Shown one piece after another: positions 1 through 64,000 of a DNA stretch of 64,000 nt. The first letter of the stretch is position 1. The number at the start of each line of letters is the position of its first letter. The DNA comes from an uncultured Pelagibacteraceae bacterium (lineage in GTDB: Bacteria; Pseudomonadota; Alphaproteobacteria; Pelagibacterales; Pelagibacteraceae), in contig CACHIV010000001.1 of the NCBI GenBank assembly GCA_902579985.1, forward strand, positions 1 to 64,000. Direction: 5' to 3'. The position numbers were made by a program, and so were the translations under genes. The notes under the pieces are model-generated. The model was given only the letters and a program-made list of their open reading frames with translations. It was not told the DNA's origin and did not search any database.

Positions 1-1
1 A

Positions 2-1240
2 ACAAGAGTAAGAAAATCTCCATACTGGCATTTATCAATGCAAGCTGGTTGTTGGAGAGCGACTGTTTATAATAGAATTTATCATCCAAGAGGTTACGTC
101 AAACCTGAAGATGGTGGAGCTATGGTAGAGTATGATGCAATAGTTAATCATGTTACAATGTGGAATGTTGCAGTAGAAAGACAAATTAGAGTAAAAGGTC
201 CAGATGCAGAAAAATTTACAGATTATGTAATAACTAGAGACGCAACTAAAATATCACCGATGAGAGCAAGATACGTAATTTTATGTAATGCTTACGGTGG
301 AGTTTTAAATGATCCTATTCTTTTAAGAATTTCAAAAGATGAATTTTGGTTTTCTTTATCAGACTCTGATATAGGAATGTATCTTCAAGGTGTAAATGCA
401 GATGGAAGATTTAATTGCACAATTGAGGAAATAGATGCTTGCCCAGTACAAATTCAAGGTCCAAAGTCTAAAGCTTTAATGAAAGATCTTTGTGGAGATC
501 AATTTGATTTAGATAATATGCCTTTCTACGGTTTAGCTGAAGCAACAATCGGAGGAAGAAGTTGTGTAGTTTCTCAATCAGGTTTTTCAGGTGAAGCTGG
601 GTATGAAATTTATTTAAGAAATGCAACTTTATACGCAGACGATATGTGGAATGCTGTTTTAAAAGCAGGGAAAAAACATAATTTAATGGTAATTGCTCCT
701 GCTCACCACAGAAGAATTCAAGCTGGAATTCTATCTTGGGGCCAAGATATGGATACAGAACATAATCCTTTTCAATGTAATCTTGGTTATCAAGTTTCTT
801 TATCTGGCAAAGGTGAATGGAATAAAAAAACTGATTATGTTGGTAAAGCTGTTTTAGAAAAAATGGGAGCAGAAATTAAATCTGGTAAAAAACCCTATAA
901 ACTTCAGTTAGTAGGTTTTGAGCTAGGGGGAAAACCTATAGAGGATTACGCACCTGATTTTTGGCTAATTTCAAATGCAGATGGTGGAGATCCTGTTGGC
1001 TTTATTACATCTCCTTGGTATCATCCAGAAAAGAAAAAAAATATTGCAATGGGATATGTTCCATTTGATGGTACTTTGAATGCAAATGGATTTCCAAAAG
1101 GCAAGGTTGGAACTCAATATAAAGTTCATTTACCAGAAAAATATTCTGATAATCCTGGGAAACCAGTGGATGCTGTAATTGTTGATATTCCATTTAAAGA
1201 ATCATTCAATGCTAATACCAGAGAAGTTTCAAAGGGTTGA
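2..1240 (+). CDS. GcvT/aminomethyltransferase-family protein, DmdA-like paralog; 5' end truncated by the window
   Basis: Frame stays open to the window edge (TRVRKSPYWHLSMQAGCW...), so the ATG at 38 is probably internal. Motifs VERQIRVKGPDAEKFTDYVITRD, IQGPKSKALMKDLCGD, SGFSGEAGYEIYL. Confidence 0.8.
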   Translation, partial: TRVRKSPYWHLSMQAGCWRATVYNRIYHPRGYVKPEDGGAMVEYDAIVNHVTMWNVAVERQIRVKGPDAEKFTDYVITRDATKISPMRARYVILCNAYGGVLNDPILLRISKDEFWFSLSDSDIGMYLQGVNADGRFNCTIEEIDACPVQIQGPKSKALMKDLCGDQFDLDNMPFYGLAEATIGGRSCVVSQSGFSGEAGYEIYLRNATLYADDMWNAVLKAGKKHNLMVIAPAHHRRIQAGILSWGQDMDTEHNPFQCNLGYQVSLSGKGEWNKKTDYVGKAVLEKMGAEIKSGKKPYKLQLVGFELGGKPIEDYAPDFWLISNADGGDPVGFITSPWYHPEKKKNIAMGYVPFDGTLNANGFPKGKVGTQYKVHLPEKYSDNPGKPVDAVIVDIPFKESFNANTREVSKG

Positions 1241-1258
1241 TTTTTAAAAGTTCAAAGA

Positions 1259-1804
1259 ATGTTTGGTGAATTTTTAAATATAATTGTAAGGTCTATTAAA
1301 TTAGATAAATCCCTTTACAAAGATAATAAAAACTTTGGTGAAGCTGCAATTTACTTTGCAGGATTAATAATGATACTTGATGGAATAGCTGGCGCTATAG
1401 CAGCAAATACAATAATAAAAACTGCTATTGCAATGTCAGGCTTAACATCAATACTTACATGGTTTGTTTGGTCAATATTTATATTTGTTATTGGGGTAAA
1501 ATTATTTCCGGATAAAGAAACAAATGTTCCTTTTAAAAAAATTTTAATAGGAGTAGGTTTTGCTCATGCTCCCGGTATTCTTAGATTTTTTGCTGTCACT
1601 CCAGACTTGATGATACCAATAATATTTCTTACTCAATTTTGGATATTTGCAGGTTTAATTATTTCAACTAAGCAAATCTTAAATTTAAAATCTAATTTTA
1701 AATCATTTGGTATTGTATTTTTGTCGTTTTTAATAATTGCATTTATGTCAATATCATTTGTAATGAGTCAAATGAATACTTTGCCAATTAGCAATATAAG
1801 TTAA
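1259..1804 (+). CDS. Small multi-pass membrane protein, Yip1-like
   Basis: ORF of 181 aa with several hydrophobic segments; position after the GcvT-like gene. Confidence 0.55.
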   Translation: MFGEFLNIIVRSIKLDKSLYKDNKNFGEAAIYFAGLIMILDGIAGAIAANTIIKTAIAMSGLTSILTWFVWSIFIFVIGVKLFPDKETNVPFKKILIGVGFAHAPGILRFFAVTPDLMIPIIFLTQFWIFAGLIISTKQILNLKSNFKSFGIVFLSFLIIAFMSISFVMSQMNTLPISNIS

Positions 1805-1945
1805 ATTGAAAATAAAGTTTTAGAAATTTTACAAGAATTGCAAATTTTGAAACCATTTAAGATTAAATTATGAAGTACACTTTCATCCTCTTTTTTACAT
1901 TCTTCACATATATTATCTATTTTTTTTTTAAAATTTTTATATTTT

Positions 1946-2641
1946 TTATTTTTTTTCAATTTTTACAAACCTATTAAAAAGTATTTCTGATTTTAAATCA
2001 TTACTTATTATGAATTCATCAATTGCTTTTTTAATACCTGGAGCATAGGACAAATCATAATCATCACAAAGTATAGTACCCCCATTTTTTAGAACAGGAA
2101 AAGAGTAAAATAGGTCATTTTTAACAGTTTCATAAGCATGTCCACCATCTAAAAAAACGTAATCAATTTTTGACATATCTATTTTTTTTAAAATATCATT
2201 TGAATTACCCTTTATTAAATGCACATTATCTTTAAATTTTTTTAATAAATCTTCTACTGCTTCTATGGAATATGGGTCTCTTCTAATAATATATTTAAAA
2301 TAAATATTTTTTAATGGGTTTTTAAAATTTGTACTTGGAATTATTTCCTTTGAATTTTCATGATTTTTTTCAAATAAATCTAAACCTATATATTTAAAAT
2401 CTGTATTATGAATATTATACAACAGTTCGCAAACATTTCTGGCTGTCACACCATGAAAAACACCAATTTCTAGAAAATTTTTTGGTTTTTTTGAAGCAAT
2501 TTCATTAAGAAAATACTCTCCAATATTATCTTGTTTAAGACTTGTTTTTCTAAAATATTTTTTATACTTCAATTTAACTAAAAGCTTCTGTCCAAGAGCC
2601 TTGGGTAGATGCTTTAGAGTATTCTGTAGCACGTCCTTCAA
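1946..2641 (-). CDS. Class I SAM-dependent methyltransferase (start uncertain, perhaps a TTG near 2568)
   Basis: NFLEIGVFHGVTARNV, YIGLDLFEKN, YVFLDGGHAYETVKNDL, GGTILCDDYD. ORF-track start overlaps nrdB by 68 nt. Confidence 0.65.
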   Translation of the reverse strand: MKDVLQNTLKHLPKALGQKLLVKLKYKKYFRKTSLKQDNIGEYFLNEIASKKPKNFLEIGVFHGVTARNVCELLYNIHNTDFKYIGLDLFEKNHENSKEIIPSTNFKNPLKNIYFKYIIRRDPYSIEAVEDLLKKFKDNVHLIKGNSNDILKKIDMSKIDYVFLDGGHAYETVKNDLFYSFPVLKNGGTILCDDYDLSYAPGIKKAIDEFIISNDLKSEILFNRFVKIEKK

Positions 2642-3590
2642 AAAAATTCATATGCTCGACAGCGTTTAACATAGTATCCAACCAGGTTAGAGGATTTTTA
2701 TCTATTTTATAAATGGCTTCTAAACCAAGTTGATCAAGTCTTCTATTAGCTATAAATCTTATATAATCTTTAACTTCTTTTGCAGTTAAACCTTCCATTG
2801 GACCCATCTCAAAAGCTAAATCAATAAAAGAGTCTTCGTGCTCTACTATTGTTCTACAAGCTTCATAAAGTTCTTTTTTAAGTTTTGGGGTCCATATTTC
2901 AGGATTCTCCTTTATGAATTCTTTAAAAATTCTTATCATAGAATTACAGTGAAGTGTTTCGTCTCTAACAGACCAAGTAACAATTTGCCCCATACCTTTC
3001 ATTTTATTATGTCTTGGAAAATTTAAAAGTATTGCAAAACTGGCAAATAATTGTAGTCCTTCAGTAAATGCACTGAATACAGCAACTGTTTTAGCAATAT
3101 CTTCTTTTGAATTTACATTAAAGTCTTGCATATAATCATATTTATCTTTCATTTCTTTATATTTCATAAAAGCTGAATACTCAGACTCTGGCATTCCAAT
3201 AGTATCAAGTAAATGTGAGTAGGCTGCAATGTGAACAGTCTCCATTGATGCAAAAGCAGTCATCATCATTAGTACTTCAGTAGGTTTAAATACAGTTGTA
3301 TAGTGTCTTAAATAACAATTGTTAACTTCAACATCAGCTTGAGTGAAGAACCTAAATATTTGTGTTAACAAATTTTTTTCTGATTGAGTTAGATTTTTTT
3401 GCCAATCTCTAACATCATCACCTAATGGTACTTCTTCTGGCAGCCAATGAATTCTTTGTTGAGTTAACCACGCATCATAACACCATGGATACCTAAATGG
3501 TTTATAAACAGGATTTTCAACTAATAATCCCATTTTTTTTGGTTGAATAATCTGTTTATTTTCTGTTTTAATTTTTTTTACTACTGACAT
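2574..3590 (-). CDS. nrdB: Ribonucleoside-diphosphate reductase beta subunit, class I (ATG at 3590 preferred over GTG at 3599)
   Basis: Di-iron motifs: D in QADVEVNN, SMETVHIAAY (E, H, radical Tyr), AFTEGLQLFASF, RDETLHCNSM. GAGGAG upstream of the ATG at 3590. Confidence 0.95.
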   Translation of the reverse strand: MSVVKKIKTENKQIIQPKKMGLLVENPVYKPFRYPWCYDAWLTQQRIHWLPEEVPLGDDVRDWQKNLTQSEKNLLTQIFRFFTQADVEVNNCYLRHYTTVFKPTEVLMMMTAFASMETVHIAAYSHLLDTIGMPESEYSAFMKYKEMKDKYDYMQDFNVNSKEDIAKTVAVFSAFTEGLQLFASFAILLNFPRHNKMKGMGQIVTWSVRDETLHCNSMIRIFKEFIKENPEIWTPKLKKELYEACRTIVEHEDSFIDLAFEMGPMEGLTAKEVKDYIRFIANRRLDQLGLEAIYKIDKNPLTWLDTMLNAVEHMNFFEGRATEYSKASTQGSWTEAFS

Positions 3591-5521
3591 GAAAGACACT
3601 CCTCGTATTCTGTTTGTTCACTAGATTTTTTATTTTTAGATTTATATACATTTGCCAATACATCTGTCGACTTAGAATCATTAACATTTTCAGCTCTTTG
3701 AATTGATTTAGATCTACAGTAATAAAGGCTTTTTAGACCTTTTTTCCAAGCATCAAAATGTATTCTATGAAGTTCTTTTTTATGAACATCTGCAGGCAAA
3801 AATAAATTAACTGATTGAGCTTGAGAAATATGAGGGGTTCTATCTCCACTTAACTCTATTATCCATTTTTGATCTATTTCAAAAGCAGTCTTAAATGTAT
3901 CTTTTTCTAAATCTGTTAAAAAGTCCAAATGGGATACTGAACCTTGATTAGTTGTAATACTAGACCAAGTTTCTTCAGTGTTTTTTCCGTGTTTCTCAAG
4001 AATTTCTTCTAAATATCTATTTTTAACATTAAAAGAACCTGAAAGAGTCTTATGCGTGTAACTATTAGCTGCAACTGGCTCTACCCCTGGTGATGCACCA
4101 CCACAAATAATTGAAATTGAAGCTGTTGGAGCAATAGCAGTTTTGTTTGAAAATCTTTCATTGAAACCGTATTCTACAGCATCTGGACAAGCACCTCTTT
4201 CTTCAGCTAGATCTTTGGATGCTTGATCTACTTGTTGTTGAATATGTTTAAATATTTTCATATTCCAAACTTTACTCATTACTGACTCAATCGGTATTTT
4301 GTTTTTTTGTAAATATGAATGAAAGCCCATAACTCCCAAGCCAACACTTCTCTCTCTTTCAGCTGAATATTTTGCATCAGCAAATTGATCGGGAGCTTTT
4401 TCAATAAAATCGGTTAAAACGTTATCTAGAAATCTCATAACATCACTAATCATAAATTTATCGTCTTTCCATTCATCGTATTTTTCTAAATTCAAAGATG
4501 AGAGACAACAAACTGCTGTTCTATCTTTTCCATCTTTATCTATTCCGGTTGGTAAAGTTATTTCGCTACAAAGATTGGAAGTCTTAACTGTTAAATTTGC
4601 AAGTTTATGATGTTGTGGAATTTGTCTATTAACTGTGTCGATGTAAATAATATATGGTTCTCCTGTTTCAATTCTTGCTGTTAATAATCTAATCCATAAA
4701 TTTCTTGCAGAAATAGTTTGTTGAATTGTTCCATCTGCTGGACTTTTTAAAGCCCACTGGTCATCTGTTTCTACAGCTCTCATGAATGCATCTGAGACTA
4801 AAACACCATGGTGAAGATTTAATGACTTTCTATTTGGATCGCCTCCAGTTGGTCTTCTCATTTCAATAAATTCTTCAATCTCTGGATGATCTATTGGAAG
4901 ATAACACGCGGCCGATCCTCTTCTTAATGAGCCTTGGCTAATAGCCATCGTTAATGAGTCCATTACTTTAATGAATGGAATTATTCCAGATGTTTTTCCG
5001 ACTTTACCAATTTTTTCGCCAATGGATCTAAGGTTACCCCAATAACTACCAATACCTCCGCCCTTTGCAGCAAGCCAAACATTTTCACTCCAAAGATCCA
5101 GAATTCCTCCAAGGCTATCTGAAGCTTCATTTAAGAAACACGAAATTGGTAAACCTCTCTTTGTTCCTCCATTAGATAAAACTGGAGTAGCAGGCATAAA
5201 CCATAGATTGCTAATATAGTTATAAATTCTTTGTGCATGTAAATTATCATCAGCATATGAACTTGCAACACGAGCAAATAAATCTTGAAAAGACTCGTTT
5301 TGACCTAAGTACCTATCTTTTAAAGTTGCCTTACCAAAATCAGTTAAATTTGAATCTCTAGATCTATCGATCTTAATGATAATTCCTTTTTCATTCTGAA
5401 ACAGTTCTGTTTCATTATTTAATGAGAATAAATCAGGCCTTTTTTCTTTTGTTATTTCAATCTTATTTGGGTTATATTCGGAGACAGCTTTCTTTAATGC
5501 CTGAGATAGAATTTTGTTCAT
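3581..5521 (-). CDS. nrdA: Ribonucleoside-diphosphate reductase alpha subunit
   Basis: 646 aa; LFARVASSYADDN, MPATPVLSNGGT, NLCSEITLPT, C-terminal YEECLSCQ redox pair; adjacent to nrdB. Confidence 0.95.
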   Translation of the reverse strand: MNKILSQALKKAVSEYNPNKIEITKEKRPDLFSLNNETELFQNEKGIIIKIDRSRDSNLTDFGKATLKDRYLGQNESFQDLFARVASSYADDNLHAQRIYNYISNLWFMPATPVLSNGGTKRGLPISCFLNEASDSLGGILDLWSENVWLAAKGGGIGSYWGNLRSIGEKIGKVGKTSGIIPFIKVMDSLTMAISQGSLRRGSAACYLPIDHPEIEEFIEMRRPTGGDPNRKSLNLHHGVLVSDAFMRAVETDDQWALKSPADGTIQQTISARNLWIRLLTARIETGEPYIIYIDTVNRQIPQHHKLANLTVKTSNLCSEITLPTGIDKDGKDRTAVCCLSSLNLEKYDEWKDDKFMISDVMRFLDNVLTDFIEKAPDQFADAKYSAERERSVGLGVMGFHSYLQKNKIPIESVMSKVWNMKIFKHIQQQVDQASKDLAEERGACPDAVEYGFNERFSNKTAIAPTASISIICGGASPGVEPVAANSYTHKTLSGSFNVKNRYLEEILEKHGKNTEETWSSITTNQGSVSHLDFLTDLEKDTFKTAFEIDQKWIIELSGDRTPHISQAQSVNLFLPADVHKKELHRIHFDAWKKGLKSLYYCRSKSIQRAENVNDSKSTDVLANVYKSKNKKSSEQTEYEECLSCQ

Positions 5522-5552
5522 ATTTTTTGTATTTTAAATTTACTTTACATAA

Positions 5553-5601
5553 AACAACTAGATGTTGTATGTAATTATTGTTGATACACTATATAAATCG
5601 T
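5553..5601 (-). promoter_or_regulatory. Candidate NrdR box pair upstream of nrdAB
   Basis: ACACTATATAAATCGT (5586-5601) matches the left half of the NrdR box acaCwAtATaTwGtgt; a weaker partner AACAACTAGATGTTGT lies at 5553-5568, 33 bp away. Confidence 0.4.
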
Positions 5602-5610
5602 AAATCAACA

Positions 5611-5625
5611 GAACATTTATAGAAC
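5611..5625 (-). promoter_or_regulatory. Candidate alphaproteobacterial LexA/SOS box GTTC-N7-GTTC (plus strand GAACATTTATAGAAC)
   Basis: Exact GAAC-N7-GAAC direct repeat about 90 bp upstream of the nrdA start codon. Confidence 0.45.
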
Positions 5626-5677
5626 ATTTAAAAAAAAAATCAATAAAAAATTAAAAAAAATGTAAGAAACATAAGCA

Positions 5678-7132
5678 ATGGATAAAGATATAAAAATAGA
5701 TCCCTATGGTTTTAGAGAATATGACGCAAGGTGGATATATAAAAAGGATATAAATCAGGCAGGTATAGAAAATCTTGGAAAAGGTCTAGGAACTCAAATT
5801 ATACAACACACGAAAAAAAAAAATCCTAGAGTAATAGTTGGTCACGACTATAGATCCTACAGTGAGGAAATAAAAAAAAATTTAAAAAAGGGGTTAATAT
5901 CAACGGGATGTAATATTGAGGATATTGGTTTATCTTTGTCTCCAACTGTTTATTTTGCGCAATTTAATTTAGATGCAGATGCTATTGCAATGATTACTGC
6001 AAGTCATAATGAAAATGGTTGGACTGGAGTTAAAATGGGGATTAAAAAAGGTTTAACTCATGCACCGGAAGAAATGAAAGAGTTAAAAGATATTACTTTA
6101 AATAAAAAATTTATAAAAGGCATAGGAAATGAAAAAAAAATAGATAATTTCCAACAAATTTACAAGAATGATTTAATTAAAAAAAATAAGATTAATAAAA
6201 AAATTAAAGTAGTGGTTGCATGTGGAAACGGTACTGCTGGAATATTTGCACCGGATATTTTAAGAGGTATTGGTTGCGATGTAATAGAATTAGATTGTAA
6301 ATTGGATTGGACATTTCCCAAATATAATCCAAATCCTGAAGATTTAAAAATGCTCAATGAAATAAGTAAAATTGTAAAAGATAATAATGCAGATATAGGT
6401 TTTGGTTTTGATGGAGATGGAGATAGAGTTGGTGTCATAGATAACAATGGAGTAGAAATTTTTTCAGATAAAATTGGATTATTAATAGCAAGAAATCTTT
6501 CTACGACACATAAAAATTCAAAATTTATTGTTGATGTAAAATCAACAGGTTTATATTTAAAAGATGACACATTATTAAAAAATAATTGTCAAACAATATA
6601 TTGGAAAACAGGACATTCTCATATTAAAAGAAAAGTTAATACTGAAAAGGCTCTAGCTGGTTTTGAAAAAAGTGGGCACTTCTTTTTTAATGAACCTTTG
6701 GGTTTTGGTTATGATGATGGCATTAATTCAGCTATCCAAGTTTGTCATTTACTTGCTAATAAAAAAAAAACAATTAGTGAAATTATTAATGAGATACCTA
6801 ATACCTTTCAAAGTCCTACTATGGCTCCATTTTGTAAAGATGAAGAAAAATATCAAGTAGTCGAAAGTTTAGTTAAAAAAATAACAGAAATTAAAAATAA
6901 AAAAATAAAAATTGATAAACAAGAAATCGAAGATATTTTAACTATAAATGGAATTAGATTTTCTTTTAACGATGGCTCTTGGGGGCTAATTAGAGCTTCA
7001 TCAAATAAACCTTCATTAGTTATTGTTACTGAAAGTCCTACTTCAGACGATAGAAAAAAAAAAATATTTGATTTTATTGACAGTTTACTTACAGAAACTG
7101 GTAAAATTGGAAAATATGATCAAAAAATATAA
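5678..7132 (+). CDS. Phosphomannomutase/phosphoglucomutase
   Basis: ITASHNENGWTG active-site loop, GFGFDGDGDR metal loop, alpha-D-phosphohexomutase layout. Confidence 0.9.
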   Translation: MDKDIKIDPYGFREYDARWIYKKDINQAGIENLGKGLGTQIIQHTKKKNPRVIVGHDYRSYSEEIKKNLKKGLISTGCNIEDIGLSLSPTVYFAQFNLDADAIAMITASHNENGWTGVKMGIKKGLTHAPEEMKELKDITLNKKFIKGIGNEKKIDNFQQIYKNDLIKKNKINKKIKVVVACGNGTAGIFAPDILRGIGCDVIELDCKLDWTFPKYNPNPEDLKMLNEISKIVKDNNADIGFGFDGDGDRVGVIDNNGVEIFSDKIGLLIARNLSTTHKNSKFIVDVKSTGLYLKDDTLLKNNCQTIYWKTGHSHIKRKVNTEKALAGFEKSGHFFFNEPLGFGYDDGINSAIQVCHLLANKKKTISEIINEIPNTFQSPTMAPFCKDEEKYQVVESLVKKITEIKNKKIKIDKQEIEDILTINGIRFSFNDGSWGLIRASSNKPSLVIVTESPTSDDRKKKIFDFIDSLLTETGKIGKYDQKI

Positions 7133-7141
7133 AATTTAAAT

Positions 7142-8620
7142 ATGATAGATATTCCTATTATAATTATCTCATTTAATAACTATAGGTATGTTGAGAATAC
7201 AATTAATCAATTAAAAAATATAGATCCTAATATTTTGAATAATATAATTATAATGGATAATGACTCCTCTGAAATCAAAACTATTAATTTTTTAAAAACA
7301 ACCAAACATAAAGTGGTTAAAAATGTAGAAAATAAAGGTCCTTGGATAGAGCGTTATACGGACTTTTACAATTCATTACCTAATCAATTTATAATAACAG
7401 ATCCAGATTTAGAATTTAACAGCAAATTACCTAAAAACTTCATTGAAATACTACTAAAACTATCTAATAAATTTAAGTGTCACAAGATTGGCTTTGCCCT
7501 TGATATTAGTGATTTTAACCAAATGTATAATACAATATATTACAATAATCTAACTATCTATGATTGGGAAAAGCAATTTTGGACTAATAAAATTAATGAT
7601 GAAAATTATGAATTATATAATGCGGAAATAGACACTACATTTTGTCTAATTAATAAACAAGCCTCTAATACTTCATCTAAAAGAATAAGAATTGCAGGAA
7701 ATTTCACTTCAAAACATCTTCCTTGGTACAAAAAAAATTCGTTTTATAATGTTTATGAAAAATATATTTATGGAACAAATAGTTACTCTACTATTAGTAA
7801 ATTATTTCTAACTCATATCTATAACAATTATAGTATTACAAATAAAAATAATGAAAAATTTCTAATTGATAGCTCGATTTCTGAAAATTTAAATTTTTGG
7901 AAAAGTATTTACCCAACTTGGGAAAATGATACCTTTGCTATATTTGATAAATACTTAAGTAAAGATAAAATTTTTATTGATATTGGAGCTTGGATCGGAA
8001 CAACAAGTATGTATGGGAGTAGAAAATCTAAACATGTTTATTCTGTAGAAGCTGACAATCTATCAATTAAAGATTTATCTTTAAATTTATCTAATAATTG
8101 TATTGATAATAATTATACGGTTATTAATAGAGCTATCTATAATAAAGACAATGTAAATTTAAACTTCGGAAAAAATATGTTCATGTCCGGATCTAAAATG
8201 AATGATTCCACTTCACAAATTCATAAAGGTGAGTTTTCAGTTCCTTCAATAAAAGTTAAAACCATTACAATCGACAGTATTATTAATAAATATAATATAA
8301 ATCCAAGTGATATTTCATTGATAAAGGTTGATATTGAAGGTGGTGAAGAAGATTTACTCAATGATCTATACAATCTAAACAATAAACATAAAATACCAAT
8401 ATATATTAGTATGCATTATAAATGGTGGAAAAATAATGATTTAAATCGATTTCCATTTTTGAACCAAGAGCATAAAAATAATATAAAAAATAATCCATTT
8501 ATTAATTTATTATTTACTCCCAATAAAATAGAAATTAATGCCAATCTAAACAAAATATATAATTCTAAAAAAAGCATTTTATCGAAATTGATTCAGTGGA
8601 TAAAATCTATTTTCAATTAA
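7142..8620 (+). CDS. Two-domain protein: N-terminal GT-A-like glycosyltransferase plus C-terminal FkbM-type methyltransferase
   Basis: N-term IPIIIISFNNYRYVENTINQL, IIMDNDSS, FIITDPDLEF; C-term IFIDIGAWIGTTSMYGS, VYSVEAD, ISLIKVDIEGGEEDLL. Confidence 0.8.
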   Translation: MIDIPIIIISFNNYRYVENTINQLKNIDPNILNNIIIMDNDSSEIKTINFLKTTKHKVVKNVENKGPWIERYTDFYNSLPNQFIITDPDLEFNSKLPKNFIEILLKLSNKFKCHKIGFALDISDFNQMYNTIYYNNLTIYDWEKQFWTNKINDENYELYNAEIDTTFCLINKQASNTSSKRIRIAGNFTSKHLPWYKKNSFYNVYEKYIYGTNSYSTISKLFLTHIYNNYSITNKNNEKFLIDSSISENLNFWKSIYPTWENDTFAIFDKYLSKDKIFIDIGAWIGTTSMYGSRKSKHVYSVEADNLSIKDLSLNLSNNCIDNNYTVINRAIYNKDNVNLNFGKNMFMSGSKMNDSTSQIHKGEFSVPSIKVKTITIDSIINKYNINPSDISLIKVDIEGGEEDLLNDLYNLNNKHKIPIYISMHYKWWKNNDLNRFPFLNQEHKNNIKNNPFINLLFTPNKIEINANLNKIYNSKKSILSKLIQWIKSIFN

Positions 8621-8660
8621 TAAGTGTATAAAAAATTTGATCGAATCATTTATAATTATA

Positions 8661-8702
8661 CTTAAGGGTGGTTGAGGGAGACTAAGGCCACCCCTACCTT
8701 AG
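8661..8702. other. GC-rich intergenic element with two mutually exclusive short hairpins
   Basis: GGGTGG (8666-8671)/CCACCC (8688-8693) or CTAAGG (8682-8687)/CCTTAG (8697-8702); no U-tract on either strand. Confidence 0.35.
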
Positions 8703-8716
8703 ATCATATTAAAGTT

Positions 8717-10027
8717 TCAAACCAAATATTTTTTCAATTTATCTGAAGTAATTATCTTTTTAGTATTCATATAATTTTCATGATTTTCTTCTATATTTTT
8801 TAATTCATAAAGATAATTAGCCATTATTCCAAAAGATCTCTGAAAACCAACTTCAGAAATATTAGCATTAATAACTATATCCTCTACTATTGCTCCGTTA
8901 CCTAAATGAAATCTACTAACTTCATTAATAGGTAATCCTTTGGTGTTTTTTTCATTGACTATATAATGTGCAACTAATTTTTTAATTGCCTTGCTATTTT
9001 CAATAATTCTTTTGTCGCCTATTTTTAAGTTCTTTGATTTTAAAAAAGAAATATCTTTTCCAACTGTGTCTTGTAAAATATTTTTTAATCTTTTTTCTTC
9101 TAAATATGAAAACCAGTCTCTAAAACCAGGTATTGGGGATAAGGTTCCAAAATTTTTAATATGAGGTAACTCTTCTTGAATTTCATACACTACTCTTTTA
9201 ATTAAAAAATTACCTAAAGTTACTCTGGATAAGCCATCCTGACAGTTGCTAATAGAATAAAAAGTTGCTGTATCATTCTTTTTATTACCTGCGGCTGTTG
9301 GTTTAAGTAATTCTTGTATAGATTTCCCCAAACCTTTTGTCAGAGCTACTTCAACAAAAATAATTGGTTCATCTTCAAGCGCAGGATGAAAATAAGAAAA
9401 AAATCTTCTATCTTCTCCCAATCGTCTTTTAAGCTCATTCATATCTTTAATTTGATGAACTCTTTCGTATTCAATAATTTTCTCTAAAACTGCTGCTTTA
9501 GTATCCCAAGTAATTTTTTCAAGTTTTAAAAATCCTGGATTAAACCATGCTCTAAATAAATGTCTTAGATCATTGTCTAGAGGAGTCAAATCTGAATTAT
9601 TTTTTAATACTTTAATTAGATCTTCTCTTAATGAAACAATTATTGCAGTTCCATTAGGAGCCATGTTCATTCTTCTAAAAAGTTCTCTTCTGCTACCCTC
9701 GGATACTTTAAATAAATCTGATAAAGTTTTTTCATTTTGTGAACTTTTATAAATATCTATTGCTTGATTTACTTTTGTAAAACTAGGTTTATATTTTTCA
9801 TTAATTTTTTTAAAAAATAAAAGTTTTTTCTCTTCAGATAAAGTTTGGTATAACTCTGTAATGTCTCTTGCAACAGTGATCCCAAAAGCAGCTCCTTTGT
9901 TAGAAATAAGGTCGTCACATAAAGATACTATAGATTCAACATCATTCTTTTTAATACTTTCTTTTTTTTTAAAAATTTTTTTTCCTACATCGGCTATTGA
10001 TGAGATTATATCTTTTAAATTAAACAT
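8717..10027 (-). CDS. Malonyl-CoA decarboxylase
   Basis: FSYFHPALEDEPIIFVEVALTKGLG, FYSISNCQDGLSRVTLGNFLIKRV, PIPGFRDWF, VAHYIVNEKNTKGLPINEVSRFHLGNGA. Confidence 0.88.
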   Translation of the reverse strand: MFNLKDIISSIADVGKKIFKKKESIKKNDVESIVSLCDDLISNKGAAFGITVARDITELYQTLSEEKKLLFFKKINEKYKPSFTKVNQAIDIYKSSQNEKTLSDLFKVSEGSRRELFRRMNMAPNGTAIIVSLREDLIKVLKNNSDLTPLDNDLRHLFRAWFNPGFLKLEKITWDTKAAVLEKIIEYERVHQIKDMNELKRRLGEDRRFFSYFHPALEDEPIIFVEVALTKGLGKSIQELLKPTAAGNKKNDTATFYSISNCQDGLSRVTLGNFLIKRVVYEIQEELPHIKNFGTLSPIPGFRDWFSYLEEKRLKNILQDTVGKDISFLKSKNLKIGDKRIIENSKAIKKLVAHYIVNEKNTKGLPINEVSRFHLGNGAIVEDIVINANISEVGFQRSFGIMANYLYELKNIEENHENYMNTKKIITSDKLKKYLV

Positions 10028-10040
10028 TTTTTTTACAGAA

Positions 10041-10877
10041 TTAAGTTATATTTAAATATTCAATAAATGATCTAAAAGAAACAATTATTAAAAAAATTCC
10101 AAAAATCTTACTTAGTAATTTTTTATCGATCTTATAAACTGCTTTTGCGCCAAGTCGAGCCGTAATCATTGTCACAGGAACAAAAACTATAAATCCCAAA
10201 AGATTTATATAACCATAACTAAAAGGTGAATTAACATTATTAATAATTTTTCCTCCTGTAATCATTGTAATAGTTCCACTCACTGCTATCAAAAATCCAA
10301 TGGCCGCAGCAGTTCCAATTGATTTTCTTATATCATAACCAAATGTCCTCATAAAAGGAACCATAAGTGAACCGCCACCGATTCCTAAAGGCACAGATAT
10401 AAAACCAATAATTATACCTGATATTTTTTTTACAATATTAGATATTACTTTGGGACTTTCTACAAGTTGCTCTCTTAAAAAAATAAAAAAGAGACCTACT
10501 ATAAAAGCAAATATTGAAAAAAATAAAACTAACCCAGGAGTCTTCATATTAACTGCTAAGAATGTTCCTCCAATTACTCCAGCTAGAATAAAAAGACCAA
10601 AAGATTTAACCATTTTAAAATCAACTGCATCATATTCCATATGCGTTGTTGTTGATATGATAGAGGTTGGAATAATTATAGCTAAAGAAGTTCCAACCGA
10701 TAAATGCATTCTTGTAACAATATCAAAATCTAAAACTGTAAAAGCGTAATATAATGCTGGTACCATTATTATCCCACCTCCAACTCCAAGTAGTCCAGCC
10801 ATAAAGCCTGCAACTGCTGCTGCAATTGCCAAAACACTTAAAAGATTAATTATCTCTACAGAATTTAAAATCTCCAT
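10041..10877 (-). CDS. TauE/SafE-family sulfite exporter-like membrane permease
   Basis: AGFMAGLLGVGGGIIMVPALYY and second repeat PLGIGGGSLMVPFM. Confidence 0.85.
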   Translation of the reverse strand: MEILNSVEIINLLSVLAIAAAVAGFMAGLLGVGGGIIMVPALYYAFTVLDFDIVTRMHLSVGTSLAIIIPTSIISTTTHMEYDAVDFKMVKSFGLFILAGVIGGTFLAVNMKTPGLVLFFSIFAFIVGLFFIFLREQLVESPKVISNIVKKISGIIIGFISVPLGIGGGSLMVPFMRTFGYDIRKSIGTAAAIGFLIAVSGTITMITGGKIINNVNSPFSYGYINLLGFIVFVPVTMITARLGAKAVYKIDKKLLSKIFGIFLIIVSFRSFIEYLNIT

Positions 10878-11881
10878 TATATATTTGCCTGATTTGCTTT
10901 TTCATTATTTTGAACAATTGTCATTATATACTTTGCTTTTTGAAAATCTGAATCTCTAGCCATCATATTATCGCTCAAATATCTTTTCCACTCTTTTGAG
11001 CCAATTTGACCATGGTATAAACCAACTGTGTGTCTCATAATATGATTAACTTTTGTTCCTAATTTCACTTCTCTATCTAAGTATTTTAAAAGTTTTTCAA
11101 CAACTTGTTCTCTTGTTGGGTTATTTTTTGTTTTAAATATTTTTTTTTCAATTTCCACAAGAGAGTAAGGATTTTGATAAATTGATCGACCGATCATTAC
11201 TCCATCACAAAATTTTAAATGACTATTTATTTCATCTATTTTAGAAATTCCTCCATTAATTATAATTTCTAAATCATGGTTTTCTTTTTTTATATTATAA
11301 ACCATATCATAGTTTAATTTAGGAATATTCAAATTTTGTTTTGGTGTGAGGCCACTAAGGATTGCTTTTCTAGCATGTAAGATAAAAGTTTTTGTACCAG
11401 CAACTTTCATTTTATTTATAAAATTATTTAAATAATTGAAATCTTCAGTGTTATCAAACCCTATTCTAGTTTTGGCAGTTACAGGTATATTGCAGCTATT
11501 AACCATGGAATTTATACAGTCAGCTACTAAATCTGGTTCTTTCATTAAACATGCACCAAACTTATTTTTTTGAACTTTTTTACTTGGACAACCCAAATTT
11601 ATATTTATTTCATCATAACCCATGTCTTCAGCAATTTTAGCGACTTCAGCTAATTCTTTTTTATCTGATCCTCCTACTTGTAATGCTAAAGGTTTTTCTT
11701 CCTCACTAAATGATAAAATTTTTTTTCTATCCCCATGTATTGCAGATTTAGTTGCTACCATTTCTGAGTAGAGCATCACATTTTTACTCATTAATCTTAA
11801 GAAGAAACGATCATGCCTATCGGTACAATCCATCATAGGAGCAACTGAAATTTTTCTGTTAATTTTTTTTTTAGTATCCAA
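10877..11881 (-). CDS. dusA: tRNA-dihydrouridine synthase A
   Basis: SVAPMMDCTDRHDRFFLRL, INLGCPSKKVQKNKFGACLM, HARKAILSGLTPKQN. Confidence 0.92.
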   Translation of the reverse strand: MDTKKKINRKISVAPMMDCTDRHDRFFLRLMSKNVMLYSEMVATKSAIHGDRKKILSFSEEEKPLALQVGGSDKKELAEVAKIAEDMGYDEININLGCPSKKVQKNKFGACLMKEPDLVADCINSMVNSCNIPVTAKTRIGFDNTEDFNYLNNFINKMKVAGTKTFILHARKAILSGLTPKQNLNIPKLNYDMVYNIKKENHDLEIIINGGISKIDEINSHLKFCDGVMIGRSIYQNPYSLVEIEKKIFKTKNNPTREQVVEKLLKYLDREVKLGTKVNHIMRHTVGLYHGQIGSKEWKRYLSDNMMARDSDFQKAKYIMTIVQNNEKANQANI

Positions 11882-13202
11882 GGGCTTTACCCATTATTTT
11901 ATCAGGAAACCATGTAACAATCTCAGGAAAAATACATAAAATTACAATGGCTAAAGCCATTATTATCATAAATGGTATAGATCCTTTTAAAATTTCTGAC
12001 AAACTAACATCTGGAGTAATTCCTTTTATAATATAAAGATTTAAACCCACCGGAGGTGTTATTAATCCTATCTCCATATTTATAGTAAATACAATTGCAA
12101 ACCAATAGGGATCAAAACCTAATGTTGTGATTACAGGTAATAAAATTGCAGAAGTCATTACAATTACTGCAACTGGTGGTAAGAAGAAACCAGCTATTAG
12201 AAGAAATATATTAATTAAAATAAATACAACCCATTTATTCGAGCTTAATTCAACCATGCTCTGTGCTAATGACTGAGTTACATAAAGTTGTGAAAGTGTA
12301 AACGCAAAAAGATATGATGCAGCAATAATAAACATTATCATCACACTTTCTTTCATTGAAACTTTAACAATGTTCCAAATCTTTTTTGGCTGATAAATTT
12401 TATAAACAACAGCAATTAATACAAAAACTAAGAATGCTCCAACTCCAGATGCCTCTGATGGTGTTGCTACTCCTCCATAAAGCACATACAAAACTCCAGC
12501 TATAATTGCTAAGAAAGGGAGAATTCTTGGTAATACTTCGAGTTTTTCTTTTAAAGTAGGTCTTACTCTATTTCTTAGAGCTTTTGCTGCATCTTTATCA
12601 ATAAAATAACTGTGTATTAGAGCCCAAATTGAAAACATCCCTGCCAACATAAAACCTGGTATAAGACCACATAAAAATAATCTACCAATTGATGTACCTG
12701 TTGCTATTCCATAAACAATTAAAACAATACTAGGAGGAATTAATACTCCTAAAGTTCCACCTGCTGCAATGGTTCCAGTTGCAATTTGATCAGAGTATCC
12801 TCTTTTTCTCATTTCAGGAATCCCCATAGTTCCAATTGCTGCACAAGTTGCTGGGCTTGATCCACTTAATGCTGCAAAAATCGAACAAGCTCCAATATTA
12901 GAAATTACTAATCCTCCTGGGACTCTCCAAAGCCATCTATCTAATCCAATATATAAATCTTTCCCTGCAGGGGAATTTGCAACCGCCATTCCCATCAAGA
13001 TAAACATTGGTATGGAAAGTAAAACAAAAGAGTTTAGTCCTGCAAAAAATGTTTCAGCAAAAACATCAAGCATTTGAAAACCTTCAAATGTTACTAACAA
13101 AGCTATCGAAACAAAACTCAAACCAAAAGCAATTGGAATTCCAGAAAAGAGTACCATTAAAGTAAAAACTGCAACTATTATGGCTATTATCAATGGATCC
13201 AT
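11871..13202 (-). CDS. TRAP transporter large permease (DctM family)
   Basis: 443-aa multi-pass protein; SGSSPATCAAIGTMGIPEMRKRGY, ITPPVGLNLYIIKGI; next to DctQ- and DctP-like genes. Confidence 0.92.
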   Translation of the reverse strand: MDPLIIAIIVAVFTLMVLFSGIPIAFGLSFVSIALLVTFEGFQMLDVFAETFFAGLNSFVLLSIPMFILMGMAVANSPAGKDLYIGLDRWLWRVPGGLVISNIGACSIFAALSGSSPATCAAIGTMGIPEMRKRGYSDQIATGTIAAGGTLGVLIPPSIVLIVYGIATGTSIGRLFLCGLIPGFMLAGMFSIWALIHSYFIDKDAAKALRNRVRPTLKEKLEVLPRILPFLAIIAGVLYVLYGGVATPSEASGVGAFLVFVLIAVVYKIYQPKKIWNIVKVSMKESVMIMFIIAASYLFAFTLSQLYVTQSLAQSMVELSSNKWVVFILINIFLLIAGFFLPPVAVIVMTSAILLPVITTLGFDPYWFAIVFTINMEIGLITPPVGLNLYIIKGITPDVSLSEILKGSIPFMIIMALAIVILCIFPEIVTWFPDKIMGKALGY

Positions 13203-13697
13203 TTAATTAAAATCCTCGTCATCAGTTAATTTTATAATTTCTGCTATATACTGTAATATCATTAATAAAGCTCCTAACATCATAGATGAATATGGTATCC
13301 ATAGTGGTGGGTCCCAAACAGTGCCTGTTGAATAATTTTTAGTAAATGCTTCCTCTACCATTAAAAAACCAAAGTAGAATAAAATTAAGAAAAAAAGTAA
13401 ACTAATAGAAGATGTAAAAATCTTTAATCTGATTATATTTTTTTTTGATAAAAAATCATAAATCCATTCCATACTTACATGAGCTTTTTCACTTAAGACA
13501 TATACACTTCCAATAAAAGTTGAAGCAACTAACAACATAGTGACAAGTTCTGTTTGCCATGTAATTGCTCTTTGAAAAAAATATCTTTCAAAAACAAGCT
13601 CAACGATTACCAAAATTGATAAGAGTAATGCTAATACAGCGAAAGCACCACATGCTTTAGCAATTAAATCACAAAATTTTAGGTATATATTTTTCAT
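13203..13697 (-). CDS. TRAP transporter small permease (DctQ family)
   Basis: Four-TM small protein, ITWQTELVTMLLVASTFIGSVYVLSEKAHVSMEW. Confidence 0.9.
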   Translation of the reverse strand: MKNIYLKFCDLIAKACGAFAVLALLLSILVIVELVFERYFFQRAITWQTELVTMLLVASTFIGSVYVLSEKAHVSMEWIYDFLSKKNIIRLKIFTSSISLLFFLILFYFGFLMVEEAFTKNYSTGTVWDPPLWIPYSSMMLGALLMILQYIAEIIKLTDDEDFN

Positions 13698-13702
13698 AAA
13701 AA

Positions 13703-13733
13703 AACCCCTACTTAATAAGAATAAATAGGGGTT
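13703..13733 (-). terminator. Intrinsic-terminator-like hairpin between the TRAP SBP and small permease
   Basis: 8-bp perfect stem AACCCCTA/TAGGGGTT followed on the minus strand by a T run that abuts the dctQ-like start codon (13697). Confidence 0.75.
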
Positions 13734-13747
13734 CTTTATATATTATT

Positions 13748-14758
13748 TTATTTAACTGCTAAAGCCATTTCCATTAATTTATCACCACCTTGCACTTTCT
13801 CAGCAAATGCTTTGTGTGAAGACTTCTTGGCAATTTCTACCCAAGCAGCATGGTCTTTTGCATCCATGTATACTAATTTAACACCTGCAGCTTTGTAGGC
13901 ATCCTCAAACTTTTTATCTAAGTTTTCTACCTGTGCTGTCATATATTTCTCTGCTACTTTTCCAGCTTTCATTAAAGCTTTTTGCTGCTTAGAATTTAAA
14001 GCATCAAAAGACTTTTTAGACATAAGAATTGGTTCGTACATAAACCATAGTCCAAATTTTCCTGGAGGTGTTGCACATGAAACTTGTTCATAAATTTTAT
14101 AACTTACAAAACTTCCTGAACTTGTATTTGCACCTGTCAATACTCCTGTTTGTAAACCAGTATAAATTTCAGATGAAGGCATACTTTGAATACCCGCTCC
14201 TGCTGCTTCTAACATTTGGTTAAACGCTTTACCTGCAGCTCTCATAACTTGTCCTTTAGCATCGCTAGGATTTTTAATACATTTAGTTTTTGATGCAAAA
14301 CCACCTCCTAACCATGCGTCAGATAAAACTACTACACCAGCGTCGTTAATTATTCTTTTAATCTCTGTCATCATTGGTCCTTTATTAAATCTCAATGCAT
14401 GATCATGATTTTTAACTGTTCCAGGCATTAAAGTTGCATCGAACTCTGGATGAAATTTAGATGCATAAGCCAATGGGAATGCAGAAATATCCAATTGACC
14501 AGTTGTCATTGGTTTCCACTGTTCCTTTGGTTTATATAATGATTTAGCTGGATAAATTCTAATATCTATTCCAACGTTTGCTTTTTTAACCTCATCTGCA
14601 ATTATTTGTACCATTTCATGACGTGGGTCAAAAGATCCATCAGCTCTTGGTGTTCCTGGCCATTGATGACTAGCTTTAAGTGTCACAGCAAAAGCAGAGC
14701 CAACAGTTGTAAGAACAAAAACTAATGAAGTTAAATATAAAGATATTTTTCTTAACAT
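13748..14758 (-). CDS. TRAP transporter substrate-binding protein (DctP family)
   Basis: Signal peptide; LKASHQWPGTPRADGS, VVLSDAWLGGGFASKTKCIKNPSDAKGQVMR. Confidence 0.9.
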   Translation of the reverse strand: MLRKISLYLTSLVFVLTTVGSAFAVTLKASHQWPGTPRADGSFDPRHEMVQIIADEVKKANVGIDIRIYPAKSLYKPKEQWKPMTTGQLDISAFPLAYASKFHPEFDATLMPGTVKNHDHALRFNKGPMMTEIKRIINDAGVVVLSDAWLGGGFASKTKCIKNPSDAKGQVMRAAGKAFNQMLEAAGAGIQSMPSSEIYTGLQTGVLTGANTSSGSFVSYKIYEQVSCATPPGKFGLWFMYEPILMSKKSFDALNSKQQKALMKAGKVAEKYMTAQVENLDKKFEDAYKAAGVKLVYMDAKDHAAWVEIAKKSSHKAFAEKVQGGDKLMEMALAVK

Positions 14759-14841
14759 TATAATCTCCTCTATTATTATTTATTTGATGCATTAAAATAA
14801 AGATATTGATAAGAGTCAATACTACAAAGTACACTTATATT

Positions 14842-15984
14842 ATGAATGGACCATTAAAAAACCTTCTAGTAATTGACTTAACTAGAGTTCTAGTAGGACC
14901 TTATTGCACAATGATACTATCAGACCTTGGGGCAAGGGTAATAAAAATCGAAGCACCTGAAGTTGGTGATGACTCAAGAAAGTTCGGGCCTTTTATAAAA
15001 GATTATTCTGCATACTTTATGTCGTTAAATAGAGGTAAAGAAAGTATTGCTCTAAATTTAAAAAATGATGAAGATAAAAAAATTTTTGAAAAAATATTAT
15101 CAAAAGCAGATATTCTTGTGGAAAATTTCAAACCAGGGACTTTAGAAAAGTGGGGTTTTGGTTGGAAAGAAGTTAGTAAAAAATACCCTAAATTAATTTA
15201 TGCATCTGCATCTGGCTTTGGACAAACTGGGCCGTTAAAAGAATTACCTGCTTATGACATGGTTGTTCAAGGTATGGGTGGTTTAATGAGTGTTACAGGT
15301 CAGCCAAACTCTGAACCAACAAGAGTTGGTACTTCAATTGGAGATATTACAGCTGGTTTGTTTACAGCAATTGGAATTAATGCAGCATTATATGATAGAA
15401 AAAAAACTGGGAAAGGAATGTTCATAGATGTTTCAATGTTAGATTGTCAAATTGCAATATTAGAAAACGCAATTGCAAGATATCTATCTAATAATGAAAT
15501 ACCGAAGCCAATGGGTTCACGACATCCATCTATTGCACCTTTTGAAGCATTTAAAACCAAGGATAGCTATATCATCATTGCTGCTGGAAATGACAAACTA
15601 TTTGAAAAACTTTGTAATGTATTAAATGTTACAAATTTAGTTGATAATGAAAAATTTTCTAATAATTCATCTAGATCTAAAAATATGAATGAATTGAAAA
15701 AAATTTTTGAGGATAAGCTATCATACAAAAATACATCTGATTGGATTGAAGAAATGGAGAAAGATAAAATTCCTTGTGGGCCTATTTTTAATATAAAGGA
15801 AGCAGTTGAAAACCCTCAAATAAAAGAGAGAAATATGATTGTTAAATCTTATCACAAGATCATAGGTGACTTTAAACTTGCTGGAAACCCAATTAAAATG
15901 TCTTCATATAAAGATGAAAAAACTCGAGGAGATATACCTGATCTTGATGAGCACAGAGATAAAATATTAAAAGAGTTTGGTTAA
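14842..15984 (+). CDS. CaiB/BaiF-family (class III) CoA-transferase
   Basis: MNGPLKNLLVIDLTRVLVGPYCTMILSDLGARVIKIE; GTSIGDITAGLFTAIGINAALYDRKKTGKG with the catalytic-type Asp. ATG at 14842 fits the family better than 14806. Confidence 0.9.
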   Translation: MNGPLKNLLVIDLTRVLVGPYCTMILSDLGARVIKIEAPEVGDDSRKFGPFIKDYSAYFMSLNRGKESIALNLKNDEDKKIFEKILSKADILVENFKPGTLEKWGFGWKEVSKKYPKLIYASASGFGQTGPLKELPAYDMVVQGMGGLMSVTGQPNSEPTRVGTSIGDITAGLFTAIGINAALYDRKKTGKGMFIDVSMLDCQIAILENAIARYLSNNEIPKPMGSRHPSIAPFEAFKTKDSYIIIAAGNDKLFEKLCNVLNVTNLVDNEKFSNNSSRSKNMNELKKIFEDKLSYKNTSDWIEEMEKDKIPCGPIFNIKEAVENPQIKERNMIVKSYHKIIGDFKLAGNPIKMSSYKDEKTRGDIPDLDEHRDKILKEFG

Positions 15985-16034
15985 TTAATTTTGAAAAAAA
16001 GCATTCAAGGATATATTGTATTAAAAAAAATTTT

Positions 16035-17468
16035 ATGTTAGATAAAAAAAAATTCTATATTAATGGTAAATGGGTAGACACTAATAATCCAAACAACTTC
16101 AAAGTAATAAATCCATCAACAGAAGAAATTTGTGCAATAATAAATTTAGGAAGTTCTGTAGATACTAATTTAGCTGTTCAGGCTGCCAAAAAAGCTTTTG
16201 TAACTTGGAGAGATACTTCTAAGGAAAAAAGATTAAAATTATTAGAAAAACTATTTGAAATTTATAAATCTAAATGGGATGAAATGACAAATGCAATTTC
16301 TACGGAACTTGGTTGTCCAAAAGATTGGTGTTCTGCAAATCAAACATCTTCGGGGGCAGGTCATATTGAAGATTTCATTAAAAGACTAAAAGAATTTAAT
16401 TTCGAACCTGGATTTGATAATGGTTCAATCAATCATATAGTTTATGAACCAATTGGAGTATGTGGTCTTATAACTCCTTGGAATTGGCCAATAAATCAAA
16501 TTGCATTAAAAGTTATTCCAGCGCTTGCAACGGGTTGTACAATGATTTTAAAACCCTCTGAGATAGCTCCTTTATCAGCAATGTTATTTGCAGAAATGAT
16601 TCATGAAGCTGGTTTTCCTCCAGGTGTATTTAATTTAGTTAATGGAGATGGTCCAGGGGTTGGCACAGATTTATCAGGGCACCCTGATGTTGATATGATT
16701 TCATTTACTGGTTCAACAAGAGCCGGAAAACTAATAACAAAAAATGCTGCAGAAACAATTAAACGAGTTTGTTTAGAATTGGGTGGAAAAGGAGGAAATA
16801 TAGTTTTTGCAGACTCATATCCAGATGCAGTTAGAGATGGGATTAGAAATGTAATGAGTAATTCTGGTCAATCATGTGATGCACCTACACGAATGTTAGT
16901 TGAAAAGTCTATTTATGAAAGAGCTGTAAAAGAGGCTGCTGATGAAGCTAATAAAATTAAAGTTGATTTAGCTTCAAAGACTGGCGACCACATTGGGCCA
17001 GTAATTTCAAAAACACAATATGATAAAATACAAAGTTTAATTAAAAGTGGAATAGAAGAAGGTGCAACGTTAATTGCCGGAGGACCAGACAAACCTGAGG
17101 ATTTAAAAAAAGGATATTTTATAAAACCTACTGTTTTTACGGATGTAAATAATAATATGAGAATAGCAAAAGAAGAAATATTTGGTCCTGTATTATCAAT
17201 TATTCCATTTGAGAATGAGGAGGAAGCAATCAAGATAACTAATGACACTGAGTACGGACTAGGAAATTATCTACAAACAGAGGACAAAGAAAAAGCAAAA
17301 AGAGTTTCAAAAAAATTAAGAGCAGGAATAATTTATGTAAACAATAAGCCGGCAGATTCTGGAACTCCTTTTGGTGGATATAGACAGTCAGGAAATGGTC
17401 GTGAGGGAGGTACTTGGGGTTTACATGAATACCTTGAAGTTAAAACAATTACAGAATGGAATAAATAA
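16035..17468 (+). CDS. NAD(P)-dependent aldehyde dehydrogenase
   Basis: TPWNWPINQIALKVIPALATGCTMILKPSE, ISFTGSTRAGK, LELGGKGG, SGQSCDAPTRM catalytic Cys. Confidence 0.93.
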   Translation: MLDKKKFYINGKWVDTNNPNNFKVINPSTEEICAIINLGSSVDTNLAVQAAKKAFVTWRDTSKEKRLKLLEKLFEIYKSKWDEMTNAISTELGCPKDWCSANQTSSGAGHIEDFIKRLKEFNFEPGFDNGSINHIVYEPIGVCGLITPWNWPINQIALKVIPALATGCTMILKPSEIAPLSAMLFAEMIHEAGFPPGVFNLVNGDGPGVGTDLSGHPDVDMISFTGSTRAGKLITKNAAETIKRVCLELGGKGGNIVFADSYPDAVRDGIRNVMSNSGQSCDAPTRMLVEKSIYERAVKEAADEANKIKVDLASKTGDHIGPVISKTQYDKIQSLIKSGIEEGATLIAGGPDKPEDLKKGYFIKPTVFTDVNNNMRIAKEEIFGPVLSIIPFENEEEAIKITNDTEYGLGNYLQTEDKEKAKRVSKKLRAGIIYVNNKPADSGTPFGGYRQSGNGREGGTWGLHEYLEVKTITEWNK

Positions 17469-17486
17469 TTTTATTTAAAGAAAATT

Positions 17487-17873
17487 ATGATTGGATACGT
17501 GATGGTTGGAACTAATGATCTTGATCGATCAATAAAATTTTATGATGAACTATTTAAAGTAATTGGCTTACAAAGAACCGATACGGATGATCTCTGTGCT
17601 GGATATATATCTATAAATGGTTCTGGAGCTATAGAATTTTATATAACCAAACCATTTAATAAAGAAAAGGCAACTTCTGGAAATGGTACTCAAGTATCAT
17701 TTATAGTAAACAATAGAGATATAGTTGATAAATTTCATGAGATAGGATTAAAATTGGGAGCACAAAGTGAAGGATCGGGTGGTGAAAGACCAGAGGGATC
17801 TGGAGTTTATTACTCTTATCTTCGTGATTTAGATGGAAATAAGATTTGTGCTTTCACAAACAGTAAGGTGTAA
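17487..17873 (+). CDS. VOC/glyoxalase-family protein
   Basis: MIGYVMVGTNDLDRSIKFYDELF ... YYSYLRDLDGNKICAF. Confidence 0.88.
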   Translation: MIGYVMVGTNDLDRSIKFYDELFKVIGLQRTDTDDLCAGYISINGSGAIEFYITKPFNKEKATSGNGTQVSFIVNNRDIVDKFHEIGLKLGAQSEGSGGERPEGSGVYYSYLRDLDGNKICAFTNSKV

Positions 17874-18787
17874 TGTCTTATCAAGTTATCAAAGAAAAAT
17901 TGGATACTAATAAATTAGTAATTTTAGATGGAGCAATGGGCTCTGAGCTAGAAAAAAAAGGAGCACAAATGGATAAAAATCTTTGGTGTGGTACATGTTC
18001 AGTTGAATTCCCAGAACTAGTTAGAGAAGTTCACGAAGATTACATTGAAGCTGGTGCAGACGTAATAACAACTAATACTTACGCATGTACACCTATTTCT
18101 ATGAGAAATTATGGAATGGAAAACTCGATTAAAGAATTCAATCAAAAAAGTGTTCAGTTAGGAAAAAAAGCAATTGAAAATTCAAAAAAAAAAATAGCTT
18201 TAGCTGGAAGTGTGTCAGCATCAGGTAGTTTTTATAAACTTGGAATTAAAGCAATGTTGCCTGGTTTTAATGAACAAATAAAAATTTTAACCGAGGAAGG
18301 TGTAGATTTAATTATTTTAGAGGCTATGTCTTCCCAGGCAGATATTGTTCAAGCAATGATAGAATGCTCGAATAAAGTTAATATACCAGTTTGGCTTTCA
18401 ATATCCTGCGTAATTGATAAAAAAACTGAAAATTTGATGCTTGGTTATAATGACACTGTTGATGCGCCACCAGAAGTTTATGAGGACTTGGAAAAATCAA
18501 TAAAAAGATTTAGTACAATTCACAAAGGTCCAATTTTAATAGCACATTCTGATATTGATGTTACTGGGAAAGCTATAAGTGTTGCAAAAAATAATTATAA
18601 TGGAACAATTGGAGCTTATCCAAACATAGGCTTTTATGAAAAACCTCACTGGAAATCAGAGGACAATATAAGCCCAGAAGAATACTTAAATAAGGTAAAA
18701 TCGTGGGTTCAAAATGGATCCCAAATAATTGGGGGATGTTGTGGAGTGGGTGTAAATCTAATAAAGCCACTATCTTCACTTAAATAA
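17873..18787 (+). CDS. Homocysteine S-methyltransferase family protein
   Basis: LDGAMGSELEKKG, AGADVITTNTYACTP, zinc Cys pattern SISC ... IIGGCCGVG. Confidence 0.88.
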   Translation: MSYQVIKEKLDTNKLVILDGAMGSELEKKGAQMDKNLWCGTCSVEFPELVREVHEDYIEAGADVITTNTYACTPISMRNYGMENSIKEFNQKSVQLGKKAIENSKKKIALAGSVSASGSFYKLGIKAMLPGFNEQIKILTEEGVDLIILEAMSSQADIVQAMIECSNKVNIPVWLSISCVIDKKTENLMLGYNDTVDAPPEVYEDLEKSIKRFSTIHKGPILIAHSDIDVTGKAISVAKNNYNGTIGAYPNIGFYEKPHWKSEDNISPEEYLNKVKSWVQNGSQIIGGCCGVGVNLIKPLSSLK

Positions 18788-19380
18788 TGAATAGTACACA
18801 AGATATTTTTAATAAAGCCAAAAATGAAATTAAAAAGTTATGGATTGACCATAAAGAGTTATCTAACTTTGTAACTTTTCCAAATAACTTAGTTTTAAAA
18901 AATCTAAAACCTCAAAAAGCTCCAGTTACTGATAAGCTTTTTAATTGGAATGAAAATTTAAACACAAACCTTACGGAGTTGCATAGAGCAATTAGTAATT
19001 TATCCCCACATGTTAATTGGGAACAGGGATATAATGAGAAAGAGGTTGATAAAGATTTTTTAAATAAATATGGTTTTTTTGAATTAATAGGTCCATCAGG
19101 ACATTTTGAAACATCAGAGATGGCATTATATGTAAATTTTTTAGATAAAAATACTTATTATCCTTGGCATAACCACGAAGCTGAAGAATTATATTTTATT
19201 GTATCTGGAGAAGCTAAATTCGAAAGCAAAGATCAAGATGAGGAAATATTATCCTCTACAAAAACTAGATTTCATAAAAGTTTCCAACCACATGCAATTA
19301 CAACAATCGAAAATAAAGTTTTGAGTTTTGTAATTTGGAAAAATAAATTTGAGCATATTTCAAAATTAATAAAAGAATAA
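18787..19380 (+). CDS. DddQ-like cupin, putative DMSP lyase
   Basis: HVNWEQGY, YGFFELIGPSGHFETSEMALY, metal motif YPWHNHEAEELYFIVSGEA, distal His in FQPHAI; matches the HxHxxxExY...H pattern of DddQ as I remember it. Confidence 0.65.
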   Translation: MNSTQDIFNKAKNEIKKLWIDHKELSNFVTFPNNLVLKNLKPQKAPVTDKLFNWNENLNTNLTELHRAISNLSPHVNWEQGYNEKEVDKDFLNKYGFFELIGPSGHFETSEMALYVNFLDKNTYYPWHNHEAEELYFIVSGEAKFESKDQDEEILSSTKTRFHKSFQPHAITTIENKVLSFVIWKNKFEHISKLIKE

Positions 19381-19385
19381 TTTTT

Positions 19386-20285
19386 TTATTGCTTGCTCAC
19401 ATTTTCTTTTGGAGATAAAACTACAGCCACTACTCCACCAATTATTATCAATGAGCATCCAACAATCTGACGCCAACCAAATGGTTCATCTGTTAGGATA
19501 CTAGAACTAACTGCGCCAACAATAATTTCAGATAAAAAGAGAATTGAACATATACCAGCTCCTATTTGAGTTGGAGCCCATAAAATTACGATACCAGTTG
19601 GAATAAAATAAAATACTGAAATTAGAACTAAGAAGGTGGTCATTGATAGAAATGCATCAGTTGATGGTACTGGTCCAAGATAATCTACAAGTAATAAACC
19701 AGCTGCAATATTAAATAATGTCCCGTATACAAAAAAACCAAAAATTATTGGAAATACTCCGTCAGTTTTAATAACTTCTAATCTTATCATACCTCCTGCA
19801 AACATTACTCCACCAATAAGCGCCAGCCAGTCTCCTGCATTTTTTGGCAAAGGAATGTTTCCACCTTGACCAAAGACTACCCATAATCCACCAAGTGCTA
19901 AACTTAGACTGACAACTCTTTGCCAGCCATGTTTTTTTTTTAAAAAAATTATTTCAAAAATAGTTGTCCAAACCGGAGTCATGTAAAACATTATTAAAGC
20001 TCTAACTACATCTGTTAAAAGAAAGCTTAATGCATAACATATAAAACCCCCTCCGATTAAAATTCCCATAGCTGGAAGTTCAAAGCCTGTATCTCTTTTT
20101 TTGCTAAATCTCCAAATAGCAATAGGTAATAAAATCAAAGTTCCTATTATCATTTGGGATATTGTCCCCCAACCTCCAGTGAGTCCACCATCTTCTAAAA
20201 ATCTTTGTGGTAACCAATATATTCCCCATGCGCCCGCTGAAATGGCTAAGGCAACTGAAATCTTATAATGGTGTGGGTGTCTCAT
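19386..20285 (-). CDS. EamA/DMT-family transporter
   Basis: About 10 hydrophobic segments, duplicated EamA architecture. Confidence 0.85.
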   Translation of the reverse strand: MRHPHHYKISVALAISAGAWGIYWLPQRFLEDGGLTGGWGTISQMIIGTLILLPIAIWRFSKKRDTGFELPAMGILIGGGFICYALSFLLTDVVRALIMFYMTPVWTTIFEIIFLKKKHGWQRVVSLSLALGGLWVVFGQGGNIPLPKNAGDWLALIGGVMFAGGMIRLEVIKTDGVFPIIFGFFVYGTLFNIAAGLLLVDYLGPVPSTDAFLSMTTFLVLISVFYFIPTGIVILWAPTQIGAGICSILFLSEIIVGAVSSSILTDEPFGWRQIVGCSLIIIGGVVAVVLSPKENVSKQ

Positions 20286-21715
20286 GAAGAAAATTTTAAT
20301 TCTGGTTTGATTTTACTAAAATTGAAAATTTCCTCATATCTTTTTGCAAATGCAATTAACTTGAGATCTTCAAATTTTTTTGAAATTATTTGCATACCCA
20401 TTGGTAATCTATTTTTGTTAAATCCGATAGGTACAGTTATTGTAGGTAAATCAAATAAACTTGACATAATAAAAACTTCAATCCATCTATGGTAAGTGTC
20501 CATTTGTTTATCGTTAATATATTTAGGAAATTGTAAATTTTTATCAAAAGGAAAAGTTTGTGCTGAAGGAATAATTAAAAAATCATACATTTTAAATACC
20601 TTATCTATTTGCTTTGAACAATTTATCTTTTGATTTAATGCCTTATCTATATGGTCATCTTTGATTGATTGGCCTTTTTCAAACTCCCAAATTGCTTGAA
20701 CTGTCATTTCATGTATATTTTTTATATTCATACTTTGAGTGTCATCAAAAATACTTTTAGCTCTAAGTGTTGTCCAGCTTTCCCACATCTCAGAATAATT
20801 AATTGATGTATTTAAATAATCTATCTTAATGTTGTATTTATTGAGATCATTTAATTTATTCTCACACATATCAATAATTTCATTCTCAAACTCATAATTA
20901 TTACTTAGATCTGATAGCCAACCAATTTTAATTTTAGAAAATTGATTTTCATTTAATGTGGTTGCTTTAAAAGAACCATCGACTTTAACAGAAAAAGGAT
21001 CCAACGGATCAACACCTACGATACAATCTAGTAAGATTGACATTTCCTCTGGTGTCCTCGCAAAACAACCGGGTGTCGTTAATATTGGTAATTTATTTAA
21101 TTTTTTCTCGTTTGATCTGTCTGATGGTATTAATCCTGTTGTTGTTCTAAAACCATAAATGTTGGCATAAGCAGCTGGTGCTCTACAAGATCCCATCATG
21201 TCAGTACCATCTGCAAAAGGCAAAAGACCAGCAGCTACTGCTGTAGCTGCGCCACCGCTAGACCCTGCAGCAGATTTTGAAAAGTTATAAGCATTTGAAG
21301 TGGGTCCAAACAATCTATTAGTTGTATGTCCTCCAACTCCCAATTCGGCAGTATTTGTTTTACCAATAATTATTGCACCATTATTCTGAAGTCTATCAAC
21401 AATTAAAGAATTTTTTTTTGCAATATTATTTTTAAATCTTGGAAATCCATAAGTAGAAGGTAATCCCTCTACATCAAAAAGATCTTTACAAGCTAACGGT
21501 AAACCAAAGAGAGGTTTTATTTTATCTTTACTCTGTTTATCTTTTGCAATTGCTTCTTCAAGAATTACCTCTTCCTCTTTTTGAAGAACAATTGCATTTA
21601 GTGATGGATTATGATTATTAATTTTTTCAAGATAAAATTCTATAACTTCTTTTACTAAAACTTCTTTAGATTTTATTAATAAAATAATTTCTGAAATAGA
21701 TTTATTTTCAAGCAT
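20282..21715 (-). CDS. Amidase-signature family protein
   Basis: PLACKDLFDVEGLPSTYG, GKTNTAELGVGG, SAAGSSGGAATAVAAGLLPFADGTDMMGSCRAPAAYA. Confidence 0.92.
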   Translation of the reverse strand: MLENKSISEIILLIKSKEVLVKEVIEFYLEKINNHNPSLNAIVLQKEEEVILEEAIAKDKQSKDKIKPLFGLPLACKDLFDVEGLPSTYGFPRFKNNIAKKNSLIVDRLQNNGAIIIGKTNTAELGVGGHTTNRLFGPTSNAYNFSKSAAGSSGGAATAVAAGLLPFADGTDMMGSCRAPAAYANIYGFRTTTGLIPSDRSNEKKLNKLPILTTPGCFARTPEEMSILLDCIVGVDPLDPFSVKVDGSFKATTLNENQFSKIKIGWLSDLSNNYEFENEIIDMCENKLNDLNKYNIKIDYLNTSINYSEMWESWTTLRAKSIFDDTQSMNIKNIHEMTVQAIWEFEKGQSIKDDHIDKALNQKINCSKQIDKVFKMYDFLIIPSAQTFPFDKNLQFPKYINDKQMDTYHRWIEVFIMSSLFDLPTITVPIGFNKNRLPMGMQIISKKFEDLKLIAFAKRYEEIFNFSKIKPELKFSS

Positions 21716-21725
21716 TTGATGAACT

Positions 21726-22916
21726 TTATCGAGCTTTTTTAATCGATGTTAGTGTAATTTTTTTAACTTCCTCTAAAGTTGCTATTTTTGGATTAGTTGC
21801 AAAAGCTTGATCTTTCATTGCCTTTTCAGCAATTCTATCCACACAATCTTCTGGAACTCCAATTTCACTTAAACTTTTAGGAATTTTTATTCTATCAAGT
21901 ATCCTCTCTATATTCTTAATAAATGAATCAACTGAATGATCTTCGAATTGCATAGCTTCTGACATTCTTTTAACTTTTTCTTCCATACCAGGTAAATTAT
22001 ATTTTAAAACCACTGGTAATATAATCGCGTTAGTTAATCCATGATGAGTATTAAATTCAGCTCCAACCATATGAGCAATTGCATGGACTAGTCCCAATCC
22101 TTTTAAAAATGATATACCTGCAAGGCATGATCCAACATGCATTCCGCCTCTAGCAACTATATTTTTTGGCTCCTCTACTGCTGTAATTAAAGATTTTGAG
22201 ATTAGTGATAATCCCTCTAAAGCTGCTCCATCACACATGGGATTAAAACCAGGAACACAATATCCTTCAATACCGTGAATTAGAGCATCCGCTCCAGTCC
22301 AAGCTGTTAAATTAGATGGAAGCCCAATAGTTAACTCTGGATCAATTAATGCTAAAGAAGGTCTAACATCTGGATGCCACATACAAAATTTCATTTCTTC
22401 TTTTATATAAGTAACCATAGCTGTAATTTCTGTTTCAGCTCCAGTTCCTGCGGTAGTTGGTATGGTAATAATTTTTGGAAAAGGATTATCTTTGCTAATT
22501 TTAGGGGGAGTTAATTCAAATTCAAAATCTCTAAGAGGCACATCGTTATTTGCTGTAAGGCATACCAATTTACCTCCATCCATTGCACTGCCTCCACCAA
22601 TTGCAATGATTGCATCATGATTTCCTTCTTTGTATTTTTTACATCCAACTGATACTTCGTCCTCTCTTGGATTTGGTGATATATCAAAAAATAAATCTGA
22701 TTTTACATTAGAACTAGTTAGGTAACTTTGTAAATTAGAGATAAATGATAATTTTGGACTTCCTTTATCTGTGACTATTAAAGGATTTTTAATATCTAAT
22801 TTATTGCAAATACTACCTATTTCTTTAATTCGACCAGGTCCGTATGCAACATTAGTTGGAAAGGTCCAGTCTTGATTTGATAAAATTTCAGTTTCGTTAA
22901 GTTTAAAATTTTGCAT
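21726..22916 (-). CDS. Iron-containing alcohol dehydrogenase
   Basis: AIIAIGGGSAMDGGKL, TIPTTAGTGAETE, GLVHAIAHMVGAEFNTHHGLTNAIILP. Confidence 0.93.
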   Translation of the reverse strand: MQNFKLNETEILSNQDWTFPTNVAYGPGRIKEIGSICNKLDIKNPLIVTDKGSPKLSFISNLQSYLTSSNVKSDLFFDISPNPREDEVSVGCKKYKEGNHDAIIAIGGGSAMDGGKLVCLTANNDVPLRDFEFELTPPKISKDNPFPKIITIPTTAGTGAETEITAMVTYIKEEMKFCMWHPDVRPSLALIDPELTIGLPSNLTAWTGADALIHGIEGYCVPGFNPMCDGAALEGLSLISKSLITAVEEPKNIVARGGMHVGSCLAGISFLKGLGLVHAIAHMVGAEFNTHHGLTNAIILPVVLKYNLPGMEEKVKRMSEAMQFEDHSVDSFIKNIERILDRIKIPKSLSEIGVPEDCVDRIAEKAMKDQAFATNPKIATLEEVKKITLTSIKKAR

Positions 22917-22965
22917 TTTTATATCAATAAGTTAATTATATACTATCAATTATATCAAAAAGTAA

Positions 22966-23898
22966 ATGAAGAATACACCAATCAGATCTGGTTCAAGATT
23001 AATTTTTCTTTCAGTTGGTTCAATGATACTTGGAGTTCTTTTTATTGATATATATGGAATAATTATCAAATTTTTAGGTGACTCATATTCCACAAATCAA
23101 GTTGTTTTATTTAGGAATTTGTTTGCAATCATACCTTTGCTAACTTTGATTTTTTATACCAATGAAAATTTAAATATATTTAAAAAAATAACCAAAAAAT
23201 TTGTAATTCTATGTTCAATTAGAGGATTATGTTTTTTGTTCATGAACGTTTTTTATTTTATAGCAATTAATAATATGGATTTTGCAACAGCATCTACATT
23301 AACATTCTCAGCAACCTTTTTTATAGTAATTTTATCCATATTTTTTTTAAATGATAAAGTCGGTATCTACAGGTGGTCTGCTGTTATAATAGGATTTATT
23401 GGTGTTGCTATGATAATGAAACCAACCAATGATATATTTTCATATTACTCTGTATATCCACTTATGGTTGGTTTTTTATACTCAATCGCAATTATAATTC
23501 TAAAATTTATACCAGACTATAACTCTACAGCAAAAATACAGTTTTATTCTTTAATATCTTCAATTATTGGTGCGGTAATACTTTTGGCAATTACTTTTGA
23601 TAATATAGTTATTAAAAGTTTTAATGATTTATTAATGCTCGTATCAATTGGAATTTTGGGTGGATCAGCAGGAATTCTTTTTATTTATGCTTATAGATTA
23701 ATTGAAGCTAGCAAACTTGCAGTATTTGAATATTTAGCAATACCTTCATCTTTTTTTCTTGGTTGGTTCTTTTTTGACGAATTTCCCATTGATCAACTTT
23801 TCCCAGGAGTGTTAGGAATTGTTTTAGCTGGCATGATAATAATATGGAGAGACAAAAAAAAGAAAAGAACTTTAAAAGTAAGTAAAAAAGTATATTAA
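22966..23898 (+). CDS. EamA/DMT-family transporter
   Basis: ATASTLTFSATFFIVILSIFFLNDKVGIYRWSAVIIGFIGVAMIMKP. Confidence 0.87.
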   Translation: MKNTPIRSGSRLIFLSVGSMILGVLFIDIYGIIIKFLGDSYSTNQVVLFRNLFAIIPLLTLIFYTNENLNIFKKITKKFVILCSIRGLCFLFMNVFYFIAINNMDFATASTLTFSATFFIVILSIFFLNDKVGIYRWSAVIIGFIGVAMIMKPTNDIFSYYSVYPLMVGFLYSIAIIILKFIPDYNSTAKIQFYSLISSIIGAVILLAITFDNIVIKSFNDLLMLVSIGILGGSAGILFIYAYRLIEASKLAVFEYLAIPSSFFLGWFFFDEFPIDQLFPGVLGIVLAGMIIIWRDKKKKRTLKVSKKVY

Positions 23899-24947
23899 AC
23901 TTTTGACTTCATAGACTGCATAACAATAGATCTATCAATTTCACCAAGTAATTTTCCAGATGAAGAACAAACTACTGGATAAGCTTGATCACCTTCACTT
24001 AATTGATCAATTAAAGTTTCTATTTTAGAGTTATCCTCTATGCAGTTTTCTTTTTTTTCATACAATCTTTTTGTTTCAGTACAACATTCTTTTCTCATCA
24101 CTTTTCCAGCACTTAGAACTTTATACTTTGGTACATCTTCACAGAAATCTTTTACATATTGGTCTTTTGGATTAGAAACTATCTCTTCAGGAGTGCCTAT
24201 TTGCGAAATCTCACCATCTTTCATTATTGCTATATGGTCACCCATTTTTATAGCCTCTAAAAAATCGTGTGTAATGAAAACCATGGTTCTCTGAAGTTTT
24301 TCTTGAATTTTTAAAAGTTCATCTTGCATTTCTCTTCTTATAAGCGGATCCAGAGCTGAGAATGGTTCATCAAAAATTAAAATTTCAGGATCTACCGCTA
24401 GTGCTCGTGCTAGACCTACTCTTTGTTGCATACCACCTGAAAGTTCTCTAGGATAATTATTTTGCCATCCATCTAGACCAACCATTTTTAAAACTTCCAT
24501 AGATTTTTCTAATCTAATATCTTTTTTTGTACCTCTAACTTCTAAACCGTATCCAATATTTTCAATAACCGTTCTATGTGGGAAGAGTCCAAAATGCTGA
24601 AATACCATGCTCATCTTATTTCTTCTGAGTTCTAAAAGATCTCTACTACTCATTTTGGTAACATCAACATCATCCATTTTAACAGTGCCTGTTGTTGGTT
24701 CTATTAATCTTGAGATACATCTAACCAAAGTAGATTTTCCACTACCAGATAATCCCATAACAACAAAGGTCTCACCTTTTTGTATAGAAAAACTAACATC
24801 TTTTACTGCAACTACGTGACCAGTCTTTTCTTGAACTTCCTTAATAGATAGATTTTTATCCAAACCTTTTATTATTCTTTTTTCGTCTGGACCAAATAGC
24901 TTCCAAATGTTTGTGCAAGTTATTTTTTGCTCTTTATTCATCGACAA
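23895..24947 (-). CDS. proV: Glycine betaine/proline ABC transporter ATP-binding protein with C-terminal CBS-like region
   Basis: VVMGLSGSGKSTLVRCISRLIEPTTG, LSGGMQQRVGLARALAVDPEILIFDEPFSALDPLIRREMQ. Confidence 0.92.
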   Translation of the reverse strand: MSMNKEQKITCTNIWKLFGPDEKRIIKGLDKNLSIKEVQEKTGHVVAVKDVSFSIQKGETFVVMGLSGSGKSTLVRCISRLIEPTTGTVKMDDVDVTKMSSRDLLELRRNKMSMVFQHFGLFPHRTVIENIGYGLEVRGTKKDIRLEKSMEVLKMVGLDGWQNNYPRELSGGMQQRVGLARALAVDPEILIFDEPFSALDPLIRREMQDELLKIQEKLQRTMVFITHDFLEAIKMGDHIAIMKDGEISQIGTPEEIVSNPKDQYVKDFCEDVPKYKVLSAGKVMRKECCTETKRLYEKKENCIEDNSKIETLIDQLSEGDQAYPVVCSSSGKLLGEIDRSIVMQSMKSKV

Positions 24948-24976
24948 ATTTAAAGTTTATTTTTAAAATAGACAAT

Positions 24977-24997
24977 ATTTTACTTTAAAAGTAAAAT
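24977..24997. promoter_or_regulatory. Operator-like palindrome in the proV/proW divergent intergenic region
   Basis: ATTTTACTTT-A-AAAGTAAAAT: perfect 10-bp arms around one central base. Confidence 0.4.
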
Positions 24998-25021
24998 TAA
25001 TTATTCTACTTTCTACAATAT

Positions 25022-27136
25022 ATGTCTAGTAATACTGAATTAGCAGGAAAATCCAATCAATCAAAGAATATAATAACTTATTTAATCATTGGTATAGTTT
25101 TTTTAATAGCCTTATGGTTATCATCACAAAGCGAAGGTCCATCTAAATTCCCAAAGGTTGTTACTGATGAGTTTACATTTACTGCTTGGGTAAATGAGGG
25201 AGAGGATTTTTTAAAAAAAAATTATAGATGGATGACTAAAATCATAGCAGGCTATATCAAAGCTTGTTATTATTTTGTTGAAGATTTTTTATTAGAATCA
25301 CCGTGGCTTTTAATTACAGCAATTATTTTTTTACCTTGCATGATTGCGGGAGGTTTAAAATTAGGACTTTATTCATTATTTGTTGTTTACTTTTGGGGAG
25401 CAACCGGAATGTGGGAGCCATCGCTACAAACAGTCGCCTTAATGGGGTTGTCTGTTTTACTTTGTGTCTTTTTTGGTTTCATATTGGGAGTTTTATGTTC
25501 GCAAAGTGATCGGTTTGAAGGCTTTATGAAACCAGTTCTGGATACAATGCAAGTGATGCCAGCTTTTGTATATCTATTCCCTGCATTATTTTTTTTCGGT
25601 ATCGGTGGAGCGCCAGCGATCCTTGCTACTATGATTTATGCAATGCCTCCAATCATAAGATTAACAAACACTGGTATTAGACAAGTGCCAGCACAAACTA
25701 TAGAAAGTGCAACTTCTTTTGGTTCAAGTAAATTACAACTTTTATTCAAAATAAAAATTCCACTTTCTTTACCTAGTATCATGATGGGTATCAATCAAGT
25801 TATCATGATGGCTCTTGCTCTTGTTGTTTTAGCTTGTTTTATTGGTGCAGAAGGAATTGGAGGACAAGTTTGGCAAGCAATTAGAAGATTAGATGTTGGT
25901 TGGGCCATGGAAGGAGGGCTATGTATTCTATTTATGGCGATAATGTTTGATAGATTTAGTTCTGCCTTTAGTAAAACAAAAGAAAGACTGCCATCAGATG
26001 TTCAGAAATTCTATTTACTTCCACAAGGATGGGCCAAATACCACCTAGCACGACTTATTGAAAAACCATTAAAGATTACTCATGATGTCATGAAGTATAT
26101 TTGCGTGTTTACTACCAACTTAATTGCTTACTTTATTAAATTTTTAATCTCGACAGTCAATAAAACATCTGCTGAAGATATTGGGGAATTCATAAGTAAA
26201 AGGTATTATATAATTCCATCATTTATAGTTTTTTTCATAATTACCATAATTGATTTATATTTTATAAAAATTGGTTCATTTCCTGAGGAATGGAGATTAT
26301 CTATTAGACAACCAATCACAAATGCAGTTGAAAGTTTAACTGTCAATCCAGGATTTATTGCTTTCACAAAAAGTTTAAGAGCGTTTGTTTATCTTAACTT
26401 ACTTCGCCCACTAGATATTTTCCTTACTCATATACCATGGTGGTACACGATGGCTGTTTTTATCGCATTAGGATATATAACAGTTGGAATAAGATTTGCC
26501 TTAATAACTACTCTTTTACTTTTATTTATAGGTGCTTGCGGAATTTGGTCTCATTCGATGATAACATTGTCTTCTGTTTTAGTATCTGTAGCTCTATGTT
26601 TCGTTATTGGTGTTCCTCTTGGGATAATAGCATCCTATAACGAAAGATTTAGAAACATTCAGAACGTTGTATTAGATGCTATGCAAACTCTCCCTTACTT
26701 CTGTTATTTAATTCCTGTGCTTATGTTTTTTGGAGGAGGTACCGTATCAGCAGTTTTAGCAACTGTTATTTATTCTATACCTCCTATAATAAGATTAACT
26801 TCTTTAGGTTTAACACAAGTATCAGGAACTTATTCAGAGGTATCACGGTCTTTTGGTGGTACGTTAATTCAAACTTTAAATAAAGTTAAATTTCCTTTAG
26901 CAGTGCCAAGTTTAGTGATAGGTTTTAATCAAACAGTTATTATGGCTTTTGCAATGCAGATTGTAACTCCTCTTATTGGTGGTAAAGGCCTTGGATTAGA
27001 AGTTTTCAATGGTCTTGCGCGATCTGATACAGGAAGGGGTCTTGCTGCTGGAATTGGGATTGTCCTTCTTGCAATAATCATAGATAGAATTACTCTTGCA
27101 TGGACGAAGAAGCAAAGAGAAGCACTAGGTCTATAA
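25022..27136 (+). CDS. proW: Glycine betaine/proline ABC transporter permease, two fused permease domains
   Basis: Both halves carry LDTMQVMPAFVYLFPALFFFGIGGAPAILATMIYAMPPIIRLT / LDAMQTLPYFCYLIPVLMFFGGGTVSAVLATVIYSIPPIIRLT. Confidence 0.92.
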   Translation: MSSNTELAGKSNQSKNIITYLIIGIVFLIALWLSSQSEGPSKFPKVVTDEFTFTAWVNEGEDFLKKNYRWMTKIIAGYIKACYYFVEDFLLESPWLLITAIIFLPCMIAGGLKLGLYSLFVVYFWGATGMWEPSLQTVALMGLSVLLCVFFGFILGVLCSQSDRFEGFMKPVLDTMQVMPAFVYLFPALFFFGIGGAPAILATMIYAMPPIIRLTNTGIRQVPAQTIESATSFGSSKLQLLFKIKIPLSLPSIMMGINQVIMMALALVVLACFIGAEGIGGQVWQAIRRLDVGWAMEGGLCILFMAIMFDRFSSAFSKTKERLPSDVQKFYLLPQGWAKYHLARLIEKPLKITHDVMKYICVFTTNLIAYFIKFLISTVNKTSAEDIGEFISKRYYIIPSFIVFFIITIIDLYFIKIGSFPEEWRLSIRQPITNAVESLTVNPGFIAFTKSLRAFVYLNLLRPLDIFLTHIPWWYTMAVFIALGYITVGIRFALITTLLLLFIGACGIWSHSMITLSSVLVSVALCFVIGVPLGIIASYNERFRNIQNVVLDAMQTLPYFCYLIPVLMFFGGGTVSAVLATVIYSIPPIIRLTSLGLTQVSGTYSEVSRSFGGTLIQTLNKVKFPLAVPSLVIGFNQTVIMAFAMQIVTPLIGGKGLGLEVFNGLARSDTGRGLAAGIGIVLLAIIIDRITLAWTKKQREALGL

Positions 27137-27176
27137 AGTAAGTCATTAATTAAGAAATTTAGCCATTTTTGTCCGG

Positions 27177-27206
27177 TTTACATTTATATAGCTTTTGCAC
27201 TACAAT
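27177..27206 (+). promoter_or_regulatory. Candidate sigma70-type promoter for proX (TTTACA-N18-TACAAT)
   Basis: -35 at 27177-27182, -10 at 27201-27206, then a strong SD AAGGGAGGA at 27220-27228 before ATG 27236. Confidence 0.45.
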
Positions 27207-27235
27207 AGGTTTTTAAATTTAAGGGAGGAAACTTA

Positions 27236-28246
27236 ATGAAATTAACTAAAACAATATCAGCGCTATTTTTATCTTTAGTGCTGCTAATCGGAAGTTTAGG
27301 GCAAGCGAATGCTGCTAAAAGACTTCACGCAGCTATTGCAGACTGGACAGGTGGAATAATCACTTGTGAAGTAGCTGTAGCAATTCTTGAAAGAGAATAT
27401 GGATATAAAGTTAAACAAACAGTATTTCCATCAGGAACTGGTTTATGGGAAGCAATTGCAGCAGGAGAAATTGATTTTGCTTGCGAAAGCTGGCCAAGCT
27501 ACGCTGAAGCAGATTCTGTGATGCTAAATGAGGATCTAATCTATGAAGGTAAGGTAGTTGGATCTTACAGTGGAGATGGAAGTGTAGATCTTTTAGGTAC
27601 ATCTGGAATAATCGGACTTTCTGATTACTGGATACCAAAATACGCTGCTGAGGAATTTGGTATCAAAACTTGGAAAGATCTAAATAAACATAAAGCTAAA
27701 TTTGCTACTATAGAAACTGGAAACAGAGGTAGACTTATCGGATGTCCAGTAGCTGGTTGGAATTGTCATGACCAAAAAAGACTTGATATTTTAGGAATTG
27801 ACTTTCAAGCAGATGAGCTTGGTACTGAAGCAGCCGCTATTGCAGAAGCAAAAGCAGCTTACATGAGAAAAGAACCATTCCTATTATATCTATGGTCACC
27901 ACATTGGTTCTTTGGAGAGTTTGACATGGTAGGAGTTCAACTTCCAGAGCACAAAGTTTGTGATCCTGATACATTTACAGAAGCTGGTAACTGGAAAGAT
28001 TGTGGAAAAAAAGGTTGGCCTGGAACAGGTTGGGCAAAAGATTACACAATGAACTACGGTAACCCAGCTGTGTTTGCAAAAGCTGAAAACGCAGACGCTA
28101 AGAAATTCTTCGAAAATATGTCTTTACAAAATATCGATCAAGCAAAAATGCTTGTTGAAGTAGATATTAAGAAAAGAGATGTTAAAGAAGTTGTTGCAGA
28201 GTGGTTAGACAACAATCCAGACAAATGGAAGCCTTGGCTTAAATAA
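27236..28246 (+). CDS. proX: Glycine betaine/proline-binding protein (OpuAC/ProX-like)
   Basis: Signal peptide; AIADWTGGIITCEVAVAILEREYGYKV, EIDFACESWPSY, FLLYLWSPHWFFGEFDMVGVQLPEH. Confidence 0.92.
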   Translation: MKLTKTISALFLSLVLLIGSLGQANAAKRLHAAIADWTGGIITCEVAVAILEREYGYKVKQTVFPSGTGLWEAIAAGEIDFACESWPSYAEADSVMLNEDLIYEGKVVGSYSGDGSVDLLGTSGIIGLSDYWIPKYAAEEFGIKTWKDLNKHKAKFATIETGNRGRLIGCPVAGWNCHDQKRLDILGIDFQADELGTEAAAIAEAKAAYMRKEPFLLYLWSPHWFFGEFDMVGVQLPEHKVCDPDTFTEAGNWKDCGKKGWPGTGWAKDYTMNYGNPAVFAKAENADAKKFFENMSLQNIDQAKMLVEVDIKKRDVKEVVAEWLDNNPDKWKPWLK

Positions 28247-28270
28247 TACTTTTTAAAAATACTAAAAATT

Positions 28271-28298
28271 AAAGGCCCTTTTATAAGGGCCTTTTTTT
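28271..28298 (+). terminator. Intrinsic terminator after proX
   Basis: Perfect 10-bp stem AAAGGCCCTT/AAGGGCCTTT, loop TTAT, then a T run. Confidence 0.92.
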
Positions 28299-28413
28299 AT
28301 GCATTTAATTCATCGAAGTATATTAAATAAATAAAGAAAAATACTATTATACAATTAAGAATAAAAATTATTTTTTAAAGTATAGAAAAGATTATTATAT
28401 AATTTTTGAAAAC

Positions 28414-29547
28414 TTATAATTTATATTTTTTTAAGTATTCCAACCTACCAATAATTTCATCTCTATCTAAATAGTATCCTTGCAAATGACGATGTCCTGA
28501 ATTTGGATTAAAAGCAGTTCTTCCATGTAAAACTCGTCTATTATTAAAGGAAAAAATATCACCAGGACCTAATCTAAATTTTATTTGAAATTTATCGTCA
28601 TGTAAAAGATTTCCAAATCTATGATGAGCTTTATAAACTTTATCCATTTGTTCTGGATGACAGTCTAAAGCATCCATTGTTGCAACACTAAATCTTATAT
28701 CATGAAAATCATTATCCTTAGTTAAACTAATTGCCGGAGCATGAAAACTTCTGTGAGACTCTTGTGTATAATCTTTATCTCTAAATTTTAATGGAACTGA
28801 AATTAGTGTTTCAAAAATTTCTTTTTCATTGTTTCTTAAATATTCAGCAACTGCAAAACCATCAATGGCTGAGGAGTCTCCTCCCTCAGCATCATTTATC
28901 AAACAATGCAAAAACTGATAACCAGGAGGAAGTTCAAACCATGGTAAATCCATATGATTTCTAAGAGCATGCGCAGTATAAGCAGAGTTATTAGGTTTTG
29001 GAATATTGATTACCTCAAATGGTGTTTTAAAAAAGGTTTCTCTAACATGGCTAATTCTATGAAGAACATTAAAAGCAGATTTTTTTTCTATTGGAGAATT
29101 TTTAACTATAGCTATACCTTTGTGATGAAGTAATTCCAACCATCTTACCAAACCCTTATCAGAATAAATTATCTCATCATGATCTATGTAAATTGATTCA
29201 AAATTTTGTAACAAGCTATTATCCCATAGTTGATATGGGGAGACATATTTCTTTTTATTATTTATTGTATAACAATTTTCTCTAAGCCACTTAGGATCAT
29301 AATAACTAGTGTGATTACCTTCGCTCCATTCTATTTTTAATTTTCCATCATTATTTAAAGAATAATTTTTTGGATTTATATCTTTTGAAACTTCTAAAAT
29401 ATTAAACATTCTATGGTTTGAGTCTTTATCATGAGCAGTTGGACAATTGTCTCTTAACCAAAGATAATTAAAATTACTTTGCTCACCATCACTCCATTTA
29501 ACAGTTAAATTTTTATCTTTTTTTTCAACATTAGCAATTTTAACCAT
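28414..29547 (-). CDS. Gamma-butyrobetaine dioxygenase-like (DUF971-type N-terminus plus TauD fold)
   Basis: LTVKWSDGEQSNFNYLWLRDNCPTA; NHMDLPWFELPPGYQFLHCL; FNNRRVLHGRTAF ... HLQGYYLDRDE. Confidence 0.82.
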   Translation of the reverse strand: MVKIANVEKKDKNLTVKWSDGEQSNFNYLWLRDNCPTAHDKDSNHRMFNILEVSKDINPKNYSLNNDGKLKIEWSEGNHTSYYDPKWLRENCYTINNKKKYVSPYQLWDNSLLQNFESIYIDHDEIIYSDKGLVRWLELLHHKGIAIVKNSPIEKKSAFNVLHRISHVRETFFKTPFEVINIPKPNNSAYTAHALRNHMDLPWFELPPGYQFLHCLINDAEGGDSSAIDGFAVAEYLRNNEKEIFETLISVPLKFRDKDYTQESHRSFHAPAISLTKDNDFHDIRFSVATMDALDCHPEQMDKVYKAHHRFGNLLHDDKFQIKFRLGPGDIFSFNNRRVLHGRTAFNPNSGHRHLQGYYLDRDEIIGRLEYLKKYKL

Positions 29548-29643
29548 ATTTAAATTCTTAATATTTTTTAAAGGTTTTTCAATAAATTTTTGTCAAAAAA
29601 ATTCTTGTTTTTTACCCTCATACAATATTAAAGTAATATCGCT

Positions 29644-30429
29644 ATGAATAAATCACTTAGAAATAAAAAAATTTTAATATCTGCGGGTGCTTCCGGTATT
29701 GGTTGGGCAACTGCTAAAGTCTGTCTATCAAAAGGGGCAACTGTTTATATATGTGATATAGAATCAAAATACTTAAATAAAGTTAAAAAACATCGGCTTA
29801 ACAATAAAAAATTATTTGTTTATCACTGTGATGCCTCAAATGAGATAGATGTAAATGAATTATTTATAAAAATTTCTAAAAGAACAAAAAAACTAGATTG
29901 TTTAATTAATAATGTTGGTGTCGCTGGACCAACAGGAACTATTGAAAAATTATCTTCTAAACACTGGGAAAAAACTTTAAAAATAAATGTAATCAGTCAT
30001 TTCTATTTTACTAAACTTGCTATTCCAATGTTAAAAAGAAATAAAGGGGGATCAATTATTAATATGGCATCTGGAGCAGGTATAATGGGTTTTCCACTTA
30101 GATCTCCTTATGCAGCAAGCAAATGGGCTATAGTCGGAATAACTAAAACTTTAGCAATGGAGCTTGGAAAATTTAAAATAAGGGTAAATGCAATATGTCC
30201 TGGAACTGTAAAGGGTGATAGAATGGTTAGAGTAATAAGGGATAAATCTAAATTTTTAAAAATTTCAAAAAAATCCATAGAAAAGGAATTTATTTCTATG
30301 GCATCGATTAATAGCTGGATTTATGAAGAAGACATTGGATATATGTGTAGCTTTTTAATTTCAAATGATGCAAAAAGGATTTCAGGTCAAATAATAGGGG
30401 TCGATGGTAATGCGACGAGACTGGATTAA
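29644..30429 (+). CDS. Short-chain dehydrogenase/reductase
   Basis: ILISAGASGIGWATAKV, NNVGVAGP, SPYAASKWAIVGITKTLAMELGKFKIRVNAICPG. Confidence 0.9.
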   Translation: MNKSLRNKKILISAGASGIGWATAKVCLSKGATVYICDIESKYLNKVKKHRLNNKKLFVYHCDASNEIDVNELFIKISKRTKKLDCLINNVGVAGPTGTIEKLSSKHWEKTLKINVISHFYFTKLAIPMLKRNKGGSIINMASGAGIMGFPLRSPYAASKWAIVGITKTLAMELGKFKIRVNAICPGTVKGDRMVRVIRDKSKFLKISKKSIEKEFISMASINSWIYEEDIGYMCSFLISNDAKRISGQIIGVDGNATRLD

Positions 30430-31370
30430 TTTCTAATTTTCTGTTCGTATTTTTTTCTTAGTTTTAATAAATCAACTAAATATTCGTCTCTAATATTAGA
30501 AATTTTTGCCACTGATTTTCCTTTAGATTGTTTTTTTGTTCCACTTACCAATTTATTAATTAGTTTTTTTGACAATTTGGGAGATCTAAGTTTAGTCCAA
30601 GGAAGTTTTAAAGCAGGTCCAAATTGTTCTAACATATGTTTCATTCCAAACTTTCCTCCGGCAAGATGAAAAGTTAAAAAAGTGCCCATTAAAGACCATC
30701 TTAATCCCGGTCCATCTTCAATAGCTCTGTCTAAATCCTCAGTGCTTGCGTGGCCCTCATTTATAATGTGAAGACCTTCTCTCCATAATGCTTCTTGTAA
30801 TCTGTCAGATAAATAACCTGGTAGTTCATGTTTAACCATAATGGGCTTCATAGATATGGATTTATAAAATCTATTTGCTTTTGTTAGAATTGCTTCAGAT
30901 GTTTTTTTTCCAGGTACAATTTCTAAAGCTGGCAAAATATAAACAGGATTAAATGGATGTCCTATTATGCCTCTTTTTGGGTTTTTACATTTTGAATAAA
31001 TTCTACTTGGAAGTAATCCAGATGAGCTAGATGAAATAATTGCATTTGTTTTTGCAAATTTTCCGATTTTGCTAATTAACTTGATTTTCAAAGAATAGTT
31101 TTCAGTTGCACATTCTTGTATAAAATCTGCATCTTTCAATGTTTCTTTAAGAGATGTTAAATATTTTAAATTTTTAAGATTAATTTTTTTTTTATTAAAA
31201 AGTTTTTTTGTATGAGGCAATGCTCTTTTTATTTCAACTATTAGTTTTTTTTTTAACTTAAGATCTTTGTCAAATGCATAAACAATTTTATTATGAGCCA
31301 AAAAGCGAATAATCCATCCGGTACCAATCACACCAGTACCAACTACTGCAACCTTTTTTATTTTAGACAT
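30426..31370 (-). CDS. 3-hydroxyacyl-CoA dehydrogenase family, probable L-carnitine dehydrogenase
   Basis: VAVVGTGVIGTGWIIRFLAHN, IIGHPFNPVYILPALEIVPG, GGKFGMKHMLEQFGPALKLPWTKL. Confidence 0.75.
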   Translation of the reverse strand: MSKIKKVAVVGTGVIGTGWIIRFLAHNKIVYAFDKDLKLKKKLIVEIKRALPHTKKLFNKKKINLKNLKYLTSLKETLKDADFIQECATENYSLKIKLISKIGKFAKTNAIISSSSSGLLPSRIYSKCKNPKRGIIGHPFNPVYILPALEIVPGKKTSEAILTKANRFYKSISMKPIMVKHELPGYLSDRLQEALWREGLHIINEGHASTEDLDRAIEDGPGLRWSLMGTFLTFHLAGGKFGMKHMLEQFGPALKLPWTKLRSPKLSKKLINKLVSGTKKQSKGKSVAKISNIRDEYLVDLLKLRKKYEQKIRN

Positions 31371-32257
31371 TACTTGTGTTTAACAAGCTTTAACTTTTCT
31401 CTTGTCTCTGAAGGAGTCATTATGGAATAACCTAATTCATCAACTATTCTTATTGCCTTTTCAACTAATTGAGCATTAGTTGCAAGCTTTCCTTTGGATA
31501 AATATAAATTATCTTCAAGCCCTACTCTTGGATTTCCACCCAATAAAACTGTTTGGGCAACAAATGGCATTTCATTTTTTGAAATAGCAAATCCTGACCA
31601 TACACCCTCTTTTGGCATTATATCTTTCATTGCTTGTATTGCTAAAGTCGTTGCAGGTGCTCCCCAAGGTATTCCAAGGCACATTTGAAACATGGGAGGA
31701 TCACTTAACAAACCTTCTTTATATAGTTGTGAACCAAACCACATATTACCTAAATCAAAAGCTTCGATTTCAGGTTTAACTTTTATATCTTTTAATTTTT
31801 TTGCAGCTTTTCTTAAATCATTTGGAGTGTTAACTGTAATTACTGAACTATCTCCAAAGTTTAAAGTTCCTGCGTCTAATGTACAGATCTCAGGAAGGAA
31901 TTGTTCTACGTTGGCAATTCTTTCCATCACATTTGCCATATCTGTCATTGGTCCAAATTCAAGAGGATTATTCCCTTGTCCAATATCAAGATCTCCACCC
32001 ATTCCAGTGGTTAAATTCAAAATTACATCTGTGCCACTTGATCTAATTCTATCTACGACTTCCTTATATAGTTCTAATCTTCTGCTTGGAGTTCCGTCTT
32101 CCTCTCTAACATGAATATGTGCAATTGCAGCTCCCGCTTTAGCAGCCTCAATAGATGCATTTGCTATTTGTTCTGGAGTTTTTGGTAAATTTGGATGTTT
32201 ACTGGCTGTATCACCAGAACCAGTTACTGCACAAGTTACAAAAACTTTATTGTCCAT
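31370..32257 (-). CDS. BKACE/3-keto-5-aminohexanoate cleavage family, probable dehydrocarnitine cleavage enzyme
   Basis: VTCAVTGSGDTASKHPNLPKTPEQIA, AAIAHIHVREEDG, NLTTGMGGDL, GNPRVGLEDNLYLSKG; adjacent to the carnitine-dehydrogenase-like gene. Confidence 0.8.
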   Translation of the reverse strand: MDNKVFVTCAVTGSGDTASKHPNLPKTPEQIANASIEAAKAGAAIAHIHVREEDGTPSRRLELYKEVVDRIRSSGTDVILNLTTGMGGDLDIGQGNNPLEFGPMTDMANVMERIANVEQFLPEICTLDAGTLNFGDSSVITVNTPNDLRKAAKKLKDIKVKPEIEAFDLGNMWFGSQLYKEGLLSDPPMFQMCLGIPWGAPATTLAIQAMKDIMPKEGVWSGFAISKNEMPFVAQTVLLGGNPRVGLEDNLYLSKGKLATNAQLVEKAIRIVDELGYSIMTPSETREKLKLVKHK

Positions 32258-32292
32258 ATTATTATAATCTAATATAATTCAAAATTAATAAA

Positions 32293-33021
32293 ATGAAAAT
32301 AACTGAATTACAAAAAGATTTAGCTGCAACATTCAGATGGGCCGCAAGATTAAACATGAATGAAGGGGTTGCAAATCATTTCAGTGCGTGTGTACCTGGT
32401 TCATCTACTGATTTTTACGTAAATAAAGCTGGTATTCATTTTAGTCAAATTAAAGCAAGCGATTTAATTTTGGTCACCAAAGATAATATTGAAGATTTGA
32501 AAACTAAACCAGATGTTGTTGATGCTACTGCTATAAGTATTCATGGTACAATTCATCAAAAAGTTCCTCATGCTAAATGTATTTTTCATGTGCATTCTAA
32601 ATATTCAACTGCTTTATCTGCATTAAAAGATGCAATACTTCCACCAATTGATCAAAATACAATGAGATTTTTTAATAGGGTTTCTATTTATAACGAATAC
32701 GGAGGAATGGGTTTTGAAGATGAGTCAATTAAAATGGCTAGTGCTTTAGGAAATAAACAGCATATGCTTTTAGCAAATCATGGAATATTGACTACCGGTG
32801 AAACAATATCTGAAGGATTTGATGCTTTATATTATTTCGAGAAATCTGCTGAGACTTATTTAACAGCGCTATCAACTAATAAAGAATTAAATATTGTATC
32901 AAATGAAATCGCAGAAAAAACAGCTCAAGAATGGTCAGATTATCCTTCTGATCTTGCTAGAGCTCATTTAGATCAAATAAGATTAATTCTGGATAAAGAA
33001 GAGCCAGATTATAAAGATTAA
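32293..33021 (+). CDS. Class II aldolase/adducin-family protein
   Basis: NEGVANHFSACVPG, CIFHVHSKYSTALSAL, MLLANHGILTTGETISEGFDALYYFEKSAE. Confidence 0.88.
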   Translation: MKITELQKDLAATFRWAARLNMNEGVANHFSACVPGSSTDFYVNKAGIHFSQIKASDLILVTKDNIEDLKTKPDVVDATAISIHGTIHQKVPHAKCIFHVHSKYSTALSALKDAILPPIDQNTMRFFNRVSIYNEYGGMGFEDESIKMASALGNKQHMLLANHGILTTGETISEGFDALYYFEKSAETYLTALSTNKELNIVSNEIAEKTAQEWSDYPSDLARAHLDQIRLILDKEEPDYKD

Positions 33022-33022
33022 A

Positions 33023-33853
33023 ATGATAAAAACACATTTACTTTCAGGTGCTATAGGAGCAGAAATAACTGGAATAGACTTAAAAGATTCTTCAATTGAT
33101 AATTGGAATAAAATAAATGATTTATTATTGGAGCATAAAGCTCTTTTTTTTAGAGACCAAGATATATCTTCAGAAGAGCAGATTAATTTAGCTAAGCATT
33201 TTGGACCTTTAGAGAAACATATATATGTAAAAGGAAGAGAAGAATATCCAGAAATTCTAAGAATAATTAAAGAGCCTAATGAAAAACATCAATGGGGTGA
33301 AACTTGGCATACAGATGTTAGTTATAATCCAAAGCCAACAAAAGTAATTATTTTAAGATCTTTAAAAATACCACCTGTTGGTGGAGATACAATGTTTGCC
33401 AATATGGAAGTAGCATATGAAACATTAGATGATGAATTGAAAGATAAAATTAAAGGAAAAAAAGCAGTTCATAGTTCTTTAGGGGCAGCAGCATTTGTAG
33501 ACGCATATAAAGCTATGGAAGGAAATGGAAATTTAGATGAGTACTCTAATTCTCATCCTGTAGTAAGGACACATCCTGAAACTGGAAAAAAAATATTATA
33601 TGTAAATTCAATGTATACAAAAAGAATTTTAGATATGGAAAAAATTGAAAGTGATAAAATTTTAAATCAAATTTTTAAACACCAAGAGAGACTAGACTTT
33701 ACATGTAGATTTAAATGGACTGAAAATGCTGTAGCCATTTGGGATAATAGAAGTACCTTACATCAAGGTCTAACTGATTTTTTTCCTGGTAGGGGTTTAG
33801 GTTATGAAAGGGTAATGGATAGGATTGCTATAGAGGGCGATCACCCACAATAA
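33023..33853 (+). CDS. TauD/TfdA-family Fe(II)/2-oxoglutarate dioxygenase
   Basis: GETWHTDVSYNPKPTKVIILRSLKIPPVGGDTMFANM, VAIWDNRSTLHQGLTDFFPG. Confidence 0.9.
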   Translation: MIKTHLLSGAIGAEITGIDLKDSSIDNWNKINDLLLEHKALFFRDQDISSEEQINLAKHFGPLEKHIYVKGREEYPEILRIIKEPNEKHQWGETWHTDVSYNPKPTKVIILRSLKIPPVGGDTMFANMEVAYETLDDELKDKIKGKKAVHSSLGAAAFVDAYKAMEGNGNLDEYSNSHPVVRTHPETGKKILYVNSMYTKRILDMEKIESDKILNQIFKHQERLDFTCRFKWTENAVAIWDNRSTLHQGLTDFFPGRGLGYERVMDRIAIEGDHPQ

Positions 33854-33863
33854 ATATAAAAAT

Positions 33864-35447
33864 TTGAAATTTGATTATTTAATTATTGGAGCAGGTACAG
33901 CTGGATGCGTTCTAGCAAATAGATTGACTGAAAAATCAGAAAATAAAGTTGCTGTTTTTGAGGCGGGTAAAAATAGTGATATTTGGAAAGTAAACATGCC
34001 ACTTGCTATTCTTTATGCAATGCATGATCCAAAATATAATTATAAATATTATTCAGAACCTGAACCTTACTTAAATAACCGAAGATTATTTTGTCCTAGA
34101 GGAAAAATGGTTGGTGGGTGCTCAGCACATAATGGAATGGTTTATGTTAGAGGGAATAAAAATGATTATGAAAGATGGGTATCATTTGGATTAAAAAATT
34201 GGAGTTATGAAAAGGTTTTGCCTTTTTTTAAGAAAATTGAAACCTGGTCAGAGGGAGAAAATGAATTTAGAGGTGGCAATGGTATACTTCCAATTAACCA
34301 ATCTAAAAATAAAAATCCCTTATTCAGAGCCTTCTTAAATTCAGCTAAAGAAGCAGGATACAACTTGAATAGTGATATGAATGGAGAAGATCAAGAAGGA
34401 TTTGGTATGTATGACGTTACTATCCATAAAGGCGAAAGAGCTAGCGCATCAAAATATTATTTAAATCCTGCTAAAAAAAGGAGTAACTTGCAAGTTTTTA
34501 CTCAGTCTTTTGTAGAAAAAATAATTTTTGAGGGAAAAAAAGCAATTGGTATTGAAGTCAAGATTAAAAATAAAGTCGAAAAAATTTATGCAAATAAAGA
34601 AATTATTCTTAGTGGCGGTTCAATAAACTCTCCACAATTACTTATGATTTCTGGAGTGGGTCCAGCTGATCATTTAAAAGATCAAGGTATCAAAGTAGTT
34701 CACAATTTAAAGGGGGTTGGGAAAAATCTCCAAGATCATTTAGAAACTTATATACAACAAGAATGTAGAACACCTGACACTTTATATTCGTACGTTAATA
34801 AATTGAGAATGTTAAAAATAGGTATTCAATGGTTTCTAAATAAGAGTGGTCCATGTGCAACTTCTTTTTTAGAAGCAGGAGGATTTTGTAAATCATCAGA
34901 AGATAAGAAATATCCAAATATACAATTTCATTTTTTTCCTGCTTTTGTAATTGATCATGGAAATGTAGACCCTGACAGACATGGATATCAACTTCACGCT
35001 AGTTTAAATCAACCAAAAAGTAGAGGTTATATTAATCTTAAGACCTCTAATCCTTATGATTATCCTAAAATTCAATTCAATTATTTAGAAAATGAATATG
35101 ACTTAAATGAAACAGTCAAATGTGTAAAAGTAGCAAGAAAAATATTAAACCAAGATGCAATGAAACCTTATGCGGGTAAAGAAATTGGCCCTGGAGAAAA
35201 TGCTAAAAGTGACAGTGAAATTGCCGAATATATCAGATCTAAGTCCGAAACTGCTTATCATCCCTCATGTACTTTAAAAATGGGCATAGATGACTTGTCA
35301 GTTGTTGATGAAAAATTAAAAATTCATGGATTAGAAAATATTAGAGTTGCAGACGCTTCGGTAATGCCTGAGATAACAAGTGGTAACTTAAATGCACCCA
35401 CTTTGATGATAGGAGAGAGAGCTTCAGATTTTATTTTAAACTCATGA
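33864..35447 (+). CDS. GMC-family FAD oxidoreductase (choline dehydrogenase-like), TTG start
   Basis: DYLIIGAGTAGCVLANRLTE, GGCSAHNGMVYVRG, LSGGSINSPQLLMISGVGP, YHPSCTLKMG, NLNAPTLMIGERASD. Confidence 0.9.
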   Translation: MKFDYLIIGAGTAGCVLANRLTEKSENKVAVFEAGKNSDIWKVNMPLAILYAMHDPKYNYKYYSEPEPYLNNRRLFCPRGKMVGGCSAHNGMVYVRGNKNDYERWVSFGLKNWSYEKVLPFFKKIETWSEGENEFRGGNGILPINQSKNKNPLFRAFLNSAKEAGYNLNSDMNGEDQEGFGMYDVTIHKGERASASKYYLNPAKKRSNLQVFTQSFVEKIIFEGKKAIGIEVKIKNKVEKIYANKEIILSGGSINSPQLLMISGVGPADHLKDQGIKVVHNLKGVGKNLQDHLETYIQQECRTPDTLYSYVNKLRMLKIGIQWFLNKSGPCATSFLEAGGFCKSSEDKKYPNIQFHFFPAFVIDHGNVDPDRHGYQLHASLNQPKSRGYINLKTSNPYDYPKIQFNYLENEYDLNETVKCVKVARKILNQDAMKPYAGKEIGPGENAKSDSEIAEYIRSKSETAYHPSCTLKMGIDDLSVVDEKLKIHGLENIRVADASVMPEITSGNLNAPTLMIGERASDFILNS

Positions 35448-36394
35448 ATAAAATACAGAACAATACTAAAGGCATAATATTCATATTGTTAGGTATGGCA
35501 ACGTTTTCAATTCAAGATGCTTTAATAAAATTTATCTATAATGATTCAGCATTATACGAGCTTTACTTTGGAAGAACTCTAGCAGCAATAATACTTTTAG
35601 TGGGTTATCTTAAAGTTTCCAATAAAAAGATAGATTTAAAAACTCATTATCCTTTATTAACAACTATAAGAGTTATTTGCTTTTTTTTTGGATTTAGTTT
35701 TTTTTATATTTCATTAACATACATGACGCTTGCAACTGCAAATGCATTATTTTTCTGTTGTCCATTTTTTGTTTCAATTCTTGCAATAGTTTTTTTAAAA
35801 GAAAAAATCGGTATCAAAAGGTGGTCTGCTATTATTACTGGTTTTATTGGTGTGTATATTGTTTTAAATCCTAACTTTGATAATTTTAATTATATGAAAT
35901 TAGCACCTGTAGCGTGCGCACTATGTTATGCAATATCAATGACAATTACAAAAATAACATCTGATAAAGATAATGTTTATACTCAAATGTTACATTTATA
36001 CATTGGAGCAATAATAATAAGTATTTTGTTTTTTATTTTTACAGGAAAAGGCCAATTTAATAATTTTAATGATCCTACTTTTCAATTTATTTTTAGAGAG
36101 TGGTTTTCTAACCCATCTTATGCTTGGCCATTTATAATAAGTATGGGGCTAATAAGTGTCTTAGCATTCTATTTTATTTTAAATGCTTACAGCATTGCCT
36201 CTCCGTCTGTAGTCTCTTTGTTTGAATATTCTTTAATTATATGGGCTATTTTAATTGGATATTTTTTATTTGATAGTGTTCCCTCAATAAGGACTTTATT
36301 TGGTGCTACAATAATCATTATTGCTGGAATATATATTTATTTAAGAGAAAAAGTTAAAGAACAGCTTATTGTAAGTGATAATCCAATTAGATAA
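35444..36394 (+). CDS. EamA/DMT-family transporter
   Basis: ATANALFFCCPFFVSILAIVFLKEKIGIKRWSAIITGFIGVYIVLNP; ATGA overlap with the GMC gene. Confidence 0.87.
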   Translation: MNKIQNNTKGIIFILLGMATFSIQDALIKFIYNDSALYELYFGRTLAAIILLVGYLKVSNKKIDLKTHYPLLTTIRVICFFFGFSFFYISLTYMTLATANALFFCCPFFVSILAIVFLKEKIGIKRWSAIITGFIGVYIVLNPNFDNFNYMKLAPVACALCYAISMTITKITSDKDNVYTQMLHLYIGAIIISILFFIFTGKGQFNNFNDPTFQFIFREWFSNPSYAWPFIISMGLISVLAFYFILNAYSIASPSVVSLFEYSLIIWAILIGYFLFDSVPSIRTLFGATIIIIAGIYIYLREKVKEQLIVSDNPIR

Positions 36395-36411
36395 AAAAAA
36401 TTAAATTTTAA

Positions 36412-36948
36412 TTATGAATTTGAGGATTCGGAATCTTCCGAACTTTCTGGATTTGTTTGATTCTCAGATTTAACTACATCTTCTAAAGAAACTTCATTTT
36501 GATCACTAGTATTTTCTTCATCAGCTTGGGTATCCATTTCAGGCTGCGCAGTCTCAGATAATTCTGCTAAATCATCTTTTGAAACTTGAATTTTTTCTGG
36601 AATTTTTCTTGCTCTTTTTGATGGTAAAATTGGGGCTCCACTTTTAGAAATCTCTCCTTTGTACATACTTTCAAAATCATCACCTACTATTTCGTCATCC
36701 TCAGTGCCATCATCAACTTGCTCCACATGTTTTCTAAGTTTATGGACTGCACTATCTGTCAAATCTGAAACTTTTATAGTTTCTTTAGCAATTTCCCTTA
36801 ATGCTATAACAGTATTTTTATCATTATCTTTTTCCAAAGTTGGTTCTATTCCTGAGTTTAGTTGAACAGCTCTTTCCTTTGCAACTAATACTAGTTCGTA
36901 AGGACTCTCAACTTTATCTACACAATCTTCTACGGTTACTCTAGCCAT
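36412..36948 (-). CDS. rpoZ: RNA polymerase omega subunit with a long acidic C-terminal extension
   Basis: [31 protein letters not shown] ... [16 protein letters not shown], then about 110 aa rich in D/E/S. Confidence 0.88.
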
Positions 36949-36985
36949 GGAGATTATCTACACAGTGACTCAAAAAAAATCAAGT

Positions 36986-38200
36986 TTAATTTGATAAATA
37001 TTTAGGATTTAACTTTTTTCTAACTGAATAAAGCGAAATTATAGATAAAGAAATATAGATTACAGATATTAAAGCAATTTGTTCAATTGAAAAACCTCTA
37101 TCAATTAATAAGCCAAATAAAGCTGTACCAAAAGCTGTAGAAAAAACCATTAAAGCAGTGGTAAGTGCTTTAATTGACCCAATGTATTTTACTCCATAAA
37201 TCTCAGCCCATGTTGAAGACCCCAAAACATTTGCTAAACCATTGGAAATACCTATTAGTCCTAGAAATATAAATGCAGATATAGGGGTATCAAAAAAAAT
37301 TAAAACTAAAGCTGAAATTAACAAAGGAATATTCATAAAAATAATTAATTTTCTACTAGTAAATTTATCAATAAGAAAACCTGAAGCTAATAGAGTAATC
37401 AAAGATAATATAGAGTAAACCATGAATGACTGAGCAATCACAAAAACACCCCATTCTTTTGACTCAGTAATAAATGATTGATAAACAAAAACACCTGTTG
37501 CAATCCACGGCATTGCCAACATATTTAAACAGATAATATAAAATTTGGAATCTTTTAAAACTTCTATTCTTTTCCATTGCTTAATATTTTTTTCTTCAAA
37601 TTTACTATCCTTAATTTCTTCTCTTGAATCAAAATTCAAATCTTTAATTAAAATAAAAGAAATTAATGGCAAAAAAATTAAAATAAAAATTGAAATTGAT
37701 ATCCATATATTCTGCCAAGTAGTTATGGTTAATAAAAAAACAATTAAAACAGGCAAAATAAATTCTGCTGTTGATAAACCAAACCAGCAAGTACTTAAAG
37801 CTTTACCTCTTGATTTAGTAAAATATCTAGTAATTGTTGTTGTTGCAGTATGAGACATCAATCCTTGCCCAGAAAATCTCATAAAAAAAACAGCGATAAA
37901 TAAAAAAGCTATTGATGAAATCTTTGAAAAGAAAAAACAAGAGAAAGATAGAAGCAAAGTTACATAAAAAGCAAATTTAAAGATATTTACATCGTCAATT
38001 TTTTTTCCAACCCAAATTAAAAGAAAACTACTTAGTAATGTTGCTGAGGCATAAATTGAGCCAAATTGTCCATGAGTAATTGAAAGTGTTTCTCTTATAC
38101 TAGAATTAAATAAGCCTAGAAAAAAACTCTGTCCAAAACTTGAAAAAAATGTAAAAATAAATCCAAATATAATTACTTTTAAACTAAAATTATTAAACAT
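36986..38200 (-). CDS. MFS transporter
   Basis: 404 aa, about 12 TM; GSIYASATLLSSFLLIWVGKKIDD, FMRFSGQGLMSH. Confidence 0.85.
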   Translation of the reverse strand: MFNNFSLKVIIFGFIFTFFSSFGQSFFLGLFNSSIRETLSITHGQFGSIYASATLLSSFLLIWVGKKIDDVNIFKFAFYVTLLLSFSCFFFSKISSIAFLFIAVFFMRFSGQGLMSHTATTTITRYFTKSRGKALSTCWFGLSTAEFILPVLIVFLLTITTWQNIWISISIFILIFLPLISFILIKDLNFDSREEIKDSKFEEKNIKQWKRIEVLKDSKFYIICLNMLAMPWIATGVFVYQSFITESKEWGVFVIAQSFMVYSILSLITLLASGFLIDKFTSRKLIIFMNIPLLISALVLIFFDTPISAFIFLGLIGISNGLANVLGSSTWAEIYGVKYIGSIKALTTALMVFSTAFGTALFGLLIDRGFSIEQIALISVIYISLSIISLYSVRKKLNPKYLSN

Positions 38201-38208
38201 AAAAAATT

Positions 38209-39078
38209 ATGAGTTGTAATGTTGCTTTCATAGGTCTTGGTGTCATGGGTTATCCAATGGCTGGTTATATATCAAAAGGTGGTCACAATGTAACTGTTTT
38301 TAACAGAACAAAATCAAAAGCAGAAAAATGGATTAATGAATACAAAGGTAAAATGGCAGATACTCCTGCTGAAGCTGCAAAAGATGCGGAGTATGTCTTT
38401 ACCTGTGTTGGAAATGATAATGATTTAAGAGAAGTAACATTTGGTGACAATGGTACATTTAAAACTATTAAAAAAGGTACAATCTATATTGATAACACTA
38501 CAGCATCAGCAACAATTGCTAGAGAAATTTATGATTATGCAAAGAAAAATGGATTTGGTGCATTAGATGCTCCCGTATCCGGTGGACAAGCTGGTGCAGA
38601 GAATGGTGCGTTAACAGTCATGATTGGTGGTGATCAAGCTGATTTTGATAAAGCAAAAGATAAAATTGATTGCTACAGTAAAAAAATGAAACTGCTTGGT
38701 AAAGCTGGTTGTGGACAATTAGCTAAAATGGTTAACCAAATTTGTATAGCAGGATTAGTGCAAGGATTATCTGAGGGAATTAACTTCGGAATAAAAGCTG
38801 GATTAAATATGGAGGATGTTATTGAAGTAATATCAAAAGGTGCTGCACAATCTTGGCAAATGGAAAATAGATATAAAACAATGATTGATGATAAATTTGA
38901 TTTTGGTTTTGCAGTCGATTGGATGAGAAAAGATTTAAAAATTGCAATGGATGAATCTAAAAATAATGGTTCGTTATTGCCTGTAACAGAACTTGTAGAT
39001 AAATTTTATGGTGAAGTTCAAGGTCTAGGTGGAAATCGTTGGGATACTTCAAGCTTAATTAAGAGATTTAGAAAGTAA
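38209..39078 (+). CDS. 3-hydroxyisobutyrate dehydrogenase-family oxidoreductase
   Basis: VAFIGLGVMGYPMAGYISKGGHNVTVFNRT, DAPVSGGQAGAENGALTVMIGG, GKAGCGQLAKMVNQI. Confidence 0.9.
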   Translation: MSCNVAFIGLGVMGYPMAGYISKGGHNVTVFNRTKSKAEKWINEYKGKMADTPAEAAKDAEYVFTCVGNDNDLREVTFGDNGTFKTIKKGTIYIDNTTASATIAREIYDYAKKNGFGALDAPVSGGQAGAENGALTVMIGGDQADFDKAKDKIDCYSKKMKLLGKAGCGQLAKMVNQICIAGLVQGLSEGINFGIKAGLNMEDVIEVISKGAAQSWQMENRYKTMIDDKFDFGFAVDWMRKDLKIAMDESKNNGSLLPVTELVDKFYGEVQGLGGNRWDTSSLIKRFRK

Positions 39079-39081
39079 AGT

Positions 39082-39681
39082 ATGCAGCCAGCATACTATG
39101 AAAATTTAGGAGAAATTAAAAATAAGTATTGGTCTATGTTGGATGATGCTGTGACTAACAGAAATTCACCCTTTAGAATTCCTGTCTTTATCTGTGCCCA
39201 TCAAGATGAAGTAGATGGAAGAATAGTTGTTTTGCGTAAATCAGACAGACAAAATAATATATTGCAATTTCATACTGATTTAAGATCACCCAAAGTAGAT
39301 ATTCTTAAAAAAAATAAGAATGCTTCTCTAGTTTTCTACGATAAAGAAGAAAAGATACAATTAAGAGTAAAAGTTAAATGTGAAGTTAACAATCAAAATT
39401 TCACAACAGAAGAATCTTGGAAAAAAACTCAGCATATTAGTAGACGTTGTTATTTAACTGATAGTCCTCCAGGAACTACATCGAACAATCCAACATCAGG
39501 AATGATATCTAAACTAGAAGATTTTGATTACACAATGGAACAAAGTGAAGACGGTTATAAAAACTTCACTGTTATTCAGTGTAAAATACAATGTATTGAG
39601 TGGTTATATCTTGCTGCTAAAGGTCATCGAAGAGCAAAATTTAATTTAGAAAGTAATAAAGATACTTGGTTAGTCCCTTAG
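39082..39681 (+). CDS. Pyridoxamine 5'-phosphate oxidase-like flavin-binding protein
   Basis: GRIVVLRKSDRQNNILQFHTDLRSPKVDILKKNKNASLVFYD, C-terminal HRRAKF. Confidence 0.75.
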   Translation: MQPAYYENLGEIKNKYWSMLDDAVTNRNSPFRIPVFICAHQDEVDGRIVVLRKSDRQNNILQFHTDLRSPKVDILKKNKNASLVFYDKEEKIQLRVKVKCEVNNQNFTTEESWKKTQHISRRCYLTDSPPGTTSNNPTSGMISKLEDFDYTMEQSEDGYKNFTVIQCKIQCIEWLYLAAKGHRRAKFNLESNKDTWLVP

Positions 39682-40274
39682 TCTTTAATTTTTCTAATTA
39701 GTAGACTGGTCATTGATCTTTTTTTACAAAACTTATAGTCATTGTCTCCTAATTTTTTTCCAGTTGCATCATCGAATAATTTCCAATTGAATTTCACACA
39801 ACTAGTTGGTTTTTTTCCCAAATTTAATATCTTAAGTTCCACAGTTCTTGGTCCACGATCAGTAACTGAGAAAGTTCTAGTCTCACCTTTTTTCCACCAA
39901 CCTAAAGGAAACTTGCATCCATTTTTAATATATTTAGTACCTGACCTTCTTTGGTCATACACTCTACCCAAACACTGTCCATCATTAGTCACTGTAAAAA
40001 GCTGAGTTTTTTTTACTCTACCCTGTTTGTTTTTATTAGTTCTTTTATAGACTTTAATAATTTCTTTAGAGCCTGGAGCTCTCCAATCAATAGGACCGAC
40101 AATTTTTTTTCTTTTCTTTTCACCAAATACTAAGTCTGCAGGCGTAAATCTTATTTCGGTATCATCCCTGATGTCACCTCCAGTAAATAGCTCTAGTGGT
40201 ATAAATCTTTCATTAGATTGTGCATTTGAGGTAAATAGAAATAGAAATAAAAACAAAAATATTTTTTTCATCAT
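39678..40274 (-). CDS. Conserved-looking exported protein of unknown function
   Basis: Clear signal peptide (MMKKIFLFLFLFLFTSNAQSNE); no family recognised. Confidence 0.6.
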   Translation of the reverse strand: MMKKIFLFLFLFLFTSNAQSNERFIPLELFTGGDIRDDTEIRFTPADLVFGEKKRKKIVGPIDWRAPGSKEIIKVYKRTNKNKQGRVKKTQLFTVTNDGQCLGRVYDQRRSGTKYIKNGCKFPLGWWKKGETRTFSVTDRGPRTVELKILNLGKKPTSCVKFNWKLFDDATGKKLGDNDYKFCKKRSMTSLLIRKIKD

Positions 40275-40788
40275 CTAAAATATACTTTTTGAATATTTTT
40301 TCCAATTATCTTGATAGTGTTTGGTGTTTTCAAAGACTGCTTTTTTTTCTTCTTCAGTTACTTGTCTAATAATTTTTCCGGGAGATCCAACAACTAAAGA
40401 GTTATCGGGTATCTCCTTATTTTCAGTGATTAAAGCCTTTGCACCTATAATACAATTTTTTCCAATCTTAGCGTTATTAAGAATTACAGCACCTATTCCA
40501 ATCAAACTATTATCCCCTATCGTACATCCATGAAGCATAACCATGTGCCCTACTGTTACATTTTTTCCAATCTTTAAGGGAAAACCTGGATCAGTATGTA
40601 AAACACTTCCATCTTGAACATTTGAACCTTCGCCAATATGTATATTTTCAACATCTCCTCTTAATGTTGCGTTAAACCAAATACTTGAGTTTTTTTTCTA
40701 ACGTGACATCTCCAATAATAGTTGAATTGGGTGCAGACCAATTTTCTCCAAAGTTTTTTACTTTTTTATTTTCCAAATCATAAAACAT
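40275..40788 (-). pseudogene. Gamma-carbonic-anhydrase-family hexapeptide protein, reading frame interrupted at an A8 run
   Basis: ATG at 40788 gives [33 protein letters not shown] then stop; removing one A at 40690-40697 reads [38 protein letters not shown]... into the 40275-40544 ORF. Confidence 0.85.
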
Positions 40789-40808
40789 ATCTTATATATT
40801 ATTACTAC

Positions 40809-41363
40809 ATGTTAATAAAAACTCCAATATGCGATTATGGAAAGTCTGCAAAAAACTTTGAACTAAAATCAGTAAGTAATGAAATTATTAAATTGGATGA
40901 TATTCGAGGGAAAAATGGATCTTTAATTATGTTTATATGTAATCATTGTCCTTATGTAAAAGCAGTGATTAAAGATATAGTTGAGGATTGTAAAAATTTA
41001 GAAAAATTTGGAATTAAATCTGTTGCAATTTGTTCAAATGACTCAATTAATTATCCTGAAGATTCATATGATAAAATGATTGAGTTCTCAAAAAAGTATA
41101 ATTTTAATTTTCCTTATCTAATTGATGAAACTCAGAAAGTTGCTAAAGATTATAATGCTGTGTGTACACCTGATTTTTTTGGTTATAATAATCAATTAGA
41201 ACTTCAATACAGAGGAAGAATAAGAGAATTAAAAGATTTAAAACCTATTAATAATGGTGAGAGTGATTTATTTAAAGCTATGAAAAAAATAGCTGAAACA
41301 CAAAGTGGTCCTAAAGAACAAGTTCCAAGTATGGGTTGTAATATAAAATGGATAAATAATTAA
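40809..41363 (+). CDS. Thioredoxin-fold AhpC/TSA-like protein (ATG 40809 preferred over 40722)
   Basis: NGSLIMFICNHCPYVKAVIKDI ... YNAVCTPDFFGYNNQLELQYRGRI; the 40722 extension is antisense to the gamma-CA gene. Confidence 0.85.
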   Translation: MLIKTPICDYGKSAKNFELKSVSNEIIKLDDIRGKNGSLIMFICNHCPYVKAVIKDIVEDCKNLEKFGIKSVAICSNDSINYPEDSYDKMIEFSKKYNFNFPYLIDETQKVAKDYNAVCTPDFFGYNNQLELQYRGRIRELKDLKPINNGESDLFKAMKKIAETQSGPKEQVPSMGCNIKWINN

Positions 41364-42445
41364 TGTACTTGATTATTACAAAATCTTTTCCACCTGATGT
41401 AGGCGGAATGCAAAATTTGATGTGGGGATTAACTAATGAATTATCAAAGCACTATATGTTAAAAGTTTTTGCTGATTATCATAATAATCATAAAGATTTT
41501 GATGAAAAAATTTCTTTTTCCATTGAAAGAGTTGGAGGTATTAAGCTTTTTAGAAAATATAGGAAGGCTCAACTAATTAATGAATATATTAAAAGAAATA
41601 AAATTAAAGCTATAATTGCAGACCATTGGAAAAGCCTTGAATTAATAAAAACTGATAAAAAAAAAATATGTTTAATTCACTCGAAAGAAATAAATCATAA
41701 TAAAGAATCTAATCTTAACAAAAGAGTTTTAAATGTTTTAAATAATGTAGATGTGGTTGTTTCTAATTCTAGATTTACTAAAAATCTAGCAACTAGTTGT
41801 GGAGTTAAAGAAAATAAAATTACAGTAATTAATCCAGGAGTAAACAAGGTTCAAGAATTAAATAATAAATCATTAGAAAAAGTGGAAAGTTTATTAAAAT
41901 ATAAATCACCAAGATTAATTACTATTTCTAGATATGATAAAAGAAAAAATCATGAAAAAGTTATTATGGCTTTGAGAAACTTAAAACAATCTTATCCTAA
42001 TATAGTATATATATGTATTGGTCATGGGGACGAAGAAGAGAATATTAAAAAACTTGTAAAAGAACTAAATTTAAGTGAACAAGTAATGTTTTTTAAAGAC
42101 ATTTCTAATGAACTTAAGAATGCAATATTAGCAAAATCAAACGTTTTCGTAATGCCATCTGTTGCCTATAAAAAATCTGTTGAAGGTTTTGGTATTGCTT
42201 ATGTAGAAGCTGCACAATACGGAATACCATCTATTGGAGGTATTCATGGTGGTGCTGCAGATGCAATTGAACATGAAAAAAATGGATTAATTTGTGATGG
42301 TGATGATTTAGATGAAATTTATTCCTCTATTAATTTTATTTTAAAAAATAATAAATACTTAGAATATGGAAAATCAGCTAAAGAAAATTCTGAAAAATTT
42401 AGATGGGAAAAAATAATTAACCAATATAAAAAAATATTAATCTAA
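41363..42445 (+). CDS. Glycosyltransferase family 4
   Basis: FPPDVGGMQNLMWGL; RLITISRYDKRKNHEKVIMAL; VEGFGIAYVEAAQYGIPSIGGIHGGAADAIEHEKNGLI. Confidence 0.9.
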   Translation: MYLIITKSFPPDVGGMQNLMWGLTNELSKHYMLKVFADYHNNHKDFDEKISFSIERVGGIKLFRKYRKAQLINEYIKRNKIKAIIADHWKSLELIKTDKKKICLIHSKEINHNKESNLNKRVLNVLNNVDVVVSNSRFTKNLATSCGVKENKITVINPGVNKVQELNNKSLEKVESLLKYKSPRLITISRYDKRKNHEKVIMALRNLKQSYPNIVYICIGHGDEEENIKKLVKELNLSEQVMFFKDISNELKNAILAKSNVFVMPSVAYKKSVEGFGIAYVEAAQYGIPSIGGIHGGAADAIEHEKNGLICDGDDLDEIYSSINFILKNNKYLEYGKSAKENSEKFRWEKIINQYKKILI

Positions 42446-43378
42446 AGCTTTAATTATTTTTTCAAAAATTTTTTCTGCACTTAATTTATTTAAATCATCG
42501 ACCTGGACAGCTTTAAATTTTTCTCTTTCAATGCTAACTTTGAAAGCTGTGGTATGTTTACCAAATAAAGTTAATCCTTTCACATTCAAATGTGCAGCCA
42601 TATGAGCTGGGCCTGTATCATTAGCTATAATAAATGAACTATCTTTAATTAAAGAAGACAATTGACAAATATTTAATATTTTTTCATTATCTAGTATAGT
42701 TATAGCTTCTATATTTTTTGCATCATTAATTTCTGATGGTCCCGGAGCTACAACAATTTTATATTCATCATTATATTTATTTTTAATTAGTTCAATCAAT
42801 TCATTATAGTATGGCCATTTTTTAATTTTTAAATGAGGTGAGCAAAAAGGAAATAATAAAATATAATTTTTTAATCTATACTTATTTTTAATTGTATCTA
42901 TATTAGTGCAAGCCCAGCTAAAACTAGGTTTTAAAGTATTTGAAGTATTAAGACCAGAATATCTTAATTGATGATCAAATCGCTCTAATACAGGATTTTT
43001 ATCAAATTCAATTTTAGAGGTATTTATTGGTAAAGTAGTCTCAGAACTAGACCATACGTTAAAATCAGATTTAGGAAATAAGATATTTTTATAAAAAACT
43101 GTTCGAGATGAGTTTTGAAGATCATAGACTTTTTTAAAATTTAATTTTTTTAAAGATCTAGTTAATTGATAAAGATAAATAAGATTAAATTTAGATAATC
43201 TTTTATCTAAAATAATATTATTAATATTAGGGTTTTTCTTAAATAAATCCAAATATGGTTTAGTTGTTAATAAATGAATTTGATCTTCTTTATGATTTTC
43301 AGAAATATCTTGAATTGCACCACAAGCTTGAGCTATATCTCCAAGTGAACCATGTTTAATAATTAAAATATTAGACAT
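42437..43378 (-). CDS. Glycosyltransferase family 9 (heptosyltransferase-like)
   Basis: ILIIKHGSLGDIAQACGAIQDI; FIIANDTGPAHMAAHLNVKGLTLFGKH. Confidence 0.88.
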   Translation of the reverse strand: MSNILIIKHGSLGDIAQACGAIQDISENHKEDQIHLLTTKPYLDLFKKNPNINNIILDKRLSKFNLIYLYQLTRSLKKLNFKKVYDLQNSSRTVFYKNILFPKSDFNVWSSSETTLPINTSKIEFDKNPVLERFDHQLRYSGLNTSNTLKPSFSWACTNIDTIKNKYRLKNYILLFPFCSPHLKIKKWPYYNELIELIKNKYNDEYKIVVAPGPSEINDAKNIEAITILDNEKILNICQLSSLIKDSSFIIANDTGPAHMAAHLNVKGLTLFGKHTTAFKVSIEREKFKAVQVDDLNKLSAEKIFEKIIKALD

Positions 43379-43410
43379 ATATTTGACAACATAACATAGT
43401 ATAAAACATT

Positions 43411-43800
43411 ATGAATAAAATTCTAGTCGAAGTATCTGTTGGAGAGCTTTTAGATAAAATCTCTATTTTGGAAATTAAAAAAGATAAGATTAAAGATTCT
43501 GAAAAACTAAAGTTTATTAACTATGAACATAATGTTTTAAAAGATCAATTAGATAAAAAAGTAAAGACTAACAAAAAAATTGATGAATTATTTCGATCTT
43601 TGAAAAAAATTAATTTCCAACTCTGGGTTATAGAAGATGATAAAAGAATTTGTGAAAAAAACTCAAACTTTGGAGAAAAATTTATAAAACTTTCTAGAGA
43701 TGTTCATTTCTTAAATGATGAAAGAGCAAGATTGAAATTAAAAATTAATGAACTTACTGGTTCTGTAATAAAAGAAATAAAACAATACCAAAGTTATTAA
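43411..43800 (+). CDS. Small helical protein, DUF6165-like
   Basis: VEVSVGELLDKISILEIKKDKIKD ... LWVIEDDKRICEKN; recalled family, not searched. Confidence 0.6.
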   Translation: MNKILVEVSVGELLDKISILEIKKDKIKDSEKLKFINYEHNVLKDQLDKKVKTNKKIDELFRSLKKINFQLWVIEDDKRICEKNSNFGEKFIKLSRDVHFLNDERARLKLKINELTGSVIKEIKQYQSY

Positions 43801-43805
43801 TTAAA

Positions 43806-44633
43806 ATGAAAAGGAATACTTTTGATTTAAATGCTAAGTTTTCATATAAAAAAATTAATTCAGAATTAAAAAATTTTTTAAATATTTATAAAAAAAGACC
43901 AATTAAAAACAACGATGGTGGATGTCGAATTAATCATGCATTCGCAATTTATTATATATTAAAAAAATTAAAACCTAAGCTAGTAATTGAGTCAGGCGTA
44001 TACAAAGGACAAACTACATGGTTAATTGAAAAAACACTTCCAAAAACAAAACTAATCTGTATTGACATTAACCTTTCACAAAGAAAATACGTATCAAAAA
44101 AGGCAAAATATTCTAATATAGATTTTAAATTTCATGATTTTTCAAAAATACCTTTAAATACTTTAGTTTTTTTTGATGATCATGTTAATCATTTAGATAG
44201 AATTAAAGAGACGAATTTTTTTAAAATCAAAAATATTATATTTGAAGATAATTATAATAACAAAGATGGAGACTTTCAAACAATCAAACAGTTATATGAA
44301 AATCATAAATTTATACATAATGAAAGTTTTTTTAGTTATATAAAAACTTTTTTTCTATTTTTAAAAATGATATTCAAAAAAATTATTTCAAATAAATATA
44401 ATGCTTTCAAAGATTTAGACATAATAAAGAATCGAATTAGAGATTTTTATTTTTATAAAAATTATAAAAATAATATAAAAAATAATATAAATTTTTATTT
44501 TGAGTTTCCTCCTTTGGTTAAAATTAAAATGAAAACAAAAAAACCTTTATTAAAAAAAATTAATTTAAGATCTAGTGAATTATTTCAAGAATTAAAGTTT
44601 TATAATTATATTACTTTTATTAAACTTAAATAA
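43806..44633 (+). CDS. Putative SAM-dependent methyltransferase-like protein
   Basis: LVIESGVYKGQTTWLIEKTLPKTKLICIDINL; NTLVFFDDHVNHLDRIKE; IIFEDNYN. Confidence 0.55.
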   Translation: MKRNTFDLNAKFSYKKINSELKNFLNIYKKRPIKNNDGGCRINHAFAIYYILKKLKPKLVIESGVYKGQTTWLIEKTLPKTKLICIDINLSQRKYVSKKAKYSNIDFKFHDFSKIPLNTLVFFDDHVNHLDRIKETNFFKIKNIIFEDNYNNKDGDFQTIKQLYENHKFIHNESFFSYIKTFFLFLKMIFKKIISNKYNAFKDLDIIKNRIRDFYFYKNYKNNIKNNINFYFEFPPLVKIKMKTKKPLLKKINLRSSELFQELKFYNYITFIKLK

Positions 44634-44639
44634 TTAAAT

Positions 44640-45314
44640 TTATGAAACACTATATTTTTTTTCTAAAAATTTAATAAAGTTATGAATGATAAATGTCATA
44701 AATAAATAAATACTCCCAGCTACAACGAATATTTCTATTGGCTTAAATGTTGTTGAAATTATATATTTTGCAACTCCTGTTAAGTCCATCAATGTAACTG
44801 TACTTGCTAAAGAAGTTCCTTTCATCATTAATATAATTTCATTACCATAAGCTGGCAAAGATTGTCTGATAGCTATTGGTATTTGAATTTTATAAAAAAT
44901 AATTTTATTAGAAATACCTAAACTTTTACCAGCTTCGATAAAACCTGGATTAATAGTCTGAAAAGCAGATCTTAATATTTCTGATGTATATGCGCCAGTA
45001 TTTAAGGCAAAAGCAATAATTGCACACCAATAAGGTTCTTTAAAAATAACCCATAAAAAAGTTGATCTAAAGTATTCAATTTGTCCTAAACCAAAATAGA
45101 TAATAAATATTTGAACGAGTAATGGTGTGCCTCTAAAAACATAAGAATATCCATAAGCAAATTTATTTAAGAATATATTCTTATTTAATCTAAGAATAGC
45201 AAATACAAGTCCAATAAATAATCCTATGATTAGAGAAACAGATAAAAGTTTTAGAGTAATTACAGTGGCACCAAGCAATTTTGGTAAACTATTAGCCATT
45301 AATTCAAAATCCAT
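44640..45314 (-). CDS. Polar amino acid ABC transporter permease
   Basis: YVFRGTPLLVQIFIIYFGLGQ; GAYTSEILRSAFQTINPGFIEAGKSLGIS. Confidence 0.9.
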   Translation of the reverse strand: MDFELMANSLPKLLGATVITLKLLSVSLIIGLFIGLVFAILRLNKNIFLNKFAYGYSYVFRGTPLLVQIFIIYFGLGQIEYFRSTFLWVIFKEPYWCAIIAFALNTGAYTSEILRSAFQTINPGFIEAGKSLGISNKIIFYKIQIPIAIRQSLPAYGNEIILMMKGTSLASTVTLMDLTGVAKYIISTTFKPIEIFVVAGSIYLFMTFIIHNFIKFLEKKYSVS

Positions 45315-46006
45315 TAATACCCCTTGCTATATTTAGTTTCCAATCTGTTAATTAATTTCATACTTAAAAAAGTAAGCAATAGATATAAAACTGCTGCAAA
45401 TGAATAAAAGAACAAAGGATCTCTGGTAGATCCTGCTGCAATATAAGATTGTCTCATTATTTCAACTAAACCTGTAACCGAAATTAAAGATGTATCTTTA
45501 AGTGTGATTTGCCAAACATTACTTAAATTCGGTATTGCTAGTCGAAGCATTTGAGGAAGGATAATTTTATAAAATTGTTTGAATTTGCTAAAACCCAAAA
45601 CTTTGGCAGCTTCAAATTGACCTTTATCAATAGACTGTATTGCTCCTCTAAAAACTTCAGTAGAATAAGCACCAGAAATAATTCCAATAGCAAATGAGCC
45701 AGTAACAAATGCATTGATTTCTATGTATTCATTATAGCCAAACATTGAAGCAACAAACATAATTGCTCCACTTCCACCAAAAAAGAAAAGATAAATGACT
45801 AGTAATTCAGGGACACCTCTAATTACTGTTGTGTAAATGTTTGCAGTTAAATTAAGAAATTTATATTTAGATAACTTTAATGGAGTAAAAATTGCTGCAA
45901 AACTAAAACCTATTAACATTGCTGTAATTGATACAGCTATTGTCATAAGGGTCGCATAAAATAACTCATCACCCCAACCAGTATCTCCAAATGCTAGAAG
46001 TTCCAT
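45314..46006 (-). CDS. Polar amino acid ABC transporter permease
   Basis: YTTVIRGVPELLVIYLFFFGG; GAYSTEVFRGAIQSIDKGQFEAAKVLGFS. Confidence 0.9.
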   Translation of the reverse strand: MELLAFGDTGWGDELFYATLMTIAVSITAMLIGFSFAAIFTPLKLSKYKFLNLTANIYTTVIRGVPELLVIYLFFFGGSGAIMFVASMFGYNEYIEINAFVTGSFAIGIISGAYSTEVFRGAIQSIDKGQFEAAKVLGFSKFKQFYKIILPQMLRLAIPNLSNVWQITLKDTSLISVTGLVEIMRQSYIAAGSTRDPLFFYSFAAVLYLLLTFLSMKLINRLETKYSKGY

Positions 46007-46011
46007 ACAGA

Positions 46012-46038
46012 TTGGCGACTATACATTATAGTCGCCAA
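46012..46038 (-). promoter_or_regulatory. Strong intercistronic stem-loop between SBP and first permease
   Basis: TTGGCGACTATA-cat-TATAGTCGCCAA: perfect 12-bp stem, 3-nt loop, no U-tract, 5 nt upstream of the permease ATG. Confidence 0.8.
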
Positions 46039-46050
46039 ATCTAAAATTAA

Positions 46051-46878
46051 TTACATAGAAGCGTCGAAACCGAACCATTTAGTAGCTATTCTACTAATAT
46101 CTCCGTTCTTTCTTGCTTTATTAATTGCAGCGTTAAACTTGTTTAAAAGTTCAGTATCATCTTTTCTGATACCAACTCCAACGCCATTTCCAAATGCACC
46201 ACCTGAAAAAGTTGGTCCAGTTAAAACAACAGGTTTACCAGATTTCTCAGCATAATCACTAAACGCAACAGCTGCTGCTAATGCAGCATCACATCTTCCT
46301 GAGGCTAAATCTAAATTAACTTCATCTTGTGTTTTATAAGTTCTTACATTTACCTTTCCAACGTCACCTGAATCTAAAAAGTTTTGATGGATAGTGGCTG
46401 TTTGAACACAAACTGTTTTTCCTGCTAAGGCAGCAGTAAGAGTTTTTAATGCTTTTTTTGCTGCTGCATTAGGTTTAGTTAAATTAATTCCAGCTGGAGT
46501 GTCTAAACCTTCTAGACTAGAACCTTTCATAACTGCTAACGAAGCAACTTCATCTGCATAACCTTGAGAAAAGCTAATTGCTTTTTGTCTTTCTGCTGTA
46601 ATTGACATTCCTGCCATTATTGCATCAAACTTTCTCATGATTAATGCTGGTATCATTCCATCCCAGTCTTGCTCAACGATTACACATTGTTGTCCAATGT
46701 ATCTACAAAGAGTCCAAGCTAATTCAACTTCAAATCCAATTAATTTTCCAGATTCATCTTTTGAATTCCATGGAGGATATGCTCCTTCAGTTCCTATTCT
46801 TATTTTATCAGCATGAACACTTCCCATTACTAATAAAGAAAATAAAACTGAAAAAATAGTTTTTTTAAATATATTCAT
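46051..46878 (-). CDS. Polar amino acid ABC transporter substrate-binding protein (start moved from 46974)
   Basis: MNIFKKTIFSVLFSLLVMGSVHADKIRIGTEGAYPPWN, with SD AAAGGAGAAA just upstream. Confidence 0.9.
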   Translation of the reverse strand: MNIFKKTIFSVLFSLLVMGSVHADKIRIGTEGAYPPWNSKDESGKLIGFEVELAWTLCRYIGQQCVIVEQDWDGMIPALIMRKFDAIMAGMSITAERQKAISFSQGYADEVASLAVMKGSSLEGLDTPAGINLTKPNAAAKKALKTLTAALAGKTVCVQTATIHQNFLDSGDVGKVNVRTYKTQDEVNLDLASGRCDAALAAAVAFSDYAEKSGKPVVLTGPTFSGGAFGNGVGVGIRKDDTELLNKFNAAINKARKNGDISRIATKWFGFDASM

Positions 46879-46937
46879 TATTTTCTCCTTTAATAAAAGA
46901 AATAGTATTTCACAAATCCAAGATTTAAAAAAGAAAA

Positions 46938-47981
46938 TTAATGATTTATTGATGAAGAAAAATTCCAAGAACAATCAAAACTAGGCACGTAAACCCTAGA
47001 TAATTTAGTATTTCCAAAGTGATGATAAAAAACATTAAGCCAATTTTCAACTTGGTGGGGTTTTTTATCTTGGCTACCAACTTGTGCTGTAATAACACCT
47101 TTTGGTTTTAAAATTCTTACTAAAGAGTCCATATTTTTTGATGCTAAATCAATACAAAATTGATCATCATTTAAATCAACGAATATATGATCATAAGTAT
47201 CTTGTTTAACTGATTTGATACTTTCAAATGCATCTCCCCAAACACATTTAACCGAATTTTTTTCAGTAGCTTTTTTTGCAATCTCTCCAAGGTGTTTATT
47301 ACAAACTTCTACTACTTCAGGGTCAAGCTCATACCAATCAATAAAGTTAAATCTTTTAGAAATACATTCTCTTGCAACACCTCCGTCTCCTCCACCAATT
47401 ATTGCTGCTCTTTCATTTGAATTGTTTAATTTTAATCCTGCACCAACAAAAGTTGAACTATAAAGATGCTCATCTGTTGATGCTACTTGAATTTCACCGT
47501 CAATAAATAAAGATTTACCAAATTGTTCTAAATCTAAAATTTCAATATGTTGACCAACTTTAGATTTAAAATCTTCCAATACATCATTTACGACATATGA
47601 TTTTTGTAATCCTGGGGAGCTGTAAATATCGTAATAGAGAGATTTAGTATCTCTATCAAATTCCTTTTTAACTATTCTTTTGTATTCAAATTCATTTTTA
47701 ACAATATCTATCGCAACAGATGGGCTTATTTTTCCACATGTAAAAAAATCAAAACTTATTATTCCTTTTTCTGGGAAAGTATGAAAGCTAATATGGCTCT
47801 CAGCCAATAATGCTAAAATAGTAAATCCCTGAGGTTCAAATTTATACTTTGAAATATTTAAAATAGTAACATCAGCCGCTTTTGCAATTTTGTTAATTAC
47901 TTTTTCGAAAACTGAAGGATCATACTCCTTCATAGTTCCGATTATATCTAAAGTAATGTGCTCACCTACTTTTTTTACCAA
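46938..47981 (-). CDS. Fusion of S-adenosylmethionine decarboxylase (SpeD) and spermidine synthase (SpeE)
   Basis: N-term LAESHISFHTFPEKGIISFDFFTCG (pyruvoyl self-cleavage site); C-term LFIDGEIQVASTDEHLYSS, AAIIGGGDGGVARECI, WYELDPEVVEVC, FVDLNDDQ. Confidence 0.92.
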   Translation of the reverse strand: MVKKVGEHITLDIIGTMKEYDPSVFEKVINKIAKAADVTILNISKYKFEPQGFTILALLAESHISFHTFPEKGIISFDFFTCGKISPSVAIDIVKNEFEYKRIVKKEFDRDTKSLYYDIYSSPGLQKSYVVNDVLEDFKSKVGQHIEILDLEQFGKSLFIDGEIQVASTDEHLYSSTFVGAGLKLNNSNERAAIIGGGDGGVARECISKRFNFIDWYELDPEVVEVCNKHLGEIAKKATEKNSVKCVWGDAFESIKSVKQDTYDHIFVDLNDDQFCIDLASKNMDSLVRILKPKGVITAQVGSQDKKPHQVENWLNVFYHHFGNTKLSRVYVPSFDCSWNFSSSINH

Positions 47982-48080
47982 TTTTTATTCTCCCGTTTCT
48001 AATAAATAGTAGCTAAACAAATTTTTTTACTTCTTTCAAATAAAAAACTACTGTAAACTTTATCCACAAGGAATGTAATT

Positions 48081-50114
48081 TTGAAAAATAATTGGTCAAA
48101 CGCAGAAGCAAATAAATATATAAAAAAGTATAGAGCTCTTGGACACTCAAAAGATATGGCTCTTCGGGTATATACAACAAGACTATTGGGAAGAAATAGT
48201 GAGTTAGTTTTACATGGTGGAGGAAATACCTCCGTAAAAACATCAGTTAAAGATATAGATGGGAAAAAATACGATGTTCTATGTGTTAAAGGTAGTGGTT
48301 GGGATATGGCCGAAATTGAACCTGAAGGCTTACCGGCAGTAAAATTACAACCTCTGCTATCACTTAAAAACAAAAAATACCTAAGTGATGAAGATATGGT
48401 TGCATATCAAAAAAGAAATCTAATTGATATAAAATCTCCAAATCCTTCTGTAGAAACTTTTCTTCACGCTTTTTTACCTTTTAAGTTTGTGGATCATACA
48501 CATTCAGATGCAATAATGAATGTCACTAATAGATCAAATGGACAAGATTTATGTAAAAAAATTTTTGGATCTAAAGTAAGTATTGTACCTTATGTTATGC
48601 CAGGTTTTGGTTTAGCTCAAAAAATTAACGAAGTTTATTCAAAAAATCCAAAAATTAATTGTTTAATACTTTTGAACCATGGAATTTTTACTTTTGATAA
48701 TGATGCTAAAAGATCTTATGATTTAATGATTAAATATGTATCTATTGCTGAAAAAACTATAAAGAAAATTAAAAGAAAAAAAATAAAACAAATAAAAAAA
48801 TATAATACTCAATTTAAACCTCATGAAATTGCTCCTATTTTAAGGGGATTATTATCAGAAACTAAAGAACAAAAATTTATTTTAAATTATAGATCTAATA
48901 AAAAACTAAATTATTTTATTAATGGTAGAGAGGTGAAAAGATATTCTACTATAGGAACCGCTACTCCAGATCATGTTATTAGAGTAAAGCCTTTTCCTTT
49001 GATAATTACTCCAAAACAAAATTCAAATATTGAAGATTTTAAAAAGTTAGCTGATAGAAGTTTTAAGGATTATAGAAAAAAATATATAAAATATTTTAAT
49101 AATAATAAAAGAAAAGTAAAAGGTAAAAAGATAATGCTTGATACTTCTCCAAGAGTAATTTTAGTTCAGAATGTTGGATTGTTTAGTGTAGGGGATAACT
49201 TAAATGCTTCTAAAATTGCAGGAGATTTAACTGAAACAAATGCTAGAGTAATTTCTTCAGTAGAAGAAACGACAAAATATAAATTTATACCAGAAAAAGA
49301 TTTATTCGATGTTGAGTACTGGTCTTTAGAACAAGCTAAAATCAAAAAAACAAAACAAGCTCTTCAAGGAAATGTTGTAGTGATCACTGGTGGTTTTGGA
49401 GCAATAGGATCTGCAACTTATAAACTTTTTAAAAGTTATGGAGCGGAAATAATCTTATTAGATTATAACGCAAAAAAAGTAAAAGAAATGCAGTCAAAAA
49501 TTAAAGATCTTTGTTTACATTGCGATGTTAGAAGTAAAAATAGTGTTGAGAAAGCTTTTAAAATAATCAGCGAACAATTTGGTGGAATCGATATTTTAAT
49601 TTCAAACGCTGGTACTGCAATTGGTGGATCAATAGCTGAAATAGATGATAGAATTTTAAGAGAAAGTTTTGAGGACAATTTTTTTTCACATCAAAATTGT
49701 GCTTCTGAAAGTATTAAGATTATGAAAAAACAAAATACTCAAGGGTGTTTATTATTCAATATTTCAAAACAATCAGTAAATCCTGGAAAAAACTTTGGTC
49801 CTTATGGTCTTCCAAAAACTGCTTTATTAAGTCTATGCAAGCAATATGCGGTTGATTATGGATCTTTTGGAATAAGATCTAATGGAGTGAATGCCGATAG
49901 AATAAGAAGTGGCTTATTGAATGACGGTATGATTAAATCGAGAGCAAAAGCTAGAGAAATTTCTACTGATGAGTATATGAAAGGAAATCTGCTTTTAAAT
50001 GAAGTCAAAGCAGAAGATGTTGCTAAAGCATTTTTTCATTTAGCGGTTTCCAAAAAAACTACTGGTGCAGTTTTAACTGTTGATGGTGGAAATATTGCTG
50101 CATCTTTAAGATAA
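48081..50114 (+). CDS. Bifunctional class II aldolase/short-chain dehydrogenase (TTG start)
   Basis: N-term LVLHGGGNTSVKTSVKDIDG, FLPFKFVDHTHSDAIMNVTN, LILLNHGIFTF; C-term GNVVVITGGFGAIGSATYKLF, ISNAGTAIGG, GPYGLPKTALLSLCKQYAVDYG. Confidence 0.9.
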   Translation: MKNNWSNAEANKYIKKYRALGHSKDMALRVYTTRLLGRNSELVLHGGGNTSVKTSVKDIDGKKYDVLCVKGSGWDMAEIEPEGLPAVKLQPLLSLKNKKYLSDEDMVAYQKRNLIDIKSPNPSVETFLHAFLPFKFVDHTHSDAIMNVTNRSNGQDLCKKIFGSKVSIVPYVMPGFGLAQKINEVYSKNPKINCLILLNHGIFTFDNDAKRSYDLMIKYVSIAEKTIKKIKRKKIKQIKKYNTQFKPHEIAPILRGLLSETKEQKFILNYRSNKKLNYFINGREVKRYSTIGTATPDHVIRVKPFPLIITPKQNSNIEDFKKLADRSFKDYRKKYIKYFNNNKRKVKGKKIMLDTSPRVILVQNVGLFSVGDNLNASKIAGDLTETNARVISSVEETTKYKFIPEKDLFDVEYWSLEQAKIKKTKQALQGNVVVITGGFGAIGSATYKLFKSYGAEIILLDYNAKKVKEMQSKIKDLCLHCDVRSKNSVEKAFKIISEQFGGIDILISNAGTAIGGSIAEIDDRILRESFEDNFFSHQNCASESIKIMKKQNTQGCLLFNISKQSVNPGKNFGPYGLPKTALLSLCKQYAVDYGSFGIRSNGVNADRIRSGLLNDGMIKSRAKAREISTDEYMKGNLLLNEVKAEDVAKAFFHLAVSKKTTGAVLTVDGGNIAASLR

Positions 50115-50115
50115 A

Positions 50116-51192
50116 TTATTTTGACTTAAATAATTTCTTTAATCCTCTTTCTGATGCCTCACACAAACCTTTTTCTGTAATCAATCCTGAAACATATTTA
50201 GCTGGTGTTACATCAAAAGCTAAATTCATTGATTTACTTTTTTTATGATATATTTGTATTTTTTTAACTTTTCCATTTTCATCTAAACCTTCTATGTGAG
50301 ATAGTTCTTCTGAATTCCTTTCTTCTATTGGTATATCTTTATAATTTTTTATGTTCCAATCAATTGTTGAACTAGGCAGTGCTACATAAAAAGGAACATT
50401 ATTATCTTTAGCAGCTAATGCTTTAAGGTAAGTGCCAATTTTATTACAAACATCACCGGTAGCCAATGTTCTATCTGTTCCAACAATACACATATCAACT
50501 TGACCTCTTTGCATTAAGATGCCACCTGTATTATCTGCTATAATAGTATTAGGTACATTTTCTTCATTTAATTCGTAAGAAGTTAAATTTGCTCCTTGAT
50601 TTCTTGGTCTTGTTTCATCAGCCCATACATGAACTGGTATTCCTTTTTTATGTGCATGATAAATTGGAGAAGTTGCTGTTCCCCAGTTAATTGTTGCAAG
50701 CCATCCAGCATTACAATGAGTTAAAATATTTACTGTATCTTTTTTTTTATTATAAATTTCTTCAATTATTTTAAGACCATTTAGCCCAATATTTTCACAG
50801 AACTTAACATCTTCCTCACAAATTTCTTTTGCTTCGTTTAATGCTATTTCTAAAATTTTGTTACTATTAACTCCAGATAATCTATTTATCATTCTATCAA
50901 CTGCCCACTTTAAATTTATAGCTGTTGGTCTTGAATTAATTAAATTTTCTGCTGATTTTTTTAAAAAAGATTGATCGTTGTTCTCAATAATTGATAAAAC
51001 TAATCCATAAGCTGCTGTTGCTCCAATTAAAGGAGCTCCTCTAACTTCCATTATCTTAATAGCATTAATTGCATCTTTTATTGTTTTAAGATCCTTAATT
51101 ACAAATTTATGAGGAAGTTTTGTTTGATCAATAATTTTTACAACATTTTGTTCAAACCAAATTGTACGATATTCTTTACCTTCAATTTTCAT
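50116..51192 (-). CDS. mtnA: S-methyl-5-thioribose-1-phosphate isomerase
   Basis: EVRGAPLIGATAAYGL, TINWGTATSPIYHAHKKG, VWADETRPRNQGA, MCIVGTDRTLATGDVCNKIGTY. Confidence 0.92.
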   Translation of the reverse strand: MKIEGKEYRTIWFEQNVVKIIDQTKLPHKFVIKDLKTIKDAINAIKIMEVRGAPLIGATAAYGLVLSIIENNDQSFLKKSAENLINSRPTAINLKWAVDRMINRLSGVNSNKILEIALNEAKEICEEDVKFCENIGLNGLKIIEEIYNKKKDTVNILTHCNAGWLATINWGTATSPIYHAHKKGIPVHVWADETRPRNQGANLTSYELNEENVPNTIIADNTGGILMQRGQVDMCIVGTDRTLATGDVCNKIGTYLKALAAKDNNVPFYVALPSSTIDWNIKNYKDIPIEERNSEELSHIEGLDENGKVKKIQIYHKKSKSMNLAFDVTPAKYVSGLITEKGLCEASERGLKKLFKSK

Positions 51193-51206
51193 TTTTTTGT
51201 TTTATC

Positions 51207-51767
51207 TTATACATTCTGTCCATTAACGATTTTTTCAAGTTCATCTATTAAACTATTGCCTCTAATAACTGGGTGGATTTTTTTTGCATCTTTTAAATCT
51301 TTAAGAGCTTTTTGATATAATTTTAAATCAATATATATTTGAGCTCTTCCTGATAGTGCTCCAAAATGTCTTGGTTCTAGATCTAACACCTTACTAATAT
51401 CCTTTAAAGATCTTTGATAATCTTTCATATAAAATAATAAAGTAGCTCTTTTATTCCAGGCTTCTGACCATTCTGAGTCTGTTTTAATAATATTAGTAAA
51501 GACTTTTAATGCATACTCATATTGACCTTGATACATAAGTTTAGTGCCAAATTCTAATTTTTCAGTCAATTCATTTTGATTTGGATGTTTGTTCCAAAGA
51601 GCCCAAATTTTTTTTTCTAAAATATCCCCCTCCTGAGCGTTATTTATCATACTTAGATCATTAAAAAGTTTATTAAGCTCAGTAACTTGAATTAAATTAT
51701 GGTTTTTTGCATTAATATTTAAAATTAAAATTAAATTTAATATTAAAATATAAATTATTTTTTTCAT
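51207..51767 (-). CDS. Exported TPR-repeat protein
   Basis: Signal peptide; KLMYQGQYEYALKVFTNIIKTDSEWSEAWNKRATLLFYMKDYQRSLKDISKVLDLEP. Confidence 0.8.
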   Translation of the reverse strand: MKKIIYILILNLILILNINAKNHNLIQVTELNKLFNDLSMINNAQEGDILEKKIWALWNKHPNQNELTEKLEFGTKLMYQGQYEYALKVFTNIIKTDSEWSEAWNKRATLLFYMKDYQRSLKDISKVLDLEPRHFGALSGRAQIYIDLKLYQKALKDLKDAKKIHPVIRGNSLIDELEKIVNGQNV

Positions 51768-52676
51768 TTAATTTAATTTCGAATTAATAAAATTTAAAAT
51801 TGATGAATTGTAATATTCAAAACAATCTGCTCTATCTATATCATGAAAGTTTTTAATTATTTCTCCCCAAACTTTACAGACTCTTCCGTTCACCTTATTA
51901 TCTTCTGAAACTACTATTCTTTCAACACCAGGTATATCTTCAACCCAGTCAGACAATAAACCATCATATGGATCTTTAGGATGAGTAAAAACTAAAGCAG
52001 GTAAATTATTGCTCTTTAGAATGTCATTTATTTGAGATTGTCTCATGTCAGCTGGTCCATCACCTGACTTTTTTCTAAATTTTTCAAGAGCTTTTTCTAT
52101 ACCTACTTTTTTTACCTTTGTGCTTCTTGTTAATTTTCCATAACAAGCTTGCATATAAGATATTCCGCCAGCAACAATATCTTGATGTCTTGCTAACAAC
52201 ATCATTGTCATCCACCCTCCACATGATCTTCCAGTAATAAATATTTGATTTTTTTTAAAGCCTTGGCTAGCAAAATCATCAATTAGTTTTAAATTCGCAT
52301 CTAATCTTTTTTCAAGTTTTGGCTTACCTTTATAGGGAGTTTTAAATTTTTTTTTATTCCATAACCTTTTATAATCATCCCCCTTAAGTTTACCAGTGCA
52401 GAAAATATAAACTAATATTTCTTTACCCTTTACTTTTTGTCCTACTAAGGATGCCATATTTTTCATGCCTCCCTTCCAAACACAGTCACTGGATGGACCG
52501 TCATGACTACTTTGTCCATGATTATAAATTAACAAAATTTTATTTTCTGGATCACTTATTTTCTGATCTTTAGAATAACTAACATTATTACTCAAAAAAC
52601 CATCCTTAGTCATTTTGTCTGCATGAACATTTGTGCAAAATAACAAAATAGATAATAGTAAAAATATTTTTTTCAT
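51768..52676 (-). CDS. Exported alpha/beta-hydrolase-like protein
   Basis: Signal peptide; ILLIYNHGQSSHDGPSSD, IFITGRSCGGWMTMMLLARH nucleophile elbow. Confidence 0.7.
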   Translation of the reverse strand: MKKIFLLLSILLFCTNVHADKMTKDGFLSNNVSYSKDQKISDPENKILLIYNHGQSSHDGPSSDCVWKGGMKNMASLVGQKVKGKEILVYIFCTGKLKGDDYKRLWNKKKFKTPYKGKPKLEKRLDANLKLIDDFASQGFKKNQIFITGRSCGGWMTMMLLARHQDIVAGGISYMQACYGKLTRSTKVKKVGIEKALEKFRKKSGDGPADMRQSQINDILKSNNLPALVFTHPKDPYDGLLSDWVEDIPGVERIVVSEDNKVNGRVCKVWGEIIKNFHDIDRADCFEYYNSSILNFINSKLN

Positions 52677-53545
52677 TTATTTAAAACTCTTCCAGCTATT
52701 GTTTTTAGTTTATCTTTTGTTTTTTGAGTTCTTTTTTCTGGAGCGGTTATAATTGCAACATCCAAACAATTATTAGTTGGATCTTTTGGATCTATATGTT
52801 TTTCAAAATTTTCTATTAAATTTTTAATCATATTTTTTGCTTTAACAGCATTTCCTAAAAGTACTTTTATTACTTGTTGAACATCTACATTTTCATGGTC
52901 AGGATGCCAACAATCATAATCTGTTATCATTGAAACAGATGCATATCTAATTTCAGCTTCTCTTGCCAATTTAGCTTCCGGCATGTTGGTCATACCAATT
53001 ACATCCGCTTTCCATGATCTATATAAATTTGATTCTGCTAATGTTGAAAATTGAGGTCCTTCCATAACAACATATGTTCCACCTCTTTGATATTCTATAT
53101 TTTCTTTTTTAATAGCCTGTTCGCAGGCATTCATTAATCCATTAGATGTAGGATGAGCCATAGAAACGTGAGCAACTATCTCATCATCAAAAAATGTTTT
53201 ATTTCTAGCGAAAGTTCTATCTATAAATTGATCGACTATTACAAATTTTCCTGGAGGTAAATCTTCTTTTAAAGAACCAACCGCCGAAACTGATAAAATA
53301 TCTGTTACACCAAGTTGTTTTAATGCGTCTATATTAGCCCTAAAATTTATATTAGATGGATTGATAAAATGACCTCTTCCGTGTCTTGGTAAAAAAAAAA
53401 CTTCTTTATTTTTATAATTAGTTTTTAATATTTTATCAGAAGGTTTTCCCCAAGAGGTATTTATATCTAGTAATTCTCTTTCTTTAAATTCCTCAACATC
53501 ATATAAACCGCTTCCACCAATAATAGCTAATTTATTGTTTACCAT
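52673..53545 (-). CDS. mtnP: S-methyl-5'-thioadenosine phosphorylase
   Basis: LAIIGGSGLYDVEEF, FLPRHGRGHFINPSNINFRANI, VVMEGPQFSTLAESNLYRSWKADVIGMTNMPEAKLAREAEI. Confidence 0.93.
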   Translation of the reverse strand: MVNNKLAIIGGSGLYDVEEFKERELLDINTSWGKPSDKILKTNYKNKEVFFLPRHGRGHFINPSNINFRANIDALKQLGVTDILSVSAVGSLKEDLPPGKFVIVDQFIDRTFARNKTFFDDEIVAHVSMAHPTSNGLMNACEQAIKKENIEYQRGGTYVVMEGPQFSTLAESNLYRSWKADVIGMTNMPEAKLAREAEIRYASVSMITDYDCWHPDHENVDVQQVIKVLLGNAVKAKNMIKNLIENFEKHIDPKDPTNNCLDVAIITAPEKRTQKTKDKLKTIAGRVLNK

Positions 53546-53586
53546 ATCAAAAAAATAATTTATCTATTTATATATCTTAATTTATT

Positions 53587-54114
53587 ATGGATTTAAAAGA
53601 ATATATTAGATCAATTCAGGATTATCCAAAAAAAGGAATTCTATTTAGGGATATCACTACATTAATTAAAAATGAAAAAGCTTTTACTGAAACAATTAAT
53701 CAAATAATTGAAAAATCTAAAAAATTCAAATTTGATAAAATTGCAGCAATAGAGTCTAGAGGATTTGTTTTTGCTTCAGCTATTTCTTATTTAGTTAAAA
53801 AACCATTCATCATGTTGAGAAAAAAAAACAAACTTCCTGCAGAGACTCATTCAATAGATTTTGAGTTAGAATATGGAACTGCTACCATAGAAGTTCATAA
53901 AGACTCCATTGATGAAAATGACTCAGTTTTAATTATAGATGATTTAATTGCAACAGGAGGCACAGCAGAGGCTGCTGCGAAACTTGTAGAGATCTCTGGA
54001 GGAAAAGTTGCAGCTTTTATATTTGTAATAAATCTCTTTGACCTTAATGGATCCAATAAACTTAGCAAAAAAAATTATAACGTGGAAAGTTTGATGGATT
54101 TTCCAGGACATTAA
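53587..54114 (+). CDS. apt: Adenine phosphoribosyltransferase
   Basis: SIQDYPKKGILFRDITTLI, IAAIESRGFVFA, VLIIDDLIATGGTAEAAAKL. Confidence 0.94.
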   Translation: MDLKEYIRSIQDYPKKGILFRDITTLIKNEKAFTETINQIIEKSKKFKFDKIAAIESRGFVFASAISYLVKKPFIMLRKKNKLPAETHSIDFELEYGTATIEVHKDSIDENDSVLIIDDLIATGGTAEAAAKLVEISGGKVAAFIFVINLFDLNGSNKLSKKNYNVESLMDFPGH

Positions 54115-55019
54115 TAAAATTGTCCACCTCTATAACTTGACTTCAGACCAAGAATTGAAAATAATAAACCTAAAAATCTAAAAAGATATTTGTCTCTATC
54201 AGATTTGTTAAATATAAGTGTGTAAAAAATTGCTTTAAAAAAAGAATTAAAAAATTTTCCTGAAATTTTAATTAACGCATATAAATAATTGTAATTTTTT
54301 TTATAAAAGTAAAAATATGACCACATCCAGTGCCAATCACGTAATTTATTTGCTTCTTCTTTAAGTAAATTATTCGACCCTAAAGAACCTTTAAATCCTA
54401 AATGATAAACTTTTAAATCACCTGAAGAATAAACATGACCTCCCTTTTCATTTGTTGATTTACATAAATCAAATTCTTCAAAATATAAAAAATAATTCTT
54501 GTCAAAAATTTTTTTATTCTTAAATTTTTTTAAATTAATCAACATTGAACATCCTGTAACCCAATCAACTTTTATCAATTTATTATTTTTTTTAAAAAAA
54601 TTCTTTTGAAAAATAGAATGTTTTTTTTTATCAAAAAAACCTGCAGGCAAATATTTTGTCTTATTAGAATACTGACATCCAATAATTGAAAATTTATTAT
54701 TTCCTTTAATAAATTTTTTTATCTTTTTAAAAAAATCAGATTTACAAATAATATCCGGATTCAAAATTAATGCATAATCTGTTTTAACCCTATCTAAACC
54801 AAAATTATTACCTTTGCCATAACCTAAGTTTAAGCCTGTACAAACAACTTCTAAATTTGAAAATTTTTTTAGAAAATATTTTTTGTGTATAAATTTCTTT
54901 GAATTTTCAACAATAATTACCTTAATCTTTTTATCTATTGATTCAACGCATTTTAATAGAATTCTTTTATTAGTTAAATAAGTAACAATTACTACTGTTA
55001 AATTGTTTATTTTTTTCAT
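54111..55019 (-). CDS. Glycosyltransferase family 2
   Basis: LTVVIVTYLTNKRILLKCVESI, LNLGYGKGNNFGLD, ALILNPDIIC, VDWVTGCSMLIN. Confidence 0.88.
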   Translation of the reverse strand: MKKINNLTVVIVTYLTNKRILLKCVESIDKKIKVIIVENSKKFIHKKYFLKKFSNLEVVCTGLNLGYGKGNNFGLDRVKTDYALILNPDIICKSDFFKKIKKFIKGNNKFSIIGCQYSNKTKYLPAGFFDKKKHSIFQKNFFKKNNKLIKVDWVTGCSMLINLKKFKNKKIFDKNYFLYFEEFDLCKSTNEKGGHVYSSGDLKVYHLGFKGSLGSNNLLKEEANKLRDWHWMWSYFYFYKKNYNYLYALIKISGKFFNSFFKAIFYTLIFNKSDRDKYLFRFLGLLFSILGLKSSYRGGQFY

Positions 55020-55071
55020 TATTATAAAATCAAATATATACTTTAATTTAAATTATTGTAAAAATTTTTAA

Positions 55072-56088
55072 ATGAAAAAAATAATAGTAACAGGTGGATT
55101 GGGTTTTATAGGAAGTAATTTAATAGAAGTCTTATTAAAAAAAAACTATTATGTAATAAATATAGACAAAGCTACTTACTCTTCAAACTTTTATAACACC
55201 AAAACATTTAAAGATGATAGAAATTATAAATTTATTAAATGTGACATCAGAAGTAAAAAAATTAAAAAAATTTTTAACAAATATAAACCCATAGGGATAT
55301 TTAATCTAGCTGCAGAAACTCATGTAGATAGATCAATCGACAGCCCACAAAAATTTATTGATAGTAATATTATTGGTGTCTATAATATTCTAGAAATCTT
55401 TAGAAAATTTTCAAAAAAAAATAAAAAATCAAAATTAATACATATTTCAACAGATGAAGTGTTTGGTGATATTTTGTCTGGTAGAAGTAATGAGAACTAT
55501 CCATATAAGCCGAGCTCACCCTACGCTGCAAGTAAAGCTTCTTCAGATCACTTGGTATATTCTTATGTAAGAACTTATGATATCCAAGCAATTATAACTA
55601 ATTGCTCTAACAACTATGGTCCAAGACAACATCCAGAAAAATTAATTCCTAAACTAATATATAATATTTTTACAAATAGATTCTTACCTATATATGGAAA
55701 AGGCACAAACTCTAGAGAATGGATTTATGTAAAAGACCATTGCGAAGCTTTAATAAGAATTTTTGAGAAAGGTAAAATTGGAAATTTTTATAATATTGGC
55801 TCTAATAAAAATCAGACAAATTTAGAAATATGTAAAAAATTAATTAATGAAGCTAGTAAAAATAAAGTCTTAGGTAAAAATGTTAAAATAAAGTTTGTAA
55901 AAGATAGGCCTGGTCATGATGTTAGGTATGCTTTAAATAGTTTAAAATTAAGGAAATCACTTAAATGGAAACCTAAAACAAGTTTAAGTGAAGGTATAAA
56001 AAAAACTTTTAAATGGTATTCTGAAAATAAAAAATATTTTAAGTCTCTATCAAAAGTTGATATCATAAAACGTTTAGGTACAAAATAA
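55072..56088 (+). CDS. dTDP-glucose 4,6-dehydratase-like NAD-dependent epimerase/dehydratase
   Basis: IIVTGGLGFIGSNLIEVLLKK, LAAETHVDRSIDSP, ISTDEVFGD, SPYAASKASSDHLVYSY, SNNYGPRQHPEKLIP. Confidence 0.9.
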   Translation: MKKIIVTGGLGFIGSNLIEVLLKKNYYVINIDKATYSSNFYNTKTFKDDRNYKFIKCDIRSKKIKKIFNKYKPIGIFNLAAETHVDRSIDSPQKFIDSNIIGVYNILEIFRKFSKKNKKSKLIHISTDEVFGDILSGRSNENYPYKPSSPYAASKASSDHLVYSYVRTYDIQAIITNCSNNYGPRQHPEKLIPKLIYNIFTNRFLPIYGKGTNSREWIYVKDHCEALIRIFEKGKIGNFYNIGSNKNQTNLEICKKLINEASKNKVLGKNVKIKFVKDRPGHDVRYALNSLKLRKSLKWKPKTSLSEGIKKTFKWYSENKKYFKSLSKVDIIKRLGTK

Positions 56089-56106
56089 TTAATTAATAAA
56101 TAAATG

Positions 56107-56183
56107 TGGTAGCGGGAAGTGGGATCGAACCACTGACCTCAGGCTTATGAGTCCTGCGCTCTAACCAACTGAGCTACCCCGCC
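56107..56183 (-). tRNA. tRNA-Met (anticodon CAT), CCA encoded
   Basis: Reverse complement GGCGGGGTAGCTCAGTTGGTTAGAGCGCAGGACTCATAAGCCTGAGGTCAGTGGTTCGATCCCACTTCCCGCTACCA folds as a cloverleaf; anticodon loop CTCATAA. Confidence 0.95.
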
Positions 56184-56371
56184 AAATTATTCAATTTGAT
56201 TTATAATAGATTTTACCTTTAGTTCAATAACCTATTTACCTTAATTGCATTTTGTTTCTTGGTATTGGTAAAATAATGATTAATACATATTATGGAATTA
56301 TATAATTTATAATTGACATAGTTTGAATATGAAATAAATGAATAACTTAAATTATTCATAAATTATAGAAA

Positions 56372-57004
56372 ATGAAAAAAAAAAATCTTGTTAAATACTG
56401 GAATAAATTTTACAAAAAAAAATCAATAATATCTGAGTCTACATTTGCAAAATTCACATATAAAAAAATATTAAATAAAAAAGTTAAACTTTTAGATATA
56501 GGATGTGGTAATGGGAGAGATTCATACTTTTTCAATAAAAAAGGTTTTCATGTAACTGGCATCGATATTTCACAAAAAGCTATACAAAAAAACTCAAAAA
56601 ATAAAATCAAAAACTTGTCGTTTAAAAAATTTGATATAGGTAAAGACAAAATTAAAAATAAATTCGACATAATTTATTGTCGATTCTTTGTTCATACAGT
56701 GGATGAATTATTAGAGAATAAGTTAATTGAATTGATAAAAAGTTCTAAAAACAAGGATACAAAGGTATTTTTTGAGTTTAGAAATTATAAAGACAAAATA
56801 TTTGGAAAATTTAATGCTGAAGATCATAATAAAGTAATTGAGTTTGAAAAAGGACATTTTAGAAGAATAATAGATCCAAAAATATTTAAAAAAAAATTTC
56901 TTTTAAGAACAAAATCAAAATTAATTTATCAAAAAAATGGTATAAACTTATCTATTGTTAAAAAAGATAATCCAAATCTATCACGTATGATTTTTAAATT
57001 TTAA
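56372..57004 (+). CDS. Class I SAM-dependent methyltransferase
   Basis: VKLLDIGCGNGRDSYFFNKKGFHVTGIDIS. Confidence 0.85.
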   Translation: MKKKNLVKYWNKFYKKKSIISESTFAKFTYKKILNKKVKLLDIGCGNGRDSYFFNKKGFHVTGIDISQKAIQKNSKNKIKNLSFKKFDIGKDKIKNKFDIIYCRFFVHTVDELLENKLIELIKSSKNKDTKVFFEFRNYKDKIFGKFNAEDHNKVIEFEKGHFRRIIDPKIFKKKFLLRTKSKLIYQKNGINLSIVKKDNPNLSRMIFKF

Positions 57005-57633
57005 TGTTTAAACAAAATAAATTACAAAAATTAAATTTTCAAAACTTAATATCTGTTGCGCCTTTACTTAAAAATATTGAATACTTTATTTTTTATGGAA
57101 CAATGCTAGGAATTATTAGAGAAAATAATATTATAAAAGGTGATGATGATATTGATTTTTTGGTAAATTATAAATCAAAAAAATTATTATTAAAAAAAAT
57201 GAAAACAGCTAAATCATTTAAGATAAATAAAAAAGTTTGTAATAAATATTTTATTCAATATATAAAAAAATATAATGACTTGAGAACTTTTGTTGATTTT
57301 TACTTTTATGTTAATGATCCGAAAAAAAATTATATTATTGATAAACATAACTGGATAGGTAACATCAATGACAAAAGATTTGCAATACACTTTCCAAAAA
57401 AACTTATTTTTCCAATAGTAAAAAATAGAAAATTTAATATGCCTAAAAATCCTATAGCTGCCTGCAAGTTTATATATGGTAATAGTTGGTCTAAACCACA
57501 AAAAAAAAATACTAACTACCGACCTGAAATTATAAATAATAAACCAGTATTAATTAAGAGAAGTTATTTAGGATCGATAACAAGAGAATTAAAGGAAATA
57601 TTTAATATAAGTAGATTCAGAAAAGTTATTTAA
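57004..57633 (+). CDS. LicD/fukutin-like phosphotransferase-family protein
   Basis: EYFIFYGTMLGIIRENNIIKGDDDIDFLV. Confidence 0.65.
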   Translation: MFKQNKLQKLNFQNLISVAPLLKNIEYFIFYGTMLGIIRENNIIKGDDDIDFLVNYKSKKLLLKKMKTAKSFKINKKVCNKYFIQYIKKYNDLRTFVDFYFYVNDPKKNYIIDKHNWIGNINDKRFAIHFPKKLIFPIVKNRKFNMPKNPIAACKFIYGNSWSKPQKKNTNYRPEIINNKPVLIKRSYLGSITRELKEIFNISRFRKVI

Positions 57634-57947
57634 TCAATCGGGTGTTCTCTACTTGTAAGCATTCTTTCGGTTAGTTTTACCCCCATATATCTACAACTTG
57701 TTCCTTTTAAATTATTAACTTTTTCAAACTCTAAACATTTTTTTTTAACATTTATCCTTGCTAAATTTTCAGTATTTGAAAACTCATAAAATTTTTTTAT
57801 AATTTTTCTATTATTATCTTTTGAATATAAATTTGTTTGACCTTTGAAGAAAAATTTTTGCTCTTTATCAATTACTTGACTTTCATTTATATATCCACAA
57901 CCTGTTAAAGCTAAAAAAAAAATTATATAAAATATTTTTTTGATCAT
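57630..57947 (-). CDS. Small lipoprotein of unknown function (start at 57947 rather than 57980)
   Basis: MIKKIFYIIFFLALTGCGYINES with lipobox LTGC. Confidence 0.6.
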   Translation of the reverse strand: MIKKIFYIIFFLALTGCGYINESQVIDKEQKFFFKGQTNLYSKDNNRKIIKKFYEFSNTENLARINVKKKCLEFEKVNNLKGTSCRYMGVKLTERMLTSREHPID

Positions 57948-57951
57948 AATT

Positions 57952-58932
57952 TTAGATAAGACTCGTTTTCCATTCATCAAGAATTCTCATTATTTCTACT
58001 GACTCATTAATATCTACGCAATAATTTCTTTCTATTTCTTTATCAAGAAATAAACTTGATATAGTCTCAATTTGAGTTGCATAAATACTCTTTTTGGAAG
58101 TTATAAATTTTTTATAATAAGAATTACCATTATTTATCTCAATAAAACCTCTCTGATTTGGTAGCCATGGAGAAGAAACTCTTATAATTCCTTTTTTTCC
58201 ATAGATTTTACAATAATTTTTAAGGTTCTCTTTAAAACTTACTCTACAATATCCTTTAATATTTTTACCTACTAAGACTTCAATTTCTGACTCATCATCA
58301 ACTCCGGTAGATGAAAAAGTTCCTTTAGATTTTATAAATTTTAATTTTTCATTTTTTTTACAAAAAAGATTAAAAAAACTTATTGGATAACAACCAACAT
58401 CTAGTATTGCGCCACCACCTAAATCTTTATTAAAAAGTCTTGATTCTTTTTTTACTTTTTTAACCCTAAAACCAAAAAAAGCTTCAATTCTTTCAATTTC
58501 CCCTATCTCATCACTTTTAATTAATTCTAATATTTTTTTTGTTTGTAAATGAGATCGATAAGCAATTGCTTCATAAAATAAAATATTGTTACTATTAATT
58601 GACTGCTTAGCTGAGTTGGCTTGATCTAAATTTAAGCCTATTGGCTTTTCACATAAAATTTTTTTATTATTTTTTGCACATTCTAAAATCAAATCAACAT
58701 GAGTATTATTTAAAGTTGAAATATAAACGGCATCAATTTCTTTTGAATTTATTAAATCTTTATAATCATTAAATTTATTTTCACGCTTAATATCAAAATT
58801 TTTTTGAAATGCATCTAATTTAAAATTTGATTTACTTGCAATACATATCAATTTAGAATTATTAACTTCATTTATTGCTTTAGCAAATATATTCGCCATA
58901 TTTCCCAATCCAACTATTCCCCATCTAATCAT
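57952..58932 (-). CDS. Gfo/Idh/MocA-family oxidoreductase
   Basis: RWGIVGLGNMANIFAKAI, VYISTLNNTHVDLILECAKNNKKILCEKPIGLN, GGGAILDVGCYPIS. Confidence 0.92.
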   Translation of the reverse strand: MIRWGIVGLGNMANIFAKAINEVNNSKLICIASKSNFKLDAFQKNFDIKRENKFNDYKDLINSKEIDAVYISTLNNTHVDLILECAKNNKKILCEKPIGLNLDQANSAKQSINSNNILFYEAIAYRSHLQTKKILELIKSDEIGEIERIEAFFGFRVKKVKKESRLFNKDLGGGAILDVGCYPISFFNLFCKKNEKLKFIKSKGTFSSTGVDDESEIEVLVGKNIKGYCRVSFKENLKNYCKIYGKKGIIRVSSPWLPNQRGFIEINNGNSYYKKFITSKKSIYATQIETISSLFLDKEIERNYCVDINESVEIMRILDEWKTSLI

Positions 58933-58940
58933 ACAGTATT

Positions 58941-59825
58941 TTATTTAAACCATTCTTTATAATTATTTGAATTTTCTATCAGGTATTTTGGTAATATATC
59001 ATTTTCAATTTTTTTTAACTTATACTCGCTGTTCCATTTATTTTGACTTGTTTTATCAGCGAAATGATCATAAAAAACAACTCCATCATTTATTTTTTTT
59101 CTTAGATCATTCACGGTAAGTTTACTTTCATCGAATTCATCGTGATGACCAAAATTTTTCATTTTAACATACAAATCTTCAGGAGTTTTAATGTTTGTAA
59201 AATGCCATCCTCCATCAGATATGATATCAAGACTAATCTCTTTAATATTTGAAAAATAAGCATCCAGTCTCCAAAATGAGTACTTTTTATTTTTTAAATT
59301 TCTTAAATTTGAAAAAGATTTTAAATATTTTTTTTTACATGCCTTAGAACCAAACCATGGCATTAACTCGTGAAATAAATTAAATTTGTAATAAAATAAT
59401 AATTGTTTGAATATAATAAAATTTTTATTACTTTTCTTAAAATTTTTTGAATCTAAATTTGGTATTTCATCATTATCACTAATAATTATTAAATCTTCTT
59501 CTTGCGCGTTTATTATACCTTTCATCATGTAATCATAAGACTGTTCGATTCTTTTAATACTATTTAATCTTTTATAAAAAGGGTTTTTCAAATCATTTTC
59601 ACTTTTATTTAAATCATTTGGCTCATCATAAATTTTTAAATAAATAATCTTATCTTTGAATTTAGGATAATCATCTATATTAAAATTAAAATTTTTTTTT
59701 TCTCCACTATGTGAAAATGCTGACTCTACAATAATAAATTTGTGAACATGATTATTAAGAATATTTAATCTCAAATCCAACATCATTTTTTCAGAATAAA
59801 ATGTTGTGCAATCGTAAATTTTCAT
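58941..59825 (-). CDS. Glycosyltransferase family 17-like
   Basis: MKIYDCTTFYSEKMMLDLRLNILNNHVHKFIIVESAFSHSGEKK; IIISDNDEIPN; GGWHFTNIKTPEDLYVKMKNFGH. Confidence 0.8.
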   Translation of the reverse strand: MKIYDCTTFYSEKMMLDLRLNILNNHVHKFIIVESAFSHSGEKKNFNFNIDDYPKFKDKIIYLKIYDEPNDLNKSENDLKNPFYKRLNSIKRIEQSYDYMMKGIINAQEEDLIIISDNDEIPNLDSKNFKKSNKNFIIFKQLLFYYKFNLFHELMPWFGSKACKKKYLKSFSNLRNLKNKKYSFWRLDAYFSNIKEISLDIISDGGWHFTNIKTPEDLYVKMKNFGHHDEFDESKLTVNDLRKKINDGVVFYDHFADKTSQNKWNSEYKLKKIENDILPKYLIENSNNYKEWFK

Positions 59826-59867
59826 TTAGATTTTTTATTATAATTAAATTTATATGAAAATATAGAT

Positions 59868-62249
59868 TTATTGAATACTTGCTTGAGATTTTTCCTCTGA
59901 TTTAGATATTTTTTCTACCTCTGCCCATTCAATCCTTTTCAGTTCTTTAGTTAAAGCAATTTTAAGAACTTCATCGGCCTGCTCTACTGGGGTAATTTTG
60001 ATATCATCAACAATTTTTTTAGGCATATCAACCAAATCTTTTTCATTTTCTTTTGGAATTAAAACTTCTTTGATACCTGCTCTGTGAGCTGCCAATAATT
60101 TTTCTTTTAAACCACCGATGGGTAAAACCTGTCCAGTTAAAGTGACTTCCCCTGTCATGGCAATATCTTTTCTTACTGGGTTATTTGTAATTGATGAAAC
60201 TATCGAGGTCACCATCCCAATACCGGCTGAAGGACCATCTTTTGGTGTTGCTCCTTCGGGGACATGAATATGAAAGTCTTTTTTTTCAAAAATTGGGGGA
60301 ATAATTCCATATTCTAAACTTTTTGATCTGATAAATGATTTCGCTGCTTTAACTGATTCTTGCATAACATCTCCGAGTTTACCAGTAATTTGCATTCTAC
60401 CTTTACCTGGCATAATAACAGTTTCAATTTTAAGAATTTCTCCACCATATTCTGTCCACGCTAATCCTGTGACTACACCAACTTTATCGTCTGTTTCAAG
60501 TTCCCCAAACTTAAATTTCTTAACTCCTAGATAATCAGACAAGTTATTTAAATTGACTTTTACCTCTTTTTCTTCACCTGAAACAACTTTTTTTACAACT
60601 TTTCTAGCGACTTTTGAAATTTCTCTTTCTAAATTTCTTACACCAGACTCTTTCGTGTAATTTCTAATAATTTCTTTAATAATATCTTCTGATAAAGTCA
60701 TCTCTTTTTCTTTAACACCATTATCTTTTATTTGTTTTGGTAAAAGATATTTATTGGCAATACTAATTTTTTCGTCTTCTGTATAACCAGGTAATCTTAT
60801 TACTTCCATTCTATCCAATAAAGGAGGTAAAATATTTAAAGTATTTGCTGTAGTTACAAACATTACATCAGATAGATCATAATCAACTTCTAAATAATGA
60901 TCATTAAATGTTGAATTTTGTTCTGGATCTAAAGCTTCTAATAACGCTGACGATGGATCTCCTCTATAATCATTTCCAACTTTATCAATTTCATCTAGTA
61001 AAATTAATGGATTTTTGGTTCCAGCTTTTTTCATCATTTGGATAATTTTTCCAGGTAAAGACCCAATATAAGTTCTTCTGTGACCTCTGATTTCTGCTTC
61101 ATCACGCATCCCACCTACCGAAACTCTTACAAACTCTCTATTTGTTGCTTTTGCAATAGATTTACCAAGAGAGGTTTTACCAACACCTGGAGGGCCAACT
61201 AAACAAAGAATTGGACCTTTGATTTTTTCCATTCTTTTTTGAACTGCTAAGAATTCGATTATTCTCTCTTTTACTTTTTCTAAACCAAAATGATCAGCAT
61301 CTAATGTAGCCAAAGCTTTTTTTAAATCTATATCAACTTCACTTTTTTTATACCAAGGCAAATCAATCATCCAATCTAAATAATTTCTAATTACTGTTGC
61401 TTCTGCAGACATGGGACTCATATTTTTCAACTTTTTGAGTTCTGACATACATTTTTTTTCAACCTCTTTTGGCATTTTAGCTTTTATAATAGCTTTATTT
61501 AGACTCGAAGTTTCATCTTTTCCATCTTCAATTTCGCCTAATTCTTTTTGAATAGCTTTTAATTGTTCATTTAAATAATATTCTCTTTGAGTTTTTTCCA
61601 TTTGGGTTTTAACTCTACCTCTAATTCTTTTTTCAACTCCTATAATGCTTGCTTCGTTATCTATAATCTTAATTATAGAGTTAAGTCTTTTCTTTAAATC
61701 AGCGATTTCAAAAACTTGTTGTTTCTCAGAGATAGTTATTGATAGATGAGAAGCAATGTTGTCAGCGATATGAGAAGCATCATTTAGTTTTTTAATATTA
61801 CTAATCGTATCATTTGAAATTTTTTTATTTATCGATGTTAATTTTTCTAATTTTCTTACCGCTGTCATTGCTAAAGGAATTAAATCTTCATCTTTTGCAA
61901 TCACATCATTTAAATGAGTATATTCACAAATTAGAAACTTATCATTTTCTTTAAAATTTAATATCTTAACTCTTTTACTACCTTCAACTAAAACTTTTAC
62001 AGTGCCATCAGGTAATTTTAATAATTGTAAAATATTACCTTCACAACCATACATAAAAACATCTGTTTTCTTAGGATCGTCTATTTCAGAATTTTTTTGT
62101 GTAACAAAGATTATCTTTTTATCTTTTTTCATCACTTCATTTAAAGCTGAAATAGATTTATCTCTCCCTACAAATAATGGAATAACCATATTAGGAAATA
62201 CAACTATATCTCTTAGGGGTAATAATGGTTTTTCAAATTTAATATCCAT
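59868..62249 (-). CDS. lon: ATP-dependent protease La (Lon)
   Basis: [56 protein letters not shown] catalytic Ser. Confidence 0.97.
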
Positions 62250-62271
62250 TAACTAAATATGGATATTAAAT
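62237..62271 (-). promoter_or_regulatory. 13-bp perfect inverted repeat spanning the lon start codon (candidate mRNA hairpin or operator)
   Basis: Plus strand ATTTAATATCCAT-TAACTAAAT-ATGGATATTAAAT; in lon mRNA the 3' arm is AUGGAUAUUAAAU, i.e. start codon plus first codons. Confidence 0.7.
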
Positions 62272-62312
62272 ATAATATTGCAATAGCTATTTATTACTTA
62301 TTAACCTTAAAA

Positions 62313-63581
62313 TTAAGCTGCAGAGGTTTTATCCGTCTTTGTTTTGCTATTATTTTTAGAATGCACTAAGATGGGTTGAGACTGGCCTTTGGCCGCACCT
62401 ATATCTACAATTACTTCTTCAACATTTTCTTTACTCGGTAACTCATACATAGTTTTTAATAAAATATTTTCCAAAATAGATCTAAGTCCTCTTGCTCCAG
62501 TTTTTTTACTTATAGCCTTTTGTGCTATTTCCTTAATGGCGTTATCTTTAAAGGTCAGTTTTGCTCCATCTAATTTAAATAGTTCTTGATATTGTTTAAT
62601 TAAAGAATTTTTTGGTTCTTGTAATATTCTTACAAGAGATTTTTCATTCAAATCATCTAAAGTTGCTATCATCGGCAACCTTCCGATAAACTCAGGTATT
62701 AGACCATACTTTAATAAATCCTCTGGTTCCAAACCTTTCATCCATTCACCAGTTTTTTTATCCTCTGTTTTTTTTACATTTGCACCAAAGCCAATCGATG
62801 TCCCTTTGTCTCTTTGAGAAATTATCTTATCTAAACCAGCAAATGCTCCTCCACAAATAAATAAAATATTAGTAGTATCTACTTGTAAAAACTCTTGTTG
62901 AGGATGTTTTCTTCCTCCTTGAGGAGGTACGCTTGCAATGGTTCCTTCCATAATTTTTAATAATGCCTGTTGTACTCCTTCACCTGAAACATCTCTAGTT
63001 ATTGATGGGTTTTCAGATTTTCTACTAATTTTATCCACCTCATCAATATATACTATTCCTCTTTGAGCTTTTTCAACATTATAGTCTGCTGTTTGTAATA
63101 ATTTTAAAATAATATTCTCAACATCTTCTCCTACATATCCTGCCTCAGTTAAAGTAGTAGCATCAGCCATTGTAAATGGTACATCGAGTATTCTTGCTAA
63201 GGTTTGAGCTAATAAAGTTTTACCACAACCTGTAGGTCCAACTAAAAGAATATTAGATTTCGAAAGTTCAACTGTTTTACTAGTTTTGTTTTCATAATTA
63301 AGTCTTTTATAATGATTATGTACAGCTACTGATAAAACTTTTTTTGCATGCGGTTGACCAATTACATAATCATCTAATACAGTACAAATTTCTTTAGGAG
63401 ATGGTAATCCGTCTTTATGTTTAACAAAAGTATCTTTGCTTTCTTCTTTAATAATGTCCATACAAAGCTCAACACACTCATCACAAATAAAAACTGTTGG
63501 CCCTGCAATTAGCTTTCTTACTTCGTGTTGACTTTTGCCACAGAAAGAACAATAAAGAATATTTTTATTATTAGTACTCAT
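62313..63581 (-). CDS. clpX: ATP-dependent Clp protease ATP-binding subunit ClpX
   Basis: N-terminal zinc domain [56 protein letters not shown]. Confidence 0.97.
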
Positions 63582-63670
63582 AAATTTATAAACGAATCAA
63601 TTAATTTACTTTAGTATAGGTTATTCACATTAATCAAGTGTGCGTTTAAACACTCTCTAAATATTGTATA

Positions 63671-64000
63671 TCAAGATCTATTTTCTACCACTTCGTCTAT
63701 TAAGCCAAATTCTTTAGCTGCTTCAGCAGTCATAAAATTATCTCGCTCAAGAGCTATTTTTATATCTTCTTCTGATTTATCTGTATGTTTTGAATAAATT
63801 GCATTTAATCTTTTTTTTAATGCCAAAACTTCATTAGCGTGTATTTCAATATCTGTTGCTTGACCTTGAAAACCAGCAGATGGCTGATGAACCATAATTC
63901 TAGAATTTGGGAGTGAAAATCTTTTACCTTTCTTTCCTGCGGCTAATAAAAAAGATCCCATTGAGGCAGCTTGGCCGATACATAATGTTGACACATCTGG
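63671..64000 (-). CDS. clpP: ClpP protease, 5' part outside the window
   Basis: [43 protein letters not shown]; frame runs off the window, so the GTG at 63994 is not the real start. Confidence 0.96.

Follow-up and report, generated by a model that had tools for sequence, protein, structure and literature searches.

Polyamine synthesis inevitably yields MTA as a by-product. The DHAP shunts of R. rubrum, R. palustris and E. coli ExPEC combine MtnP, or Pfs with MtnK, with MtnA and Ald2 (PMC5893883, PMC10986504), and the DrdA/Ald2 enzymes are known aldolases of 5-deoxyribulose-1-P and MTRu-1-P (PMC6079011, PMC5893883). In all studied shunts, the resulting aldehyde is reduced to 2-(methylthio)ethanol by an alcohol dehydrogenase that remains unidentified (PMC5893883, PMC10986504). 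A second point of reference is RhaEW (YuxG), the bifunctional L-rhamnulose-1-P aldolase/L-lactaldehyde dehydrogenase (TIGR02632; Rodionova et al. 2013, PMC3870299), which couples aldol cleavage to oxidation with NAD+, is inactive with NADH and releases no DHAP in the absence of NAD+ (PMC3870299).

Here, we describe a locus from a genome of the SAR11 family that resembles the DHAP shunts and the DrdKIA system of B. thuringiensis (PMC6079011) in that a class II aldolase is proposed to act after MtnP and MtnA at the MTRu-1-P branch point and that MtnB, MtnC and MtnD are not needed. The known shunts employ a single-domain aldolase of the Ald2/DrdA/FucA type, whereas this locus encodes an only distantly related class II aldolase that is joined to a short-chain dehydrogenase (SDR), so that the aldehyde step, left in those shunts to an unidentified alcohol dehydrogenase, would be built into the same protein and is probably oxidative. 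Successive steps beyond MTRu-1-P are likewise joined by gene fusion in Tetrahymena MtnBD and plant DEP1 (PMC2759508, PMC6079011), but these are dehydratase routes leading back to methionine, whereas the present route would be aldolase-based and end in DHAP and a C2-thioether product. The fusion belongs to NF006192 and PRK08324.1-6, the family name of which gives neither substrate nor pathway, and in the open-access literature searched, subscription papers being outside the scope, we found no description that connects the DHAP shunt with either this family or SAR11.

Gene content of the locus and of the genome

The window, that is, the whole stretch of DNA analyzed (64,000 nucleotides), contains speDE, the aldolase/SDR fusion, mtnA, mtnP and apt at positions 46938-54114; the MTA salvage gene set named in the first-pass annotation is thus present, all of it as intact ORFs with strong family matches. 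The MTA source is speDE (46938-47981, minus strand), an AdoMet decarboxylase/aminopropyltransferase fusion with AdoMet_dc and Spermine_synth domains, of which the SpeD half exceeds the TIGR03330 cut-off and the SpeE half falls below the SpeE equivalog cut-offs. It is divergent from the aldolase/SDR fusion (48081-50114, plus strand; 677 aa), which starts with TTG and matches NF006192, “bifunctional aldolase/short-chain dehydrogenase,” over its full length (residues 1-677; 892.2 bits, cut-off 639). The fusion and mtnA, encoding 5-methylthioribose-1-phosphate isomerase (50116-51192, minus strand; TIGR00512, 414.9 bits, cut-off 279), are convergent, with stop codons 1 base apart, and therefore share no transcript in this genome, so that their co-transcription here was rejected. 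Between mtnA and mtnP, the gene for 5'-methylthioadenosine phosphorylase (52673-53545, minus strand; TIGR01694, 304.5 bits, cut-off 274.85; NF006492, 442.3 bits, cut-off 437), are inserted genes for a TPR protein (51207-51767, minus strand) and an esterase-like secreted protein (51768-52676, minus strand); these insertions are variable in SAR11, and both proteins probably lie outside the pathway. The adenine phosphoribosyltransferase gene apt follows at 53587-54114 on the plus strand (TIGR01090, 202 bits, cut-off 185.85). A DHAP shunt requires MtnA together with MtnP, or with MtnN and MtnK in its place, and here MtnP and MtnA are encoded within 3.5 kb.

The N-terminal class II aldolase domain of the fusion (aa 1-240; 48081-48800, plus strand) has invariant Glu125, His139, His141 and His200, which we take to be equivalent to E73/H92/H94/H155 of FucA and E117/H141/H143/H212 of RhaD (numbering in part from PMC3870299). 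It also carries the phosphate-loop motifs GGGNTS, KGSG and PS(V)E, and its best structural match is 3m4r. The catalytic set of this putative aldolase is complete, and the fusion is not an Ald2 orthologue. No role could be assigned to the middle region (aa 241-425; 48801-49355, plus strand), but additional, weak matches to Aldolase_II in some orthologues (G062, G073 and G082) suggest a degenerate aldolase-like half-domain. The C-terminal SDR domain (aa 426-677; 49356-50111, plus strand) contains the NAD loop TGGxGAIG, Asp461, typical of NAD-type enzymes, and the catalytic tetrad Asn533, Ser562, Tyr575 and Lys579. The four aldolase residues and the SDR tetrad are kept in 44 homologues, with Ser562 present in at least 90%. 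The AlphaFold2 model of the fusion has a pLDDT of 87.7 and a pTM of 0.88.

The genome (1.16 Mb, 95% complete) encodes two Aldolase_II proteins, the fusion and a PRK07490-type protein (32293-33021); the latter was rejected as a hidden MtnB or Ald2, scoring 35.7 bits with the MtnB model (cut-off 137). The PRK07490-type gene sits in a carnitine/betaine-type cluster. The genome-wide search for mtnB, mtnC, mtnD and rhaA that had been proposed as a check did not bear out the refuting condition of a complete mtnBCDE set elsewhere: at this completeness, neither of the two Aldolase_II proteins is MtnB, MtnD and the rhamnose isomerase RhaA were not found, and nothing exceeded the MtnC cut-off of 128, the best match being a 21-bit HAD hit. 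A RuBisCO_large match is also lacking in this genome, leaving no other consumer of MTRu-1-P among those looked for (MtnB, MtnC, MtnD and a RuBisCO-like protein). With these genes absent, both the universal methionine salvage route (MtnB, MtnC or MtnW/X, and MtnD) and the MTA-isoprenoid shunt, which depends on the DeepYkr RuBisCO-like protein and a cupin, were rejected for this genome, the shunt on the missing RuBisCO-like protein.

Exchange with a single-domain aldolase and linkage to mtnA

Between mtnA and speDE, SAR11 genomes have a slot that is filled either by the fusion or by a single-domain FucA/DrdA/Ald2-like aldolase, never by both. Among SAR11-family genomes with mtnA (n = 87), 33 carry the fusion on the mtnA contig, 52 a single-domain aldolase near mtnA, and none carries both; an apparent double match in the present genome was discounted because the second protein is the unrelated PRK07490-type one, 17 kb away. 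The notion that mtnA occurs only where the fusion does was rejected, given that 54 genomes of the family have mtnA without it. All 33 fusions lie on the strand opposite to mtnA, at distances of 40-2603 bp, and the single-domain aldolases (210-218 aa) are mostly 48-63 bp from mtnA. The latter score 168-212 bits with FucA models and match FucA in the PDB (E = 5e-46) and 6btd (E = 5e-37), are far below the cut-off of the MtnB model (63-76 bits, cut-off 137), and reach 163-180 bits with the ribulose-1-P aldolase model (cut-off 300). The two gene types were swapped repeatedly: about 9 label changes were counted on the MtnA and SpeDE trees, of which 6 and 7, respectively, are forced by strongly supported branches, so that at least 6-7 exchanges are firmly placed. 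This same-slot swap is the strongest evidence for a role of the fusion in MTA salvage.

The linkage of speDE, the fusion, mtnA and mtnP is seen again in dozens of genomes and is far beyond chance. Across the Alphaproteobacteria, fusions with 45% or more identity to this one lie beside mtnA or mtnP, and many Rhodospirillales and other alphaproteobacteria possess a co-directional operon of mtnP, (apt), mtnA and the fusion. Class-wide, mtnA is present in 30 of the 33 genomes with the fusion compared with 52 of the 157 others. Within the 82 mtnA-bearing genomes of the class, 27 have only the fusion, 47 only a FucA-like gene, three both and five neither, that is, exactly one of the two in 74; the Fisher tests on these co-occurrence counts took related genomes as independent. 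In the clustering of fusion neighbours, only mtnA and mtnP rise above housekeeping neighbours (the bc1 complex, apt), and no conserved third partner emerged beyond these two. MtnD is also present in five of the fusion genomes.

The first-pass annotation had proposed conserved synteny with mtnA and mtnP in SAR11 as a check, and linkage of the fusion to sugar catabolism in relatives as grounds for refutation. The synteny extends from SAR11 to other Alphaproteobacteria, and the close relatives of the fusion are linked to mtnA or mtnP and not to sugar genes, the one exception being a divergent homologue inside a sugar-transport/kinase operon of a genome without mtnA (G147). Given this operon, and given that about half of the non-SAR11 fusions do not adjoin mtnA or mtnP, the substrate may vary among fusions.

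Proposed reactions and competing readings

We infer that an MTA salvage pathway of the DHAP-shunt type ends with the fusion, the enzyme cleaving MTRu-1-P and then oxidizing the aldehyde, and place the probability of this reading at roughly 0.8, no enzyme of the clade having been assayed. Spermidine synthesis by SpeDE would release MTA, which MtnP would convert to 5-methylthioribose-1-P and adenine, the latter being salvaged by Apt; MtnA would then yield 5-methylthioribulose-1-P (MTRu-1-P). The aldolase domain is predicted to split this compound into DHAP and 2-(methylthio)acetaldehyde. The aldehyde would then be oxidized with NAD+ to (methylthio)acetate by the SDR domain of the same protein. 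The coupled oxidation would pull the unfavourable aldol cleavage, and the toxic aldehyde would be kept from escaping. The fusion probably also handles 5-deoxyribulose-1-P, derived from 5'-deoxyadenosine, which would give DHAP and acetate. The original hypothesis was that the fusion cleaves MTRu-1-P and either oxidizes or reduces the methylthioaldehyde; the first half is supported by the swap, Glu125 and the mtnA/mtnP linkage and survives all comparative tests run, and the choice between oxidation and reduction is unsettled.

NAD-type SDRs usually act in the oxidative direction in aerobes. The inference that the redox step is an oxidation is held with reasonable confidence, reduction being the main alternative, and is favoured because of the NAD-type motif, marked by Asp461, and the measured behaviour of the homologous RhaEW, which oxidizes with NAD+ and was inactive with NADH (PMC3870299). 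These two points count against the possibility that, after the same aldolase step, the SDR works in the reductive direction, using NADH to turn 2-(methylthio)acetaldehyde into 2-(methylthio)ethanol, and so contains the missing alcohol dehydrogenase, a possibility that we consider unlikely but that has in its favour both the production of 2-(methylthio)ethanol in every DHAP shunt studied (PMC5893883, PMC10986504) and the prevalence of keto/alcohol oxidoreductases among the SDRs structurally related to the fusion. The pathway does not depend on the SDR step, since no fused dehydrogenase is present in most SAR11 relatives. The complete scheme, in which MTA and 5'-deoxyadenosine are disposed of aerobically through a DHAP-(methylthio)acetate shunt, a single fusion protein cleaving MTRu-1-P and oxidizing the aldehyde with NAD+, with NADH and DHAP saved and (methylthio)acetate given off, is in our judgment evenly balanced between true and false.

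The promiscuity of MtnP, MtnA and the DrdA/Ald2 enzymes (PMC6079011, PMC10986504) and the sub-threshold match of the SAR11 single-domain aldolases to the ribulose-1-P aldolase model leave some room for a main substrate other than MTRu-1-P, namely, 5-deoxyribulose-1-P, formed from the 5'-deoxyadenosine that radical SAM enzymes release, or nucleoside-derived ribulose-1-P. The position of the slot between mtnA and the MTA-producing speDE suggests that MTA is a principal source of the substrate, and we regard such a main substrate as improbable. Use of either compound would not exclude MTA.

It is far less plausible that the aldolase-fold domain is an MtnB-like dehydratase forming a diketone for the SDR to reduce, in a form of classical methionine salvage: MtnB does belong to the same Aldolase_II superfamily and shares the substrate, but the genome lacks MtnD, a RuBisCO-like protein and any MtnC above the cut-off to process the product, the swap partner is FucA/DrdA-like rather than MtnB-like, and the characterized fusions of the family are aldolases (PMC3870299).

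RhaEW is similar to the fusion in length and sequence (about 30% identity) and has its domains in the same order, a class II aldolase followed by a middle region and an SDR. Its chemistry is like that proposed here: a 1-phosphoketose is split into DHAP and an aldehyde, and the attached SDR oxidizes this aldehyde with NAD+. The neighbours of RhaEW are rha genes, whereas those of the fusion are mtnP, mtnA, apt and speDE, and the inferred substrate of the fusion is a 5-substituted ribulose-1-P. That the fusion is itself RhaEW, placed at this locus by accident, can be dismissed almost entirely despite the shared architecture, since it scores 437.7 bits with TIGR02632, below the cut-off of 567.75 and compared with 1011-1015 bits for true members from other genomes, falls outside a RhaEW clade with 100/100 support, has Glu125, invariant in the 44 homologues, at the site of the catalytic Glu117 of RhaD where all six RhaEW-clade sequences have Asp, and adjoins mtnA, a linkage that recurs, in a genome without RhaA, RhaA being matched just twice in 190 genomes, each time beside a RhaEW-clade fusion (2 of the 6).

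Implications for SAR11 and the fusion family

Because assimilatory sulfate reduction is missing from SAR11 cells (PMC5069961), the fate of the sulfur and carbon of MTA matters for ocean metabolism. No enzyme for removing the reactive methylthioacetaldehyde has been identified in the published DHAP shunts, and the fused SDR, widespread in Alphaproteobacteria, is a candidate. The proposal offers a testable substrate to a large family so far named only for its two activities, and the existence of two mutually exclusive solutions at one locus makes this pathway step directly testable in laboratory hosts. If the proposal is correct, (methylthio)acetate would be a sulfur end product of MTA salvage undescribed in the open-access literature searched, and the route leading to it would operate in some of the most abundant bacteria of the ocean, where it would have been exchanged repeatedly with an Ald2-type shunt.

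Locus, catalytic residues and predicted structure of the fusion

In the SAR11-family genome containing the window (1.16 Mb, 25 contigs, 95% complete), positions 46938-54114 carry a locus in which every gene is intact and identified by Pfam and NCBIfam matches, in the order speDE (-), the 677-aa class II aldolase/SDR fusion (48081..50114, +), mtnA (-), a TPR protein (-), an esterase-like protein (-), mtnP (-) and apt (+). The fusion starts with TTG and is divergent from speDE and convergent with mtnA, the stop codons of the latter pair lying 1 base apart. Such weak starts are conserved, with TTG or GTG in 27/29 fusion loci checked, mostly SAR11 (window 48081; L062-L093), and low expression may be maintained this way. 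The mtnP-mtnA-fusion intervals (window 51207-52676; SAR11 loci L150-L163) hold small or secreted, TPR, esterase-like and other proteins that differ by genome; because these inserts vary among SAR11 genomes, the mtn locus resembles a minor hot spot for gene exchange.

The aldolase domain retains the phosphate-binding motifs, the catalytic Glu125 within PSVE (PSSE in FucA-like proteins) and the three metal ligands H139, H141 and H200, all invariant in 44 sequences. The SDR domain possesses the NAD loop, Asp461 closing the second strand (NAD type) and an Asn/Ser/Tyr/Lys tetrad, of which Asn533, Tyr575 and Lys579 are invariant and Ser562 is present in at least 90% of the same sequences. In structure comparisons of a confident AlphaFold2 model (pLDDT 87.7, pTM 0.88), the N-terminus best matched 3m4r, a class II aldolase domain from a Thermoplasma protein, and the C-terminus sugar-acid and alcohol SDRs. 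Residues 241-425 (window 48801-49355) yield a second, weak hit to Aldolase_II in some orthologues, which suggests that this middle region is a degenerate half-domain, with no role assigned.

Linkage to mtn genes and separation from rhamnose fusions

Whole-genome searches of this 95% complete assembly detected no MtnD, no MtnC above the cut-off, no RuBisCO-like protein and no rhamnose isomerase, and only two Aldolase_II proteins, the fusion and a PRK07490-type protein (32293-33021). Given the absence of MtnD, MtnC and RuBisCO-like protein and the limit of two Aldolase_II proteins, the 5-methylthioribulose-1-P (MTRu-1-P) that MtnP and MtnA would produce has, apart from the fusion as a proposed one, no known consumer in these searches. 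The PRK07490-type aldolase lies inside a cluster resembling gamma-butyrobetaine/carnitine catabolism (window 27236-35447), along with proteins like gamma-butyrobetaine dioxygenase (318 bits, under cut-off) and L-carnitine dehydrogenase (341 bits, under cut-off), a beta-keto acid cleavage enzyme, a TauD-like dioxygenase, a choline-dehydrogenase-type GMC oxidoreductase (above the NF002550 cut-off) and an apparent betaine-type binding protein.

Among 190 alphaproteobacterial genomes, fusions fall into two classes, with 45-100% identity to the window protein in 33 genomes and about 30% in 6. mtnA is present in 30/33 genomes of the first class vs 52/157 others (Fisher p = 5e-10), within 5 kb of the fusion in 17 of the 33, and mtnA and mtnP rank top when all fusion neighbours are clustered. 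A single-strand mtnP-(apt)-mtnA-fusion order with short gaps recurs in named Rhodospirillales and other alphaproteobacteria, and part of the linkage is one operon inherited vertically. The SAR11 arrangement, convergent and adjoining speDE, differs from and is independent of this co-directional operon; there, mtnA lies within 10 kb in 28/29 fusion loci. The closest non-SAR11 fusion (L086, 67% identity, from a MAG labelled Gammaproteobacteria) has mtnA, mtnP and apt as neighbours and groups as sister to the SAR11 fusions in the tree, reflecting either recent transfer or misbinning.

The fusion belongs to NF006192, named just "bifunctional aldolase/short-chain dehydrogenase", and scores 438 bits against the rhamnose model TIGR02632, under its 568-bit cut-off; the ~30%-identity fusions tested reach 1011-1015 bits. 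The 190 genomes yielded just two matches to rhamnose isomerase, each directly adjoining a ~30%-identity fusion, and the mtn-type and rhamnose-type proteins split at 100/100 support in a maximum-likelihood tree. Unlike the mtn-type fusions, with Glu125, all 6/6 rhamnose-type sequences examined have Asp at this position, as noted for RhaE by the authors who described RhaEW, the rhamnulose-1-P aldolase/lactaldehyde dehydrogenase fusion (PMC3870299).

Exchange with a single-domain aldolase in SAR11

Across 118 sampled SAR11 genomes, mtnA occurs in 87 and the fusion in only 35. An Aldolase_II search located, in 52 genomes, a single-domain class II aldolase of 210-218 aa close to mtnA, at a distance of mostly 48-63 bp and in the one-strand order mtnP-mtnA-aldolase-speDE; in fusion carriers, the fusion, encoded on the opposite strand, occupies this slot between mtnA and speDE. 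No genome in this sample has both types linked to mtnA, and one type accounts for 85/87 mtnA-bearing genomes, the remaining 2 being fragmentary assemblies. From its profile scores, the single-domain protein is classed as FucA/DrdA/Ald2-like, not MtnB-like (168-212 bits on FucA models; 63-76 bits on the MtnB model, cut-off 137). Its PDB matches include E. coli FucA (5e-46) and 6btd (5e-37), which we take to be the B. thuringiensis DrdA structure. Ald2 and DrdA are known aldolases of MTRu-1-P and 5-deoxyribulose-1-P (PMC5893883, PMC6079011).

The two states are interleaved on the MtnA and SpeDE trees, with 9 changes on the best trees, of which strongly supported branches force 6 and 7, respectively. 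Since both markers are linked to the slot, these changes represent exchanges at the locus, not in the species tree. The mutual exclusion extends to the class level, where the 82 mtnA genomes comprise 27 with the fusion only, 47 with a FucA-like gene only, 3 with both and 5 with neither (Fisher p = 1.8e-13, related genomes not being independent). Such repeated replacement of one by the other within a single slot argues strongly that the fusion and the Ald2-like aldolase perform the same step. The DHAP shunt as a pathway type and the aldolase-SDR fusion as an architecture are already known; in the open-access papers searched, we found no earlier description of such a fusion in MTA salvage, of slot exchange with Ald2-like genes or of the built-in oxidation proposed below.

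Proposed reaction and range of substrates

The first-pass annotation left open whether the SDR domain oxidises or reduces the aldehyde released from MTRu-1-P. RhaEW, a relative that has been characterised, couples rhamnulose-1-P cleavage to lactaldehyde oxidation with NAD+, is inactive with NADH and forms neither DHAP nor lactate without NAD+ (PMC3870299). Such aldol cleavages favour the joined sugar, with equilibrium constants near 1e-4 (PMC6079011), so that coupled oxidation would pull the cleavage and clear the reactive aldehyde. By analogy with RhaEW and on this thermodynamic ground, we favour oxidation to (methylthio)acetate, at a probability of about 65-70%, no activity having been measured. 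Less favoured is reduction to 2-(methylthio)ethanol, which the known DHAP shunts form through an unidentified dehydrogenase (PMC5893883).

Several observations run counter to this picture. Roughly half the fusions outside SAR11 lack an adjoining mtnA or mtnP (either gene is inside the fetched flanks, some of them short, in 23/51 loci), 3 mtnA-bearing fusion genomes carry a FucA-like gene as well, and 5 fusion genomes have a strong MtnD match. As a side observation, Gemmatimonadota loci L099, L100, L103 and L119 carry mtn-type fusions with Glu125 and no mtnA or mtnP nearby; the Gemmatimonadota fusions form a single clade within alphaproteobacterial sequences. Also not fitting is a divergent homologue (L164 8674-10704) in an alphaproteobacterium of 1.4 Mb without mtnA (G147); it shares an operon with genes recognised by eye as ABC-transporter, FGGY-kinase and glycerol-1-P-dehydrogenase-like, and there is a FucA-like gene about 15 kb from it. 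Because this homologue sits among transporter, kinase and dehydrogenase genes without mtnA, other sugar phosphates may be served at the edge of the family. For the pathway itself, plausible inputs are MTA, 5'-deoxyadenosine and perhaps further nucleosides modified at position 5; in SAR11, the location of the fusion next to speDE favours MTA as a main input.
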